From: an uncultured Oribacterium sp.
Lineage (GTDB): Bacteria > Bacillota > Clostridia > Lachnospirales > Lachnospiraceae
NCBI GenBank assembly: GCA_946413525.1
Contig: CAMKKZ010000016.1
Span: 1 to 64,000 of the forward strand
Direction of reading: 5' to 3'
Length of the DNA: 64,000 bases
Shown one piece after another: positions 1-64,000 of this stretch (positions are counted from its first letter, which is position 1; the number at the start of each line of letters is the position of its first letter). Made by a program: the position numbers and the translations under genes. Under the pieces are notes generated by a model. The model was not told the origin of the DNA and did no database searches. It saw nothing but the letters and a program-made list of their open reading frames with translations.

Positions 1-131
1 GCAGGTCAAGGCATGGCCCTCAGTCGCCGGGCGGCTAGCCTCGACCTGCTTGCAGGTCAAGGCATGGCCCTCAGTCGCCGGGCGGCTAGCCTCGACCTGC
101 TTGCAGGTCAAGGCATGGCCCTCATAAATCC
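1..131. repeat. 51-bp tandem repeat array (about 2.5 copies, cut by the window edge)
   Basis: GCAGGTCAAGGCATGGCCCTCAGTCGCCGGGCGGCTAGCCTCGACCTGCTT repeats exactly at a 51-bp period; contains GACCTGC-tt-GCAGGTC hairpin. Confidence 0.95.
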
Positions 132-143
132 TTTACCCCATTC

Positions 144-1781
144 CTATGTCCATCTTTCAATAATACACTTATGATGCTTAAAATTCTTATCCGAAGAGTT
201 AGCGTCCTTTTTATAACTGATGCCTACAAGCAAAAGCTTTCCCCTATAATGCTCCAGCTTCTGGAAATACTTTTTTTCTTTAATCTGCTTCATTGCGGTT
301 TCTGCTGATTCATTATATTTAAGCTCTATAAGAAGCGCGGGTTTGTCTGCATATTTCGGCGAAGGGATATACACCAGATCAGCATAACCCTTGCCGGTAT
401 CCAATTCCTGTATGTTGGTATAATATTTTTGTGCGGCATAATATGCCATCTGTATTGCGTAAGAAAGCGCGGCCTCACTATTATATGTCTTATTATCTGC
501 ATTATCGTGAAAATACTCCAGTATCTCCGCAACCTGTTCCGTATCGCCCTTCCATGTAGCCAAAAGTAATTCCTGCGATTTTTTTAAAGCAGAAAAAGTG
601 CCTGCCCATTCTGCTGAATCAGTGGAATTTCTAAACTCATCCATTATCTCTTTGTTGGGAATATAAGCTTCACCTGAATCTATATCATAGCAAAGGTATC
701 CAAGATGAATCAGCAGCACCATGACATCATCCTTGCCACGAAAAGATGTCATATCATTCTGGTAAGTTGAAATATTCAGCTTCACCCTGCCGCCATCCAT
801 CATAAGCGCTATGGCGTCCTTCAACCCATCAAGGTTCAGCCTGATATATTCTGCCAGAGCCTCGTATGTTTCCGTTTTGTTCCAATAATTTCTGATAATG
901 CCTGTAGAAACAGCCTTTACGACAGACAACGGATTATAAACCGAAAGAACATTACTATCATATTCGCCGGTCCTGTACTTTTCCCTCATCTCAACCGGTA
1001 TTGCGTCACTCAGATTGTAACCATCATACCAGTCGGAAATCTCATCATAAGACATATGAAAATCTTCGCAAAGCTTCCTTACCTCTTTTTCCGTAAAACC
1101 TGTATACGATGCCATCTGCATAGGTGTTATGATTGAATACTCATCAAACATATTCAAAGCCGAATGTCTTCCATATTTCTTTATTGGTAGGATACCGGTC
1201 ATATACGCCAAAGCCACATAGTCCCTGCCCTTCAGCCAGTCCTGGAGAAAAGCAAGATAAAGCCTTTGTCCCTCGTCATCCTCTTTCCTGATACGGAAGA
1301 CGGCATCCCACTCGTCTATAATAATCACATAAGGTATGCCGTTCTTTCTATAGAATCTGTCCATGCTGTAAGCCAAATCGTCCGGATCATACTTCACATC
1401 CGGATATTCCTCTGATAGCTCGCTCAATATTCTCGCTGAAAGCTTATCAATTGCTTTTTGGACAAGAATTGTATCTTTAATGAAATCCGTCATTACGATT
1501 CTGATCACATTGAAAGCACCAAGATATTGATCCCAGTCTTCACAATCCGCAATCTTCCTTCCTTCAAAAAGGCTTCTGTCAGCCCCCCTGCCATAATAGG
1601 CGCACAGCATGTTCGCAGTGATGGACTTACCAAAACGCCTGGGACGGGATACGCTTACATAACACTGTTCCGTATTAATGAGCGAATTCACATATTTGAT
1701 CAAATCCGTTTTGTCAACGTATATCTGCGAACAAAGCGCTCTTTTGAAGTTTGTAGCTCCCGGATTAAAGTATGCTCCCAT
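144..1781 (-). CDS. AAA-ATPase-like / PD-(D/E)XK nuclease family protein
   Basis: 545 aa; N-terminal YVDKTDLIKYV and SRPRRFGKSITANML P-loop-like motif; C-terminal nuclease-like LLIELKYNESAETAMKQI. Confidence 0.85.
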   Translation of the reverse strand: MGAYFNPGATNFKRALCSQIYVDKTDLIKYVNSLINTEQCYVSVSRPRRFGKSITANMLCAYYGRGADRSLFEGRKIADCEDWDQYLGAFNVIRIVMTDFIKDTILVQKAIDKLSARILSELSEEYPDVKYDPDDLAYSMDRFYRKNGIPYVIIIDEWDAVFRIRKEDDEGQRLYLAFLQDWLKGRDYVALAYMTGILPIKKYGRHSALNMFDEYSIITPMQMASYTGFTEKEVRKLCEDFHMSYDEISDWYDGYNLSDAIPVEMREKYRTGEYDSNVLSVYNPLSVVKAVSTGIIRNYWNKTETYEALAEYIRLNLDGLKDAIALMMDGGRVKLNISTYQNDMTSFRGKDDVMVLLIHLGYLCYDIDSGEAYIPNKEIMDEFRNSTDSAEWAGTFSALKKSQELLLATWKGDTEQVAEILEYFHDNADNKTYNSEAALSYAIQMAYYAAQKYYTNIQELDTGKGYADLVYIPSPKYADKPALLIELKYNESAETAMKQIKEKKYFQKLEHYRGKLLLVGISYKKDANSSDKNFKHHKCIIERWT

Positions 1782-1948
1782 GAAAAGCCTCCCAGTTTAT
1801 TATTCCATAGGGGACATTCAGCATTAAAGCGCAAAACGCCCTGATGCTGAAATCGAGTTGAGAAGATGAAATCGCACCCTGCTCGCCCGCGGGGCTGCGT
1901 CCGGCGTAAGACGGAATGTTTCCTTTCGCAGTCCTGCGATAATGAAAA

Positions 1949-1983
1949 AATGCCTGCAGACGGATAGTCCCGCCTGCAGGCAT
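1949..1983 (-). terminator. Rho-independent terminator downstream of dhaM
   Basis: AATGCCTGCAG...CTGCAGGCATT 11-bp stem followed by TTTTTT on the minus strand. Confidence 0.85.
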
Positions 1984-2004
1984 TAAACGCAGGATTGGAA
2001 ATAT

Positions 2005-2394
2005 TCAGAATTTCTTTTCCCCGGCCGCGTCCTCCGCCGCCTTCTTCACGGTCTCAAGACTGTCCCCCATGGCAGCGCTTACCATTGCCGCGACTGTCCC
2101 TTCCACAAAGGGGCAGTCCACCATGACAGCCTTTGGCAGGGCGTCCCCCCTGTCCTCCAGCACCATTTCTGTCGTCATGCAGGAGCTCCCCATGTCCATG
2201 ATGACAAGGATACCGTCCGAGACCTCCGCAACCTTGTCTATTGCTTCCGCAATCCTTTGGTAATCCGTCCCCATCCCGCCATCGGGCAGGCCGCCGGCGG
2301 CTTCAACGGGAACCTCCGGAGCCATCATCAGCCCCAACTCCTTCGCCCCCTCCGCCAGCGTCCTGCTGTGGGAAACCAGAACAAAACCAACCAT
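2005..2394 (-). CDS. dhaM: PTS-dependent dihydroxyacetone kinase phosphotransferase subunit DhaM
   Basis: 129 aa EIIA-Man-like, MVGFVLVSHSRTLAEGAKEL; adjacent to dhaL. Confidence 0.9.
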   Translation of the reverse strand: MVGFVLVSHSRTLAEGAKELGLMMAPEVPVEAAGGLPDGGMGTDYQRIAEAIDKVAEVSDGILVIMDMGSSCMTTEMVLEDRGDALPKAVMVDCPFVEGTVAAMVSAAMGDSLETVKKAAEDAAGEKKF

Positions 2395-2397
2395 AAA

Positions 2398-3021
2398 TCA
2401 ATACTCCTCCGCTATCGCTTTCAGGAGGACCAGGAAAGATGTCGCTCCGGGATCCTGATGGCCGATGCTTCGCTCGCCCAGATAGCTGGCCCTGCCCTTG
2501 GTGGCGATAATGCCTTTGGTATACTCCACGCCGTCTTCCGCGGCAGCCACCCCGGCCTTAAGGACATCCCCCGCAGCCTTTCCGGCTCCGGCGGCTTCCT
2601 TCATCGCGTCCAGCGCGGGAATCATGGAATCCAGCATGGTCTTTTCACCCTTCACCGCCTTGCCGCGCATCTGGACGCCGCCAATCGCCTCCTCCATCAT
2701 GGCAATGAAATCATCCATGCCGATTTCATTTTTCCCGGCTGCCTTTGCGCCTGCTTTCATGAAGGCCGTCCCGTAAAGGGGGCCGGAAGAGCCTCCCACC
2801 GTTGAAACCAGATCCATTCCGACCTTCTTGAGAATCGCGCCGACATCCTTGCCGGAAAGCCCGGGAAGATCCTCCTCCACCTTCTTGAACCCACGCGCCA
2901 TGTTGATGCCATGGTCATTATCTCCGATCGCTGCGTCCAGATCCGTCAGGAACTGGGCATTTTCATCGATAGCCGCCTTCATTTTCCCGAGCAGCTCCAG
3001 CACCTTTGCACTGTCCGTCAT
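2398..3021 (-). CDS. dhaL: Dihydroxyacetone kinase subunit DhaL
   Basis: 207 aa; LDAAIGDNDHGINMARGF and GGSSGPLYGTAF motifs. Confidence 0.93.
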   Translation of the reverse strand: MTDSAKVLELLGKMKAAIDENAQFLTDLDAAIGDNDHGINMARGFKKVEEDLPGLSGKDVGAILKKVGMDLVSTVGGSSGPLYGTAFMKAGAKAAGKNEIGMDDFIAMMEEAIGGVQMRGKAVKGEKTMLDSMIPALDAMKEAAGAGKAAGDVLKAGVAAAEDGVEYTKGIIATKGRASYLGERSIGHQDPGATSFLVLLKAIAEEY

Positions 3022-3132
3022 TTCCCTCCTCCAATTCTAACTATGTCAGACTCTTACTGTACCAAATTTCTATATATCAGATTTCTTTATACAGATCTCT
3101 TAATATTGGATTTCCTGTATCAGATTGCTCTT

Positions 3133-3405
3133 CTAATCAGGGCGAATGTAAGCCGCCTTGATTTCATAACATACCGTACCGCCAGCCAGTTAATTCGGCT
3201 TCCCTTCCCCTGTCAGAGCGAGCTCAAGCCGCCCTGATTTCAAGAGTCATAAATCAAGACCTCTATTACAGTGTTTTTTTAACCGCTGTAATTCCTGACA
3301 AACAGCGGCGGTATTGCATGCTATACGGTTCCTCCGTCAGAATGACTGTTGCCCGATCTGATCTCATGAAAAAGCAAACCGCCCGCAAGGCAATCCGGCT
3401 CCCTC
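3133..3405 (-). repeat. Diverged copies (3-4) of the ~70-bp interspersed hairpin repeat in the dhaK-dhaL spacer
   Basis: AATCAGGGCGAATGTAAGCCGCCTTGATTTCATAAC..., CCCCTGTCAGAGCGAGCTCAAGCCGCCCTGATTTC..., CTCTATTACAGTG...CTGTAATTCCTGACAAACAGCGGCGGTATTGCATGCTATACGG, GTCAGAATGACTGTTGCCCGATCTGATCTC...AACCGCCCGCAAGGCAATCCGGCTCC. Confidence 0.6.
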
Positions 3406-3423
3406 AGGATATCTCAGAATATC

Positions 3424-4425
3424 TCAGCCAAGCTCCTTAATCGCAGGCGTATCTGCCGGCGCGTCCAGAAGCTTCTTCAGTTCGTCATCCAGCTTCAGAA
3501 GGGAAATGGAGAAGCCCTCCATCTCAAGGGAAGTCATGTATTCGCCCACCATGGTCTTGTAGACCTTGATGCCCTTTTGCGTCAGCACATCATGTACATG
3601 GTTATTCACGATGAAAAGCTCCATCAGCGGCGTGGCCCCGCAGCCATTGATCATGACGGCAACCTCGCTTCCGGCGAAATCTATATCCGCGAGAATCTTC
3701 GCAAGGAGCTGGTCAACGATCTCGTCGGCACTCTTCAGCGGCTCCCTGTGGGTTCCCGGCTCGCCATGAATGCCGATGCCGATTTCCATCTCGTCCTCGC
3801 CAAGCTCAAAACCGGGCTTTCCGGCTGCCGGAACGGTGCAGGGACGGATGGCCATACTCATAGAACGCACATTGGCGATGACCTTTTCCGCCGTAGCCTT
3901 GACTTCGGAAAGCGATGCCCCGGTTTCGGCCTTTGCTCCGGTGATCTTGTGAACAAAGACTGTCCCGGCCACGCCCCTGCGCCCGACCGTATAAAGGGAA
4001 CCATCCACGGCTACATCATCATTAACGATGACCTCCTCCACCGTAATGCCCTCGTCCCTTGCCATGTCGGCAGCCATCTCGAAGTTCATGACATCGCCCG
4101 TGTAATTCTTCACGATCATAAGAACGCCCTTGTCCGTCGCGACGGCCTTGATCGCTTCAAAAACCTGATCAGGCGTAGGGGATGTGAACACCGCTCCGGG
4201 TACCGCGCCATCCAGCATTCCGGTCCCGATATATCCCGCATGGGCCGGTTCGTGACCGCTGCCGCCGCCCGAAACCAAAGCCACCTTGCCTTCCTTCTTC
4301 TTCGCGCGCACCAGCACATTTGTCCCCTCGACGCGCCTCACATACTGAGGATATGCCTTCTGAAGCCCCTCGATCATCTGCTCTTCAACCTGGTCCACCG
4401 CATTGATAATCTTTTTCATTTCCAC
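3424..4425 (-). CDS. dhaK: Dihydroxyacetone kinase subunit DhaK
   Basis: 333 aa; ALVSGGGSGHEPAHAGYIGTGMLDGAVPGAVFTSPTPDQ. Confidence 0.95.
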   Translation of the reverse strand: MEMKKIINAVDQVEEQMIEGLQKAYPQYVRRVEGTNVLVRAKKKEGKVALVSGGGSGHEPAHAGYIGTGMLDGAVPGAVFTSPTPDQVFEAIKAVATDKGVLMIVKNYTGDVMNFEMAADMARDEGITVEEVIVNDDVAVDGSLYTVGRRGVAGTVFVHKITGAKAETGASLSEVKATAEKVIANVRSMSMAIRPCTVPAAGKPGFELGEDEMEIGIGIHGEPGTHREPLKSADEIVDQLLAKILADIDFAGSEVAVMINGCGATPLMELFIVNNHVHDVLTQKGIKVYKTMVGEYMTSLEMEGFSISLLKLDDELKKLLDAPADTPAIKELG

Positions 4426-4616
4426 ACCATTCCTTTCTCATGAAAGCGTGTAATCCTGTGAGATTTGCATAAGAGGAATCCGATAATTCCCCTCCCCTCA
4501 GTGCAATATTCCTTGAGACTATCTTACTCCCCTTATGCGAAATAGTCAATCTCTGAAAAAATTTTCCAAATACAATTAACCTTGACGAACTAATGCATAA
4601 AGAATAGAATGCTTTA

Positions 4617-4717
4617 TATACTCCCGCATATGCGAAGTGCCTTACGCAAATCACAGAACGGGTGAACAGCATTTTAATCATATACTCCCGCATATGCGAA
4701 ATGCCTGACGCGAATCA
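4617..4717 (+). promoter_or_regulatory. Direct repeat pair with palindromic core, putative operator
   Basis: TATACTCCCGCATATGCGAAGTGCCTTACGCAAATCA (4617) and TATACTCCCGCATATGCGAAATGCCTGACGCGAATCA (4681), spaced 64 bp, in the divergent dhaK / regulator spacer. Confidence 0.55.
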
Positions 4718-4736
4718 AACCTGTACGGAGGCCGTA

Positions 4737-5159
4737 ATGAAAGCACACGAAACTCATGAATCTTCTGAAAATTACCTGGAAACCATCCTGATTCTTTCTA
4801 TGAACCAAAACTATGTGCGGTCAATCGATATAGCAAACCGGCTTGGCTTCTCAAAGCCTTCTGTCAGCGTGGCCATGAAAAGGCTCAGGGAAGAGGGCAA
4901 GATCGCCGTGGATGACAATGGATTCATCCGCCTGACCAGGGAAGGCCTCTCGATTGCGAAATCCACCTACGAAAAGCACATCGTCATAACGGACATCCTG
5001 ATCTCCCTGGGCGTCAACGCCTATACGGCCGGGCAGGACGCATGCCGCATAGAGCATGTCCTGAGCCCCGAATCCTTCGAAAAAATTAAAGAAAGATTTT
5101 TTTCAAAACATGAATTACCAAAAATGGTAAGGGAAATTCAGGAATACGATGAAAGCTGA
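4737..5159 (+). CDS. DtxR/MntR-family metal-dependent transcriptional regulator
   Basis: MKAHETHESSENYLETILILSMNQNYVRSIDIANRLGFSKPSVSVAMKRLREEGKI; start taken at ATG 4737. Confidence 0.85.
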   Translation: MKAHETHESSENYLETILILSMNQNYVRSIDIANRLGFSKPSVSVAMKRLREEGKIAVDDNGFIRLTREGLSIAKSTYEKHIVITDILISLGVNAYTAGQDACRIEHVLSPESFEKIKERFFSKHELPKMVREIQEYDES

Positions 5160-5243
5160 GCCCTTCATTCCTTCTCCATCCCTTACTGCCAGGGAGCTGT
5201 CGAAATCCCATATGGCTCCCAATCCCTGGCTATGCTTCATTCC

Positions 5244-5936
5244 TTACTGCCAGGGAGCTGTCGGGAACTTCACCGGGTCGTCCCGCTCTCCCTGTATACA
5301 CAGGATATCCTTTTGCGCTTCCTCATCGATGATACGTCCCGCGTAATGCCTCATGCGGTCATCTTCCGTGATCTTGCTTATTACCCGGCAGGGATTCCCT
5401 GCCGCCATCGTCCATGCGGGAACATCCTTCGTTACAACCGAACCCGCCCCGATCACCGCGTTATCCCCGATGGTCACGCCGGGCAGTATCACGGAATTCC
5501 CCCCGATCCAGACATTATTGCCTATCGTAATGTCAATGCCATATTCATACAATGTATTCCTGGTGGCCGGATGCATGGGATGTCCCGCCGTGTAGATCGC
5601 GACATTCGGAGCAATCTGCACATTGTCCCCGATCCGCACCATGCCCACATCAATGATGGTGCAGTTATAATTCACGAATACATTTTTCCCGACCTCTATA
5701 TGCGTCCCGTAATCGCAATAAAAGGGCGGATTAATGAAGGTGCCGTCCGACTTTCCCAGAAGCTCCTTCACGATCCTTTTGATTTCCTCAAAATCAGACC
5801 GATCCACCGTATTCAGCCTCTGCGTAAGCCTCCGGGCCCTTTTCTGCTCCTCCATTACCATATCGTCCGAAATATAAACCAGGCCGCTGTCCCTTCTCTC
5901 CCTGTGATCTATTGAGTAATTCTTTGCACTCTCCAT
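5244..5936 (-). CDS. Sugar/maltose O-acetyltransferase (LbH hexapeptide)
   Basis: VFVNYNCTIIDVGMVRIGDNVQIAPNVAIYTAGHPMHP, IGNNVWIGGNSVILPGVTIGDNAVIGAGSVVTKDVP; ATG 5936 preceded by GGGGAG. Confidence 0.92.
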   Translation of the reverse strand: MESAKNYSIDHRERRDSGLVYISDDMVMEEQKRARRLTQRLNTVDRSDFEEIKRIVKELLGKSDGTFINPPFYCDYGTHIEVGKNVFVNYNCTIIDVGMVRIGDNVQIAPNVAIYTAGHPMHPATRNTLYEYGIDITIGNNVWIGGNSVILPGVTIGDNAVIGAGSVVTKDVPAWTMAAGNPCRVISKITEDDRMRHYAGRIIDEEAQKDILCIQGERDDPVKFPTAPWQ

Positions 5937-5946
5937 AACTATTTCT

Positions 5947-6016
5947 CCCCTATCAGAGTGGGTTTTGACCACACTGATTTCATGAAAAGCCGATGCGGCA
6001 TCGCATCAGCAAGGCT
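5947..6016 (-). repeat. Interspersed hairpin repeat, variant B, supplying the RBS of the acetyltransferase gene
   Basis: CCCCTATCAGAGTGGGTTTTGACCACACTGATTTCATGAAAAGCCGATGCGGCATCGCATCAGCAAGGCTC. Confidence 0.75.
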
Positions 6017-6083
6017 CCTCTGTAAAAAAACACCCAAAACATTTTACATATTTCTTTCCAAAAAATCAAAGGCCACGTGTCTA

Positions 6084-6118
6084 AAAAAGGGCGGAATGCG
6101 TGCGCATCCCGCCCTTTT
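6084..6118 (-). terminator. Terminator hairpin downstream of giant gene 1
   Basis: AAAAGGGCGG...CCGCCCTTTT perfect stem. Confidence 0.75.
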
Positions 6119-6151
6119 CATCCGGAATCCTTATCGGATTCCTGCTTACTT

Positions 6152-9100
6152 TTACTGCCCCGTCAGGGCGCCATTAGCGTCCACCATGTGGCCGTCCGGC
6201 GTCCTTGTGTTCCGGAGCAGCTGCCCCGTCACGTCAAAGCAGTACTTCTTCCCGTCCTTCTCAACCCAGCCCGTCAGCATCACGCCGTTTCCGTCGAAGC
6301 AGAAGATATCCGGCCCGATCTGCTGCCAGCCCGTCAGCATCTCGCCCTGCACGGGGAGCAGATAATACCAGTTGTTGAAGGAATAGATCCACCCCTGGTC
6401 CATCATGCCCGTCGTATCATTCATATGATACCACTTTCCGTTCACAGAGGCCCAACCGCGCGCGTCCGTGCTGTCCGGCTTTCGGAGATACCAGATGTTC
6501 TCCCGGAGCTCCCAGACGGAACCCGGGTAAGTATCGGCAGAAGACTGGAACGGCCGGATCTGGGACGGCGTAATGGTGGACACGCCGCCATTCTGGAGGA
6601 TGTTGGGGTTGAAGCCGCCTCCCCAGCCGCCGGAACTGCCGCCTCCGCCGGAGGATCCGCCTCCTCCGCCTCCTCCGCCGCCGCTGCTGCTTTTCCTCTT
6701 GACCTGGATCTGGACGCTCGTACTGACTTCCTTCCCGTTATAGGCTGCCTTCACCGTAAGCTTTGTGGTGCCGACGCCCACGCCGGTGATCTTTCCGGTA
6801 GAGCTGTCATAGCGGATCACATCCGTATCATAGCCGGAAACCGTGATCGTGGCGGGGATGTCGGAGGGCTTCAGGGTGATCTTCAGCGTCGTCGTGTCGT
6901 CTACCTTGATCTCAGAAGATTCCGGCGCCGCGCTTACACTCTCAAGCGTCTTGCTTTCCGAGTCTTCCTTCACCGTGATCTCTGTGCTGGTACTCACTTC
7001 CTTCCCGTTGTAAGCGGCCTTCACGTTAATCTTGCTCGTACCAATCCCCACGCCGGTGACCTTTCCTGTCGACCTGTCGTAGCGGATCACCGCCGTGTCA
7101 TAGCCGTATACCGTCACGGCGGCATCGAGGCCGGAAGGCTGCACGCTGACCGTCAGCGTCGTCTCCCCCCCTACCTTGATTTCTGAAGAACCCAAAACGG
7201 CGCTTACGCTGCTGATCTCGTCGTCACCCGATGCGTTCTTCGACACCTTGATCGTCACGCTGTCTGTAAACTCCTGTCCATTGTAGCTGGCTTTCACCGT
7301 CAGCGTAGTCGTCCCCTCGGCGAGGCCTGTCACCTTGCCGCTGGACTTTGTATAGCTTATCACCTTCTTGTCATAACCGGAAACCGTGATTTTTGCCCCA
7401 ATATCGGCAGGCTCCGTCGTGACCGTAAGGACCGTCTGCCCGCCCAGGCCGATCAGCGTCTTCCCAAGGGACGCCTTCACGCCGGTAAGAACCTTATCTT
7501 CCTCCCCGGTCACCGTCACCGACAGCGGCTTCGCCGTCTCTATGGATCCGATGCCCGCGTAAAGACTGGTCGTCCCCTCCTTAAGGCCCGTGAGCTTTAC
7601 CGTATAGCTGTGTTTCGAGGTATTCCGCGATGACACGGCAGCCTTCACGGTACCCACATCCCCAAGCTCGCTGAAGCTCGGAGTATGGGACGAATTCTTC
7701 AGGTTCACTTCGAAATTATCCGGCAGGGCCGTGAGTTCGATGGTCTTCGTGCTGCCCTTCGCGACGCGGATCTCCGTTTGTGCCCAGCTCAGGCTGCTCA
7801 GCGCGCTGTTCTTCACCGTCACCTTGTAGAGTGCCTCCACGCCCTTGTCTTTGAGCCGGATGTAGATTTCCTGATCCTCGCCGCTCTCATTACTCTGGGC
7901 GGTAAAGAGCTGAAGCGTCGTACCGGATCCCGACACATCGCGCCGGAGACAGGTATCGCTTTCCTCCACGACCTTGCCCCCGACAATGTATGTCGGTTTG
8001 CCGGAGAACCTCGTCCCCCGGATGGAAACGCTTTCCCCATGATTCAGAGTATAGCTTCCGCGGATCGTCCCGGTCTCGACCGTGACCTTTGCCTCCGCTG
8101 TGATGCTCTTCCCGTTCAGGCTGGCCGTCACCCGGACCGTCGTGCTCCCTGGCCCGGCGCCCCGGACCGTGGCGGACGCGCCGCTTGCCTCCACCGCGGC
8201 CACGCCCTTGTCCAAAGTTTCATATTTGAAAGCGACCTTCGAGGCCGCGGAGGACGGCGTGGTCTTCACCGTGACCGTCAGCTTCTCCGAACCCGCCAGC
8301 GCGAGGCTGAGGCTCGACTTCGAGAAAGCAGCGCTGTCCAGCGTCTCCTCTCCATCCGGAACCACTTTTTCCGTCACCGTAATGCTGAGGGCCGTCGTTG
8401 TTCTGACGCTTCCCACAGCCGCCTGCACGCTCAGGGTTCCCCCGGTCTTGCCGCTCACCGTAAGCTGCCAGCCGCCGTCTGTCTTCACGGCGCTAATGTC
8501 TGCATCGCCGCTGCCCGACTTCGTAAATGTCGGCTCATCGCTGCCTGTGAAGTCCGCCGGTGTTCCCTTGAGAAGGACAGTGGTCGAGGCGCCCTGTTCC
8601 ACCTCCAGGGAAGCCTGCCCGAAAGCGAGCGACTTCAGCGCGCTCCCCTCTACCGTCACCGTAAGGGCAGAGGAAGTAGAAATGCTGCCGACCGCGGCCT
8701 GCACGCTGACCGTCCCGTTATTTTTTCCCGTCAGCGTAAGCTCCCAGCCCTCCGAGGTCTTCATGGCACTGATATCCACGGTCCCGCTCCCCTGTCTCGT
8801 GAAGGACGGGATCCCGTCGGTATCGAAATTATCCGGAGCTGCCTTGAGCAGCACCGTGGCCAAGCCTCCGGAGGCTACGCTCACGCTGCTCTGCCCCCAG
8901 GAAAGGGCGTTCAGCCCGTTGGCCTTCACCGTCACCTGCCAGGTCCGCTCCACCCCATTGTCCTGAAGCTTCACATAGGACACGCAGTCCTCCGTGGACT
9001 TATTGGATAATGCTTTAAGCACCAGCCTCGTGGAGTTCAGGCTCGCGATGGAAAGGCAGGCGTCGGCCGCGGTGCTTTCCGCGCCGTCCACGTAGATCTT

Positions 9101-12100
9101 CGGGGATGTGCCGAAGCTCGTTCCCCCGATTTCCACATTTTCACCCCTGGAAAGGGTATAGGACTCGTCCACCACCGCTTCCACCGTCACCTCGTAGGAA
9201 GCCTTAACCGTCTTCCCGTTATAGATGGCCGTGGCGGTGATGGTCGCCGTGCCAGGTCCCGCTCCCCGAATCTCGCCACCGGATACGGATACCGCCTTCG
9301 TATTGGAGCTTTCGTAAACGAGGCTCCCGGCCGGCAGGGTAATGTTTGTAGGAACGGGCGTGCAGGTCGGAGCGTCCGTCTCCCCGATTGAAAGCTTTGT
9401 CTTGTAATTGCTCAGTTTGATGCTTTCGATCTCGTCCGCGTCCACATCCAGCACCTCCACGGCAATCTGCGCCGTGGCGTTCGCGTTGTCGTTGGATTTT
9501 ACCGTGACCGTGGCTGTGCCGGCGATATTATAGGATTTCACGATTACCTTGCTTCCGGACCGCTCCGCCGTGACCGCGCCCGCCGGCGAGGATGAAACGC
9601 TCACCTTGAAGCTCTGGTTCGTGGCATTTTGCGGCAAGATGCTGACTGCCGCCTCCTGGCTTGCGTTCCTCCCCAGCGTCATACTGGTGGGTTCTGCAGA
9701 CAGCCCGGTCACGTTCACCTTGTTTGGATCCTCCAGCACATGGATGACAAGCTCCGAGGTCTTCCTGCCAAAGGAGGAGGTGGCCGTCACCGTAACATTG
9801 TCCTTTCCGGCCTGGTAGCTCTCCGCCCGGATATTGACAAGGGGATAGCCATCCCCGTCCTTTGACGTCGCAAGGGTCAGGATGTCCTCCTCGGACGCGG
9901 CCACCTCCGCGCCGCGGCTTGATGTGCCGGAGGGCTCGAAGCCAAGGCGGAACTGCCCCTCGGTTCCCTCCTTCATGTCAATGGAAGCGCCATTCGAAAG
10001 CTTCTTCCAGCTTCCGCCTGACTGCGCCTGCTCCCAGTAAATGCCGGTCACCTCGGCGCTCTCATCCTTTACCACAATCTTCAGCTTCGCGCTCACCGTC
10101 GCGTCGTCCTTCGAGACAGCCGTAAGCTCCGTTTCCCCGATTCCCGCGGCCGTCACCTTCAGCTTCCCGGCCGACACCTCCTCAAAGGTCGCGACAGAGG
10201 TATTGGCAATACTGTAGGACAGGTTTTTCACGCTGGCGCCCTCCGGCACCACGCTGACGCCGAAGGTGTCCACATTGGCCGTACCGCTGCCCGTCGTATA
10301 ATGGATCAGGCTGACCTCGCTCCGCTCAAAGCGGATTCCTGTTATGTTTGTCTTTGTCACCGTGACCGTATAGGTCTTTTGCTCGGAAATCTTGTTGTCT
10401 CCGGCATCCGGATAAGTGACATTCACAACAATGTCCCCGTTCCCGGCCGCAAGGCCCTCCACCTCATAAGTCACGGAGCCGTCCGATTCCGTTGCGATCT
10501 TCTTTACGCTCAGCTTTCCGCTGCTGTTGTCCGTCACGGTCAGGACAGAATTTGTACTTGATCCGCCCAAGGCCGGCACAGCCGTTACATTAAAGCGGAA
10601 TTTCTCGCCCACCTCCAGCTCGGACTGCATATTGGAGACCGTCATCTTCGGTATGACCCGCACATCCTGTGTCGTGGACTTTGTCACACCGTCCGAAGAT
10701 GTCAATGTAATGGAAAGGGTCGCGTTTCCGGGAATGCTGCCGGCTTTTACCCGCAGGACATTCTTTCCCTCATTCTCTTCAAAATCCGCCCAGGCGCCGC
10801 CGGATTTCCCCGAAAGGAACACGCTGGCACTATCGTCAATCACGCCGCTGTTGGCCATGCTCCAGATACGGGACGGCGTTACCTTCAGCGTCGTCGGAGT
10901 ATGTGACACCACCAGCTGCTTCTCCTCGCCCGGATAAAGCTCCAGCGCCCCGCTGTAGCTTTCCTCGCTCCCGTCCTCGTTAAGAAGCTGAAGACCGACT
11001 CCATCGATTGAAATGGAGGAAACCTTCACATAATACTGGATCAGGAGCTGTGACCCCGCGACCGATGGGTCACTCATAGCAAAGTAGGCATACTCTTCTC
11101 CCGCGTTTTTCGCCTCAATCTGCACATGCAGCACGCCGTCCGCATAAGTTGAACTCCCGATATCGATAATGTCGGAGCTGTCGCCGCCCCCGCCATATCC
11201 ATAACCCATGACAAAATCGCCGCTCAGGTTCTCGAAGCTCAGGTTGTCCGAATAGAATGCGCCCTTGTCCAGACTGATTGGCTGAGAATTCATCTCATCC
11301 GTCACCGTGAGGTCAATCTGGGCGCTGAACTCCGCTCCTGTACCTGCCTGTTTCGCCGTCACGCGGATCTTCGTATTTCCGGCCGCCTTGGCGCGGATCC
11401 TGCCGGTTTTCCCCGCCCCCGCTATCACCTCCGCCACGGACGGGCTGGAGCTTTCCACAGAGTACGTAATTCCCTCGGTCAGATTATTCAAAGTGGCGGG
11501 CACACAGCTTGCCTCATAATTCACGATCGTCCCGATTGACACGCTCTGCTTACCTGAAGGGGAAAGGTTCAGACCGGTAAGCGTCACGGAAGACCGATGC
11601 TTAACGCTTACGGGAATGGCAGCCTGCTTTCCGGTATCGGCCATCACGGCAATCAAGGTATCCGATCCTTCGGTTACCGGAGTGACCGTGACATTGACCG
11701 TACCCTTGTCCCCCACACCGGTTTTTGCAATGCTTATAATCCCACTGTTCTGTGACAGGCGTATCTCGTTCACGCTGGGTCTTGCCTTGTCAGACGGGAG
11801 ATCCTCATTGTCAAAGATCAGGCTGAGTTCCTGCGCGCCGTCCTCCATCACCAGGTCAAGAGTCGACTCGCTCCAGTTCATGTTCCAGTTCACTACCTTG
11901 ATTTCAATCGTCAATGAAAGAAGGGCATTTTCACCGCTTGCGTCCTTAATCACAAGTTCTCTGCTTTTTTCCGTAGCTTTTATACCTTTTACGGTAATCA
12001 CGCCGTCCCCCAGCGTCAAACTCATTTCCTTTCTTATGAGATGATCGTCATCAGACGTGATATCAACCTCTTTGTTTTCGGCATCGCGATAATAGATTTT

Positions 12101-14950
12101 TGAGCTGCTCGTAATTCCGTGAACATTCCATGTCCGGCTTTCGCCCTCCCGGAGGCTGCCGCTGTACTTCGGTGCCTCGTTATCCACATGCACGACAATT
12201 TCCGCGGATGCGCTTCCCCCATTGGGCTGCACAGCCGACAGCTTGAATTTATAATCCGCCTTAACATTGCCTGTGTCTGTTATCGTCAATTGGAAATTAT
12301 TCCCATTTTCGCTGCTTGTAATATCAGGCGACACTGTCAATGTAAGTGGTATAGTCTGGTCAGCAATGATCGTACTTAAGTGTATATCCTGTGCATAGCC
12401 GGGCAGCACCTGGCCATCGAGCCTGATCGTGCCTTGCGTCGGAATCGTCACCTCCTTCGTGGGCAAACTGAAGGAAAGACTGTTCTTGTCAACATAAACA
12501 TTATAAGCCCCCAAAATCTTCCCGGATGAATCAAAGACAATGACATCCTGCCCCTTGTTCTCCGACAGAACCGTACCTTTGATCGTCAGAGAGCTTCCAT
12601 CATGACTTAACTCAGTAAAATTATCTCCAAGCGCTTGAACCCTTGCTATATTGCTGGAATAGCTGATGGTCCTCTCCTCATTAAGCTGCAGGCGCAATGA
12701 TTTGAATTCCGTGCTATAGTCCTGAATGACCAGGTTCATGAAACCTTCGATTTTATAATAATTGCATGATAAATAAATTGTACCTGCGGAAACAACCTCG
12801 CTTGAACTGAATTCAAGCCGCCCTCCGGTTACACCTGTGGATCTGCTTACACTGTTAGCCTTAACCGTGAGTGTACGCTTGTCGCTTGTATAGGTATTTA
12901 CAAAAATAAGCGGGTTGATCATATTTCTGGTATATACAATTTGCCTGGTTCCGCCCCAGTGCGTAGGCGGAAGAACAAAAATTGGATCCGTACTTGGATT
13001 TGCTATAGGGTAATAAATAATGTTATCACTGGTAGTATAATTGTCCCTGTCATTCCATTCACCATCAAGAAAAAGCTCCGCCATCTCTGTCTCGGACTCA
13101 GATTCAGATTCAGATTCTGACTCAGACTCGGATTCTGATTCTGACTCAAATCCTGATTCCGTCTCCAGACCGGATTCCGCTTCAGACTCCTCCAAGCCTT
13201 CCTCCGAAGCCTCGGCACTTTCCACAAGCTCCTCCGCCGCGTCAGAGCTCCCCTCCGGGCTTATCTCGCTCTCCAAAGTCTCACTCTCGAAGGCCTCACT
13301 TTCGGCCGATTCACTCTCCGCCTCCGTGGAAGCCTCAAGCTCCTCCACCGTTTCCTCCGGCAGGATACCAAAACCGCCTTCCTCTACGACACCGGAATCT
13401 TCCGAGGCGTCCCCAGAATCCTCCTCCGAATAATCCGCGGAAGATCCCTCTTCTGCGAATCCTTCCGTATATTCGGACTCCTCAATGAATTCCGATTCCC
13501 CCGCAACATTGGATTCGCTTGTATATTCAGATTCCTCCGGATATTCTGAACCTTCGGTATATCCGCCGGGATCACTTTCAGAATCCACACCGGAACCCTC
13601 TTCAGAATATTCCTCCAAGCTTTCTTCGGGATATGCCATAGAACCATCCACGGGAACTGCCTCCGGATTTTCCTGTGAGCCTTCTTCGGTATACAGTCCG
13701 TCCTCTCCCGTACCTCCGACGCCTTCCTGGCCGTCCGGATTCTCCGTATACTCCATGCCATCAGTCTGGCCGCTTTCCTGGCCCTCTCCGTAGCCCCCAT
13801 CAACGGATTCTCCCTCCGTGCCGGAATATTCCATGTCGGAAGCATCGCCGGGATTTCCTTCGCCTTCCTCAAAGGTCCCATTTCCTTCCCCGGACTCATT
13901 TCCTTCCGAATACACATCCTCCGGATTTCCGGGCTCGTCCCCTTCCGCGGAGCCATCCTTCGGATTTCCGGGCTCGTCCCCTTCCGCGGAGCCATCCTCC
14001 GGATATCCGGACTCGCTTCCTTCCGAATACCCATCTTCCGGGTTCCCGGACTCATATTCCCCGCCATCGGAAAAATCGCCTTCGGATACATTCTCCCCGC
14101 CCTCATCGTCGGAAGAACCGTCCGAATAATCATCCGGGGATCCATCCTGAACATCACCGGAATCACCGTTGTATATATCTGTTGAATAATCAGGCTCGTT
14201 TATATATTCTTCATCCGATGAACCGTCGGAATTATCCTCAAGGGACTCATCAAAAGGAACATCATTTTCATCCTCTAAAATTTCCTCAGAGCCCTCTCCC
14301 GTCGAAGCATCGGAGCCGGCATCCGCATTTACGTCTGCATCCGTGTCTTCTTCGTCTCCGGGAAAGTCCTCATCATTGTTCGATCCATCATCTGACAAAT
14401 CATCCTCGAACAACTCCTCATCAGATAATTCCTCGTCCACTGACCCGTCATCCGATAATTCATCGTTTAATTCTATATTATCCGATTCTTCATTAATTGC
14501 TTCTTCGTCAGCTGAATCTTCATTAATTGATTCTTCGTCCGGCAATTCATCATTGCTTAATTCATCGTCAAACAATTCTCCATCCGGCAAGTCATCTCCG
14601 GGGAATTCCTCATCCTCCGTGGAGCTTTCTTCTTCTACGGATTCCTCGTCCAAGGCTTCTTCATCCCCAAAATCCCCGGAATCCTCTTCTCCCTCGTTGA
14701 ATTCGCCGTCTTCCTCAAGGACCTCCGCGCCCTCTTCAAAGGATTCTCCATCCTCTTCCCCGGTATCCTCCGCTTCCTCTCCTTCGAAAGCATCCGCGTC
14801 AAGGGAGACCAGTGCCTTTGTCTTCACGCCCATGGCGTCATCCGCGTCCTGGGAAGCATCGCCGGACCCAATGGCAAAGTGCGCCACATTTACCGCCAGA
14901 AATACGCCCAGTAGGATGGCCAGCAGCTTTCTCCACGACCTTCTCATCAT
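6152..14950 (-). CDS. Giant secreted/surface protein 1 (2932 aa): signal peptide, hyperacidic Ser/Glu/Asp domain, Big2/Ig-like repeats, Gly-rich linker, choline-binding-type cell-wall repeats
   Basis: N-term MMRRSWRKLLAILLGVFLAVNVAHFAIG; (SE)n tract; repeated VTVTG..L..GTAKITVTA-type Ig-like blocks; GGGGGGGGGSSGGGGSSGGWGGG; C-term GWASVNGKWYHMNDTTGMMDQGWIYSFNNWYYL. Confidence 0.9.
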   Translation of the reverse strand: MMRRSWRKLLAILLGVFLAVNVAHFAIGSGDASQDADDAMGVKTKALVSLDADAFEGEEAEDTGEEDGESFEEGAEVLEEDGEFNEGEEDSGDFGDEEALDEESVEEESSTEDEEFPGDDLPDGELFDDELSNDELPDEESINEDSADEEAINEESDNIELNDELSDDGSVDEELSDEELFEDDLSDDGSNNDEDFPGDEEDTDADVNADAGSDASTGEGSEEILEDENDVPFDESLEDNSDGSSDEEYINEPDYSTDIYNGDSGDVQDGSPDDYSDGSSDDEGGENVSEGDFSDGGEYESGNPEDGYSEGSESGYPEDGSAEGDEPGNPKDGSAEGDEPGNPEDVYSEGNESGEGNGTFEEGEGNPGDASDMEYSGTEGESVDGGYGEGQESGQTDGMEYTENPDGQEGVGGTGEDGLYTEEGSQENPEAVPVDGSMAYPEESLEEYSEEGSGVDSESDPGGYTEGSEYPEESEYTSESNVAGESEFIEESEYTEGFAEEGSSADYSEEDSGDASEDSGVVEEGGFGILPEETVEELEASTEAESESAESEAFESETLESEISPEGSSDAAEELVESAEASEEGLEESEAESGLETESGFESESESESESESESESESETEMAELFLDGEWNDRDNYTTSDNIIYYPIANPSTDPIFVLPPTHWGGTRQIVYTRNMINPLIFVNTYTSDKRTLTVKANSVSRSTGVTGGRLEFSSSEVVSAGTIYLSCNYYKIEGFMNLVIQDYSTEFKSLRLQLNEERTISYSSNIARVQALGDNFTELSHDGSSLTIKGTVLSENKGQDVIVFDSSGKILGAYNVYVDKNSLSFSLPTKEVTIPTQGTIRLDGQVLPGYAQDIHLSTIIADQTIPLTLTVSPDITSSENGNNFQLTITDTGNVKADYKFKLSAVQPNGGSASAEIVVHVDNEAPKYSGSLREGESRTWNVHGITSSSKIYYRDAENKEVDITSDDDHLIRKEMSLTLGDGVITVKGIKATEKSRELVIKDASGENALLSLTIEIKVVNWNMNWSESTLDLVMEDGAQELSLIFDNEDLPSDKARPSVNEIRLSQNSGIISIAKTGVGDKGTVNVTVTPVTEGSDTLIAVMADTGKQAAIPVSVKHRSSVTLTGLNLSPSGKQSVSIGTIVNYEASCVPATLNNLTEGITYSVESSSPSVAEVIAGAGKTGRIRAKAAGNTKIRVTAKQAGTGAEFSAQIDLTVTDEMNSQPISLDKGAFYSDNLSFENLSGDFVMGYGYGGGGDSSDIIDIGSSTYADGVLHVQIEAKNAGEEYAYFAMSDPSVAGSQLLIQYYVKVSSISIDGVGLQLLNEDGSEESYSGALELYPGEEKQLVVSHTPTTLKVTPSRIWSMANSGVIDDSASVFLSGKSGGAWADFEENEGKNVLRVKAGSIPGNATLSITLTSSDGVTKSTTQDVRVIPKMTVSNMQSELEVGEKFRFNVTAVPALGGSSTNSVLTVTDNSSGKLSVKKIATESDGSVTYEVEGLAAGNGDIVVNVTYPDAGDNKISEQKTYTVTVTKTNITGIRFERSEVSLIHYTTGSGTANVDTFGVSVVPEGASVKNLSYSIANTSVATFEEVSAGKLKVTAAGIGETELTAVSKDDATVSAKLKIVVKDESAEVTGIYWEQAQSGGSWKKLSNGASIDMKEGTEGQFRLGFEPSGTSSRGAEVAASEEDILTLATSKDGDGYPLVNIRAESYQAGKDNVTVTATSSFGRKTSELVIHVLEDPNKVNVTGLSAEPTSMTLGRNASQEAAVSILPQNATNQSFKVSVSSSPAGAVTAERSGSKVIVKSYNIAGTATVTVKSNDNANATAQIAVEVLDVDADEIESIKLSNYKTKLSIGETDAPTCTPVPTNITLPAGSLVYESSNTKAVSVSGGEIRGAGPGTATITATAIYNGKTVKASYEVTVEAVVDESYTLSRGENVEIGGTSFGTSPKIYVDGAESTAADACLSIASLNSTRLVLKALSNKSTEDCVSYVKLQDNGVERTWQVTVKANGLNALSWGQSSVSVASGGLATVLLKAAPDNFDTDGIPSFTRQGSGTVDISAMKTSEGWELTLTGKNNGTVSVQAAVGSISTSSALTVTVEGSALKSLAFGQASLEVEQGASTTVLLKGTPADFTGSDEPTFTKSGSGDADISAVKTDGGWQLTVSGKTGGTLSVQAAVGSVRTTTALSITVTEKVVPDGEETLDSAAFSKSSLSLALAGSEKLTVTVKTTPSSAASKVAFKYETLDKGVAAVEASGASATVRGAGPGSTTVRVTASLNGKSITAEAKVTVETGTIRGSYTLNHGESVSIRGTRFSGKPTYIVGGKVVEESDTCLRRDVSGSGTTLQLFTAQSNESGEDQEIYIRLKDKGVEALYKVTVKNSALSSLSWAQTEIRVAKGSTKTIELTALPDNFEVNLKNSSHTPSFSELGDVGTVKAAVSSRNTSKHSYTVKLTGLKEGTTSLYAGIGSIETAKPLSVTVTGEEDKVLTGVKASLGKTLIGLGGQTVLTVTTEPADIGAKITVSGYDKKVISYTKSSGKVTGLAEGTTTLTVKASYNGQEFTDSVTIKVSKNASGDDEISSVSAVLGSSEIKVGGETTLTVSVQPSGLDAAVTVYGYDTAVIRYDRSTGKVTGVGIGTSKINVKAAYNGKEVSTSTEITVKEDSESKTLESVSAAPESSEIKVDDTTTLKITLKPSDIPATITVSGYDTDVIRYDSSTGKITGVGVGTTKLTVKAAYNGKEVSTSVQIQVKRKSSSGGGGGGGGGSSGGGGSSGGWGGGFNPNILQNGGVSTITPSQIRPFQSSADTYPGSVWELRENIWYLRKPDSTDARGWASVNGKWYHMNDTTGMMDQGWIYSFNNWYYLLPVQGEMLTGWQQIGPDIFCFDGNGVMLTGWVEKDGKKYCFDVTGQLLRNTRTPDGHMVDANGALTGQ
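7812..8063 (-). other. Non-Big2-looking module (SYTL...VTVK type), second copy in giant 1
   Basis: GSYTLNHGESVSIRGTRFSGKPTYIVGGKVVEESDTCL...YIRLKDKGVEALYKVTVK; a related copy at about 8925..9165 and in giant 2. Confidence 0.55.
13091..13147 (-). repeat. Ser-Glu dipeptide tract (SE)n in giant 1
   Basis: ESESESESESESESESETEMA encoded. Confidence 0.85.
13900..14060 (-). repeat. 39-bp (13-aa) in-frame tandem repeat, about 4 units, in acidic domain of giant 1
   Basis: ESGNPEDGYSEGS/ESGYPEDGSAEGD/EPGNPKDGSAEGD/EPGNPEDVYSEGN. Confidence 0.8.
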
Positions 14951-15189
14951 CCTGCCCCCTTCTTTCCCAAAGTCAAATTCCGAAACCCTTCAGTACCCTG
15001 TTCACAATCGCCCCCGACGACAATGTGAGCGTTCAGGGACGTTCCTAGACACTCCGCGCCTTGTCCGCCGCCTGGGTTTCGGGAAATCACCAGGTATAAA
15101 CTATGCATCAGGCATAGTTTATACCGTATTTGGCGCATCCCTATGGGATGTGTCCTGAAAAAATATGCCTTCAGGTATATCTTTTCAGG

Positions 15190-15223
15190 ATTTAACCGCA
15201 GCTTTCCTTGTGCAGCGGTTAAA
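15190..15223 (-). terminator. Hairpin in the intergenic region between giants 1 and 2
   Basis: TTTAACCGC...GCGGTTAAA. Confidence 0.4.
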
Positions 15224-15292
15224 CCCACCTTTTCTTTTTCCTGTCTCCGCGTCTTTTTTACCCTGATTTCAAATTTCAATAAATATCTGTAA

Positions 15293-15323
15293 CTGCCAGA
15301 GCGGCTTTTGACCGCTCTGGCAG
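15293..15323 (-). terminator. Strong hairpin downstream of giant gene 2
   Basis: CTGCCAGAGCGG-CTTTTGA-CCGCTCTGGCAG, 12-bp perfect stem; also resembles the interspersed repeat (followed by CTGACATAACAAACCACCTGTGGCGGGACAATCCGGCT). Confidence 0.7.
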
Positions 15324-15366
15324 CTGACATAACAAACCACCTGTGGCGGGACAATCCGGCTTATCC

Positions 15367-18300
15367 TTATTGCCCCGTCAGGACCCCGTTCCCATCCACC
15401 ATATGTCCGTCCGGCGTCCTGGTGTTCCGAAGCAGCTGCCCCGTTACGTCAAAGCAATACTTCTTTCCGTCCTTCTCGACCCAGCCGGTCATCATCACGC
15501 CGTTTCCATCGAAACAGAAAATGTCCGGCCCGATCTGCTGCCAGCCCGTCAGCATCTCGCCCTGCACAGGGAGAAGATAATACCAGTTATTGAAGGAATA
15601 GATCCACCCCTGATCCATCATGCCCGTTGTATCGTTCATATGATACCACTTGCCATTCACCGAGGCCCAGCCCTTCACGTCCGTGCTGTCCGTCTTCCTG
15701 AGGTACCAGACGTTGTTCCGAAGCTCCCAGACAGAACCCGGATAGGTATCCGCTGAGGACTGGAACGGCCGGATCTGAGATGGCGTAATGGTGGACACGC
15801 CGCCATTCTGGAGGATGTTGGGGTTAAAACCGCCGCCGGAGGATCCGCCGCCTCCGCCGGAGGAGCTTCCTCCGCCGCCTCCGCCGCCTCCGCCGCTGTT
15901 TCTCTTCTTAACCTGAATCTGGGTGCTGGTGCTGACTTCCTTCCCATTGTAGGCCGCCTTCACCTTGATCGCACTGGTGCCGACACCCACGCCGGTAATC
16001 TTTCCGGTTTCACTGTTATAACGGATCACATCCGTATCGTAGCCGGAAACGGTGATCGTGGCCGGGATGCCGGAAGGCGTCACCGTGATCTTCAGGGTCG
16101 TTGTATCATCCACCCGGATCTCGGAGGACTCCGGCGCCGCGCTTACACTCTTCAGCACCTTACTGTCCGAATCCTCTTTCACCGTGATCTCGGTGCTCGC
16201 GCTCAGCTCCTTTCCGGCATAAGTGGCCTTTACAGTGATCTTGCTCGTGCCCGCGCCGACACCTGTAATCAGACCGCTCGCGCTGTCATAGCTGATCACC
16301 TTCTTATCATAGCCGGAAACCGTTATCTTCGCGTCAATTCCGGAGGGTGCCACCGTGATCAGGAGCGTCGTCGACTTGCCCACTCCGATTACGGAGGACT
16401 CCGGCGCCGCACTGAGACCGGTGATCCCGCTGTCCGTTCCATCCCCCACCGTGATCTTTACGCTGTCCGTGAAGGACTTCCCATTGTACGTAGCCTTCAC
16501 AGTAAGAGTAGTAGTCCCGTCTGAAAGGCCCTTCACCGTCCCGGTAGATTTATCATAGCTTATTACTTTCTTATCGTAGCCCGAAACCGCCACGGTCGCC
16601 CCGATATCTGCCGGATCCGTTGTCACGGTAAGGCTTGTCTCCTCGCCCACGCCGATTGTCGAAGCGGCCAATGTCGCGGTCACGCCGTTGAGTACCTTAA
16701 CCTCCTCAGCATTCACCGTAATGCTGAGCGGCGTAGCCGTCTCTATAGATCCTATTCCGGCATAGAGAGTGGTCGTGCCTGCCTTCAGGGCCGTGATCCT
16801 CACCGTATAGCTGTGGCTGTCCGCATTCCGGCTGCTCAATGCCGCTTTCGCGGTTCCCGCCGTCCCCATCTCGCTGAAGGTCGGTGTATGGGCACTGTCC
16901 TTCGTCTCCAGGGCGAAGTCTTCGGGTTCTACAACGAGCTCCACTGTCTTCTTCTCACCTTCTTTCAGGCTAAGCTCCGTCGTCCCCCATGTCAGGCTGC
17001 TCAGGGCGCTGCTCTTCACCGTCACCTTGAAGTACACGTCCTGGCCACGATCCTTCATCAGGATATAAACCTCCTGATCCTTTGCCTCCTCGTTAAGCTG
17101 CGCGGTAAAAACCTGGATCGCACTCCCCGAGGCAGACTTGTTGCGTTTCAGGAAGGTTCCCGACTCTTTGACCTTTTTGCCGTTCAAGATATACACGGGC
17201 GTGCCGGAGAACTTCGTTCCCCGGAGAGATACGCTTTCCCCATGGCTGAGCGTATAGCTCCCCCGCACCGTGACCTCGGCCACGCTGATCTCGGCCTGTG
17301 CCGTAGCGGTCTGCCCATTGAAGCTGGCCGTCACGGTGACCGTTGCCGTGCCGGGCCCTGCCCCTCTGACCGTAGCGGTAGCGCCATTGGCCTCCACATA
17401 GGCAACGCTTTCATCAGAGCTTTCAAAGCTGTAGCTTACATTGGACGCGGCGGAAGACGGGGTGGTTTGCGCGCTTGCCGTCAGCTTCACACTGTCCGCC
17501 AGGGCCAGCTCCGAAGGATTTGCCGGAGAAATCGAGACACTGTCCAGCGTCTCCTCTCCGACAGGCACCTCCTTCTCGCTCACGGTAATGCTCAGTGCCG
17601 TCTTCGTGCTGACATTTCCGACCGAGGCCTGTACTGTCAGGCTCCCGGCCGTCTTGCCGCTGATCGTGACCAGCCAGCCGCTGTCCGACGTAACGGCGGA
17701 CAGCTCCGCGTTGCCGCTGCCCTGCTTCGTAAAGCTGGGCGCGCCATCCGTGGAGAAGCCCTCCGGGCCGCCGTTCAGGAGCACTGAAGTGCTGCCGTCC
17801 TGAGCCACCGTAACAGAGCTCTGTGACCAGCTCAGGCTGTTCAGCGCCGCACCCTCCACCGTAATCGTCAGATTGGACGTGGTCGACACACTGCCGACCG
17901 TTGCCTTTACGCTGACAGTTCCTTCCGACTGGCCGGTAATTGTCACTTGCCAGCCCTGATCCGTCTTCACGGCGGACAGTGCCGCACTGCCGCTGCCCTG
18001 TTTCGCAAAGCTCGGCTTCTCATCCGTATCAAAATTATCCGGACCGGCCTTCAGGAGTACCGTGGCCGTCCCGCCGGAACCCACCTCCACGCTGCTCTGA
18101 TCCCAGCCTATGGACGTAAGCCCGTTGGCCTTCACCGTCACCTGCCAGGTCCTGGTAACACCGTTGTCATCCAGTTTCACATAAGAAACGACGTCATCCG
18201 TGGATTTGTTGGAGAGTGCCTCGAGGACAATGCTTCCCGAACTCAGGCTTGCGACCTTGAGGCAGGCATCCCCGCCGTTCGTGCTTTCCTCGCCATTCAC

Positions 18301-21300
18301 ATAGAATTTCGGCGTCGTCCCAAAGCTCGTGCCGCTGATCTCCGTGTTCTCACCCCTGGAAAGCACATAGGAGGCATCCACGTTCTCCTCAACGGTCACC
18401 GTATAGGAATCGCTCACCGTCTTCCCGTTATAGGTCGCAGTAGCCGTAATGGTGGCCGTACCGGGACCCGCGCCCCGAACCTCCCCTCCGGATACCGCGG
18501 CCACCTTCTCATTGGAGCTTGTATATACAAGGCTCCCCGCCGGAAGAGTAATGCTGCTGGGGCTGGGCGTGCTCACCGGAGTATCCTTTTCGCCGATGGC
18601 CAGCTTCGTCTTATAGCTTGTAATTTTTATGCCCAGGAGCTGATCCGGCTCCACATCCAGTACTGTAACCTGTATTTCAGCCTTCAGGTTCTTGTTTTCA
18701 TTTGATGTGACGGTAATCGTGGCCGTGCCCGGCGTGTTCATCGAGCTCACCACCACCTTGCTCCCGCTCTTTTTGGCCGTCACCGCCCCCGCCGGGGAGA
18801 CCGAAGAGACGCTGACCGCGAAGTTCTTATTCGTGGCATTCTCCGGCAGGATCTTGACCGTCGCCTCCTGGGAGGCCGTCCTCGCCAGTTCCATGCTGGT
18901 CGGAGTTACCGAGATGCCCGTCACGGCAACCTTGTTCGGATTCTCCTTTATCTTTATCGTAATGCCAGCCGACTTCTTTCCGAAAGTAGAAGTGGCCGTC
19001 AGTGTGACGCTGTCCTTTCCGGCAACGTAACAGTCCGCGCGCACATCCGCCAGCGAGTAGCCCGAAGAATCCTTCGAGACATCCACCGTCATGACATCCT
19101 CATTGGACACCGTAATGTTCGCGTCCCTTGTCGTAGTGGAGGAAGGCTCGAAGCCGATCCGGAACTGCTGCTCCGTCCCCTCCATCATCTCGAGGCTTGC
19201 GCCGGCCGAAAGCCTGGTCCAGCTATTCCCGTTCTTCTGCTCCCAATAAACGCCGGTCACCTCGGCGCTCTGGTCCCTGACCACCACCTTGAGCTTCGCC
19301 GTCACGGCGGCATCATCCTTTGAAACGGCTGTGATCTCCGTCTCGCCGACTCCTGCGGATGTAATCTCGATCTTCCCGTCCGAGGTCTCCGTGAAGGTGG
19401 CAATGCTGCTGTCCGCCACACTGTAAGTAACGCCCTTTTCCGAGGCATTCTCCGGAATGACATTGATTCCCACCGTGTCCGTATTGCTGCTGCCGCTGGC
19501 GCCATTGGTATAGTAAATGAGGCCGACCGTGTCCTTTTCAAACTGAAGGCCCGTCACGCCGGTCTTTGTAACCTTTACCCTGTACCATTCGCTGCTTTTC
19601 GAAACGCCGGAGGCGGAGTAGGTGGAGGTCACGCGGAATTCCGCCTCCCCGACGGCCAGTCCCTTTGCCTTGTAATATACGGTCCTTCCGTCCTCGATCA
19701 CCTCGCCTTTTGTAATCTCAAGAAGTCCGGGGCTTCGGTTCTCAATCGAAAGCGTCGTGTTGACGCTCTCACCGCCGCTGGAGGGACGGGTCACCGCCTG
19801 GAAGGTGAATTCCTTCCCCAACTCCAAGCTCTCCTTCACATTGCTTACCGTAAGCTCAGGCACGACCCGCACGTCCTGGGACACGGTGCTGGTTTTCCCA
19901 TCCGTAGTCTTCAGCGTGATATCCAATGTGGCATTTCCCGGAGTAGAGCCCGCCTTAATCGTATAAACCCGTTTTCCATCGTTTACTTCGTACTTTTTCC
20001 AGGCATCGGCCGAGTCCAACGCGAGTAACTTGCTCCCACTGGTGTCGATAGCCCCGATGTTCTTCACGGACCATTTGTCAGAGTACGTGACACTCATGGT
20101 CTTCGGACTGTGGGCGACAACGATCTGCTGCTCCCCACTTACCGGGATTTCCAGCGTAGCGCTGCTGCCTGTCTCGGTCCCGTCCTCCGAAAGAATCAGG
20201 ATCTGGGCGCTGTCAATGGAAATCGCCGACACCGTAACGCGGAACTGTTTAATAACAGTCGTTTCCCCGTCTTTCAGCGCGAAATAGGCGTATTCCTCCC
20301 CCACGCCTTTGGCTTCGATAGTCAAATGCGCCGTGCCGTTTTCAAAAGTAGATTTTGAAATATCGATAATGGACGAGCTGTCCTTTCCGCCGGCATAACC
20401 ATATTTCTTAATGAATGTCCCGCTTCCCAGACCGCTCACATCCTCCGTATGCGAGGCTCCCTTGTCCAGCTTGAGCTCCTCAGACCCGATGTCATCCACG
20501 ACCTCAACGACCAGGACAGAACTGAAGCTTTCTTCGCTGCCGTCCTGCTGGGCCTTGAACGTAATTCTTGCCGTGCCGACGGAAAGCATATCCAGTTTCC
20601 CGGTCCTTCCCGCGCCCTCCTGTACAGATACGACGCCGGGCTGATCGGAGGTCACGGTATATCCTATACCGCTTTCCAGGTCATTCAGCGCGGAGGGGAT
20701 GCATGAAACCGTGTAGTTAAGGCTGTCTCCTACCGGTAATTTCTGCTTCTCCGAAGGGGAGACCGTGATCCCGGTCAGGGTAAGGCTTGACCTCTTCACC
20801 ACGGTAATACTGCAGTCCTTCGTCGAACTGCTTCCTTCAATCTGGGCGGAAATCTTGATCGGTCCGCCCTCCGAAAGGGGTTTTAACGTAAGTATCTTGT
20901 AATTATTGGAATCGTCCGTAATCGTATATTCAACGATACCGCCCCCATTCCTCTCCAGCGTGAAGGTCACCCTAGGCCGGATCGCGCTGTCCGGCAAATC
21001 CTCATTATTAAATGAAAGCTTAAGCTCCTTCTCCCCCTCCTCGAGGATCATCTGCAGATTCTCCGTTTCCCAGTTAACGTCCCAGGTCACGGCCTTTACT
21101 GTAACATTCAGGTTCACAATGGAGTCATTCCCGTTCCGGATAATAATCTGCGCCGCGCTTGTCGTCACCTCACTACCGGTCACCGTCACGGATCCGTCTG
21201 AAAGCGTTACCGATACGCCGGCCATAGTCACGCCGGAGGCGACCTCCACATCTGTCCCGCTGCTGTTCTTTATATAGATCTTCGAACCGCTTGCGGTAAT

Positions 21301-24300
21301 GGTGGAAAACTCCCAGGTTCTTGATTCATATTTACGGAGCTCCGTGGTGTAGGTTGGAGCCCCGTTCACCACGTTCACATTAAGCTGCACTTGTTTAGTA
21401 TTCGTGTTATTGGGTTGCGAAACGGTCAAAGTGACCGTGTACTTCCCGGCAATTGCTTCGGATAACTCCTTGAGTTTCAGGCTGAAACGATTGTCCTCGT
21501 TTACGTTGGGCTGCGAAATTTCCAGGACTTGCAAGTTCTGACTCGAAGAAACCGCGCTCAGCACCAGGTTCTCCGAATATTCCGGCGTGCAGTAGCCGTT
21601 GACAGTAACCGTCTCCCCCACGCCCATCTCAATGTCCTTCTTGTCCATCACGATGTCAAAACCCGCCTTCTGCACATGAATCCGATAAGCCTTAAGAATC
21701 ACCGGTTGTTCCCCGTTCATTCCATAAACAATCAGAATCTTCGAAGCATTGCCTGCCGCTCCGGCCGTAAGATTGATTGTAAAATCATCTGGCTGTGTTA
21801 CTATCACATTGCCCTCGCCGCCCTCATATTTATAGGCGATCTTCTGGTTAAAGGTCAGGCTCTGCGTCTGCTTCTCATTCAGATTGATCGTTTCCATATC
21901 GCTATCAGAGAACGAGCCTTCCGTAACATTAAAACTTCCTTTAAATTTTGATATCTGCAATGCATTGTTTCCAGAAAGAGATAAATTGATTTTGGAATCA
22001 GTTTTCTTAAGACCAATGATATAACCATCAGCGTTAGCAAATGTATCATTTGTTACAAATGTGGCATACTGATTTGCGCTGTCTCCATTCTCGAACTTCA
22101 TATCCAAATTGTTTATTTGGATTTTATCGATCCCCTTGCTCTCTAGATAATACTTTTCAAAAGCTTTAGAAACTATGCCTTTATCTGTTCCAATGCCAAA
22201 CCAGAGCGGTATTGCGGAATACAATGAAATATCCGCCTCTGTAATATCTCTATCGTTCTCGTCAAAAGATACATACAACGTGTCGGCTATATGGACGTAA
22301 ATTCTAGTAATTATTTTTTCCATATTACCTTCTTCGTAAACATTACACTGCACGCCATTTACTAATTGTGCTGGAGTTATTATTGATTCATGTGTTTCTC
22401 CCACATTCAGCGGTATTCCTATAGCACCAATTCCCATTTGTATTCCTATATTCTGCCTACAGTCATTTGTGATTTTTATTTTATAGTCAGATTCATTTTT
22501 TAATACCGGCAGATAATAATTGTTATTTTCAATAAAAGTATCTGTAATACGCATTATTAGCGTGTTCTTGTCTGAATTGGTGAGGGTGGGATAATATATG
22601 ACATAATCTTCCGTCCAATAATCTTCTTCATTGGGTTCTGTCCAGCCATCGGCCGCAAGCACTGCCATCTCTGACTCACTTTCGGATTCAGACTCAGACT
22701 CCGACTCGCTCTCCGATTCGCTTTCCGACTCGGATTCCAGAAGCCCCTCCATAGAGGCCTCCGAACCCTCCTGGGAAACCTCGGCACTTTCCACAGTCTC
22801 GCTCTCCTCTTCCGGGATTCCTGTGCCGCTGCTCTCTTCTATACTTTCTTCGCCCAGCCCACTTCCGGTCGTTTCGCCTTCCTCAGCAAGGCTCTCGCCC
22901 TCGTCAGAGGACTCAAGCTCGGGCACAGATTCGGATTCCCCGGTTTCCTGAACCCCTTCTGTTTCCTGAATCTCTCCGGTTTCCTGAGCCTCGCCTGTAT
23001 CCCCTGTGTCTTCCGAAGAACCATCGCCAAGCTCATCCGGGAATTCCGGCCCATCCTCCAGGGAACCGTCCTCATCCAGTCCTTCTCCTGACTCGAAGCC
23101 TTCCGGATTTCCCTCACCGTACTCACCGGTGCTTCCGGACTCATCACCGATCCCAGGGACAATACCAGCTCCGCCGGCATCAGCACCATCCACAGGGACA
23201 ATGCCCTCCCCGCCGACATCAGCACCATCCACAGGGACAATGCCCTCCCCGTCGGTCTCTGCACCGTCTACAGGGACAATGCCTTCCCCGTCAGTCGCAT
23301 CACCGTCCGCGGGCGCAATGCCGTCCCCGGATCCGTCTTCCCCGTAAACGTCCTGACCATCTTGCTGGCCATCGCTCTGAGACTGGCCGTCATTCTGATT
23401 GCCCGTCCATCCCTCCTGGCCTGTCGCATCGGAAACAGAGGAAGGATCCCCTTCCCCATTCTCCTGCTGCCCGTTCTCATCCCACACATCGAAACCGCCG
23501 TCCTCGCCGATTACTTCCCCGGAGCCGTCCGATTCTCCGGAGCCATCCCCATTATTAGCTGCCCCATCGCCGACAGAACTCGCGTCATCCGGGTTATCAC
23601 CATAATTTCCGTTATCATCGCCTTGATCGGAGCCATCGGCATCACCACCGCTATAAGCCTCGCCGGAGCCCTCTCCGTCCTGGCCGCCGTCCTCAAATCC
23701 GGAGTCGTCTCCTTCGGAACCGCCATCCGGGGAATCCCCTCCTAGATCCGTTGTATCGCCTGAATAGCCTTCCGTCCCGCCATCGAGGTCCCCGCCTTCA
23801 GAACCCTCCTCATGGCCTCCTTCTTCGCCTTCTGGAGCATTCTCTTCGAGGCCCTCCGAACCATCATCTTCATAACCCTGCGTATTATCTTCTTCGCCAG
23901 AGGAAGAATCACCAGGAAGAAGATCGGAAGAGCCAGCCTCCGGATCATTTTCCTCGTAATTTTCTTCCGGAGCATCTCCATCGCCGAGATCTTCTTCTCC
24001 AGATCCGTCCCCGGAGCCGTCCTCCTCGCCTGAAGCCCCATCCTGGTAATCTTCCCCGTTTCCTTCCTCAATTTCCTCTCCGAACTCTCCCTCATCGGAA
24101 ACACCCTCTTCATAACTCTCTTCATCGGAAGAGCCATCCTCAAAACCTTCCTCTCCGGAAGCATCCTCTTCAAAGCCCTCAGCATAGGAATCCTCTCCTC
24201 CGAAATTCTCCTCGTCTTCAAACTCATTTATTCCATCCGGCCCATTACCATCCTCTTCCGACCCGTTGTAATCATCAACCGGGTCATCGGAATTCTCCTC

Positions 24301-24564
24301 TTCAAGAGAACTTTCAATTTCCTCATCAAAAAGGGAGGCGTCCTCCGCCTCTTCCTCTTCCGAATCGTCTCCTTCTCCCACATCATCCGCTTCCTCTCCC
24401 TCGAAAGCGTCCACGTCAAAGGAAGCAACGCCCACCGAGCGCACGCCCATCGCATCCTCCGCATCCTGAGCCGCGTCTCCCGACCCAATCGCGTAGTGCG
24501 CCACATTCAATGCCAGAATCCCCCCAAGAGAAACGGCCAGCAGCTTCTTCCACGATTTCTTCAT
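15367..24564 (-). CDS. Giant secreted/surface protein 2 (3065 aa), paralogue of giant 1
   Basis: MKKSWKKLLAVSLGGILALNVAHYAIGSGDAAQDAEDAMGV matches the giant 1 N-term; same Ig-like order, Gly linker and C-term cassette. Confidence 0.9.
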   Translation of the reverse strand: MKKSWKKLLAVSLGGILALNVAHYAIGSGDAAQDAEDAMGVRSVGVASFDVDAFEGEEADDVGEGDDSEEEEAEDASLFDEEIESSLEEENSDDPVDDYNGSEEDGNGPDGINEFEDEENFGGEDSYAEGFEEDASGEEGFEDGSSDEESYEEGVSDEGEFGEEIEEGNGEDYQDGASGEEDGSGDGSGEEDLGDGDAPEENYEENDPEAGSSDLLPGDSSSGEEDNTQGYEDDGSEGLEENAPEGEEGGHEEGSEGGDLDGGTEGYSGDTTDLGGDSPDGGSEGDDSGFEDGGQDGEGSGEAYSGGDADGSDQGDDNGNYGDNPDDASSVGDGAANNGDGSGESDGSGEVIGEDGGFDVWDENGQQENGEGDPSSVSDATGQEGWTGNQNDGQSQSDGQQDGQDVYGEDGSGDGIAPADGDATDGEGIVPVDGAETDGEGIVPVDGADVGGEGIVPVDGADAGGAGIVPGIGDESGSTGEYGEGNPEGFESGEGLDEDGSLEDGPEFPDELGDGSSEDTGDTGEAQETGEIQETEGVQETGESESVPELESSDEGESLAEEGETTGSGLGEESIEESSGTGIPEEESETVESAEVSQEGSEASMEGLLESESESESESESESESESESESEMAVLAADGWTEPNEEDYWTEDYVIYYPTLTNSDKNTLIMRITDTFIENNNYYLPVLKNESDYKIKITNDCRQNIGIQMGIGAIGIPLNVGETHESIITPAQLVNGVQCNVYEEGNMEKIITRIYVHIADTLYVSFDENDRDITEADISLYSAIPLWFGIGTDKGIVSKAFEKYYLESKGIDKIQINNLDMKFENGDSANQYATFVTNDTFANADGYIIGLKKTDSKINLSLSGNNALQISKFKGSFNVTEGSFSDSDMETINLNEKQTQSLTFNQKIAYKYEGGEGNVIVTQPDDFTINLTAGAAGNASKILIVYGMNGEQPVILKAYRIHVQKAGFDIVMDKKDIEMGVGETVTVNGYCTPEYSENLVLSAVSSSQNLQVLEISQPNVNEDNRFSLKLKELSEAIAGKYTVTLTVSQPNNTNTKQVQLNVNVVNGAPTYTTELRKYESRTWEFSTITASGSKIYIKNSSGTDVEVASGVTMAGVSVTLSDGSVTVTGSEVTTSAAQIIIRNGNDSIVNLNVTVKAVTWDVNWETENLQMILEEGEKELKLSFNNEDLPDSAIRPRVTFTLERNGGGIVEYTITDDSNNYKILTLKPLSEGGPIKISAQIEGSSSTKDCSITVVKRSSLTLTGITVSPSEKQKLPVGDSLNYTVSCIPSALNDLESGIGYTVTSDQPGVVSVQEGAGRTGKLDMLSVGTARITFKAQQDGSEESFSSVLVVEVVDDIGSEELKLDKGASHTEDVSGLGSGTFIKKYGYAGGKDSSSIIDISKSTFENGTAHLTIEAKGVGEEYAYFALKDGETTVIKQFRVTVSAISIDSAQILILSEDGTETGSSATLEIPVSGEQQIVVAHSPKTMSVTYSDKWSVKNIGAIDTSGSKLLALDSADAWKKYEVNDGKRVYTIKAGSTPGNATLDITLKTTDGKTSTVSQDVRVVPELTVSNVKESLELGKEFTFQAVTRPSSGGESVNTTLSIENRSPGLLEITKGEVIEDGRTVYYKAKGLAVGEAEFRVTSTYSASGVSKSSEWYRVKVTKTGVTGLQFEKDTVGLIYYTNGASGSSNTDTVGINVIPENASEKGVTYSVADSSIATFTETSDGKIEITSAGVGETEITAVSKDDAAVTAKLKVVVRDQSAEVTGVYWEQKNGNSWTRLSAGASLEMMEGTEQQFRIGFEPSSTTTRDANITVSNEDVMTVDVSKDSSGYSLADVRADCYVAGKDSVTLTATSTFGKKSAGITIKIKENPNKVAVTGISVTPTSMELARTASQEATVKILPENATNKNFAVSVSSVSPAGAVTAKKSGSKVVVSSMNTPGTATITVTSNENKNLKAEIQVTVLDVEPDQLLGIKITSYKTKLAIGEKDTPVSTPSPSSITLPAGSLVYTSSNEKVAAVSGGEVRGAGPGTATITATATYNGKTVSDSYTVTVEENVDASYVLSRGENTEISGTSFGTTPKFYVNGEESTNGGDACLKVASLSSGSIVLEALSNKSTDDVVSYVKLDDNGVTRTWQVTVKANGLTSIGWDQSSVEVGSGGTATVLLKAGPDNFDTDEKPSFAKQGSGSAALSAVKTDQGWQVTITGQSEGTVSVKATVGSVSTTSNLTITVEGAALNSLSWSQSSVTVAQDGSTSVLLNGGPEGFSTDGAPSFTKQGSGNAELSAVTSDSGWLVTISGKTAGSLTVQASVGNVSTKTALSITVSEKEVPVGEETLDSVSISPANPSELALADSVKLTASAQTTPSSAASNVSYSFESSDESVAYVEANGATATVRGAGPGTATVTVTASFNGQTATAQAEISVAEVTVRGSYTLSHGESVSLRGTKFSGTPVYILNGKKVKESGTFLKRNKSASGSAIQVFTAQLNEEAKDQEVYILMKDRGQDVYFKVTVKSSALSSLTWGTTELSLKEGEKKTVELVVEPEDFALETKDSAHTPTFSEMGTAGTAKAALSSRNADSHSYTVRITALKAGTTTLYAGIGSIETATPLSITVNAEEVKVLNGVTATLAASTIGVGEETSLTVTTDPADIGATVAVSGYDKKVISYDKSTGTVKGLSDGTTTLTVKATYNGKSFTDSVKITVGDGTDSGITGLSAAPESSVIGVGKSTTLLITVAPSGIDAKITVSGYDKKVISYDSASGLITGVGAGTSKITVKATYAGKELSASTEITVKEDSDSKVLKSVSAAPESSEIRVDDTTTLKITVTPSGIPATITVSGYDTDVIRYNSETGKITGVGVGTSAIKVKAAYNGKEVSTSTQIQVKKRNSGGGGGGGGGSSSGGGGGSSGGGFNPNILQNGGVSTITPSQIRPFQSSADTYPGSVWELRNNVWYLRKTDSTDVKGWASVNGKWYHMNDTTGMMDQGWIYSFNNWYYLLPVQGEMLTGWQQIGPDIFCFDGNGVMMTGWVEKDGKKYCFDVTGQLLRNTRTPDGHMVDGNGVLTGQ
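22671..22738 (-). repeat. Ser-Glu dipeptide tract (SE)n in giant 2
   Basis: LESESESESESESESESESESESEMAVLAADG encoded. Confidence 0.85.
23150..23325 (-). repeat. 39-bp (13-aa) in-frame tandem repeat in acidic domain of giant 2
   Basis: DGEGIVPVDGAET/DGEGIVPVDGADV/GGEGIVPVDGADA/GGAGIVPGIGDES. Confidence 0.85.
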
Positions 24565-24954
24565 TTTCCTGCCCTCTCTTTTTTGCCCTCTTTCGCTTTC
24601 AGCGCGTATCTATGACACTCTGATTACCAGGTTTTGGCACGCTCTACGGGAAAGCGCGTCAAAATCCTCTTATCTTCATTAAACTCTCTATATAAATAAT
24701 TCGACAGTTCTTTTCATTTTATTGAGGTTATAATTTAATTCTTTAAGTTTTTTATATAACCAAATCATTCTCCCTTCCATTTCCAACGACTCTGCAGCTT
24801 GTAACGTAATCAGGCTCTAAGACAAAAGCGCATACTAAGCCATATGAAGTATTATAAGAAAAAAGCAGTCACAGAACCGTCACAAATTCCGGACTGCAAG
24901 TTTACAAAAGGAAGAAGAGCTTCCATTTATTTTAAACATTTCTTACGATAACGA

Positions 24955-25092
24955 ACAAAGTTAAAGGGAAAGACAAAGTTAAAGGCAAAGTTAAAGGCAA
25001 AGACAAAGTTAAAATCAAAGTCAAAGTTAAAGACAAAGACAAAGTCAAAGTCAAAATTAGAGACAAAGTCAAAATCAATGCCAAACGCAAAC
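24955..25092. repeat. 6-bp tandem repeat array (about 23 units)
   Basis: acaaag ttaaag ggaaag acaaag ttaaag gcaaag ttaaag gcaaag ... tcaaaa tcaatg ccaaac: consensus NNAAAG. Confidence 0.9.
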
Positions 25093-25121
25093 GGGAAACA
25101 ATACAAATACAAACAGAATGG

Positions 25122-25155
25122 GAAACGGACAAAATGCAGGCATTTTGTCCGTTTC
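25122..25155 (-). terminator. Terminator hairpin downstream of the LRR/Big2 gene
   Basis: GAAACGGACAAAATG-CAGG-CATTTTGTCCGTTTC, perfect 15-bp stem. Confidence 0.75.
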
Positions 25156-25190
25156 ACATAATCACATATATCTGTCACTAAACAAGCAGG

Positions 25191-28100
25191 CTACTTCGTG
25201 ACCTTCGCTTTCTTATTCAGGCCCGCCTTCTGGAACAGGGTCTTATATGCCTTGACCTTGGCGGACGGAACCTTGACCCTGGCGGAGGACGGAACGCCCG
25301 TGAAGGCCTTCGCCCCCACCGTCTTGATGACCTTGGACTTCAGCGTAATATTCTTCAGCTTCTTGTCGCCGTTAAATGCACTCTTTCCAATGGTCTGAAG
25401 CACGGTGGAATTGATCGTCAGCGTGGAAAGCTTCGTGCAGCCCGCAAAGGCGCTGGCGCCCAGGGTCTTCAGCTTCTTGCCGATCGTCACCTTCGTAAGC
25501 GCCGTACAGCCGGAAAAAGCGTTGTCGCCGATGGCCGTCACGGTATTCCCGAGGGTGACTGTCTTTAACTTGACGTCCTTGAAGAACGCCTTCTTGCCGA
25601 TGCTCGTCAAAACCGTGGATTTGATTGTCAGCGTGGCAAGCCTCTTGCAATTCGCAAAGGCACTGGCACCGATGGTCTTCACCTTCTTGCCGATCACGAC
25701 CTTCGTAAGTGCCGTGCAGCCGGAGAACGCGCTGGCGCCGATGCTGGTCACCGTGTTTCCGATCGTGATGGTCTTCAGTGCCGTATTCTTAAGGAAAGCG
25801 CTCTTCCCAATCGTTGTAAGCGCCGTGGACTTGATCGTCAGCGTGGCAAGCTTTGTACAGTTCGCGAAGGCGCTGGCGCCAATGGTCTTCACCTTCTTGC
25901 CGATCACGACCTTCTTAAGCCTCTTGCAGCCCGAGAACGCGCTGGGGCCGATGCTGGTCACCGTATTGCCGATGGTAATGCTCTTCAGAGCCGTATCGTT
26001 GATGAATGCGCTCTTCCCAATTGTTGTAAGCGCCGTGGACTTGATCGTCAGAGTCGCAAGCTTCGTACAGTTCGCGAAGGCGCTGGCGCCGATGGTCTTC
26101 ACCTTCTTGCCGATCACGGCCTTTGTCATCACCTTGCAGCCCGAAAACGCGTTGGCTCCGATGCCGGTCACATTATCACCCAGGGTGATGGTCTTAAGCT
26201 TCGTATCCTTAAGGAACGCGCTGCCTCCAATCGTTGTGACATTCGCGCCAAGGGTCACGCCGGTAAGTTCCGTACAGTTCGAAAAGGCATTCGCCCCGAT
26301 GCTTATCACATTGCTGCCGATTTTCACCGTCTTTAGCTTCGCGTAATCCTGGAAGCCCTTGGCTGCCACAGAGGTCACGCTCCATGTTCTCCCTCCAATC
26401 GCGACTTCATCCGGTATCGTCACGCTGACAAGCTCCGGGTTGCCGCCCGCGGCGCTGACCGTCAGCTTTGAGTTGTCCAGTACGGTATACAGAATGTCCG
26501 AAACCTTGAACGCCGTTCCCTTCTCAGGAACCCTGATGCTGAATCTCGCGTTTACACTTCCCTCATAGTTCCCGGCTCCGGCAATGACCACCGTGCCCGT
26601 TCCGATATTCTTATTATTTTTGTAGCTTACCCGGTAATCCGTATCCGGCTTCAGGACCGTCTTTTCATGCAGCACCGTAGGCACAGGCTTTTTCGCCTTG
26701 CCATCATAGATGTAGCTTGTGACATCCAGACTGACCTGCAGAGTGGAAACATCCGTCTTTGGCACGGTCACCGTGCAGCTTGAAGACAGGCCGTTATGTG
26801 TCGTTGCGGTAATGACCGCGTTCCCCGCAGCCACGCCGGTCACGATTCCGTTGGCGACCGTAGCCACGGCAGTATTGCTGCTTGTCCACGTCAATGTCTT
26901 GTTTGTGGCATTGGAGGGGCTGATGGTGGCCGTCAGCGCTTTCGTATCGCCGAAGGTTTTGTCCATTGCCATGGACGTTTTGTCCAGCGTGACGCTGGCC
27001 GGAAGGATCGGATTCACGGTGATCTGGCAGTTTGCCGTCTTCCCGTTTGACGTGCTTGCGGTAATGACCACCTTGCCGGGCGACACAGCCGTCACCGTCC
27101 CGTTGGAAACCGTTGCGATCGTCGTATTGTTGCTGCTCCAGGTCACCGTCTTGTCGCTGGCATTAGCCGGCGCAACAGTGGCCGCGAGCGTTACCGTCGC
27201 GTCATCGTAAACGGACAGGGCCGTCTGGTTCAGGGTGATGGTTTCCGGATCGACCACCACCTTGATGCTGCAACTGGCCGTCTTGTCCCCGTCCACCGTC
27301 TTCACGGTAATGGTGGCCGTCCCAACCCCGGTTCCTGCCGATTTGGCCGTCACGAGCCCGCTTGCGGAAACCGTAGCGACCCCTTCGTCACTGCTCTCCC
27401 AGGTCACGGATTTGTTGGTCGCGTTCGCAGGCGCGATCGTGGCCGTAAGCTGTGCCATCTTTGCCGTCCCATTAAGGTGCAGCTCCGCAGCCGTCGGCGT
27501 AAGGGTAACGCCACTGACCGGCACATATTTTTCATTCACGGTCACATCGCACGTGGCAGAAAACTCCGTCCTGTCAGCCGAGGTCGCCGTAATGACCGCC
27601 GTCCCTTTCCCGACCGCAGTCACCTGCCCGTTGGAGACCGTGGCCACTGCCGTGTTGCTGCTGCTCCAGTTCACGTTCTTGTCCGTCGCGTCCGCCGGCT
27701 CAAGCGTGGCCGTAAGCTGCGCCGTATCCCCTTCTTCCAGAGTGATGCTGCTCTGGTCCAGCGTGACTCCCGACACATGGATCGGAGCCTGATACGCTCC
27801 GAAATATTTGAAGCTCGCCACCTTGGTGACGCCCGTAATGCCATCGTCCGCATTGCTGGAAATGTACAGGTAATATTGCCCGGGCGCCTTCAGGGTTCCC
27901 TCCAGGCTGCCGGGAAAAACATTGAACTGCACAGCGGTGCCCGGCGAGGTCAACTGGTTAATATATTTGATATTTGACGCAAGCAGCCCGCTCGACGAGG
28001 AATACTCTCCTGAGAGAAGGAGCACGAGGTACTCCCTGTCCTTCTGCGCGGCATTGTATCCCACATTCAGGCGAAGCCCATCAACATAGAAATCCTGAAT

Positions 28101-30119
28101 CTGCTGCGTCGTGGTTTTTGTCTTTTGAATGGAAACGGTGGATGCGCTGAGCTCCGCCCCGTTTTCGTTCTGTACCACGATGGTAACGTAAGGATTGCCG
28201 TTGTCCTTTTCCAGGTTGAGCTCGTAGATTCCGTTCGGATCCTCCAAAAGCATGGGGATGTCCGAAGGGCTGGCCAGCTCGCCGCCCTCCAAAAGGGCTG
28301 ACTCCTCCGGAAGCTCTCCCTCTATGGCCGCTTCTGACTCACCCGCGGCGGCCTCAGCTTCCCCCACGGCCTCTGCTTCCCCCGCGGTCTCTTCTGTTCC
28401 TTCCGCGGCCTCCGCTTCCCCTGCGGCCTCTTCCGTTCCTTCCGCGGCTTCCGTTGCCGCTTCTCCTTCCAAAGCCTCCGCGGACCCGTCATCACCTGCA
28501 GCCTCTGCGGATCCATCCGCCGCGCTTTCTTCACCCGCAGCTGATTCGTCCTCCCCGGAACTCTCCGTGGTGACGCCTTCCTCCTCAGAAACGACCACGC
28601 TCTCCTCCAGGCTTTCCGCGGAGCTCCCTTCTTCGGAAGCGGACTCGCTATCCCCCGCGCCTTCTTCTACTTCTCCTCCTTCGGAAGCTTCGCCTTCTAT
28701 ACCGCTTCCATCGCTTTCCTCATCAAAGCCTTCTCCACTCTCAGAGAAATCCCCACTGAAAGATTCATCTTCTGAATCCGAATCTGAATCCGAATCCGAT
28801 TCTGATTCCAAATCCGAAACTGATTCCGAATCGGTCTCTTCGTCCTCTCCCGGGGTCTCCGGGAAAAGATCATCCCAATCCTTCGGATCCTCCTCATTAT
28901 CATTTTCCCCGGCGCCATCATCGGAACCGTTTTCCGAGCCGTATTCAGGGTCGTCATAAAAACCGCCCTCCGACTCCCCAACAGTCTCTTCATCGAAAGA
29001 GCTGCCGTCCTGATTCAAAGATTCCCCTTCAAAAGCGCCATCTTCGGCAAAGCTACTTTCTCCCGAACCCTTTTCTTCTAATCCTGATCCGCCATCTCCG
29101 TTGTCATTTCCGACGTATTCATTCCCGCCTTCCGCGCCTTCTCCGGAAACAGGCCGTCCATCATTCTGCCAATCCTCAGAATTCTGACCTTCGCCCCCGA
29201 CAGGATCCTGCCCGGAACCCTCGGAGCTTTCCGGATCCTCTGAATCCCCAAAGCTCTGTTGATTTCCCGAATTTTCGGATTCCCCTGGATCGCCATCCCC
29301 TTCGAATTCACCCGATTCTCCCAATGTCCCAGACTCGCCGGAGCCATTGGATCCGCCTTCAGAATTCTCAGAATCGCCATCCAACCCCTGGAACTCCTGA
29401 TCCCCCTCCGGATTTTCATCGGAGCCGGAATGATTCGTTCCATCGCCGGATTCCTCCCGAAGGCCGCCTTCGGCATCTTCCTCAGACCCTTCCTTAAATT
29501 CATTTCCAGAAAGACCGTCTCCGACATTGCCCCCATCGTCATTATCGGACTCATTGCCGGATGCCGCGTCCCCATTTTCCTCACTGTATACTTCCGCGGA
29601 TTCTTCCCCGTCTTCCGTGCCATCTCCAAACCCAGACAGCCCGTCATCCGTGCCATCCCCGGAATCGGAAAGCCCGTCATCCTCGGAGATCCCTTCGCCC
29701 TCCGGAGAATCTTCCCCGACAGGAATATTGGTGGGAACATTATTTCCAGAATCTTCTTGCAGATTGCCTTCTTCCGGGGCATCCCCCTCTTCCGTCAATC
29801 CGCCATCATCATTTCCTGTTTCTTCATTCTGAGAAGCCTCTTCCAGTTTGGCCTGGAAAGCCTCCTCCAGTTCGGCCAGGGAAGCCTCCGGCAGTTCAGC
29901 CTCGGATGAAAAATCTCCCTCCTCCTCATCCGCCGTTCCGCCCTGCAGCGCCCCCTCTTCCTCCAATCTCCCTTCTTCCTCTTCCACGCCCATCAGCACG
30001 GAAGATTCTTCTGCAGCCTCATCGCCGGCCTGCGCAGCAAAACTGATTCCGGAAAAAACCAGCGACACTGCCAGTGCCAACGGCAGGATGCGCCTGCCAC
30101 GCCCGAATCCCTTCTTCAT
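25191..30119 (-). CDS. Secreted Big2-domain and BspA-type leucine-rich repeat protein (1642 aa) with hyperacidic N-terminal domain
   Basis: Signal peptide MKKGFGRGRRILPLALAVSLVFSGISFAAQA; VTLDQSSITLEEGDTAQLTATLEPADATDKNVNWSSSNTAVATVSNGQVTAVGKGTAVITA; repeated KTIGASAFANCTKLATLTIKSTALTTIGKSAF. Confidence 0.9.
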   Translation of the reverse strand: MKKGFGRGRRILPLALAVSLVFSGISFAAQAGDEAAEESSVLMGVEEEEGRLEEEGALQGGTADEEEGDFSSEAELPEASLAELEEAFQAKLEEASQNEETGNDDGGLTEEGDAPEEGNLQEDSGNNVPTNIPVGEDSPEGEGISEDDGLSDSGDGTDDGLSGFGDGTEDGEESAEVYSEENGDAASGNESDNDDGGNVGDGLSGNEFKEGSEEDAEGGLREESGDGTNHSGSDENPEGDQEFQGLDGDSENSEGGSNGSGESGTLGESGEFEGDGDPGESENSGNQQSFGDSEDPESSEGSGQDPVGGEGQNSEDWQNDGRPVSGEGAEGGNEYVGNDNGDGGSGLEEKGSGESSFAEDGAFEGESLNQDGSSFDEETVGESEGGFYDDPEYGSENGSDDGAGENDNEEDPKDWDDLFPETPGEDEETDSESVSDLESESDSDSDSDSEDESFSGDFSESGEGFDEESDGSGIEGEASEGGEVEEGAGDSESASEEGSSAESLEESVVVSEEEGVTTESSGEDESAAGEESAADGSAEAAGDDGSAEALEGEAATEAAEGTEEAAGEAEAAEGTEETAGEAEAVGEAEAAAGESEAAIEGELPEESALLEGGELASPSDIPMLLEDPNGIYELNLEKDNGNPYVTIVVQNENGAELSASTVSIQKTKTTTQQIQDFYVDGLRLNVGYNAAQKDREYLVLLLSGEYSSSSGLLASNIKYINQLTSPGTAVQFNVFPGSLEGTLKAPGQYYLYISSNADDGITGVTKVASFKYFGAYQAPIHVSGVTLDQSSITLEEGDTAQLTATLEPADATDKNVNWSSSNTAVATVSNGQVTAVGKGTAVITATSADRTEFSATCDVTVNEKYVPVSGVTLTPTAAELHLNGTAKMAQLTATIAPANATNKSVTWESSDEGVATVSASGLVTAKSAGTGVGTATITVKTVDGDKTASCSIKVVVDPETITLNQTALSVYDDATVTLAATVAPANASDKTVTWSSNNTTIATVSNGTVTAVSPGKVVITASTSNGKTANCQITVNPILPASVTLDKTSMAMDKTFGDTKALTATISPSNATNKTLTWTSSNTAVATVANGIVTGVAAGNAVITATTHNGLSSSCTVTVPKTDVSTLQVSLDVTSYIYDGKAKKPVPTVLHEKTVLKPDTDYRVSYKNNKNIGTGTVVIAGAGNYEGSVNARFSIRVPEKGTAFKVSDILYTVLDNSKLTVSAAGGNPELVSVTIPDEVAIGGRTWSVTSVAAKGFQDYAKLKTVKIGSNVISIGANAFSNCTELTGVTLGANVTTIGGSAFLKDTKLKTITLGDNVTGIGANAFSGCKVMTKAVIGKKVKTIGASAFANCTKLATLTIKSTALTTIGKSAFINDTALKSITIGNTVTSIGPSAFSGCKRLKKVVIGKKVKTIGASAFANCTKLATLTIKSTALTTIGKSAFLKNTALKTITIGNTVTSIGASAFSGCTALTKVVIGKKVKTIGASAFANCKRLATLTIKSTVLTSIGKKAFFKDVKLKTVTLGNTVTAIGDNAFSGCTALTKVTIGKKLKTLGASAFAGCTKLSTLTINSTVLQTIGKSAFNGDKKLKNITLKSKVIKTVGAKAFTGVPSSARVKVPSAKVKAYKTLFQKAGLNKKAKVTK
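25330..26390 (-). repeat. Near-identical BspA-type LRR units
   Basis: Repeated VTSIGxSAFSGCxxLxKVVIGKKVKTIGASAFANCTKLATLTIKSTALTTIGKSAF. Confidence 0.85.
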
Positions 30120-30220
30120 GATAATCAGCCGCTCCCTTTCTCCTTTGTCTCTTCTTCGTTGCCTCTTCCCAACAAGCCCTATTTTCTATAACCTCTGCTT
30201 TTCCTCAGTCTCTTTATATA

Positions 30221-30341
30221 TATCGGCATCATATCAATGTCATATTAATGCCATTTTTGTATCCTATTTATATTATAATCGCGCCGCATTAACATTATGC
30301 TCATATTGCATTCATGTTATATTCATGCTATTAATTCGAAT
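30221..30341. repeat. Degenerate 11-bp periodic array upstream of the LRR gene
   Basis: tatcggcatca tatcaatgtca tattaatgcca ... cattaacatta tgctcatattg cattcatgtta tattcatgcta. Confidence 0.55.
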
Positions 30342-30913
30342 TTTTCCCGATCATAATCATGATTATGATATTGATCCGATATATCACTGACTTCCAGCGC
30401 AAGGTTACAATTAATGATATATTACCACAAAACTTTTCCTTCTGACAACGTAAAATCTTTCATTTATCCATTAATTACGAACTTTTATATACTGTTCTCT
30501 CATTCCATGATTTAATGCAGTGGATTTGTCCAAATAAAATGCAGGCCTTGCGCCGGCATACCGTGCGCTGCCATTTGCACCACAATAAGCCATTCTTCCA
30601 CTTGTGTCGACTATGGATACGTTCTCAAAGGAACCTACATCATTCATTGGTAATCTGAGCCAAAAAGGCCAATATCTATAGAAGTAATCTTGAATGTGAA
30701 TTCATCGTCGTCACTTATTGTTACGGTCACGATCTCGTCATGTCTGTCGAAATCAATCGTGCTCTGCATTGGGCCAATCACTCATCCTCTTGTTATGGCG
30801 ATTGAAATGCTGTACAATAACATGTATCAGCTATGTCGTGTCAGCAAAACGGCATCAAGTACATCAAAATGCCGCATGTTTATGAATTGTGAAACAACTT
30901 TGGGAGACATGAA

Positions 30914-31936
30914 ATGGAAAGAAGATCCCATCTCAGCCGAGCCATTGCATCGGCCGACGACAAGGCAAAATATGACGCATATGTTAAAGAAATCCTCAGC
31001 GACAAGGAAATACTGGCAAGGATTCTGAAATATACGACTGAAGAGTTCAAAGATTATGCGCCAGCGGATATAATTCCCTGCATCGAGGAACCGGAAGTGT
31101 CGGAAATCCCTGTGGAACGAGGCATGACGAACATGCGCATTGCCGGAACGTCCACCGAGAACTCGACAGGGAATGAAGGCACGATTAGCTATGATATCCG
31201 TTTCAGCGTCATCACGCCTGGAAAAGAACGTATCAAAATCCTTGTGGACGCGGAAGCACAGAACAATTATCATCCGGGTTATGACCTTGTGACAAGGGGC
31301 ATTTTCTACGCTGCACGTATGTTGTCTGTCCAGCATGATGTAGAATTTACTGGCGATGATTACGATAGAATCAAAAAGTGCTACAGCATATGGATTTGTA
31401 CAGACGTTCCCAAAAAATATGCGAACACGATTACAAGATATAAATATTCATCTGAAAATATCTTTGGCAACTTTTCAGGAAAAGCAAGGTATGATTTGAT
31501 GACCGTGGTCATGATTCGGCTAGGGGATATCACGTCAACAAATAACCTGATCCGGCTGTTGGACACAGTACTATCCAGCGATCTGACGGCGGAAAGAAAA
31601 GAGAATTTGCCAGAACATGACTTTGGCATCATACCTACCATTCAAAGAAAGGGGGACTTGGAGGAAATGTGCAATCTGAGCAGCGGTTTGATCGAAAAGG
31701 GCAGACAAATCGGTGAAAGAATTGGCTTCGAAAACGGTGAAAAAGCCGGGTTCGAAAACGGTGAAAAAACCGGATTCATAAACGGTGAAAGAAGTGGATT
31801 TGATAAAGCTACAAGAGCTATTGTACACCGTACATATGAACGTTACAGAGATTACGAAATGGCAGCGTTGCTTGCTGATGTATCCGTAGACCAGGTAAAG
31901 AAATGGCTTTCGGAAAACACGGAAGAGTCGCTTTGA
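30914..31936 (+). CDS. Rpn-type / PD-(D/E)XK nuclease family transposase-like protein
   Basis: ISYDIRFSVITPGKERIKILVDAEAQNNYHPGYDLVTRGIFYAARMLSVQ; C-terminal GFENGEKAGFENGEKTGFINGERSGF. Confidence 0.85.
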   Translation: MERRSHLSRAIASADDKAKYDAYVKEILSDKEILARILKYTTEEFKDYAPADIIPCIEEPEVSEIPVERGMTNMRIAGTSTENSTGNEGTISYDIRFSVITPGKERIKILVDAEAQNNYHPGYDLVTRGIFYAARMLSVQHDVEFTGDDYDRIKKCYSIWICTDVPKKYANTITRYKYSSENIFGNFSGKARYDLMTVVMIRLGDITSTNNLIRLLDTVLSSDLTAERKENLPEHDFGIIPTIQRKGDLEEMCNLSSGLIEKGRQIGERIGFENGEKAGFENGEKTGFINGERSGFDKATRAIVHRTYERYRDYEMAALLADVSVDQVKKWLSENTEESL

Positions 31937-31987
31937 GCAAGGAAACCCAAGGAAATAATTCATAAAAGCTCATACCTCCAACTTCCC

Positions 31988-32260
31988 ATGAGTTTGCGGT
32001 ATTGCCTTATGTCTGCCGTAATGGTACGGCTCAGAAATATGGCATCAAAGAATAACCTTATCTCTCTACAGGATATAGTATTATCCATTGACATATCGAT
32101 GGATAGGAAAAATCCATACCAGAACATGACTTTTAAATCATGCCATCCGTACAAAGAAAGGGCGGACATGGAAGAAATGCGCAATCTGAGCGGTGGGCTT
32201 ATCAAAAAGGGTAAACAAATCGGGTTTGAAAATGGAGAAATTTCGGTTTATACGATAATC
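31988..32260 (+). pseudogene. 3' fragment of a second Rpn/PD-(D/E)XK protein
   Basis: RYCLMSAVMVRLRNMASKNNLISLQDIVLSIDISMDRKN...GGLIKKGKQIGFENGE aligns by eye to the C-terminal part of 30914..31936. Confidence 0.75.
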
Positions 32261-32309
32261 TTGCCGATGCTGCAGCGGCTCGGAAATCGTTCTCAAATGT
32301 GGGGAAATG

Positions 32310-32396
32310 CCTTGACCCGCTTGCGGGTCGAGGCCAACCTCCTGTCGACTGAGGGATTTGCCTTGAACCGCTTACGGGATAAACCGGATCGAGATG
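32310..32396 (+). repeat. Second, diverged locus of the 51-bp repeat family
   Basis: CCTTGACCCGCTTGCGGGTCGAGGCCAACCTCCTGTCGACTGAGGG; next unit CCTTGAACCGC starts 51 bp later at 32361. Confidence 0.8.
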
Positions 32397-32412
32397 TCCT
32401 CTCTTCAGCTTT

Positions 32413-33996
32413 TCACGCCCTGTGACCCCCGATCTGGCGGTTCCTCTCCAGCGTGGTCGCCCCCTCCAGCATGTTCATGCCCCGAAACACCGCCCCCAGC
32501 CCGTACTTGAGCCGCGCCTCTGCCACAGCCTTCCTGAGCCTCTTTTCCTTATCCAGGGCGTCATAATCCGAAAACATGTCCAACTGAAAAGTCCCGTCAT
32601 CATGGCTCGTATTATTCGCGCAGACCCCGAGCCTCCGGTACAGAAGCCGGCGATCCGTCTTCCGGTCAAAGGAAAACAGCAGCGCCTCCGTGACGACAGA
32701 AACGGAATTCGTCCCTGACTTAAGTCTCACCGTCCCATTTGAGTGCTTCGGGTGAAGCCTGCCATAAAAATCGACGCATACCGGCCCATCATAGTCCGGA
32801 CATTCCTCCAGGCTCTTGTAATCATAAGACACCCACCAGCCAAAAACCGTTGCTTTCAGATTCTTGACAAACATCTCCCCACAAAGCACGTCGATCATCT
32901 CCGAAAAGACATTCCTGGCCTCGCCGTAGCGGTACGGCCTCGGAAGCACCTGCCCGTTGGAAAGGCTGCGGCTCCCGGCATGATAAGACTTGATGTCCCT
33001 CATAGTGACCGGCTCGATGCCCCAGGCATGGTCAATCAGGATTTCACCGTCAATCCCGAAGGTTCTGTAGAAATACTCCTCGTCCCACTGCGTGCGTTCC
33101 GCCACCTCCCCCATGGTGCGCATATGCGCAAGAAACAGGCGTCTTGCCTTGCCGGGTCCGATCTGCCAAAAATCCGTCAACGGCTGATGATCCCAGAGCA
33201 GGTATCGGTAGGATATCTCGTTCAGCTCCGCGAGACGGACCCCGTCCTCATCAGCCGGACGCTTCTTTGCCACAATATCCATGGCGACCTTGGCCAGATA
33301 CATATTGGTGCCGATGCCCGCCGTGGCAGTGATCCCGGTCGTTCTGAGCACGTCCCGAATCATCGTCATCGCCATCAGGCGCGCCGGATGAACTCCGGCA
33401 CTTTCAGCCTTGTCCCTGTAAAAGTGCAGGTAGGCGGTACAATCTATGAAGCACTCGTCAATAGAATAAACATGAATATCCTCCGGAGCGGCATAGTGGA
33501 GGTAAATCCCATAAATCTGCGCGGAAATCCTTTCGTATTCCGCCATTCTCGGCACGGCGATAATATAGCTGACCTTCGTGCGATGCTCCCGCTCATATTT
33601 CCTGATTGCCCATTTCGCCTCAAAAAGCCTCGGCCGGGACGGAACCCCGATGGCCTTCAGGGAAGGCGATACGGCAAGGCAGATCGTCTGGTCAGACCTC
33701 GTTTCATCCGCCACCAGCAGATTTGCCTTCAGCGGATCCAGCCCCCGGTACACGCATTCAACCGAGGCGTAATACGACTTAAGGTCAATGCAGATATACG
33801 CCCTGGGCGGAACATTCCCGGCCGCCGCAATATCCCGAACGCCCATGCCGCCGGCACCATCCACGCTCTCCGCCCCCTTCCCGCAGACCCATCCCCCGCA
33901 GCCGCCCGCTTCGCTCCGTTTTATCCGGTATATCGCAATGATTACAAGGCAATTCCCATTCCCTGTTGTCACCCCGATGGCTCGCGATGGCTGCAT
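32413..33996 (-). CDS. Y-family DNA polymerase (UmuC/DinB-like)
   Basis: AYICIDLKSYYASVECVYRGLDPLKANLLVADETRSDQTICLAVSPSLKAIGV; true start may be internal (M51, 33846). Confidence 0.92.
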   Translation of the reverse strand: MQPSRAIGVTTGNGNCLVIIAIYRIKRSEAGGCGGWVCGKGAESVDGAGGMGVRDIAAAGNVPPRAYICIDLKSYYASVECVYRGLDPLKANLLVADETRSDQTICLAVSPSLKAIGVPSRPRLFEAKWAIRKYEREHRTKVSYIIAVPRMAEYERISAQIYGIYLHYAAPEDIHVYSIDECFIDCTAYLHFYRDKAESAGVHPARLMAMTMIRDVLRTTGITATAGIGTNMYLAKVAMDIVAKKRPADEDGVRLAELNEISYRYLLWDHQPLTDFWQIGPGKARRLFLAHMRTMGEVAERTQWDEEYFYRTFGIDGEILIDHAWGIEPVTMRDIKSYHAGSRSLSNGQVLPRPYRYGEARNVFSEMIDVLCGEMFVKNLKATVFGWWVSYDYKSLEECPDYDGPVCVDFYGRLHPKHSNGTVRLKSGTNSVSVVTEALLFSFDRKTDRRLLYRRLGVCANNTSHDDGTFQLDMFSDYDALDKEKRLRKAVAEARLKYGLGAVFRGMNMLEGATTLERNRQIGGHRA

Positions 33997-34294
33997 TTTT
34001 CTTTCCGTCTTTCTGCGGGATTAGTTTATCACATAAATATACGTTTGTAAATGGCATTAGATATTACATATTTGTTGATTTATGTATTTCATTTGGCTCT
34101 TCCTTTCCCCTGCTCAGCAGGAAAAAATTCCGGCCTGTTTGACGAAAGAAATCTTGAAAGAGCATTTGTTTCCCTTTTTCTTCCTATAATTTTCACAAGC
34201 TCATTCCCCCATAACTCGCCAGAAATAATCAAAAGTCAGGAAACCGGCGAAATATAAACCATGTCACGCTTATATATCGCCGCAGCAAGTTTTG

Positions 34295-34668
34295 TCAACA
34301 CATTTGTTCAACGATCTCCACAGCGTTTCGCACACAGTCATCGCACTCGCAAAGCACCCTGCCCGTATCCCTGCCCTTCAGCTCCCTGCAGATAGAAGCG
34401 CCGCATTTTTCCAAAAAGTCTCTGTGGAGCGCGGCAGCGTCCCGGAGCACGGGCTTTCCCTCGTACTTTTTCATTCCAAGAATCATTTCCGCTCCGCAGA
34501 GAGCCCCACAAGTCGCTTCCATGCATCCCATTCCGCCGCCAAAACCCGCGCCCATCTTTTTCAAAAGCTCCGCAGGCACAGAAAGTTCCTCTGCAAAAGC
34601 GCACAGCACCGCCTGACAGCAATTATGCCCCTTGTGCTTCAGGCAAACAGCATATTCCTTCCTATCCA
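34295..34668 (-). CDS. C-GCAxxG-C-C family protein
   Basis: NCCQAVLCAFAE...GAGFGGGMGCMEATCGALCGAEMILG; ATG 34668 preceded by GGAGAG. Confidence 0.85.
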
Positions 34669-34831
34669 TTTCATCTCTCCTATTTATGAAAAGCTTGCTT
34701 TTCATGCTTTCCCGTAGATACTTTAATCCATGAAAGTTAAAACATGCAAAAAAAATGCGGAGCCGGATTCATCCGCCCAGGCTATCGCAGCCGCTTTTCA
34801 GCTTCCGCAATAGCCGGCCGGCCAATACAGC

Positions 34832-34987
34832 GCCGCATCCACAAAGCCTATCCTTAAAGCTTATTCATAAAGCTCATTCATAAAATTTATTCATAATGCT
34901 CATCCATGATGCCCGTCCATAAAGCTCATCCATAATTCCGGTCAATAAAATTTATCAATAATGCCTATCAATAAAGCTCATTCAATA
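34832..34987. repeat. 13-bp tandem repeat array (about 12 units)
   Basis: agcctatccttaa agcttattcataa agctcattcataa aatttattcataa tgctcatccatga tgcccgtccataa agctcatccataa ttccggtcaataa aatttatcaataa tgcctatcaataa agctcattcaata. Confidence 0.9.
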
Positions 34988-35454
34988 ATATCACTGAATC
35001 CACATCCCACCGTTTCGGCAAGATCCTTCGGGGATAACTCAATCTGAAACCCCACCTTCCCGGCGCTCACAAAGATTCTATCATACTGTTCTGCCGTTTC
35101 ATGAATGAAAGTGGGAAAAGGCTTCTTCATTCCAATTGGCGAACAACCGCCATGAACATAGCCCGTCAGCGGGAGCAGCTCCTTTTGCTTTATCATGGCA
35201 ACGGACTTCTCCCCGGCCGCCTTGGCCGCCTTCTTTAAATCCAGCCCGGCCTTTACCGGAACCACAAAAACATAATGCTGACCTGACTTCCCCTGCGTGA
35301 CGAGGGTCTTGAAAACCCTGTCGGCATCCTCCCCCAGAATCTCCGCAATCTCCTCTCCGCTTTTCGTGGCATCCGGCTCGTAGGAATGCTTCTCGTAAGG
35401 CACCTTCTTCTGGTCCAGGACACGCATCACATTCGTTTTTTCGCTATTCTTCAA
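34978..35454 (-). CDS. ybaK: Cys-tRNA(Pro) deacylase, YbaK/EbsC family
   Basis: KTLVTQGKSGQHYVFVVPVKAGLDLKKAAKAAGEKSVAMIKQKELLPLTGYVHGGCSPIGMKK. Confidence 0.93.
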   Translation of the reverse strand: MKNSEKTNVMRVLDQKKVPYEKHSYEPDATKSGEEIAEILGEDADRVFKTLVTQGKSGQHYVFVVPVKAGLDLKKAAKAAGEKSVAMIKQKELLPLTGYVHGGCSPIGMKKPFPTFIHETAEQYDRIFVSAGKVGFQIELSPKDLAETVGCGFSDIIE

Positions 35455-35498
35455 TACAGCACACCCCCCACGGGCAGACTACGGCCTTACCTGTCCCG

Positions 35499-36548
35499 TT
35501 ATTTGCTGGCCAGATCCTCGACATCCATTGCCCCCGCCGCAAGGCCCTGGATCTGTGACCATATCTGCTCATCCACATTGACGCCCTCCGCCATGCTCTT
35601 CTTCCGCCTCTCCAGAGTGCCCTCGCCCGGGCACTTCACCGGATGCCTCTCATCCACGGGATGCGCGTTATCCGCGGCCTCCACCCTTCGGTCAAGCATC
35701 GCCTGCAGGCTTTCCACGTCTCCGAACAGATAGGGGTCAATGGCGATAAAGACCTGCGAGCATCCGGTGCAGCTCCCCCGAGCCTCCTCGTCAAGGTCGG
35801 ATCCGCACTTCCCGTTCGAGATCATGGCAGCCGCCATATCCAGCGCAATGGCCAGGGCCGATCCCTTCCAATATCCAATCGGCAAAACGCGCATAGTCTC
35901 CTCAATCGCCCCCGGATCGGTGGTCAGGTTCCCATCCTTGTCGTAGCCGCCCGGATAAGGAAGCTGCTTCCCCGCAAGACGGTAAACTCCCAGCTTCCCA
36001 TAGGCATACTGGCTGAAGGACATATCCACCACGATGGGACCCTTCTTCCGCGGAACCGCAAGGCACAGCGGGTTATTGCCCACGCTGATCTTGTCACTCC
36101 CCCACATCGGCATACAGCTCTCGGCGGAGATCCAGCACAGACCGATCATATCCTTGTAGGCCATCCGCCACGCGTACGTGCCGCCCCTCATCCAATGCGT
36201 TGTATTCCGCAGAGCCACGATCCCTATGCCATGCTCCTTCGCCAGCTCCACTGCCCTGTCGCCGCAGAAAATGGCATTCGTAATGCCGATGCCCAGGTGG
36301 CCGTCATAATTCTCCGCAGCCCCCTTCCTCCCGACAAGCTCCGGCTCGGCCTTCAGATCCACCCAGCCCTTCCCTACATATGTCGCGAATCTCGGGATAC
36401 GGTTCAGGCCGTGGCTCTCCACGCCGTCCGCGCTGGACTCACAGTGAATCTGCGCGCAAATTTCCGCCTTATCCTCCGGCATCCCCATATTCAGAAACGC
36501 CTTCTTGACCGTATCCTTCAAAACATCAAACTGCACCTTGATTCCCAT
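35499..36548 (-). CDS. Malate/lactate dehydrogenase-family oxidoreductase, 2,3-diketo-L-gulonate reductase-like
   Basis: SSADGVESHGLNRIPRFATYV, ALRNTTHWMRGGTYAWRMA, GNNPLCLAVPRKKGPIVVDMSFSQYAYGKL. Confidence 0.88.
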   Translation of the reverse strand: MGIKVQFDVLKDTVKKAFLNMGMPEDKAEICAQIHCESSADGVESHGLNRIPRFATYVGKGWVDLKAEPELVGRKGAAENYDGHLGIGITNAIFCGDRAVELAKEHGIGIVALRNTTHWMRGGTYAWRMAYKDMIGLCWISAESCMPMWGSDKISVGNNPLCLAVPRKKGPIVVDMSFSQYAYGKLGVYRLAGKQLPYPGGYDKDGNLTTDPGAIEETMRVLPIGYWKGSALAIALDMAAAMISNGKCGSDLDEEARGSCTGCSQVFIAIDPYLFGDVESLQAMLDRRVEAADNAHPVDERHPVKCPGEGTLERRKKSMAEGVNVDEQIWSQIQGLAAGAMDVEDLASK

Positions 36549-36913
36549 AATCTCCTGCTTCCTTTCATTTCATTAAACTCCAAACCCTGCCTGACGCTCC
36601 TCATTTTTTCCACGAAAGCGATCCAGAGCTTCATCCATGGACGCATTATCACTCCAAACCCTTGCCTGATGATCCTCATTTTTATCCACTCTGTTTCCGG
36701 ATCAGGCATTTCTCACCTTCAAACGCAAAACCATATTTGAAAATCCGCCCGGTATCGAAGCTGCTGAAGGCGGGCGGCCACCCCGTTTCATAATGCCTGC
36801 GGCATCAAGTCAAAGTATAATCGCGCGCGGATTAATTCCGGATTGCAACGGATTCTAACGCTGCGGTCATGTTATTTTGCTCATGCGCGGATTTATCTGC
36901 CCGTGAGTATAAC

Positions 36914-36961
36914 AAAGGCGATGACTGAATTCAACCGACTGAATTCAAGTCATCGCCTTTT
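36914..36961. terminator. Strong hairpin between the DlgD-like and Ro60-like genes
   Basis: AAAGGCGATGACT-GAATTC...GAATTC-A-AGTCATCGCCTTT. Confidence 0.65.
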
Positions 36962-36984
36962 CATGACACAATCAATGTCTCATT

Positions 36985-37148
36985 CACATTTTGACCTGCT
37001 GCCGCAGGCATTGACATCCAATTTGTAACAGGATAGCAGCACAAACCAAGTATGGGAGAAGCCTTTCATACTTTGACTTAATGCCGCAGGCGTTGAGTCC
37101 CATTTGTGACGCGCCAGCGGCACAAATGAAGTATGAAAGGCTTGCCTT
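36985..37148. repeat. 82-bp tandem direct repeat (2 diverged copies)
   Basis: CACATTTTGACCTGCTGCCGCAGGCATTGACATCCAATTTGTAAC... and CATACTTTGACTTAATGCCGCAGGCGTTGAGTCCCATTTGTGAC... Confidence 0.7.
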
Positions 37149-37227
37149 TCATACTTGCGGTCATGGGGCTCTGCCCCACAAAAAATCCATAAAAAATTCT
37201 TTCATACCTGGCGCCTGAAACCGAAGC

Positions 37228-38700
37228 TCACGCCACTGTGATCGGAGCATATCTTTCCGAATTGATTACCATCTCCATGGCCTGGATGGGGTTGAGTCCC
37301 ACGCACTTCATTACCTGTCGGAATACTGCCGCGGACTGGCCACTCACCAACTGTACGCCCATCCTGTTTTTGTCCGCATGAAAGATGTCATGGCGGCTCG
37401 CGACATCCCAGAAAATAACATTCGGGATCATATATCCCCTTTTGCGGAATTCTCCTGCCATCTTCTCATAGAAAGTCCAGTCTTTATCCCCACACTGATC
37501 AATTTCCATATCGGAAATGACGATCAGGGATTTTGGCATCTTTTCCGGTTCCACATGGTTCTTTATGGCAATTTCCAGCACATGATTAAACGCAGCCTCA
37601 AGGTTTGTATTTTGCTCCCAATCATCCATATCTATGCTCTCAATCTTTTGAGCCAGTGTTTCGCCTTTTAGCATTTGAATTTTGGATTCGCCAGAGAAAG
37701 ACATGAACATGTTGTGGTACGGGCCGGTATTCCTCTCCGCAAAGTACACGGCCAGACCAACAGAAGTTGCCATCGGCCTGCCTTTCATGGATCCGGATGT
37801 GTCAGCAATAACCAGGGCATTCGTCCCTTTTTCTACATAATCCGGAAGCTGACGCCACTGTGCCTCCAGCACGGGATCATGATTGATCCGGGGTACCAGC
37901 CATCCCTGATACACCAATATCTTTTCCACAATATCGTATGGATACAAAGTCGCGGAATGGATGGTCTCTTCACCCTTTGCGGCTTTTTGAATGAAATCGT
38001 TGAAACGCTGCCCGTCATGCCTTGAAAAGGCATGACGGTAAATCATCATCGCCCTTGACGGCACGGAGGAATATTTAATCTCGTCCCAACGCCCCGCGGA
38101 CATTAATGCCTCCACAATGACAATCCGCTTCCGCATGGCACGCACCAGACGCTTAAACTCGTATACGGAATAGCCAAGCTTTTCCGCAGTCAGGATGCCC
38201 AGCCTACGGGTTGCCTTCGAGGAAGCGTCCGCCGTCTTAATCCATTTCGCCAGCAGGGAAATGCTGTTCCCCTCCTTAAGATTGCGGCGATCCTCTTCAA
38301 ACTGCTTCTTCATGGCAGCCCACATTTCGTTTTCCATCGGGGTACCGATCAAGCAATACAGATCGTCATAACGCCCATACAGCCCGACCAGATCCAGATT
38401 TGGCCGCAGTGCTTCAGGATGATACTCTGCCATGAACTGCATAATGGTACGGAAGGTCTGTCTTTCGCCAAGCCCTTCCCTGATGTCACGGGCATAGAAG
38501 GCGATCTTTGTCGCAAAAAGAGGGTCCACTTTCCAGGCTTCGGAGAAAAGGCGGTTGATCCTTTCCTTGTCTGCCGTACGAAGAGCCCCTATGGTTCCAT
38601 ACAGGTCAAGCCTTGCGTCCCCTGTGGTATTCAAAGCCACGGCACCATTTTCAGTTCTTGTAAATGCGGCATCAAGCCTTAATGCTTCAGCGAAGTCCAT
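37228..38700 (-). CDS. Ro60/TROVE-vWA-like (DUF2828-like) RNA-binding protein
   Basis: 490 aa; helical N-half (NLDLVGLYGRYDDLYCLIGTP) then YPYDIVEKILVYQGW and vWA MIDAS NALVIADTSGSMKGRPMATSVGLAVYF; same layout as bacterial Ro60 (Rsr). Confidence 0.7.
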   Translation of the reverse strand: MDFAEALRLDAAFTRTENGAVALNTTGDARLDLYGTIGALRTADKERINRLFSEAWKVDPLFATKIAFYARDIREGLGERQTFRTIMQFMAEYHPEALRPNLDLVGLYGRYDDLYCLIGTPMENEMWAAMKKQFEEDRRNLKEGNSISLLAKWIKTADASSKATRRLGILTAEKLGYSVYEFKRLVRAMRKRIVIVEALMSAGRWDEIKYSSVPSRAMMIYRHAFSRHDGQRFNDFIQKAAKGEETIHSATLYPYDIVEKILVYQGWLVPRINHDPVLEAQWRQLPDYVEKGTNALVIADTSGSMKGRPMATSVGLAVYFAERNTGPYHNMFMSFSGESKIQMLKGETLAQKIESIDMDDWEQNTNLEAAFNHVLEIAIKNHVEPEKMPKSLIVISDMEIDQCGDKDWTFYEKMAGEFRKRGYMIPNVIFWDVASRHDIFHADKNRMGVQLVSGQSAAVFRQVMKCVGLNPIQAMEMVINSERYAPITVA

Positions 38701-38772
38701 GTTTCCCCCTTTCCGCCATCATCAGACCACAAAGTTCACAATCGTGATGACGCAAAATTCCTGACATAATTC

Positions 38773-38846
38773 ATGACCCCGTATTTTACGGATTCGAACC
38801 GCTACAGATTTACAGTCTGATCACCAAAAATTGCTGTTGGGGTCAC
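38773..38846 (-). ncRNA. tRNA-like RNA 2 (GUA-like anticodon arm), candidate Y-RNA-type tRNA mimic
   Basis: Minus strand GTGACCCC...CAGACTGTAAATCTG-TAG-CGGTTCGAATCCG-TAAAATAC-GGGGTCAT; 7-bp closing stem, anticodon-like and T-like arms, abnormal linker. Confidence 0.5.
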
Positions 38847-38969
38847 ATAATTTTTCTTGTAACTGCTCAGTCAAGCCAAACAGTTACTATTTCTTTTCAT
38901 TTTGTTTCAGGATGCATTGTTTTGTATAATAAAAAGTTATACGATCCAATCTTGCTGTTAGCATCCCAA

Positions 38970-39072
38970 AGCCGGCGGGCTGGAGTCGAACCAGCATCTT
39001 ACTAAGGCCGATGTAATTAATGCTGAATGGATCCCAATCAGGATCCCGCTCTGCCATTGAGCTACCGCCGAC
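38970..39072 (-). ncRNA. tRNA-like RNA 1 (103 nt, extended variable region)
   Basis: Minus strand GTCGGCGGTAGCTCAATGGCAGAGCG GGATCCTGATTGGGATCC ATTCAGCATTAATTACATCGGCCTTAGTAAGAT GCTGGTTCGACTCCAGC CCGCCGGCT: 7-bp acceptor-like stem, canonical D-arm and T-arm. Confidence 0.6.
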
Positions 39073-39118
39073 ATAATGAGGTTAATGACCACCTTTGTTT
39101 CGTGTTGTCTTGTATCCT

Positions 39119-39212
39119 GGCTTCCTATTTCTTAACTTCTGATTTCTTGTCTTCCTGTGTCTTACCCTCCTGTGTCTTAATTTCTTATGTTTGCCCTGGC
39201 CTCCTATGTCTT
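39119..39212. repeat. 15-bp tandem repeat array (about 6 units)
   Basis: ggcttcctatttctt aacttctgatttctt gtcttcctgtgtctt accctcctgtgtctt aatttcttatgtttg (ccct) ggcctcctatgtctt. Confidence 0.7.
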
Positions 39213-39299
39213 GCCTCGACAACGAAGATAATAACACTTGAAAACAGAATTGTCATTAAACCCATGGTTTAATATTTCAAAATTCACAAAAATCCAGGT

Positions 39300-39330
39300 T
39301 TAACCGCAGTACAAGGAATACTGCGGTTAA
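39300..39330. terminator. Hairpin
   Basis: TTAACCGCAGTA-caaggaa-TACTGCGGTTAA. Confidence 0.65.
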
Positions 39331-39391
39331 TTTCCGAAGCAAATTTGAAAGATTCTTATACTGCTTTTCCTCCAAAAGCACTTCTGGACCC

Positions 39392-39742
39392 TCATATAAA
39401 TAATCTGGTAGATAATCTGTTCTGAAACGGGTATGATTTGTATTTCGATCCGCTTTCCCGCAGTTTTCCATCATTTCGGAAATAACACCATGAGCGACTG
39501 GAAGCATTATCAGGATTTCTGACCCAGGCCCACGAATTCGTCACCATCGCCCCGTCCTGGTTCACATAATACCGCTCCCCTTTGAAAGATATCAATGTAT
39601 CCTTAGTAACGAGTCCGTCATTTCCCAGGAAAAACCAGAAATCCCCGCTCTTCCTCCAATTATTTTTCACGGGCTCTCCGTTTTCGTAATATCTGTACCC
39701 GTCCTCGCCCTTATCCCATCCGTTTTTTTCCATGAATCCCAC
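39392..39742 (-). CDS. Orphan choline-binding-type cell-wall repeat protein, likely fragment
   Basis: GYRYYENGEPVKNNWRKSGDFWFFLGNDGLVTKDTLISFKGERYYVNQDGAMVTNSWAW; no signal peptide. Confidence 0.6.
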   Translation of the reverse strand: MGFMEKNGWDKGEDGYRYYENGEPVKNNWRKSGDFWFFLGNDGLVTKDTLISFKGERYYVNQDGAMVTNSWAWVRNPDNASSRSWCYFRNDGKLRESGSKYKSYPFQNRLSTRLFI

Positions 39743-39820
39743 CTTTATTTACAAAATCCAGCCTCCATTAACAGGATTTACTGATTCCTTCTTATTCCGC
39801 GAATGACCTGCCCCCATGCA

Positions 39821-39948
39821 TGGCCACTTCAATACATGACCGCATCTATATATAACTACTTCAATGTATAACCGCTTCTATGCTTTACCACTTCACTGCA
39901 AGACCTTTTCAGTGCATGACTGCGTCTATGCTTTACCATTTCAATGCA
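39821..39948. repeat. 16-bp tandem repeat array (8 units in exact register)
   Basis: tggccacttcaataca tgaccgcatctatata taactacttcaatgta taaccgcttctatgct ttaccacttcactgca agaccttttcagtgca tgactgcgtctatgct ttaccatttcaatgca. Confidence 0.92.
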
Positions 39949-40013
39949 TGACCGCTGTCCGTATTCATATAAACTCAGCCGCAGAAGCCGGGCATATACA
40001 CATTCCGCTTTTA

Positions 40014-40262
40014 TCAAAACAGTTCCTTCAGGACAAGAACCGTCACGCCGGGGTTGTCACCTGGCATGATCCGCTTCACTTTCGAATCATATCTGTACCA
40101 GTTCTGAATCATGGAGCGCAGACTGCTCCCCCGGTTATATCCGTGAATCAGATGAAGCTGATAGGTTCCCGGCCCGGCAGAAGCAATCGCCCTGTCAACT
40201 ACCTTGACCGCCTGCTCCTGCGTCAGTCCATGGAGATCTATTTTTATAAATGGTTCATTCAT
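40014..40262 (-). CDS. Smr-domain protein
   Basis: IKIDLHGLTQEQAVKVVDRAI...YQLHLIHGYNRGSSLRSMI. Confidence 0.8.
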   Translation of the reverse strand: MNEPFIKIDLHGLTQEQAVKVVDRAIASAGPGTYQLHLIHGYNRGSSLRSMIQNWYRYDSKVKRIMPGDNPGVTVLVLKELF

Positions 40263-40364
40263 ATTCCGATTTTACCCATCCGGCTCTTTGCAACAAAAAA
40301 GATCAAATCTTATAACAATCAAACTTTATGAAAAATGAAAGATTAAATATTTTCATTTCAACAA

Positions 40365-41696
40365 TCAAGGCGATCCTGACGATCCTTGTCCGATCATCGG
40401 AAGGATCTCCTCCTTAAAATATTCTTTTGTCAGCGGCCTGTCATAATCCCAATAAATCACCCTGACGCCATTCGCCCTGCATCGTCCCAGCTTCCGGGCA
40501 TCCCGGCGTTGGTTATCCTTAAATCCGTCTACGCCCCCGAAAAACTCCACCGATTCGTAATGCTGCCGGCCCTGGTACTCGATCGCAACATTTTCCGAGG
40601 GGATAAAGATATCCAGCCGCTGCCCAAAAAGGAATTCGGCCTGATATTGGAACTTTGCGTCCGGAAAATAGCTTTTCACAATCGAATATGCTTTCTGCTC
40701 CGAGACCCATTTCGGATTGGTCATGCCTTTTCCAATCAATGTCTCATAAATTCCATCCCGTTCCGCTGCAATTTTCCTGTGATATTCCTGCAGGAGCTTT
40801 CGAAGCGGGATGTCCGGAATGCTGCGCAGGCTGCGGTATTCCGTCTTGAAACAGTTGACCTGGTACATCAGATGTTCAATCTTTGCGATTCGATGATATT
40901 TCAGAAGGAATGCAAGAGGAGCGAGCGGCGCGTCCCGCTCATTGTCGGGAGAAAAAGCCTTGCCCGGAAACGAACCGGCATTCGAAAACGAGCCGGCATT
41001 CGTAAGCGAAATGCTGTTCGAAACCAAGGAATTATCCGCAGCCAAAGGCTTGTCCAAAAACGAAGGATCTCCCTCAACCAAAGCTTTATCCGGAAACAAT
41101 GAATTATCCGCAAGCAACGAATCATCCATAAACAAGGGCCTGCCCGGAAAGGCAAGGAGTTCAATCAGATGAGAATGCTTTCCGGAAATCACCACCCTGA
41201 ACAGCCCATCCCCCAACTCCTCCGGTTCGTAAAGCATCCCGGCGAGATGGTGATTGATATCCCCCTTTTTCTTATCCGGATAACGGTAACGGAACTCTAT
41301 TTTCTCCCCTATCAGAGTGGGTTTTTGCCACTCTGAATTCTGACATAGCGAACCGCCTGCGGGGCAAACCGGCTCCCCTATCAGAGTGGGTTTTTGCAGC
41401 TCTGAGTTCTGACATAACGAACCGCCCGCGGGGCAAACCGGCTCGTCCTCCGCCAACCCGTCCCAAACTCCGAACCTTTCAACATCCTCCCGGAGCGAAT
41501 CGATCCGAAGATGCAGCCCCTTCCTGACCTCCCGGTTTCTGCGCTCCCGGATTTTTTCCTTCTCCCTATGCGTATACAGCGCGTCCCGTTCCATCAACTG
41601 CTGCTCCTTGAGGAACAGGTCGCCCCCCTCTCCCATTCCCCAGAAACAGTCGTATTTTTCCATGTACTCCGAAAAGTCCTTCAGACGAAGGAACAT
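40365..41696 (-). CDS. Hypothetical protein with C-terminal restriction-endonuclease-like (DUF559/Vsr-like) domain and internal repeat insertions
   Basis: FGQRLDIFIPSENVAIEYQGRQHYESVEFFGG...RDARKLGRCRANGVRVIYW; ATG 41696 preceded by GGAGAG (track start TTG 41720). Confidence 0.75.
   Translation of the reverse strand: MFLRLKDFSEYMEKYDCFWGMGEGGDLFLKEQQLMERDALYTHREKEKIRERRNREVRKGLHLRIDSLREDVERFGVWDGLAEDEPVCPAGGSLCQNSELQKPTLIGEPVCPAGGSLCQNSEWQKPTLIGEKIEFRYRYPDKKKGDINHHLAGMLYEPEELGDGLFRVVISGKHSHLIELLAFPGRPLFMDDSLLADNSLFPDKALVEGDPSFLDKPLAADNSLVSNSISLTNAGSFSNAGSFPGKAFSPDNERDAPLAPLAFLLKYHRIAKIEHLMYQVNCFKTEYRSLRSIPDIPLRKLLQEYHRKIAAERDGIYETLIGKGMTNPKWVSEQKAYSIVKSYFPDAKFQYQAEFLFGQRLDIFIPSENVAIEYQGRQHYESVEFFGGVDGFKDNQRRDARKLGRCRANGVRVIYWDYDRPLTKEYFKEEILPMIGQGSSGSP
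40945..41160 (-). repeat. 18-bp in-frame (6-aa) tandem repeat, about 11-12 units
   Basis: cccggaaacgaaccggca ttcgaaaacgagccggca ttcgtaagcgaaatgctg ttcgaaaccaaggaatta tccgcagccaaaggcttg tccaaaaacgaaggatct ... Confidence 0.9.
41306..41443 (-). repeat. Two tandem 69-bp copies of the interspersed hairpin repeat, variant A, in frame inside a CDS
   Basis: Each copy encodes EPVCPAGGSLCQNSE(L/W)QKPTLIG. Confidence 0.92.
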
Positions 41697-41714
41697 CTGA
41701 CGTCTCTCCATCTT

Positions 41715-41824
41715 AATCAAACTTTATCTAACTCAATTGAACTGAATCGAACTGAATTAAACTTTATCTAACCCAATTGAACTGAATCGAACTTTATCTA
41801 ACTCAATCGAACTTAATCAAACAT
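41715..41824. repeat. 10-bp tandem repeat array (11 units) filling the intergenic spacer
   Basis: aatcaaactt tatctaactc aattgaactg aatcgaactg aattaaactt tatctaaccc aattgaactg aatcgaactt tatctaactc aatcgaactt aatcaaacat. Confidence 0.92.
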
Positions 41825-41825
41825 A

Positions 41826-43235
41826 TCAATGTTCATTCTTTCGCAAGACCCGGACATACAGGCCGAACAGCAGAAGGGCCGCGCATATCCCCACAGGATA
41901 CGCAATCATGGAAGACAGCCCGAAGCCCTCTTTGGCCATCAGAATATAGGTCGCGCTGACGCCCGTCATAAAGGTGGCCGGCAGGGCGGTCAGGAGCGAA
42001 GCAAAACGATCCTTTCCTTCCTTCAAAAGATAGGCTGTTGCCACCCAGAGAGAGACCATCGCCAGCGTCTGGTTGCTCCAGGAGAAATACCTCCACAAAA
42101 CATTAAAGTCAAGCTGGGTCAGGACGGCACCAATGCACAACATAGGAAGAGTGATCAATAACCGGTTCGCGATCTTCTTCTGATCAAGACGCGTGATCTC
42201 GGCGAGGATCAGCCGGGCACTCCGGAAGGCCGTATCCCCTGAGGTGATCGGGCAAACCACCACGCCTACCACCGCCAGGGCACCGCCCGCGCCGCCAAGC
42301 ATCGTCTTTGAGATCTCATACACCGTTCCGGACTGACCAAGGGTGGAAATGGCTTTATTCAAAAGCTCCGTCGTCCCGTAGAAAGCCACGCCGGCGGAAG
42401 CCCAGATCAGGGCAATGACGGCCTCCGCGATCATCGCGCCGTAAAACACCGTCCGCCCCTGCTTCTCGCTGGTAATGCATTTGGCGATCATGGGAGACTG
42501 GGTGGCGTGAAATCCCGAGATAGCTCCGCAGGCCACGGTGACAAACATGAACGGCCATACCGGCAGTCCGTCGGGATGCAGGTTGGAAAGGACAATTTCG
42601 GGAATCCTGTAGCCGCCCAGCATTGTGCCGCCCAGCACGCTGACCGCCATGGCAATCAGAACAACGCCAAAAACGGGGTAAAGCCTCCCGATCAGCTTGT
42701 CGATCGGCAGCAGCGTAGCCAGGACATAATAGAGCAGAATCGTCACCACCCAGAATTTCTCATTCAGGAAATCCGGCGTAAGGCGCGCAATCAAGGCAGC
42801 CGGACTGTTGACAAAAACCGTGCCGGTCAGCACAAGCAGCACAATGGAAAAAATCCTCATGCCCCACTTCGCCGCATTGCCCAGATAAACTCCGGACAGC
42901 TCCGCAATCGAGTCGCCGCGATGACGGCAGGAAATCATGCCGGACATATAATCATGCACCGCGCCGCCCAGAATGGATCCCAGGACGATCCACAGGAAGA
43001 CTATGGGCCCGAAACAAGCCCCCATCAACGCCCCGAAAATCGGCCCCGTCCCCGCAATATTCAAAAGCTGGACAAGGAACGCCTTCCACAGAGGCATGGG
43101 CACACAGTCCACCCCGTCATTAATCGCGATCGCCGGCGTCTGCCGCTCGTCCGGCCCGAAGACCCTTTCCGTGAATCTGCCATAAACAAAATAGCCCGCC
43201 AAAAGAACAACGAGCGACAGTATGAGTGAAATCAT
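41826..43235 (-). CDS. Carbon starvation CstA-family transporter
   Basis: GPDERQTPAIAINDGVDCVPMPLWKAFLVQLLNIAGTGPIFGALMGACFGP. Confidence 0.93.
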   Translation of the reverse strand: MISLILSLVVLLAGYFVYGRFTERVFGPDERQTPAIAINDGVDCVPMPLWKAFLVQLLNIAGTGPIFGALMGACFGPIVFLWIVLGSILGGAVHDYMSGMISCRHRGDSIAELSGVYLGNAAKWGMRIFSIVLLVLTGTVFVNSPAALIARLTPDFLNEKFWVVTILLYYVLATLLPIDKLIGRLYPVFGVVLIAMAVSVLGGTMLGGYRIPEIVLSNLHPDGLPVWPFMFVTVACGAISGFHATQSPMIAKCITSEKQGRTVFYGAMIAEAVIALIWASAGVAFYGTTELLNKAISTLGQSGTVYEISKTMLGGAGGALAVVGVVVCPITSGDTAFRSARLILAEITRLDQKKIANRLLITLPMLCIGAVLTQLDFNVLWRYFSWSNQTLAMVSLWVATAYLLKEGKDRFASLLTALPATFMTGVSATYILMAKEGFGLSSMIAYPVGICAALLLFGLYVRVLRKNEH

Positions 43236-43250
43236 GTTTTATCCTCCCCA

Positions 43251-45698
43251 CTATTTCATATTCCGCGCCTTTTTCAGGATCTTTCCCTGTCGGAAATAGC
43301 CCCCGATCAGCCCGGCCATTCCCTTGAAAAAGGCAATCGCATGACCATTGACGATGGTCACAATATTTTCACACATTTCCTGGCTAACGGCCCCGCCGGC
43401 CATTTTTCCAATCGCCCGGAAAGGCATATTGGTAATGAAAATGATGTTCAGGTTCGGCTTCCCCTTCGCCATGCTTTTGTTCAGAATCCCCTGCAGGATT
43501 TTTCCGGCCAGCCTGGCTTTCAGGCTTTTCGCGTAATAAAGCTGGGCAATAGCGTCATTCATCCGGAGCTCGCCGGTCCAGCGGCCGTCCGGGATCGGAT
43601 GTCCCAGAAGCCTTTCAAACTCTTCATCGGACACGTTCAGAATTTTTCCCGCCCAATAGGAAGGCAGCTCGGAAGGTTCGAAAGGCAGCGGAGCCTCCGT
43701 CCCCTGTACGGCGAGGGCAGCATTCAGGCGGATATCCCTTGCAGAGGCTCCCACCAGGATCTCATACTCCCCTCCGTCCACCTCGAAACGCCCCGTCTTC
43801 GTGTTGAAATAACGGAAAGCCTTATCGTCCAATGGAATCGTCACTTCCCTGCTTTCTCCCGCGGAAAGGAATACCTTCGCAAAACCCTTCAGCTCCTTTT
43901 TCGGACGATAAACTCCCGGATTGACCGGTGACACGTAAAGCTGCGCCACCTCTGCCCCGTCCCGGCTTCCGGTATTCGTCAGCGTGAATCGCGCTTCCTT
44001 TTCATTAACGTGAAGATCGCTGTACGCAAACGTTGTATAAGAAAGCCCGAAACCAAAGGGGAACAGCACCGGCTGCCCTGTCGTTTCATAATACCTGTAT
44101 CCCACATACAGGCCTTCCCGGTACTCCACGCTGCGCTGTTTCGCCGGGAAATAGGGCTTTGAAGGAACGTCCTCATAGGATAGCGGGTAGCTTTCCGACA
44201 GCTTGCCCGATGGATTGACCTTGCCGGTGAGCACTGAAAGCACCGCCGCGGCGCCCGCCTGCCCGCAAAGGCAGGCATGCACAAGCCCTTTGCAGGAATC
44301 AATCCATGGCATCTCCACGGCAGAACCGGCGGACATCACCACGACCACGTTTTCATTCACCGCGGCCACGGCATTCAGCAGAGCCACCTGACTGGCCGGC
44401 AGCTTCATATGCGGCCGGTCCAGACCCTCCGACTCGGAAATCTCGTCCAGTCCGATGTAAAGAAGAACCACCTCCGCCTTCCTCGCGAGTTGCACCGCCC
44501 GCTCCCGCATGGCGGAATCGCCCGGTCCCGTGCGCGGATACCCCTTTTCAAAACCGATGACCTCCAGAGGAAAACTCCCGATCACGCCCATGGCGGAATC
44601 CAGCTTCGTAGGGTTCACTACGGAAGATCCGGCGCCCTGGTAACGCGGCGTTTCCGCAAAATCCCCGATCACGGCAACCTTCGCCCCTTCCTCAAGCGGC
44701 AGGATATCCCCCTCATTCTTGAGAAGGACAATGCTTTGCTCGCTGGCCTTCCTCGCCACCGCGTGATGTGCCTCCACATCAAAGCTCTTCCCCTCAAGGG
44801 GCTTGACCGCCGCATACGTGGAGAGCACCACATCCAGGAGCTCGTCCACCCTCCGGTCCACCAGCTCCTCCGTGATTTTTCCTTCCTTTACGGAACGAAT
44901 AAGGTATTCGGCCGAGTCTCCGCCGGTCATTGGCATTTCCAGATGGGAACCGGCGCGAACGCCCTCCACAAAATCATTGCCCCCGCCCCAGTCGGAAACC
45001 ACGAAGCCGTCAAAGCCCCATTCATCCCTCAGTATCTCCTGCAAAAGATGCGGATTTTCATTGGAATAAACACTGTTGACCTCATTATAGGAGGACATAA
45101 TGCTCCTGGGATGAGACTCCTTCACCGCAATCTCAAAAGCCGTAAGATAGATTTCCCGCAGCGTCCGCTCGTCCACCACGGAATTGCTGGCCTGGCGCCG
45201 GAGCTCCGTGTTATTTGCCGCAAAATGCTTCGGGCAGGCAACGACCCCGTTTTCCTGTATGCCGCGGATATAACCCGCCGCCATCTTTCCCGCAAGATAG
45301 GGATCCTCCGAAAAATACTCGAAATTCCTGCCGCAGAGCGGGCTCCTTTTGATATTCATTCCCGGTCCCAGGAGCACATTGACGCCCTGGCAGGCCGCCT
45401 CCTCCCCCAGATTCCGCCCGATTTCTTCCCCCAATTCCGGATCCCAACTGTTGGCAATCGTGGCCGCGGTCGGGAAGCAGGTAGCCGGAACCGAACCGTT
45501 CAGCCCAAGCTGGTCTCCCGCCCCCATCTGCTTCCGGATCCCGTGGGGCCCGTCAGAAAGCATGATGCTCGGCACCCCTTTCTTTTCAAAACCATAGGTT
45601 GACCAGAAATCACGTCCGGACAAAAGATAGCACTTCTCATCCAGGGTCAGCTTTTCAATTACATCCGCATGTTTCAATGCCAAAACCTCCTTACTCAT
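43251..45698 (-). CDS. Glycoside hydrolase family 3 (beta-glucosidase-like)
   Basis: MLSDGPHGIRKQMG, ACPKHFAANNTELRR, GFDGFVVSDWGG, PFGFGLSYTTFAYSDL. Confidence 0.93.
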   Translation of the reverse strand: MSKEVLALKHADVIEKLTLDEKCYLLSGRDFWSTYGFEKKGVPSIMLSDGPHGIRKQMGAGDQLGLNGSVPATCFPTAATIANSWDPELGEEIGRNLGEEAACQGVNVLLGPGMNIKRSPLCGRNFEYFSEDPYLAGKMAAGYIRGIQENGVVACPKHFAANNTELRRQASNSVVDERTLREIYLTAFEIAVKESHPRSIMSSYNEVNSVYSNENPHLLQEILRDEWGFDGFVVSDWGGGNDFVEGVRAGSHLEMPMTGGDSAEYLIRSVKEGKITEELVDRRVDELLDVVLSTYAAVKPLEGKSFDVEAHHAVARKASEQSIVLLKNEGDILPLEEGAKVAVIGDFAETPRYQGAGSSVVNPTKLDSAMGVIGSFPLEVIGFEKGYPRTGPGDSAMRERAVQLARKAEVVLLYIGLDEISESEGLDRPHMKLPASQVALLNAVAAVNENVVVVMSAGSAVEMPWIDSCKGLVHACLCGQAGAAAVLSVLTGKVNPSGKLSESYPLSYEDVPSKPYFPAKQRSVEYREGLYVGYRYYETTGQPVLFPFGFGLSYTTFAYSDLHVNEKEARFTLTNTGSRDGAEVAQLYVSPVNPGVYRPKKELKGFAKVFLSAGESREVTIPLDDKAFRYFNTKTGRFEVDGGEYEILVGASARDIRLNAALAVQGTEAPLPFEPSELPSYWAGKILNVSDEEFERLLGHPIPDGRWTGELRMNDAIAQLYYAKSLKARLAGKILQGILNKSMAKGKPNLNIIFITNMPFRAIGKMAGGAVSQEMCENIVTIVNGHAIAFFKGMAGLIGGYFRQGKILKKARNMK

Positions 45699-45736
45699 TT
45701 ATCATTATATTCATAATCATCCGAAAACACGCTGCC

Positions 45737-46297
45737 CTAAAAGTCCCCATTCTCTTCCGAAGACATGCCGCCCGCAAAGTCTCCATTCTCTTCTAAATAT
45801 ATGCGATTCGCAAGGTCTCCATTCTCATCATAGAAATCTCTGTACATAGGCTGGTGCGGGCTTCCATCGTCATAGCTTTCGATATAATGAGGGTCTTTGG
45901 TGTACCAAAAGATATTTTTATAATCGTAATAGGATCTTTCAAGGAACATGATCCAACTGCGTTCAACCTCTATTTTCTTTTCTCCGTCTTTAATGACCAC
46001 CGTTTCCTTATCTATGCCCATGAACATCTGAAGGAACAGCCCGAAGATGACAAGCAGGATCACGATGACGGCGATTATCCTCACCGTCATACGCTGTATT
46101 TTCCGTTCTTTGGGAATTTCCTTGCTCCAGATCAAAAGAACCGCAATAAATCCAACAATGAGAATCGCTTGATTCGCGATTCTCAGATACTGCCTGAATA
46201 CAACGCCCCCGGCATAGGCTCCAAATGCCGCAATGCATGCGACGGACACATAAATGAGAAAGATCCCGATCGCTTTTTGTGTAAGACTTTTTTTCAT
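45737..46297 (-). CDS. Hypothetical membrane protein with C-terminal 12-aa tandem repeats
   Basis: TM segments; C-term DENGDLANRIYLE/ENGDFAGGMSSE/ENGDF. Confidence 0.65.
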   Translation of the reverse strand: MKKSLTQKAIGIFLIYVSVACIAAFGAYAGGVVFRQYLRIANQAILIVGFIAVLLIWSKEIPKERKIQRMTVRIIAVIVILLVIFGLFLQMFMGIDKETVVIKDGEKKIEVERSWIMFLERSYYDYKNIFWYTKDPHYIESYDDGSPHQPMYRDFYDENGDLANRIYLEENGDFAGGMSSEENGDF

Positions 46298-46391
46298 ATT
46301 CTTTCCCGTTATTAATTGAGGCTTAATGCCTCATTCGTTTTTGAGCATTTCAATTGCCAACACAAAGACGCGCCGCTGCGGGTCAAACAGT

Positions 46392-46677
46392 CCCTCTATT
46401 AAAGTGGCTTTTGGGCTATTCTAATTGCTGACAAACATCTGCGGTATCGTAAGCTATACGAATCCTCCCCTATCAGAGTGAGTTTTGGCCATTCTGAGTT
46501 CCTGACAAACCGATGCGGCATCGCATCGTTAAGGCTCATCTATCAGAGTGGTTTTATTGTCACTCTGAGTTCTGGTATAGCGAACCGCCTGCAGGACAAA
46601 CCGGCTCATTTTATCAGAGTGGTTTTATTGCCACTCTGAGTTCTGGCATAGCAAACCGCCTGCAAGACAAACCGGCT
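46392..46677 (-). repeat. Array of 4 copies of the interspersed hairpin repeat (variants C, B, A, A)
   Basis: Unit starts about 46392, 46467, 46537, 46607; conserved (T)ATCAGAGTG...CACTCTGAGTTCT core. Confidence 0.88.
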
Positions 46678-46952
46678 CTATCAAAAAGCCGGACCCGAAA
46701 GGGCATAACCCCCCCTTAAGTCCGGCCGTTATCTTTCACGAATGAAATATGTTCTTGATTACAAAAGAGGAAACAGCTATGTTTGCCATTATATTCATCT
46801 CTCGAAAATCACAATTTATGCTCTCTATATCGTCACGCCATTCGGAAATATCAACGCCTTCAGAAGGACATAAATACGAATGAGATTATAGCAAAATAAT
46901 AGAACCGGCTCAACAGATTTTTCTATCGGATTGCCGACAAAAACCATGAAGA

Positions 46953-47007
46953 AGCCATGTAAGAGCCATGTAAGAGCCGTGTAAGAGCCATGTAAGAGCC
47001 GTGTGTA
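46953..47007. repeat. 11-bp tandem repeat (5 units)
   Basis: agccatgtaag agccatgtaag agccgtgtaag agccatgtaag agccgtgtgta. Confidence 0.93.
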
Positions 47008-47016
47008 AAAATCATG

Positions 47017-47868
47017 TTACCAGATACGCAGAATTTGTTCATACAACATGGTGTATTTTTCGGAAAGCTTGTTGTTTGCATGATAATGCCCGAAGAACCA
47101 CTGCCGGAAACCGAGCTTTTCGCGGACATTTTCGAAGTATTCCGTCAGGCTGTTCCTGTCTGAGAACCCCGCAAGGGCAGCAATGCTTGAGGGCGCGCAG
47201 TGGGATATTACGAAATCGACATTCCACCCGCATGCCGACAAACTTGCGACGCCCCTTTCCATCTCTTCTTCAGAAGGAAGCTCTTCCTCCCACCAGCTTA
47301 AATGCTCTACCCGAAAAAAGGCTCCGGTATCCCGAAGCCTTTTTTGCGCCCTTTTGAACTCTTTTTCCGTCCTGTATTCGTAAGGCCGCAGGATCCCGCC
47401 TGAGATGTCATGACTCTTTGCCCCGCCAAACACAAAGAAGGAAAGGCCTCCGAGCTCAAACACATACCCCCTCATCAGGTGAAACACATTCTCCCTGAGC
47501 TGATGCGCTTTTCCGCCGTGAAAATCCACTTCCGGATACGCGCGGCAAAGACGATCGAAGTTTTCGTGGTTCCCGTCACAAAAAAGCAGCGTGAAGTTTT
47601 TCTCCAGGAACCAGTCCAGCCAGTTTTTTTCTTCCTTTGACTCCCCGTGCGCCAAAAAGATCTTATCCTTGAAGGCGCTGCCTGTATCGTCATAACGGCT
47701 GTCGTAGTTCAGGACACCGCCAAAATCTCCGCAGATGATCACAAAATCGTCACGTGTCATGTCTTTTTGCTCAGGGAAACTTTCCATGTTCAGCCTCCTG
47801 CCGAATCCGTCCACAGAACGGAAGCCAAACGGACTTGGCCCATGCGTATCTCCGGTAATATAGATCAT
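47017..47868 (-). CDS. Metallophosphoesterase
   Basis: MIYITGDTHG...IICGDFGGV...LFCDGNHENFDRL...FFGHYHANNK. Confidence 0.9.
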   Translation of the reverse strand: MIYITGDTHGPSPFGFRSVDGFGRRLNMESFPEQKDMTRDDFVIICGDFGGVLNYDSRYDDTGSAFKDKIFLAHGESKEEKNWLDWFLEKNFTLLFCDGNHENFDRLCRAYPEVDFHGGKAHQLRENVFHLMRGYVFELGGLSFFVFGGAKSHDISGGILRPYEYRTEKEFKRAQKRLRDTGAFFRVEHLSWWEEELPSEEEMERGVASLSACGWNVDFVISHCAPSSIAALAGFSDRNSLTEYFENVREKLGFRQWFFGHYHANNKLSEKYTMLYEQILRIW

Positions 47869-47909
47869 GTCCGTTTTTCCTCCTTCTCACATAAACACAA
47901 ATATTAATA

Positions 47910-49583
47910 TTATAGCCTTAAAAGCTTTACCCTGGCCTGCTTTTGGTAAAATGCAACGCCATAACAGAGTATCTGAACATAACCGCAAAGCCCTTCAGCA
48001 TACTTCTCATCAATAATCTGCTTTATCGCCTTATCACAATCCTTGACCAGGTCGGATTCCTTATCAGATTTCTTCGCCTCTATAATGATAGCCCTTCTGT
48101 TTTTTCTATCCTTCAGAAATATATCCGGTCTTCCGAGACCCTTCTCTTTATTGGATTCAACTTCGTATCCTCTTCCAACAAATATACCTGCAAGGAACGC
48201 ATGATAATAGTCCTCATGATAATCATTATAACTGATCGTATCCCATAACAAACCCGATAATATTTCGCCGGATCTAATCTCGTCCTTTTCCCACATCGAT
48301 TCCAGCAGTTCCTTTATCGTATCGGAGTTTACTGTATCCGTGAAATATCTTATGACGGAATCCTGAAAAATAGATGCAATCTCTTTATTGGGTATCTTCA
48401 GGGAAACGGTATCTCCATCTTCATCGGGATCAGCCTTTGTAATATAGCCTGTCATCAAAAGAACACTCCATAGATTGTCCTCTGTAGAATGAAGAGGATC
48501 GTAAGTTAATTCATCAGATATCGCCTGAATAATAGTTCCTTCGTTTAGCAGCTTTTCAAATTTGCCGGCAACATCAAAATCCGTGCGCTTTACAAATGTC
48601 AGCAAAATACCGTTATGACTGGTATTTTTCCAGTAATTCTTTGGCTTGGCATCTTTTCTCTTCTTCAATGCCGAAAGATAGTTTATGACATCCCAGGGGC
48701 AATATACATAGCTGTTACCAAATACATAGCCATCATACCATTGCCTGATAATATCCGCCTTGTCTGTCCGGTCTGCCGCCTCAAGGATCGCGTCTACTTC
48801 ATCACTTGAAAAGCCAAAGTAATCCGAAAAATCCTCGTCCAGAACAGAGTATGAGGCAAAATTATTGGTGCCTGTAAAGATGCTCTCCTTTGCAATGCGA
48901 AGACATCCTGTAATCACGGCGAACCGAAGAAACTCATTATCTTTAAGGGCTGTGCTCATGATCCCTTTGATAACATCAAGCATCTTTGAATAATACTGAT
49001 TCTTTACGGTATCTTTCTCACTTGCTTTCGCAAGAGGGACATCGTACTCGTCAATCAAGAGGATGACTTTTTTACCATATACCGCATTCATCATACGCAT
49101 AATTGTCTTTAGTGAATTCTGAATGTCCGAATCCGTCCCTGTCTGAGCCTGCAGTCTGTTGAATACCTCGACATCAAAAGAATTTACATTTTTCTCTAAA
49201 CCAATATCAGAAATCCCTTTACATAGATCCGCTATGACATTCCCCAGTTTTGCATAAGCCACATCAAACTCATCCGCTTCAGCATCCTTTAATGAAACAA
49301 AAAGCACCGGATACTGATTCATCCACTCCTTGCAAAAATTCTCATGTTCTGTTATGGCAAGCCCTTTAAATATGCTTTCGCTTTTCTTCCGTATACTGAA
49401 AAAGTTCTCCATCATACTCATCATGAGTGTTTTTCCAAACCTGCGTGGTCTTGTAAAGAGCGTTACCTTATTATTAGTGTCGTGCACAAGCTCGTAAATA
49501 ATTTCAGTTTTATCCACATAGTACGCATTTTCATTGCGGAGCGCCGCAAAATCCGCTTCCCCAACTCCTACCGTAAACCCCAT
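47910..49583 (-). CDS. AAA-ATPase-like / PD-(D/E)XK nuclease family protein (paralogue of 144..1781)
   Basis: YYVDKTEIIYELV, FTRPRRFGKTLMMSMM, VILLIDEYDVPLAKA, RAIIIEAKKSDKESDL; ATG 49583 preceded by AGGGGAGG. Confidence 0.9.
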   Translation of the reverse strand: MGFTVGVGEADFAALRNENAYYVDKTEIIYELVHDTNNKVTLFTRPRRFGKTLMMSMMENFFSIRKKSESIFKGLAITEHENFCKEWMNQYPVLFVSLKDAEADEFDVAYAKLGNVIADLCKGISDIGLEKNVNSFDVEVFNRLQAQTGTDSDIQNSLKTIMRMMNAVYGKKVILLIDEYDVPLAKASEKDTVKNQYYSKMLDVIKGIMSTALKDNEFLRFAVITGCLRIAKESIFTGTNNFASYSVLDEDFSDYFGFSSDEVDAILEAADRTDKADIIRQWYDGYVFGNSYVYCPWDVINYLSALKKRKDAKPKNYWKNTSHNGILLTFVKRTDFDVAGKFEKLLNEGTIIQAISDELTYDPLHSTEDNLWSVLLMTGYITKADPDEDGDTVSLKIPNKEIASIFQDSVIRYFTDTVNSDTIKELLESMWEKDEIRSGEILSGLLWDTISYNDYHEDYYHAFLAGIFVGRGYEVESNKEKGLGRPDIFLKDRKNRRAIIIEAKKSDKESDLVKDCDKAIKQIIDEKYAEGLCGYVQILCYGVAFYQKQARVKLLRL

Positions 49584-49593
49584 ATAATAACCT

Positions 49594-49662
49594 CCCCTGT
49601 CAGAGTGGGGGTTTGCCGCTCTGAATTCTGACATAGCGAACCGCCTGTGGGGCAAATCGGCT
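49594..49662 (-). repeat. Interspersed hairpin repeat, variant A, directly before the start codon of 47910..49583
   Basis: CCCCTGTCAGAGTGGGGGTTTGCCGCTCTGAATTCTGACATAGCGAACCGCCTGTGGGGCAAATCGGCT. Confidence 0.9.
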
Positions 49663-49704
49663 CCTCGGATCAGGACGGTTCTTGACTATTCATTCCATTC
49701 GCCT

Positions 49705-50424
49705 CTACAAATCCTGACAGCAAAACCTCTCGCCATAATCATACGCTTTAAATTCATCGTTTTTTTCTGTCACATATACATTATAACCACCGTTTGAAAA
49801 TGTACAATTCCTGATGGTTTCCGCGTAATCATCAGGCAGGTACTTTTTGGGAATCTTTTTTAACGATTCGGGAGTGTGCTTAAAGGAAGTATAAATGTAT
49901 GCGACCCCATTTTCCCCTAGATCCATCGCATATTCATAGGAATAGTTATCACAGTCGATGGCTTTATAAACCGGATACTCAAACCGCCCGGCCTCCTCGA
50001 ATTCAAGCATTGCGCTCACTTCTCCATGTTCGCCTTCAAGCGTATATACACTGTTTTTCAGTCTGTCAATCTCTTTTGCATAATCCTCATCGGAATATGT
50101 ACATTTCAAATACACTTCACAAGTCGGATCATCCCATGTGTCCTGATAAGAAAAATAAAATTCAGGTCCGGTTCCACTCTCAAACGCGCTCTCGGGTATT
50201 GTCTGAGGAAAAGTAAAGAACCCGGTATGCACTTTTCCTACAACTTCCTGTGTGTACTTATGCATGGTCTCCGCATACTTATCTTCATCTCTTATAACCT
50301 TCGGCGGCCCCCCGAATAAAAAGAGGTATCCCAAAACGATCAAAGCACATTCAGCCAGACCACCGCAAATCCCCAGCGAGATCAGGATCCCGCGAAAAAC
50401 TTTATTACGCTTTTTTTCTTCCAT
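49705..50424 (-). CDS. Hypothetical membrane-anchored protein
   Basis: 239 aa; one N-terminal TM GILISLGICGGLAECALIVLGYLFLFG. Confidence 0.6.
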   Translation of the reverse strand: MEEKKRNKVFRGILISLGICGGLAECALIVLGYLFLFGGPPKVIRDEDKYAETMHKYTQEVVGKVHTGFFTFPQTIPESAFESGTGPEFYFSYQDTWDDPTCEVYLKCTYSDEDYAKEIDRLKNSVYTLEGEHGEVSAMLEFEEAGRFEYPVYKAIDCDNYSYEYAMDLGENGVAYIYTSFKHTPESLKKIPKKYLPDDYAETIRNCTFSNGGYNVYVTEKNDEFKAYDYGERFCCQDL

Positions 50425-50782
50425 TTCGGTACCCTTCTTCTTATACTGGCAATTCCTAATCCGCTGATTTTGAATTATCAGGAAAAAACGACTTTTCCTT
50501 GCTATTCAGTGCCTGAGACTTGACTCTCTGCGATGATAGCATACCCAGGGGAGTTTTTCTATACACAGAATTTTTACCGCTTACAATTATCCTAAAACCC
50601 TATGAAATCATTTCAAAATATTCTATACTTGAACCAACAAAGTGTTGAGGTGTTCTTTGGAATTTTTGATTATAGGTCAAACGTCCCACTTACCATTGGA
50701 TAATGGGGATACTTGTGGAAGATAATAGTTGCTCTCGTTACTATTTGTACCGCCAATCGAAGACGGCGGAATGGAGATTAAT

Positions 50783-51712
50783 ATGCAGATTACCGTGATT
50801 GGCCCCGGGGCCATGGGGCTCCTGTTCGGAGGGAAGCTGGCTGCCTGCGCGGATGTGTCGTTAATCGGCAGCAATGAAGGAAATCTAAAGGAGATCAATA
50901 GCAAAGGTGTCACAATAAAAAGCAGCTTTGGAGACGAAACTGTGACAAGGATGGTCCCTGCATATCGGGGCGGGAGCCGCAAGGAGCCGGCGGATGTGGT
51001 AATGCTTTTTACGAAAGCGTATCAGATCCGGGATGTGCTTAATGAGAACCGCGGACTCATCGGGCCGGATACGCTGCTTCTGACATTGCAGAACGGGGCG
51101 GGGCATGACCGTGTGATGCGTGAATTTGCGGATTCCGCCCATGTACTGATTGGAACAACGAAACAGGGGAGCTACAGGGAGAGCGCTTCCGTCATCGTGA
51201 ACAGCGGCCTTGGGGAGACTGTCTTTGGAGGGGCGTCCACCGCAGGGGAGCAGGCACCGGAAAGGGGAAGGCTGGAGGAACTGAGGGATCTGTTTGAAAG
51301 AGCCGGTTTCCCTTGCGCCGTCAGTGACAATATCCGTTACGAGGTCTGGAACAAGCTGATGATCAACGCCTCGTCGAGCGTCCTCTCCGGTATCCTCCAG
51401 GTGGTCCAGGGCTATGTGGCGGAAAATGAGAATGCCTGGCTGGTGTGCGAGGACTTGATACGCGAGATCTGTGCAGCGGCGGCAGGGGAGGGGGCTGTTT
51501 TTGATCCGGAGCAGCAGATTGCCAGAGTGCGCGCGCATCTCAAAAATGCGCCGAATGGTTACACCAGTATCTATGCGGATCTGAAATACGGAAGGAAAAC
51601 GGAAGCGGACTTCATTTGCGGTGCGGTAGTCCGCGCGGCTAATGACAATGGGCTTCGTGTACCGGTACAGGAGACAATCCTTCGCCTGGTGCACGCGATG
51701 GAAGCAAGATGA
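50783..51712 (+). CDS. 2-dehydropantoate 2-reductase (ketopantoate reductase) family
   Basis: MQITVIGPGAMGLLFGGKLA; NIRYEVWNKLMINASSSVLSGIL. Confidence 0.9.
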   Translation: MQITVIGPGAMGLLFGGKLAACADVSLIGSNEGNLKEINSKGVTIKSSFGDETVTRMVPAYRGGSRKEPADVVMLFTKAYQIRDVLNENRGLIGPDTLLLTLQNGAGHDRVMREFADSAHVLIGTTKQGSYRESASVIVNSGLGETVFGGASTAGEQAPERGRLEELRDLFERAGFPCAVSDNIRYEVWNKLMINASSSVLSGILQVVQGYVAENENAWLVCEDLIREICAAAAGEGAVFDPEQQIARVRAHLKNAPNGYTSIYADLKYGRKTEADFICGAVVRAANDNGLRVPVQETILRLVHAMEAR

Positions 51713-51857
51713 TGGAAGTATCTTACGAATCTGTAATCCTGTTTGCTTCAATGCCCACTATAGCATAAAAAACAGTATTGCCATTCAACCAATAGTATAT
51801 ATCCCGTTCCTATTTAAAACCATCTGCATGCACTGAAATCTTCACAGATGCCCGATT

Positions 51858-52811
51858 TTAAATTTGTTCCAACTTTCTGATCTGTTCGAGAGAAGCGCTC
51901 CCTCCTGAAATAAGAAAACAGACCTTGTCTTTCGGGCTTATGGGCACGAGCCCCTGCAGAACCGCTCCAATTCCGATTGCGGAAGACGGCTCGCATAGCA
52001 GCTTCCCTTCCAAAAGCAGAAGCTTCATTCCTTTGAGAATATAGTCCTCGTCCACATCGAAAAAGCCATCCGTATGCGCGGAAACATATGGAAAGCATAG
52101 ATTTCCGGGAATCGAAGAAACCAGCGCGTCTGCAACGGTCTTGTTCGCTCCCACGTCAACCGGCTTCCCAGCCTTCAGGCTGACTGAATAGCGTGGAATC
52201 AAAGCCGGCTCCGCGCCATAAACCCTTACAGATGGTGAAATGGCTTTAATCGCCGTAGACACACCGGCAATCAATCCCCCGCCGCTGACCGGAACGACAA
52301 CGGCATCCAGCCCCGGGCATTGCCTCATGATCTCAATTCCGGCCGTTCCCTGCCCCGCCATAATGTCTTCATCATTGTAAGGCGGGAGCAGTGTGGCATT
52401 TCGTTCGCGGCACAAGCGTTCAGCCACTTCAAACCTCTCCGTCACATCGCACCGTATAATCTCCGCGCCCCATGAGCGGATCCTGTCCACCTTGACCTTT
52501 GCCGCAGTATAGGGTAAGACGATTGCCGCCGGAACACCGAACTCTTTCGAAGCATATGCAACCGCTTTTCCATGATTACCGGAAGATGCTGCCACAATGC
52601 CGCGCCGCAGGTCATTCGGGGATAACGAGAGGATCTTATTCATGGCGCCCCGATATTTGAACGAACCTGATATTTGCATGCATTCTGCTTTCACATAGAC
52701 TTCGCAGCCAAGAATGTCATCCAGGTCCTTCAAACGCAAAACCGGCGTTTTAAAAATATGCGCTTCAATCCGCTTATGAGCTTCTTCTATTTCCCTGATT
52801 GTCAATGCCAT
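51858..52811 (-). CDS. Threonine/serine dehydratase family PLP enzyme
   Basis: SGSFKYRGAMNKILSL, VAASSGNHGKAVAYASKEFG, VPVSGGGLIAGV. Confidence 0.9.
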   Translation of the reverse strand: MALTIREIEEAHKRIEAHIFKTPVLRLKDLDDILGCEVYVKAECMQISGSFKYRGAMNKILSLSPNDLRRGIVAASSGNHGKAVAYASKEFGVPAAIVLPYTAAKVKVDRIRSWGAEIIRCDVTERFEVAERLCRERNATLLPPYNDEDIMAGQGTAGIEIMRQCPGLDAVVVPVSGGGLIAGVSTAIKAISPSVRVYGAEPALIPRYSVSLKAGKPVDVGANKTVADALVSSIPGNLCFPYVSAHTDGFFDVDEDYILKGMKLLLLEGKLLCEPSSAIGIGAVLQGLVPISPKDKVCFLISGGSASLEQIRKLEQI

Positions 52812-52854
52812 AAAAAACCCTCCCGTGCAGATCCTCATTCCTCCTTTATCGAAT

Positions 52855-52895
52855 ATCGAACAATTTTATTGCCCAATGAAAATATATCGTTCGAT
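52855..52895. promoter_or_regulatory. Inverted repeat ATCGAAC-N27-GTTCGAT upstream of the toxin-antitoxin pair
   Basis: Perfect 7-bp arms in the divergent spacer. Confidence 0.35.
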
Positions 52896-52956
52896 TTTAG
52901 TTGATTATTACATTTGTTTTGTTTAAAATAAAAGAAAAAAGAAAGGAGATGATTCC

Positions 52957-53187
52957 ATGCAGATTACCGCCACCGAGTTTAAACTGAACCTCGGCAAATA
53001 CCTGGATCTGGTTGAAATGGAAGACATCTGGATTACGCGCAACGGAAAAATGATCGCCAGGATGGTGAATCCCAATGTTCCTTCCGTCGATGCGATCTCC
53101 GGTGTTCTTGCCGGAAAAGTTTCTGCTGATATGAACCGTCACTCGCTGCGGGAAGAAAGGCTTTCCAAATATGAAACTGATGATTGA
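52957..53187 (+). CDS. Type II antitoxin, Phd/YefM-like
   Basis: MQITATEFKLNLGKYLDLVEMEDIWITRNGKMIARMVNP; SD AAAGGAGATGATT. Confidence 0.85.
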   Translation: MQITATEFKLNLGKYLDLVEMEDIWITRNGKMIARMVNPNVPSVDAISGVLAGKVSADMNRHSLREERLSKYETDD

Positions 53188-53596
53188 CACCAATATTCTC
53201 CTGGACGTCCTGATCCACAGAGAACCTTTCTACGATGACTCCAGGGCTGTCCTGAAACTTTGTGAAGGTCATGACGTGAGTGGGTTTGTTTCTGCTTCTA
53301 CTGTTACGGACATTTTCTATATCACACGGAAAGCCTTGGGCAACGTGAAAGACACATACCGGATCATCAGCAATATCCTCAATATTGTCAAGATCCTTAC
53401 TGTGACCAACGACGATGTTATCTCCGCCTTTCAGGTCAAAGCAAAAGACTTCGAGGACTGCCTGATGGCTACCTGCGCCAGATCAAATAAGTGCGACGGT
53501 ATCGTTACAAGAAACAAGAAAGACTTCCTGAATTTTGGAATCACCCTGTACTCCCCCGAAGAATTGCTGCTCCTGTTTACAGACGTTGGATCTTAA
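53171..53596 (+). CDS. PIN-domain toxin (VapC-like)
   Basis: MKLMIDTNILLDVLIHREPFYDDS...DFEDCLMATCARSNKCDGIVTRNKKDF; overlaps antitoxin by 17 bp. Confidence 0.9.
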   Translation: MKLMIDTNILLDVLIHREPFYDDSRAVLKLCEGHDVSGFVSASTVTDIFYITRKALGNVKDTYRIISNILNIVKILTVTNDDVISAFQVKAKDFEDCLMATCARSNKCDGIVTRNKKDFLNFGITLYSPEELLLLFTDVGS

Positions 53597-53868
53597 GACA
53601 TGATGTGAATATGATTTGAATTCATGCGGATCCAGAAGTCCCCCATACAGCGTCTTTACCGGAATAGAAAGACATAAGAACAATTCCTTTGCAATCATGA
53701 CCTTCCGGTTCCCGATAAAACTGATCTAATCCGAATATATTTACATTATTAACCAGAGGTCTTTGCACTTTTAAGAAATACAATTACCGTAAAAACCATA
53801 CACAGCACAAGGATTCTGTGTCCTTAACTCTATTATTATGCCTATAAAAAGAAAAATGAGATGAGAAT

Positions 53869-53917
53869 GCCCTTTGAATCCTACTGCCTGTGTGTCGGGT
53901 TCCAAAGGGCTCTTTTT
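53869..53917 (+). terminator. Terminator-like hairpin
   Basis: GCCCTTTGAA...TTCCAAAGGGC followed by TCTTTTTG. Confidence 0.55.
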
Positions 53918-54242
53918 GATTTATGTTTGTCCCCGCAGCATTGTTCCCCGTATTACGCCGAACAGAGAGCGGTATTTCTACTGTTCCAATGTTAGACAGG
54001 CAATCCATAGGGTCGCATGGGCATGGGCATCTGAATCCGTGATTAGGAAAGAAACCTTTCTGGAAAACTCATGCCTCAGATTCAACATCTGGCTGTAATT
54101 TAAAAAAGGAAGCCTCGAAGCATCAATAAGTTCGCCAGGCGCGTACATATTACCCTAAATCAACAAGCCAGATAGTGATATACATCTGTTCTTCCAGATA
54201 GCACTAAGAGTACAGATCCTTGTCTAGCGAGTACTTATTTGT

Positions 54243-54431
54243 CTATCTCGCTGTATCCCTTATCTCGAACGAGACACGCGGTGTAGGAAGACCTCCCATC
54301 TGCTCCGGACAGACGGTAATCACTTCATTTTCCTCCATCAGAATCAGATGAAGGACTTTCTCCTTCTGATTGTTTCCACCATTATATTTGCAGTTTTCAC
54401 CTGACAAACAGGCGCTGACTATGATCCTCAT
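54243..54431 (-). pseudogene. Truncated DUF523-family protein
   Basis: MRIIVSACLSGENCKYNGGNNQ...VITVCPEQMGGLPTPR then early stop. Confidence 0.65.
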
Positions 54432-54441
54432 GTGATGATCC

Positions 54442-55245
54442 TCATGACACAATCCCCGCCTGCAGCTTGCAAAGCAACGACCGGAAAACCGTATTCAGCT
54501 CTGTATAATCATGGCAATGATCATCCGACGCCGTGTCCGAAATCTGCTTCTGCCTTGCGCATTCCTCAAGTATGAACGATATGATAAGCGGCATCTGAGG
54601 GTTTAGATTTTTTTCTTCCGTCTCCGCCTTCCTTGCCAGCAATTCCCGAATTGCTGCATACAGGTCCTGTGTCAGCACATCATCCGGTTCTCTGAACATG
54701 GTAAGCAGCTTTTCAAATTCCATCGGCGGAACAGCATGATAGCGTTCGATCCACCGGCAGCACAGAAGAGGCCGGAGCGCATAGAAGTATTTTTTATAGC
54801 GGATCATATCCCCGGCGAGATATCCCTGCATTGTACTGTTGGCGGTTCCGTAATAATGGCACAAAGCAGATTTTTCAGAGAAATAGTGCATGGCTGCTTC
54901 TTTCAGGGCGTCCCATTCCGCTGCCTTCCGGTAAATGATCGGCGAATTCGCCCATTCCATCACATTCGGATTTCCTTTTCCGAATGCCAGCAGCGCTTTG
55001 CGAAGATCCCAGCCGTTAATATCCAGGACTTCATCCAGCTGCCATTCGATAACGTCTTTCATAGTGTCGATCCGGAGGTATTCCTCCGGCCGGTGTACAT
55101 AGATAAAACGCACATCATAATCACTGTCCGGAGAAGCAAATCCCCAGGCACGGCTGCCTGACTCGACTGCGAGCAGGATCTTCACAGCATATTGATTTTC
55201 GATTGCATCCAGATTTTCCTGAATCTCTTTTTGAATGTCTCTCAT
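54442..55245 (-). CDS. RlaP-like (DNA polymerase beta superfamily) nucleotidyltransferase A
   Basis: LLAVESGSRAWGFASPDSDYDVRFIYVHRPEEYL. Confidence 0.85.
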   Translation of the reverse strand: MRDIQKEIQENLDAIENQYAVKILLAVESGSRAWGFASPDSDYDVRFIYVHRPEEYLRIDTMKDVIEWQLDEVLDINGWDLRKALLAFGKGNPNVMEWANSPIIYRKAAEWDALKEAAMHYFSEKSALCHYYGTANSTMQGYLAGDMIRYKKYFYALRPLLCCRWIERYHAVPPMEFEKLLTMFREPDDVLTQDLYAAIRELLARKAETEEKNLNPQMPLIISFILEECARQKQISDTASDDHCHDYTELNTVFRSLLCKLQAGIVS

Positions 55246-56264
55246 CCGATCTCTCCAGTCACTACACGGCGATTGATATTTTCGACAAATGCTCCAACAG
55301 CCTTCATGTCCGGATTATCGGGAAGAATACCGCGGGCCTCCGCCTCATGGAAACGTTGTTCATAGTCTGTTACGATCTCGTAAAATGCCGGTGTCAGGAC
55401 ATTTTCCAGCATATAATCGCCATTCCGAATACTCCGAAGCAGCTCCAGGTCGGCTTCCGACCTGTGCGTGCGGATCTCGCCGTTCTCCAGAATATCGATT
55501 CCCATCATGAACAGCCGCACCAGATGCATGGCGTGTTTATTCAGGTGATTATCATCCTTCTTATGATTCCGCTTCCTGATCTTGTCATAGTCCCGTACCA
55601 CTGTGTGAAGCGTGTTCATCATGTCATTATACCGACGGAGCGGATAATGGCGGAAATCTGCATCCAGAAAAATCTCTGTCTCAAGGCCTTCTGTCTCAGC
55701 CGTATCGATATACAGCTTCGCACCGGTCTTATATTCCTCCTGCTGCCTGTGATTAAAATCATCCAGCGCATGTTTCACAGACTTCAGAATATGCTCTTCG
55801 CGGGACGGCTGCGGGAGCATATCCCTTGCGACCGCATTCTGAAGCCTCCGAAGCTGGGCATCCGCATAATGCCCGAAAGAAGCTGCTGCCCGTTTGGATA
55901 AGAAAAGCTGACGGTGATCCAGAAGTTCCTGCCCGACAGCCGTCTTTATCACATATTGATCATCATCCAGGCCCAGGATCTCGATCGTATTGGGATTGCA
56001 GTTCAGAAGCAGATTGACAAGTTTGTTAAATGAATAGATGACCGTATCTGTATTCAGATCCTCATACTGGTCAAACGATGTCAGGCCGATCAGATCCGAT
56101 GGAAGATTCAGCGCGACTCCCCGAAAGTCAATATCACTGCCTTCCCGGTTTGTACCATAGCCATGACTCCCGCTCACGCCAAGCAGCATGATACGGGAAC
56201 CCAGACGGGGATTGGTCTGAAGAAATTCATATTTTGATGTGTTCAGCAGTGCTTTAAAATCCAC
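55242..56264 (-). CDS. RlaP-like nucleotidyltransferase B
   Basis: MLLGVSGSHGYGTNREGSDIDFRGVALN; 4-bp overlap with the next gene. Confidence 0.85.
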   Translation of the reverse strand: MDFKALLNTSKYEFLQTNPRLGSRIMLLGVSGSHGYGTNREGSDIDFRGVALNLPSDLIGLTSFDQYEDLNTDTVIYSFNKLVNLLLNCNPNTIEILGLDDDQYVIKTAVGQELLDHRQLFLSKRAAASFGHYADAQLRRLQNAVARDMLPQPSREEHILKSVKHALDDFNHRQQEEYKTGAKLYIDTAETEGLETEIFLDADFRHYPLRRYNDMMNTLHTVVRDYDKIRKRNHKKDDNHLNKHAMHLVRLFMMGIDILENGEIRTHRSEADLELLRSIRNGDYMLENVLTPAFYEIVTDYEQRFHEAEARGILPDNPDMKAVGAFVENINRRVVTGEIG

Positions 56265-56276
56265 ATGACCACCTCC

Positions 56277-56717
56277 TTACTGCAAGTTCTGATAAAACTC
56301 CACCGCCTTCCGGATCTCATCTGCAGTCGGGTGTCCTTTGGCGATCCCACCCACCAGCTTAAACGGTCCAAAAGTGTCGAATCCCTGACAGCGGTATTCC
56401 CCGATCTCAGGACAGTTCTTTTTCTGCGTGACAGCGCGGATTCCTTTCAGGAAATCGCCCTTCGGCGCTCCATGTGTATAGATGAAGAATACAGGCTTTT
56501 CATCCGGAAGATTTTTCTCCGCATACGCAATAATCCGCTTCGCAAAACTGCTGTAATAAATGCCGGAAGCAAATCCGATCCTGCCATAACCCGAGAGATC
56601 CGCGCCCTTGTCTGCTGTTACATCGATAAGATCGACATCGACCGCTGCCGCAATGGCATCGAGCAGTTTCTTTGTATTTCCGTGGTGTTTGGAATAATAG
56701 ACGATTGCTGTTTTCAT
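56277..56717 (-). CDS. Flavodoxin family protein
   Basis: MKTAIVYYSKHHGNTKKLLDAIA. Confidence 0.85.
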   Translation of the reverse strand: MKTAIVYYSKHHGNTKKLLDAIAAAVDVDLIDVTADKGADLSGYGRIGFASGIYYSSFAKRIIAYAEKNLPDEKPVFFIYTHGAPKGDFLKGIRAVTQKKNCPEIGEYRCQGFDTFGPFKLVGGIAKGHPTADEIRKAVEFYQNLQ

Positions 56718-56938
56718 TATCTTGACTCCTGGTTCTTTGAAAATCTGCAGTGTTCTCTCATCCGGCATTCCACCGAAAACCTTATCCGACACAGTCTGAA
56801 ATTTCCCGCAGTCCGGAAGTGTGCATGAGTTCCCGAGCTTTTATGAATCTTGTAATATTGCTCGTGGAAATGTATGCCAACCCCTCAATTGGCACAATCA
56901 TTTCCACATGCAGCTATAATCTTTTCTTCTATCATTTT

Positions 56939-57253
56939 TCACTTCTTTTTCTTCGGAGCCGGAAGGGCGTCTACCATCCCTTCCAACAGTTTCCTCAAAA
57001 ACTCCTTATTCTCAATATTATCTACAAGGAGCATTTCCTTTGCCCCTTCATACGGCAATTCCAATTCCGCTTCCGGCATCATGTCTTTTGCAGCCTTCAC
57101 AGGCTTGACCAGGAAACGATCATCATAAACCCCACCGACAATCTTTCCCCTGTAGCAGATGATGTACTCACCCATCATTGGCTTGTATGTTACATCGTCC
57201 AATTCTGAAAGTTGTTCAAGGACGAAATCTAAATACTCTTTACTTGATGACAT
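56939..57253 (-). CDS. TfoX/Sxy N-terminal domain protein
   Basis: VTYKPMMGEYIICYRGKIVGGVYDDRFLVKPVKA. Confidence 0.85.
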   Translation of the reverse strand: MSSSKEYLDFVLEQLSELDDVTYKPMMGEYIICYRGKIVGGVYDDRFLVKPVKAAKDMMPEAELELPYEGAKEMLLVDNIENKEFLRKLLEGMVDALPAPKKKK

Positions 57254-57305
57254 TTTCTGATTCTCCTATAACTCGCACACCAGAATATATTCTTCAACAT
57301 TTTCA

Positions 57306-57638
57306 TCAACCGTCTTTCTTCTCAGGATCATATTCATTTCCTCTGCAGATCAGTTCCAGAGTGTCAGGCATCCAAATATAACCATGTACCTTGTTGTACT
57401 GATATTGCCGGAACTCTTCGTATTTTTGGTTTCCCTCTATCGCTACAATGCAACTCTCGTAATATCCATCGCCGGTAGTTCTGGGACCGCTGATAACCGA
57501 GAAGCCATCTGCTCTCAGCCTGAAAATCAGCTCGTCAACTCGCTCCTTGCTGCCGACAGAGAACGCCACATGAGCATAACCGGTACGGTTTATCATTTTC
57601 TCAATGTCAGTCATTTCTGGTTTTGACATTATTTCCAA
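57306..57638 (-). CDS. VOC/glyoxalase family protein
   Basis: [52 protein letters not shown]. Confidence 0.7.
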
Positions 57639-57752
57639 TCTTGCACCACTATCAAAGCTAATAAAAAAAGACCGAAAACCCGTATCGTTTTCATTACCTT
57701 CTTTGCCTCCGTCCGCTGTTCTTTTGTCATACGTTTCCTTGTCATAGTCAAT

Positions 57753-59408
57753 CTATTCTATCAATTTGTATTTTGCGTATTTTCCCTCACAGAGCAATTC
57801 CAGTTTTCCTTCCCTTTGCAATTTCTTGATAAGCGTATATGCCTGATTTGGCGTTATCTTGAGAAGATCCACTACATCCTGCTTATTGATAATCCCTTCC
57901 CGCGTCTCGGCCAATTTTATAATAAGTTCCGGATAACGGATGCTATCAATGCCCTTTTGCCTGACATATTGAACCGTTTCTTTATTCTCACGATATATTT
58001 TGACTCCGAGAATAAAGTATCTTTCCCTTCCCCGTCCAGATGCTTCTATAAGTCCCTGTTCAATCAGATTTTCAATTGCAGATCTCACTTTGTTTTCACC
58101 AAGATTCGTAATATCTACGATTCGATCCAACGTAGCACGTCTTTCTGTATTCATGACAGAAAGAATCATGAGTGTATAAATTGAAAGTGGCTTTCCCTGT
58201 CTATTCTGTTCGTCTGCAAGAAACTTTGCAAAAGGCAAATCCGCCCTTGCCCTCTGAATAAAAAGTTTAACCGTTCGACTCGTAGATTCAGAGTAATCCG
58301 GCCATGGTCTTCCAAATACAATAGACCCCTCATATATTCGATCAATTCCACGTCCGGTTTTTTCCGCAAGGCCAATGCGTTTCATTGCATCAGCTAATGC
58401 CGGATTTCTTCCATGCGGTTCCACGGTCAATAGATTTTTCAGGTTCACTCCGTCAACAAATCCGCCCGGATTACTAATAGACAAACCTTCATCATCAATT
58501 AAGACCCTGACACTGCCAAGCATTGTATAATCACGGTGACAAAATGCATTAACCAAACCTTCCCGAAAAGCAGCCCAGTCAAATTCGGGAACAGGGATTC
58601 GAAAAAGACCGTACTCTGTCTCTCGTTCCGGGTTCCATGCCTTGAGATATGTTTCATAATTTTCAAATAGCTCCAGCAACGGTTTACTATTCTCTTCGTT
58701 GATTCGTACCGCTGTTCCCTCCAATACCTGAAACGCTGATTTCGCAGTCGGCATCAATTCTGCAATCCGTTCCTCTTTTCCGATAAGCAATACCCCTGTG
58801 ACTGTAGGAGTATAATGGTCACCTGCCTGAGTGATCAAATGCAATGCTATGTCCAGTTCTTCATCTGACAGGGTTAGAAGATTCTTTTCCCCGCCTTGTC
58901 GTGTCTGAATAATTCTACGTAATCTAATCCTTTGATTCGGATCCAGATCTTCCATAGTTGCACCCGGCAATGGCTGTGCAGAAAAGTCCAGCATTCCCAA
59001 TTCAGCCAAACGAGAAGGTATTTCATACGGGTACATCGGTATTACTTCAGGGGTTCCGTCCAGTTTCATCCGTCTTCTCAGTATTTTCCCTGTCGATGTT
59101 GCTGCTATGCCTCTGCTCCTTGGAACCTCAATTTTCAAGACATCTTTATTCTCTTCAGTCAGGATTTCTGCTCTTACAGTAATAGGAGGAACCGTACTAT
59201 TTGCAATCAATGCAGTAACTCCAATGGCATCCCTATGCTTTTTATGAACTTCAGTTATTTCTCCATCATCCTCAACCCCTAAATAAAGGACACCTCCCGA
59301 AGTATTGGCCATTCCTACAATTCCTTCAATCAGGTCTCTGTCAGGATAACATTTCTTATCGCTTTTAAATTCTATCTCAAGCGTCTCTTTAAAAGGAATA
59401 GTCCGCAC
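57753..59408 (-). CDS. AlbA_2/Schlafen-like ATP-binding, DNA-binding protein
   Basis: ETLEIEFKSDKKCYPDRDLIEGIVGMANTSGGVLYLGVEDDGEITE; C-terminal winged-helix segments. Confidence 0.85.
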   Translation of the reverse strand: MRTIPFKETLEIEFKSDKKCYPDRDLIEGIVGMANTSGGVLYLGVEDDGEITEVHKKHRDAIGVTALIANSTVPPITVRAEILTEENKDVLKIEVPRSRGIAATSTGKILRRRMKLDGTPEVIPMYPYEIPSRLAELGMLDFSAQPLPGATMEDLDPNQRIRLRRIIQTRQGGEKNLLTLSDEELDIALHLITQAGDHYTPTVTGVLLIGKEERIAELMPTAKSAFQVLEGTAVRINEENSKPLLELFENYETYLKAWNPERETEYGLFRIPVPEFDWAAFREGLVNAFCHRDYTMLGSVRVLIDDEGLSISNPGGFVDGVNLKNLLTVEPHGRNPALADAMKRIGLAEKTGRGIDRIYEGSIVFGRPWPDYSESTSRTVKLFIQRARADLPFAKFLADEQNRQGKPLSIYTLMILSVMNTERRATLDRIVDITNLGENKVRSAIENLIEQGLIEASGRGRERYFILGVKIYRENKETVQYVRQKGIDSIRYPELIIKLAETREGIINKQDVVDLLKITPNQAYTLIKKLQREGKLELLCEGKYAKYKLIE

Positions 59409-59811
59409 TCACATCACCTCCAGAGCACATTATACTATATTTTAATTCAATTGTCGAGTTGGATCCGTTTTTAACTCGATTTCGCAAGTTACAACTCGAG
59501 TTATATCTAAACATCAACCAGATTATCATATTCTGAATCCTCAGGGACGTGTTCCAAAAGCAATATCCATTCAAAGTTACGGAGCTTGCTTAAGTCCTCT
59601 CATAAACTGACGATAAAATAGTGGTATACCGCAAATCGGCAATGTTTGAAAAGGAAGAGAGTGCTATGGATATTCGCTCTATCGAATTGAAATCAAGTGT
59701 TTCACAAGTACAAGTGACAAAATAATCAATTTTATAACACTTTTTGTCCGGATTTCTGTCCGAGAAAAGGATATCTTTTACGATTCGTTTAATCATGGAA
59801 CATCACCTATT

Positions 59812-60279
59812 TTATAATTCGTCAAAGGGCTGCATCTGCAACTGTGTGATGCAACCGTCGAAATTCTTGTACCGACAATATTCAAGGAACACATGATAGA
59901 ATTCCAGGATTGAGTCGTATACGGAGCCGTCGGCAAACGTGCGTGTGAGCGTAACCGGCTTCCGGAACTCAGCGGTCTTTTTCCCATCCCACACGGTGTA
60001 GACGATGTCCCCGACGCGGTTCAGAATCCCTGTCTTATTCTTTGCGGGATCAAACAGGATCTCCTCATCTTTCAACTGATAGGGCACGACAAGGCCCGCA
60101 ACGGCAATCTGCCCCTCCGTTGCCGCCCCGGATTCCCGGCCTGCGAAGGCCACGCCGTCGTAGAAGTCCGTATCGATCTCGAGGATCGGCAGGCTGTTAA
60201 AGTCCAGCGTGCCCTCCCTGGCGCCCTCCGTCAGGTCGGCCCTGCAGAGGCAAAGGCGGTCGCCGTTCTCTACCTGCAC
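59812..60279 (-). CDS. Hypothetical protein, possibly 3' part of a disrupted gene
   Basis: 155 aa ORF with GTG start; upstream overlapping ORF 60270..60500 in another frame. Confidence 0.35.
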   Translation of the reverse strand: MQVENGDRLCLCRADLTEGAREGTLDFNSLPILEIDTDFYDGVAFAGRESGAATEGQIAVAGLVVPYQLKDEEILFDPAKNKTGILNRVGDIVYTVWDGKKTAEFRKPVTLTRTFADGSVYDSILEFYHVFLEYCRYKNFDGCITQLQMQPFDEL

Positions 60280-60524
60280 GAGATTCCCCTGAAGGTCCCG
60301 GTCCCCGGCCCGCGGCCTCCCGGCGCCTCGAATACATATCCGCAGACTTCGCCTATCTTCTTAACAACTTCCTCACTGTCCCCGTGAATTGCCCTTATCT
60401 TATGGATTGTAATGTCGTCAATGGACAAAAACTGGAATTTGAATATTAGAGAAAGAACGGCGCGAACGCTGCGGCTGCTTCCAAAGCTGCTGCGGTTCAT
60501 ATGGTCGAAGGAGCCCCGTGGCTC

Positions 60525-61442
60525 TTACTCATCCAGCATCCACGGCTCGAACACGCAGATGTCTTCATTTGACCGGACAAATTTCTCAAGCTCCTCACGG
60601 AAAAAATTGATTGAACTACGCTGGCGGGCGCTGAGATATCGGTTCACAAGTTCGTAACACATCCTCGGCTGCGGCGGTTCATGCAGCGTGTAGTGCACGA
60701 AGGCCTGATTGTATTTCATCTGGTGAATGATGGACATCGGGGCTATGGCCCATCTGCCAGGACGATCCAGAAAACGCTGCAGGGTGGAGCCGGTATTGAC
60801 CGTAACGGCAGAATAATTCTCAGGGCTCCAGTGCCGGTCATGCCAGCTCTGATAATCCTGTCCCCATCGAAGGAAAACCTCCTTAGAAGGGTCGAGATCG
60901 CTGCATTTCATGTCGTCCTGATACGGACTGTCCTTGTGGCAGACCAGATACATTTTCTCTCTGTACACCGGACGGGAAATAATGTCGGGATAGTTGATCT
61001 GACTGAAAACATACCCGATATCCGCACTGTGGCTTTCCACCAGGCCGTGGATCTCATTGGAGTGGTGGGTGTGGATTCTGAGCTTGAATTCCGGGTTGTT
61101 ATCAATCAGATAATTAAATAAAGGAACCAGTGTACAGTTGTTGACCGAATCGATGCTGGCAATCGTCAGTGTCCGAATGTCTGCCAGGTCTTTTAGATTC
61201 TGCGTGTTTTTCCAGAGCTGCGTCCACTGGGCTGCCATCGGGATAAACGCATTTCCGCAGGCTGTGAGGTCGATTGTCCGGTGACCCTTCTGGCGGTAGA
61301 GCAACGCAGTCCCCAGTTCATCCTCGAGCTGGCGTATTCTTGTGCTCACCGTTGACTGAGAGACATACAGGTGGTTTGCGGCTGCGGAAATCGTGCCGTA
61401 GGTCACAACTGTGAGGAAAGTTTCAACCTGTTCATAAGTCAT
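60525..61442 (-). CDS. LysR-family transcriptional regulator
   Basis: MTYEQVETFLTVVTYGTISAAANHLYVSQSTVSTRIRQLEDELGTALLYRQ. Confidence 0.95.
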   Translation of the reverse strand: MTYEQVETFLTVVTYGTISAAANHLYVSQSTVSTRIRQLEDELGTALLYRQKGHRTIDLTACGNAFIPMAAQWTQLWKNTQNLKDLADIRTLTIASIDSVNNCTLVPLFNYLIDNNPEFKLRIHTHHSNEIHGLVESHSADIGYVFSQINYPDIISRPVYREKMYLVCHKDSPYQDDMKCSDLDPSKEVFLRWGQDYQSWHDRHWSPENYSAVTVNTGSTLQRFLDRPGRWAIAPMSIIHQMKYNQAFVHYTLHEPPQPRMCYELVNRYLSARQRSSINFFREELEKFVRSNEDICVFEPWMLDE

Positions 61443-61592
61443 GTTTTGCCCCTTTAAATATCTGTGTTATAGATATTATATATTTAAATTATCTGTTTTA
61501 CAATAAATATTTTCAATGCTATTCTGTTCTCAGATCACAAAGCACGTGCAGTAAACAAGGACAAGTCACAGTTATTCAGGGGGGATTTCACC

Positions 61593-62768
61593 ATGATCAT
61601 AACATTAGATTTAATTCAGACAGTGGGTCTTGCAGTGTGCGTGTACATGTTGGGACGCTGGATCAAGAGCAAGGTTACGTTTTTTCAGAAGTATTTTATT
61701 CCTGCGCCCGTTATCGGCGGCCTGATCTGTAGTATCATCATCTTCATCGGGGTTCAGACGGGACTGTTCAAAATTGAGATGACAAATACCCTGCAGGATT
61801 TCTTCATGAACATCTTCTTTACGGGAACAGGCTTTACCTGCAGCCTGGCCGTACTCAAAAAGAGCGGAAAGCTTGGCGCAAAGCCTGCTGTCGGAGCAGT
61901 TATTTTCCTTGTTGTCCAGAATCTTGTGGGCGCAGGCCTGGCCGGCGTATTCGGTCTCAATAAGCTTCTTGGCGTTGCGATGGGATCGATTTCCATGTCC
62001 GGCGGCGTCGGTTCCGGGGCTTCCTTCAGCCCCACACTTGAGGCCCTCGGCGCTGAAGCAGGAACAACCGTCGGTGTTGCAGCCGCAACTTTCGGGCTTC
62101 TGCTGGGAAGCCTCACCGGCGGCCCCGTGGCAGAGAAGCTCATCAAAAAGTATAACTTAAAGAGCACTGGAACCGCAGCGCAGGCGGAGCAGAAGACGGC
62201 ACAGCCTCTTGTGGAAAAGAGCTTTTTTGACAGTGTTCTGCTGATGCTCCTTGCAGCCTTTATCGGATCTTATATCTCAAAGCTTCTGTCCCTGACAGGT
62301 CTTAACTTCCCTTACTATGTAGGCCTCCTGTTTGGCGGCGCGCTGGTTCGCAACATCGCCGACGCCATAGGAAAAGAACTGCGCATGTATGAACTGGATA
62401 CCATCAGCAATACATCCCTGAACTTGTTCCTTTCGATGGCGCTAATGTCCCTTAATATCAGCAAACTGATTGACCTTGCCCTTTCCATGATCGTGATCCT
62501 GCTCGCACAGGCCGTTGTAATGATGCTGTGGGCATACTTCATCACCTTCAATACGACCGGCAGAGACTACGACGCGGCAGTTATGGCAGCGGGCCACTGC
62601 GGGGTAGGACTCGGACAGACACCCAACGCGGTAGCAAACATGGCTGCTGTCATTGAAAAGAATGGTCCCGCGCCGACAGCATGGTTTGTCCTCCCTGTCG
62701 TTACAGTCATCTTCATCAACATCACCAATCCGATCATCATCACGGCGTTTATTAACTGGCTGGCATAA
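61593..62768 (+). CDS. Sodium/glutamate symporter family (GltS-like)
   Basis: FFQKYFIPAPVIGGLICS; FFTGTGFTCSLAVLKKSGK; MSGGVGSGASFSPTLEALGAEAG. Confidence 0.9.
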   Translation: MIITLDLIQTVGLAVCVYMLGRWIKSKVTFFQKYFIPAPVIGGLICSIIIFIGVQTGLFKIEMTNTLQDFFMNIFFTGTGFTCSLAVLKKSGKLGAKPAVGAVIFLVVQNLVGAGLAGVFGLNKLLGVAMGSISMSGGVGSGASFSPTLEALGAEAGTTVGVAAATFGLLLGSLTGGPVAEKLIKKYNLKSTGTAAQAEQKTAQPLVEKSFFDSVLLMLLAAFIGSYISKLLSLTGLNFPYYVGLLFGGALVRNIADAIGKELRMYELDTISNTSLNLFLSMALMSLNISKLIDLALSMIVILLAQAVVMMLWAYFITFNTTGRDYDAAVMAAGHCGVGLGQTPNAVANMAAVIEKNGPAPTAWFVLPVVTVIFINITNPIIITAFINWLA

Positions 62769-62792
62769 CAGGGTATCAAAGGGGGTAACATC

Positions 62793-63443
62793 ATGGAATT
62801 AAATGCACAGACAATGGAGCTTCTTCAGAAGCTTCCAACCGGAAATATAGCTGACAATAATAACGGAACGCCTCATCAGGGTGTCATGGATTCGGGAATC
62901 AAGCCCCTTGATCCCAAATCCCATATGGCAGGAAGAGCCGTCACGGTACAGTGTTATCCGGGGGATAACCTGGCTCTGCATCAGGGCATCTACGCCGCAA
63001 AGCCCGGGGACATCCTGGTCCTCGACTGCCACGGATACACCGAGGCGGGACACTTTGGGGACATCATGGCACTGGCCTGCATGATCAGGGGAATCGCGGG
63101 CGTCGTCATCGACGGGAGCTGCCGCGACGCGGAAGACGTCAAAGCAATAGGCCTGCCCCTGTTCGTCCGGGGGATCAATCCCTCAGGAACGGTTAAGGCA
63201 AGCCTTGGAAAGGTCAATGTTCCAATTCAGTGCGGACACGTCACTGTCCGCCCCGGAGACCTCATTGTCGGAGATTGCGACGGCGTCGTTGTAATTCCCA
63301 GAGAGCAGGAGGATGAGGTCTTCGAAAAGGCCAGGGCAAAATTCGAGAAAGAAGAGCATATCGTTGAAATGCTCAAGGAAGGGAAAACAACCCTGGAAAT
63401 TTACGGATTTGACAGGCTGATTGAAAAACTGGAAGCGATGTAA
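62793..63443 (+). CDS. RraA family protein (4-hydroxy-4-methyl-2-oxoglutarate aldolase-like)
   Basis: MAGRAVTVQCYPGDNLALHQGIYAAKPGDILVLDCHG...GVVIDGSCRD...GDLIVGDCDGVVVIPRE. Confidence 0.92.
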   Translation: MELNAQTMELLQKLPTGNIADNNNGTPHQGVMDSGIKPLDPKSHMAGRAVTVQCYPGDNLALHQGIYAAKPGDILVLDCHGYTEAGHFGDIMALACMIRGIAGVVIDGSCRDAEDVKAIGLPLFVRGINPSGTVKASLGKVNVPIQCGHVTVRPGDLIVGDCDGVVVIPREQEDEVFEKARAKFEKEEHIVEMLKEGKTTLEIYGFDRLIEKLEAM

Positions 63444-63733
63444 TTAAAACATGAACCACGGGGTGTGATAAGCTACCCCCAAGTATCCAACCCTTCCTTT
63501 CTTTCATTGAATATCGGGCCTATATCTTCTACAGAGATGATTCTATATAACATAGTATATTTAAACTGTGAATGCAGTCATAAAAATAGCATACCCGTAT
63601 TTCTGAAGGACCATCTGCTACAGATCTGTTCACAGATATGAATACAACACTGGCCTATACAGGTCTGAAGATCGAAACGAACACAGAGTATACCCTTTTT
63701 TATGAAACCGTGCACAAAACTAATTCAAAAAGG

Positions 63734-63784
63734 AAGGGGCTGTGAAACCTGGTATTTTTCAATCCTATTTTTTCACAGCCCCTT
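63734..63784. terminator. Bidirectional terminator-like hairpin
   Basis: AAGGGGCTGTGAAA...TTTCACAGCCCCTT 14-bp stem. Confidence 0.65.
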
Positions 63785-64000
63785 CTCATTTATAAGCCTC
63801 CATAGATTTTGCCGGAAAACAACCATATACTGTGTCGTTCGCTTTATTTTCTTAAAATACAGCTCCAAATAATTCGGTTTTTTTAACTCTAAATAATTTG
63901 ACGGATAACACATCTCTCGCCTGTCCGCGATCATCTCCCTTTCCTCCGCCGATAAGGCCGATGCCATCCGCCTCCAGTCTGTCCGGCCAATCCCCTTCCT

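Follow-up and report, generated by a model that had tools for sequence, protein, structure and literature searches.

The 451-codon ORF on the minus strand of the window (the whole 64,000-nucleotide stretch of DNA analysed here) carries an insert that is very probably a tandem pair of dispersed DNA elements, short, non-autonomous and MITE- or REP-like; we call this element type A, and it appears to be read through in frame. The preliminary description had reported two tandem 69-nt copies at 41306-41443, lying in frame within a 451-aa ORF, and both statements were borne out. Tandem Repeats Finder (TRF), run on the window, reported at 41304-41444 a repeat with a score of 247, made up of 2.0 copies of a 69-nt period; this is the same insert. 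The two head-to-tail copies are 93% identical, and translation of the minus strand from 41720 to 40365 yields a single open frame, ...LAED-EPVCPAGGSLCQNSELQKPTLIG-EPVCPAGGSLCQNSEWQKPTLIG-EKIEF..., in which 2 x 23 residues (93-138) are read without a frame break and are followed by E139. With a GAG at either border, the limits of the insert may be shifted by three bases, so that 41304-41441 and 41307-41444 are equally valid. The consensus pattern of the repeat found no match in 100 shuffles of the window. The elements of this locus are as follows.

40365..41720, minus strand: host ORF, 451 codons from a TTG start; the first ATG is at 41711
41376..41444, minus strand: first type A unit in protein order (residues 93-115), EPVCPAGGSLCQNSELQKPTLIG; covariance match C16:41373-41444, 92.7 bits
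41307..41375, minus strand: second type A unit in protein order (residues 116-138), EPVCPAGGSLCQNSEWQKPTLIG; covariance match C16:41304-41375, 103.9 bits
41304-41306, minus strand: closing GAG (E139) of the insert
40401..40757, minus strand: C-terminal nuclease-like part of the host ORF, residues 322-440

The coding score of the host ORF is positive on either side of the insert. The ORF has no match in Pfam, NCBIfam or the PDB, and only residues 322-440 have homologues in other genera, found in 15 of 397 genomes of the family (E <= 1e-5). No homologue among these 397 genomes covers the insert site; the best of them (L267) stops at a contig edge short of it. The comparison with insert-less homologues proposed in the preliminary description comes from another host, IspH (see below). 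An AlphaFold2 model of the window protein, computed without an alignment, had a mean pLDDT of 33 and was set aside. The same ORF also contains, at 40968-41135, a linker made of degenerate 18-nt (6-residue) minisatellite repeats.

The repeat is abundant in the source genome. A DNA search with a single unit gave at least 75 matches, and a covariance model identified at least 150 full-length type A copies in the 4.0-Mb genome, all with E <= 1.7e-12; the census combines searches with fetched regions, and its totals are lower bounds. The type A unit measures 69 nt and contains two hairpins; one frame is free of stops, on the strand that reads GAG-CCGATTTGCC...GATAGAT-GAG; its consensus on the coding strand is GAGCCGATTTGCCCCGCAGGCGGTTCGCTATGTCAGAATTCAGAGYGGCAAAAACCCACTCTGATAGATGAG. 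One hairpin is formed by 7 to 9 bp (TCAGAGTGG/CCACTCTGA) and is preceded by a weaker one, and flank statistics place sharp unit borders at CTC/GAG on both sides. Close pairs of copies share the same orientation in 39 of 39 cases and lie exactly 69 nt apart in 30. Neighbours within an array are more alike than units of different arrays (85% versus 76% identity, p = 1e-11), which suggests local duplication or conversion. Two sister types occur in the genome, type B (GAGCCTTGCTGATGCGATACCGCATCGGTTTGTCATGAAATTAGAGTGG...TAATAGGGGAG), with a 70-nt period and an in-frame TGA, and type C (GAGCCGTATAGCTTGCGATACCGCAGCTGTTTGTCAGGAATTAAAGCGG...TAATAGAGGAG), also with a 70-nt period. Five congeners (G004, G011, G013, G014 and G016) have a more distantly related element, about 65 nt long. 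Type A itself was not found in the genomes of 60 relatives, the one weak match, in a coding stretch, being chance-like. Viral contigs gave no match to the repeat, and Rfam at its gathering score reported nothing in the window, the matches at loci of the source genome and its congeners being below-threshold chance ones only. We also looked in unrelated genomes for the peptide as a conserved domain, the observation that the preliminary description had named as contradicting its interpretation, and did not find it: the 21-base core of the element has a single match outside the source genome in 85,462 species, a lone and chance-like one in Moraxella.

Other members of the superfamily are present in the window.

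46393..46678, minus strand: intergenic array of four units, C, B, A and A (46393-46460, 46465-46537, 46535-46607, 46608-46678)
49592..49663, minus strand: lone type A unit immediately before a start (GGGGAG, 8 nt, ATG of a 557-codon ORF)
5945..6017, minus strand: type B unit directly upstream of a start (GGGGAG, 8 nt, ATG of a 230-codon ORF)
3132..3401, minus strand: decayed A, C and A units, intergenic (3132-3200, 3260-3329, 3330-3401)
15293..15361, minus strand: decayed type A unit, intergenic

These copies are intergenic or lie just upstream of a start codon, so that the earlier statement that the copies elsewhere are non-coding is correct for the window; it does not extend to the genome as a whole, where many copies are coding. 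About 120 copy-bearing regions were fetched, and genes were called in them by a simple codon model trained on their long ORFs. Counting only cases in which the ORF extends for 45 nt or more to either side of the copy, type A lies in at least 36 ORFs of the genome, and the in-gene peptide is often doubled or tripled. The arrays inside predicted genes have one orientation in 43 of 44 cases, and 42 of these 43 are in the same frame; a single array is in the opposite orientation. The 69-nt period and the open frame are kept by all 55 full-length in-gene copies as against 73 of 143 intergenic ones, a contrast that arises partly by construction because the gene caller requires an open frame.

The hosts recognized by Pfam and NCBIfam are varied. 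They include IspH (LytB), RimM, HisD, TatD, PrmC, type III pantothenate kinase, an ECF sigma factor, an AddA/RecB-like helicase-nuclease, an M50 protease, a DnaB_2-domain protein and a LysR regulator, together with ABC ATPases, glycosyltransferases and others, and their family matches are split at the insert. Alignment to known structures breaks at the same place: residues 129 and 186 of TatD correspond to 109 and 117 of 1j6o, residues 45 and 95 of RimM to 61 and 71 of 2f1l, and residues 87 and 155 of HisD to 75 and 78 of 9lbv, while residues 4-22 and 79-338 of IspH correspond to 5-23 and 27-277 of 3dnf. The inserts are more hydrophilic than the host proteins (GRAVY -0.84 versus -0.30).

The clearest view of an empty site comes from ispH. 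As the species is represented by one genome, presence and absence of the insert were compared between species. The gene is found in 16 of 16 congeners, and exactly 46 residues (2 x 23) are absent in all 16, from residue 34-35 of the source protein: the congener proteins align to it up to about residue 35 and again from about residue 81, and in two of the 16 both aligned parts of the gene are contiguous to the base. The source genome has one ispH gene, the other matches to the query covering the repeat peptide alone, and its product is about 60-67% identical to those of the congeners. The ancestral IspH thus probably read ...EPLK-E-RRTVYTFG..., and the gene probably gained 138 nt at a GAG codon.

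The sister types provide a control for readability. Types B and C as they stand cannot be read through, and genes are nearly free of them: in the sampled regions, copies inside genes numbered 67 of 261 for type A, 2 of 143 for type B and 0 of 103 for type C. Because some of these regions had been fetched by peptide similarity, the count was repeated with type A limited to the 150 copies of a model search blind to context. Type A was in genes in 27 of these 150 copies (in 22 genes) versus 2 of 246 for B and C together (Fisher p = 1.6e-10), the B and C set being itself not wholly context-blind, as part of it was drawn from neighbourhoods of A. Both in-gene copies of type B are without the TGA.

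We propose that a type A element landing in the right orientation and phase would allow the ribosome to read through, by virtue of its 23-codon period and open frame, and that each copy would add a hydrophilic stretch of 23 residues (EPICPAGGSLCQNSERQKPTLID) to the host protein. The copies would have arrived by transposition at GAG sites, tandem ones arising by local duplication or by insertion beside the element's own GAG end. The longer proteins would be made and be functional, and the insert would presumably be neutral or mildly costly. The pattern of substitution, analysed in full-length copies without indels, is consistent with this proposal. Divergence from the consensus at codon positions 1, 2 and 3 is 17.1, 16.1 and 16.1% for in-gene copies and 12.8, 13.4 and 12.9% for intergenic copies, and the two groups have the same synonymous to non-synonymous ratio (p = 0.95). 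Substitutions creating a stop are scarcer than expected inside genes (p = 0.0003), in part by construction. An open frame in the right phase is thus maintained in the insert while its residues go unconserved, and the higher divergence of the in-gene copies argues that these are not recent arrivals alone. On this evidence the peptide looks like a tolerated filler and not a domain.

The recurrence of the peptide in so many ORFs, often doubled or tripled, is also what one would expect of a functional module, such as a binding tag or a small domain, spread by selection for a role in the protein. We consider this explanation very unlikely, as the hosts are unrelated enzymes and regulators, the three codon positions diverge equally with a synonymous to non-synonymous ratio like that of non-coding copies, and intergenic copies are far more numerous. 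One could alternatively envision that the units are spliced from the RNA or bypassed by the ribosome, leaving proteins of normal length; the hairpins could help such a process, which would also accommodate insertions within domains of housekeeping enzymes. Frame and stops would then not matter. Yet copies inside genes retain the 69-nt period together with a single open frame, and both type C and the stop-bearing type B are nearly absent from genes. This leaves removal or bypass with hardly any probability. An equally improbable reading is that the invaded ORFs are pseudogenes or artefacts of assembly. The genome is a draft in 70 contigs, and repeats can mislead assembly. However, the copies are 13-16% off the consensus and, since they differ from it, cannot be collapsed or copied reads; moreover, the flanks retain coding signal on both sides with domains intact, and the single ispH has the level of identity to its congeners given above. 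In-frame read-through of an inserted element thus remains the interpretation that we favor.

How the element might move is a separate matter. No terminal inverted repeats were seen in the unit, which has GAG at both ends, and a test for target-site duplication gave a weak NGAG signal in both of two sets (p = 0.013 for each). An autonomous parent would be expected as half-elements on either side of a transposase gene; looking for such an arrangement yielded one doubtful pair. The sole intact match to a Y1 transposase in the genome is a RAYT-like gene of 246 aa (C9:6674-7414, minus strand; L113), with an array of three type A copies beginning about 100 nt upstream; a decayed second RAYT-like copy is at C56:4186-4603. 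As a subsidiary to the read-through interpretation, and not a competitor of it, it is conceivable, if rather doubtful, that this transposase moves the element in a REP-type system. The adjacency of its gene to the array speaks for such a role but could be due to chance given that arrays are common, and several observations speak against it. The RAYTs of other genera are flanked by a different repeat (GGGGACGGTTC...), and a similar one is found beside the RAYT-like gene of the source genome, with GGGGACGGTCCTTTTGTGC repeats downstream; a comparison with congeners did not bear out the link, G016 having a related element but no match to a Y1 transposase; and the unit is without the terminal GTAG or CGTC. 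The RAYT genes of other genera in the family (L190-L195) adjoin a palindrome of the GGGGACGGTTCTTTTGTC type or a similar one, likely a separate REP family.

Types B and C have a habit of their own. Among copies outside genes, 29 of 96 type B and 29 of 69 type C units are followed at a distance of 3-15 nt by the ATG of an ORF of 60 codons or more, versus one case each at the other end; for type A the corresponding figures are 10 of 165 and 4. Ten of 14 congener units are within 15 nt upstream of an ATG. In B, C and the congener type, the unit frequently terminates with a Shine-Dalgarno sequence immediately preceding the gene, and the upstream border of B and C is also AGGAG-like. Members of the superfamily at 5945-6017 and 49592-49663 of the window and at L237-L254 supply AGGAG or GGGGAG Shine-Dalgarno sequences before start codons, and may constitute mobile or regulatory leaders across the genus. 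It is tempting to speculate, although we would put the chances at somewhat less than even, that this is a GAG-directed miniature family with two damage-limiting forms: leaders (B, C and the congener form, D), which would enter Shine-Dalgarno sites and bring a replacement Shine-Dalgarno sequence with them, and type A, which would be fitted to genes by its 23 codons, its open frame and its Glu-codon borders. We hypothesize that one preference for GAG would explain both habits, the Shine-Dalgarno sites and the Glu codons.

These properties invite comparison with known systems. Rickettsia palindromic elements (RPEs), and their Wolbachia counterparts (WPEs), are short repeats found between and within genes, in frame and in conserved proteins, which do not destroy the ORF (PMC2229807, PMC3767692). 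In guanylate kinase, the sole host tested, the RPE is translated and tolerated, and the enzyme is active (PMC2229807, PMC3767692). The parallel with RPEs drawn in the preliminary description holds for behavior, since type A too is found in both intergenic and coding DNA, lies in frame inside conserved genes, on one strand and in one frame, and is absent from orthologues. The two differ in that RPEs are 105-150 bp long, consist of one long palindrome and belong to the Rickettsiales, whereas type A has 69 nt, two short hairpins and GAG-bordered head-to-tail arrays; nor do they share sequence, the core scan of 85,462 species having given no match in Rickettsia. Intragenic REPs with GTAG/CGTC ends occur in ORFs as singles, dimers and clusters encoding 20-30 or up to 43-82 residues, are often linked to a RAYT and are known in several other bacteria; the text of the paper that describes them mentions neither Firmicutes nor Clostridia (PMC3733652). 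These are, however, repeats of 20-40 bp with a terminal GTAG or CGTC, and the 69-nt type A, with its GAG/CTC borders, has neither end motif. The type A family therefore works like RPEs and intragenic REPs and is a member of neither by sequence, length or end motif.

Two further systems deserve mention. Among the Correia elements of Neisseria, which come in 107-bp and 155-bp forms, stop-free species are common in genes and stop-bearing ones almost only intergenic (PMC2229807). This is the same contrast as that between types A and B, but the Correia elements are longer and unrelated in sequence, with classic terminal inverted repeats and TA ends. ERIC, RU-1 and other small mobile sequences of enterobacteria are non-autonomous repeats with ORFs that form in-frame fusions with genes (PMC2759123); small in-frame repeats are common to both cases, but ERIC and RU-1 have 103-168 bp, an unrelated sequence and different hosts. 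We found no earlier report of a family such as type A in this lineage in the open-access literature. The entry of palindromic repeats into genes without loss of frame has mostly been regarded as a speciality of the Rickettsiales, with intragenic REPs scattered elsewhere. Here it is seen in an unrelated lineage and on a larger scale, with built-in controls in the unreadable sister subtypes and an exact empty site in close relatives, so that one can test whether such inserts are selfish DNA tolerated by proteins or the raw material for new parts. Annotators should be warned against taking the 23-residue peptide for a domain.

The genome seems rich in short tandem repeats of other kinds. The window contains minisatellites with units of 10, 13, 16 and 11/22 nt at 41715-41822, 34837-34977, 39824-39895 and 46939-47017, respectively, and its first 124 positions, which are also the start of contig C16, hold 2.4 copies of a 51-nt unit with no mismatch. 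Very long ORFs (2932, 3065 and 1642 codons) at 6140-18138 and 25366-26237 have internal repeats of 210-270 nt, which are partly common to two neighbouring genes about 9.2 kb apart.
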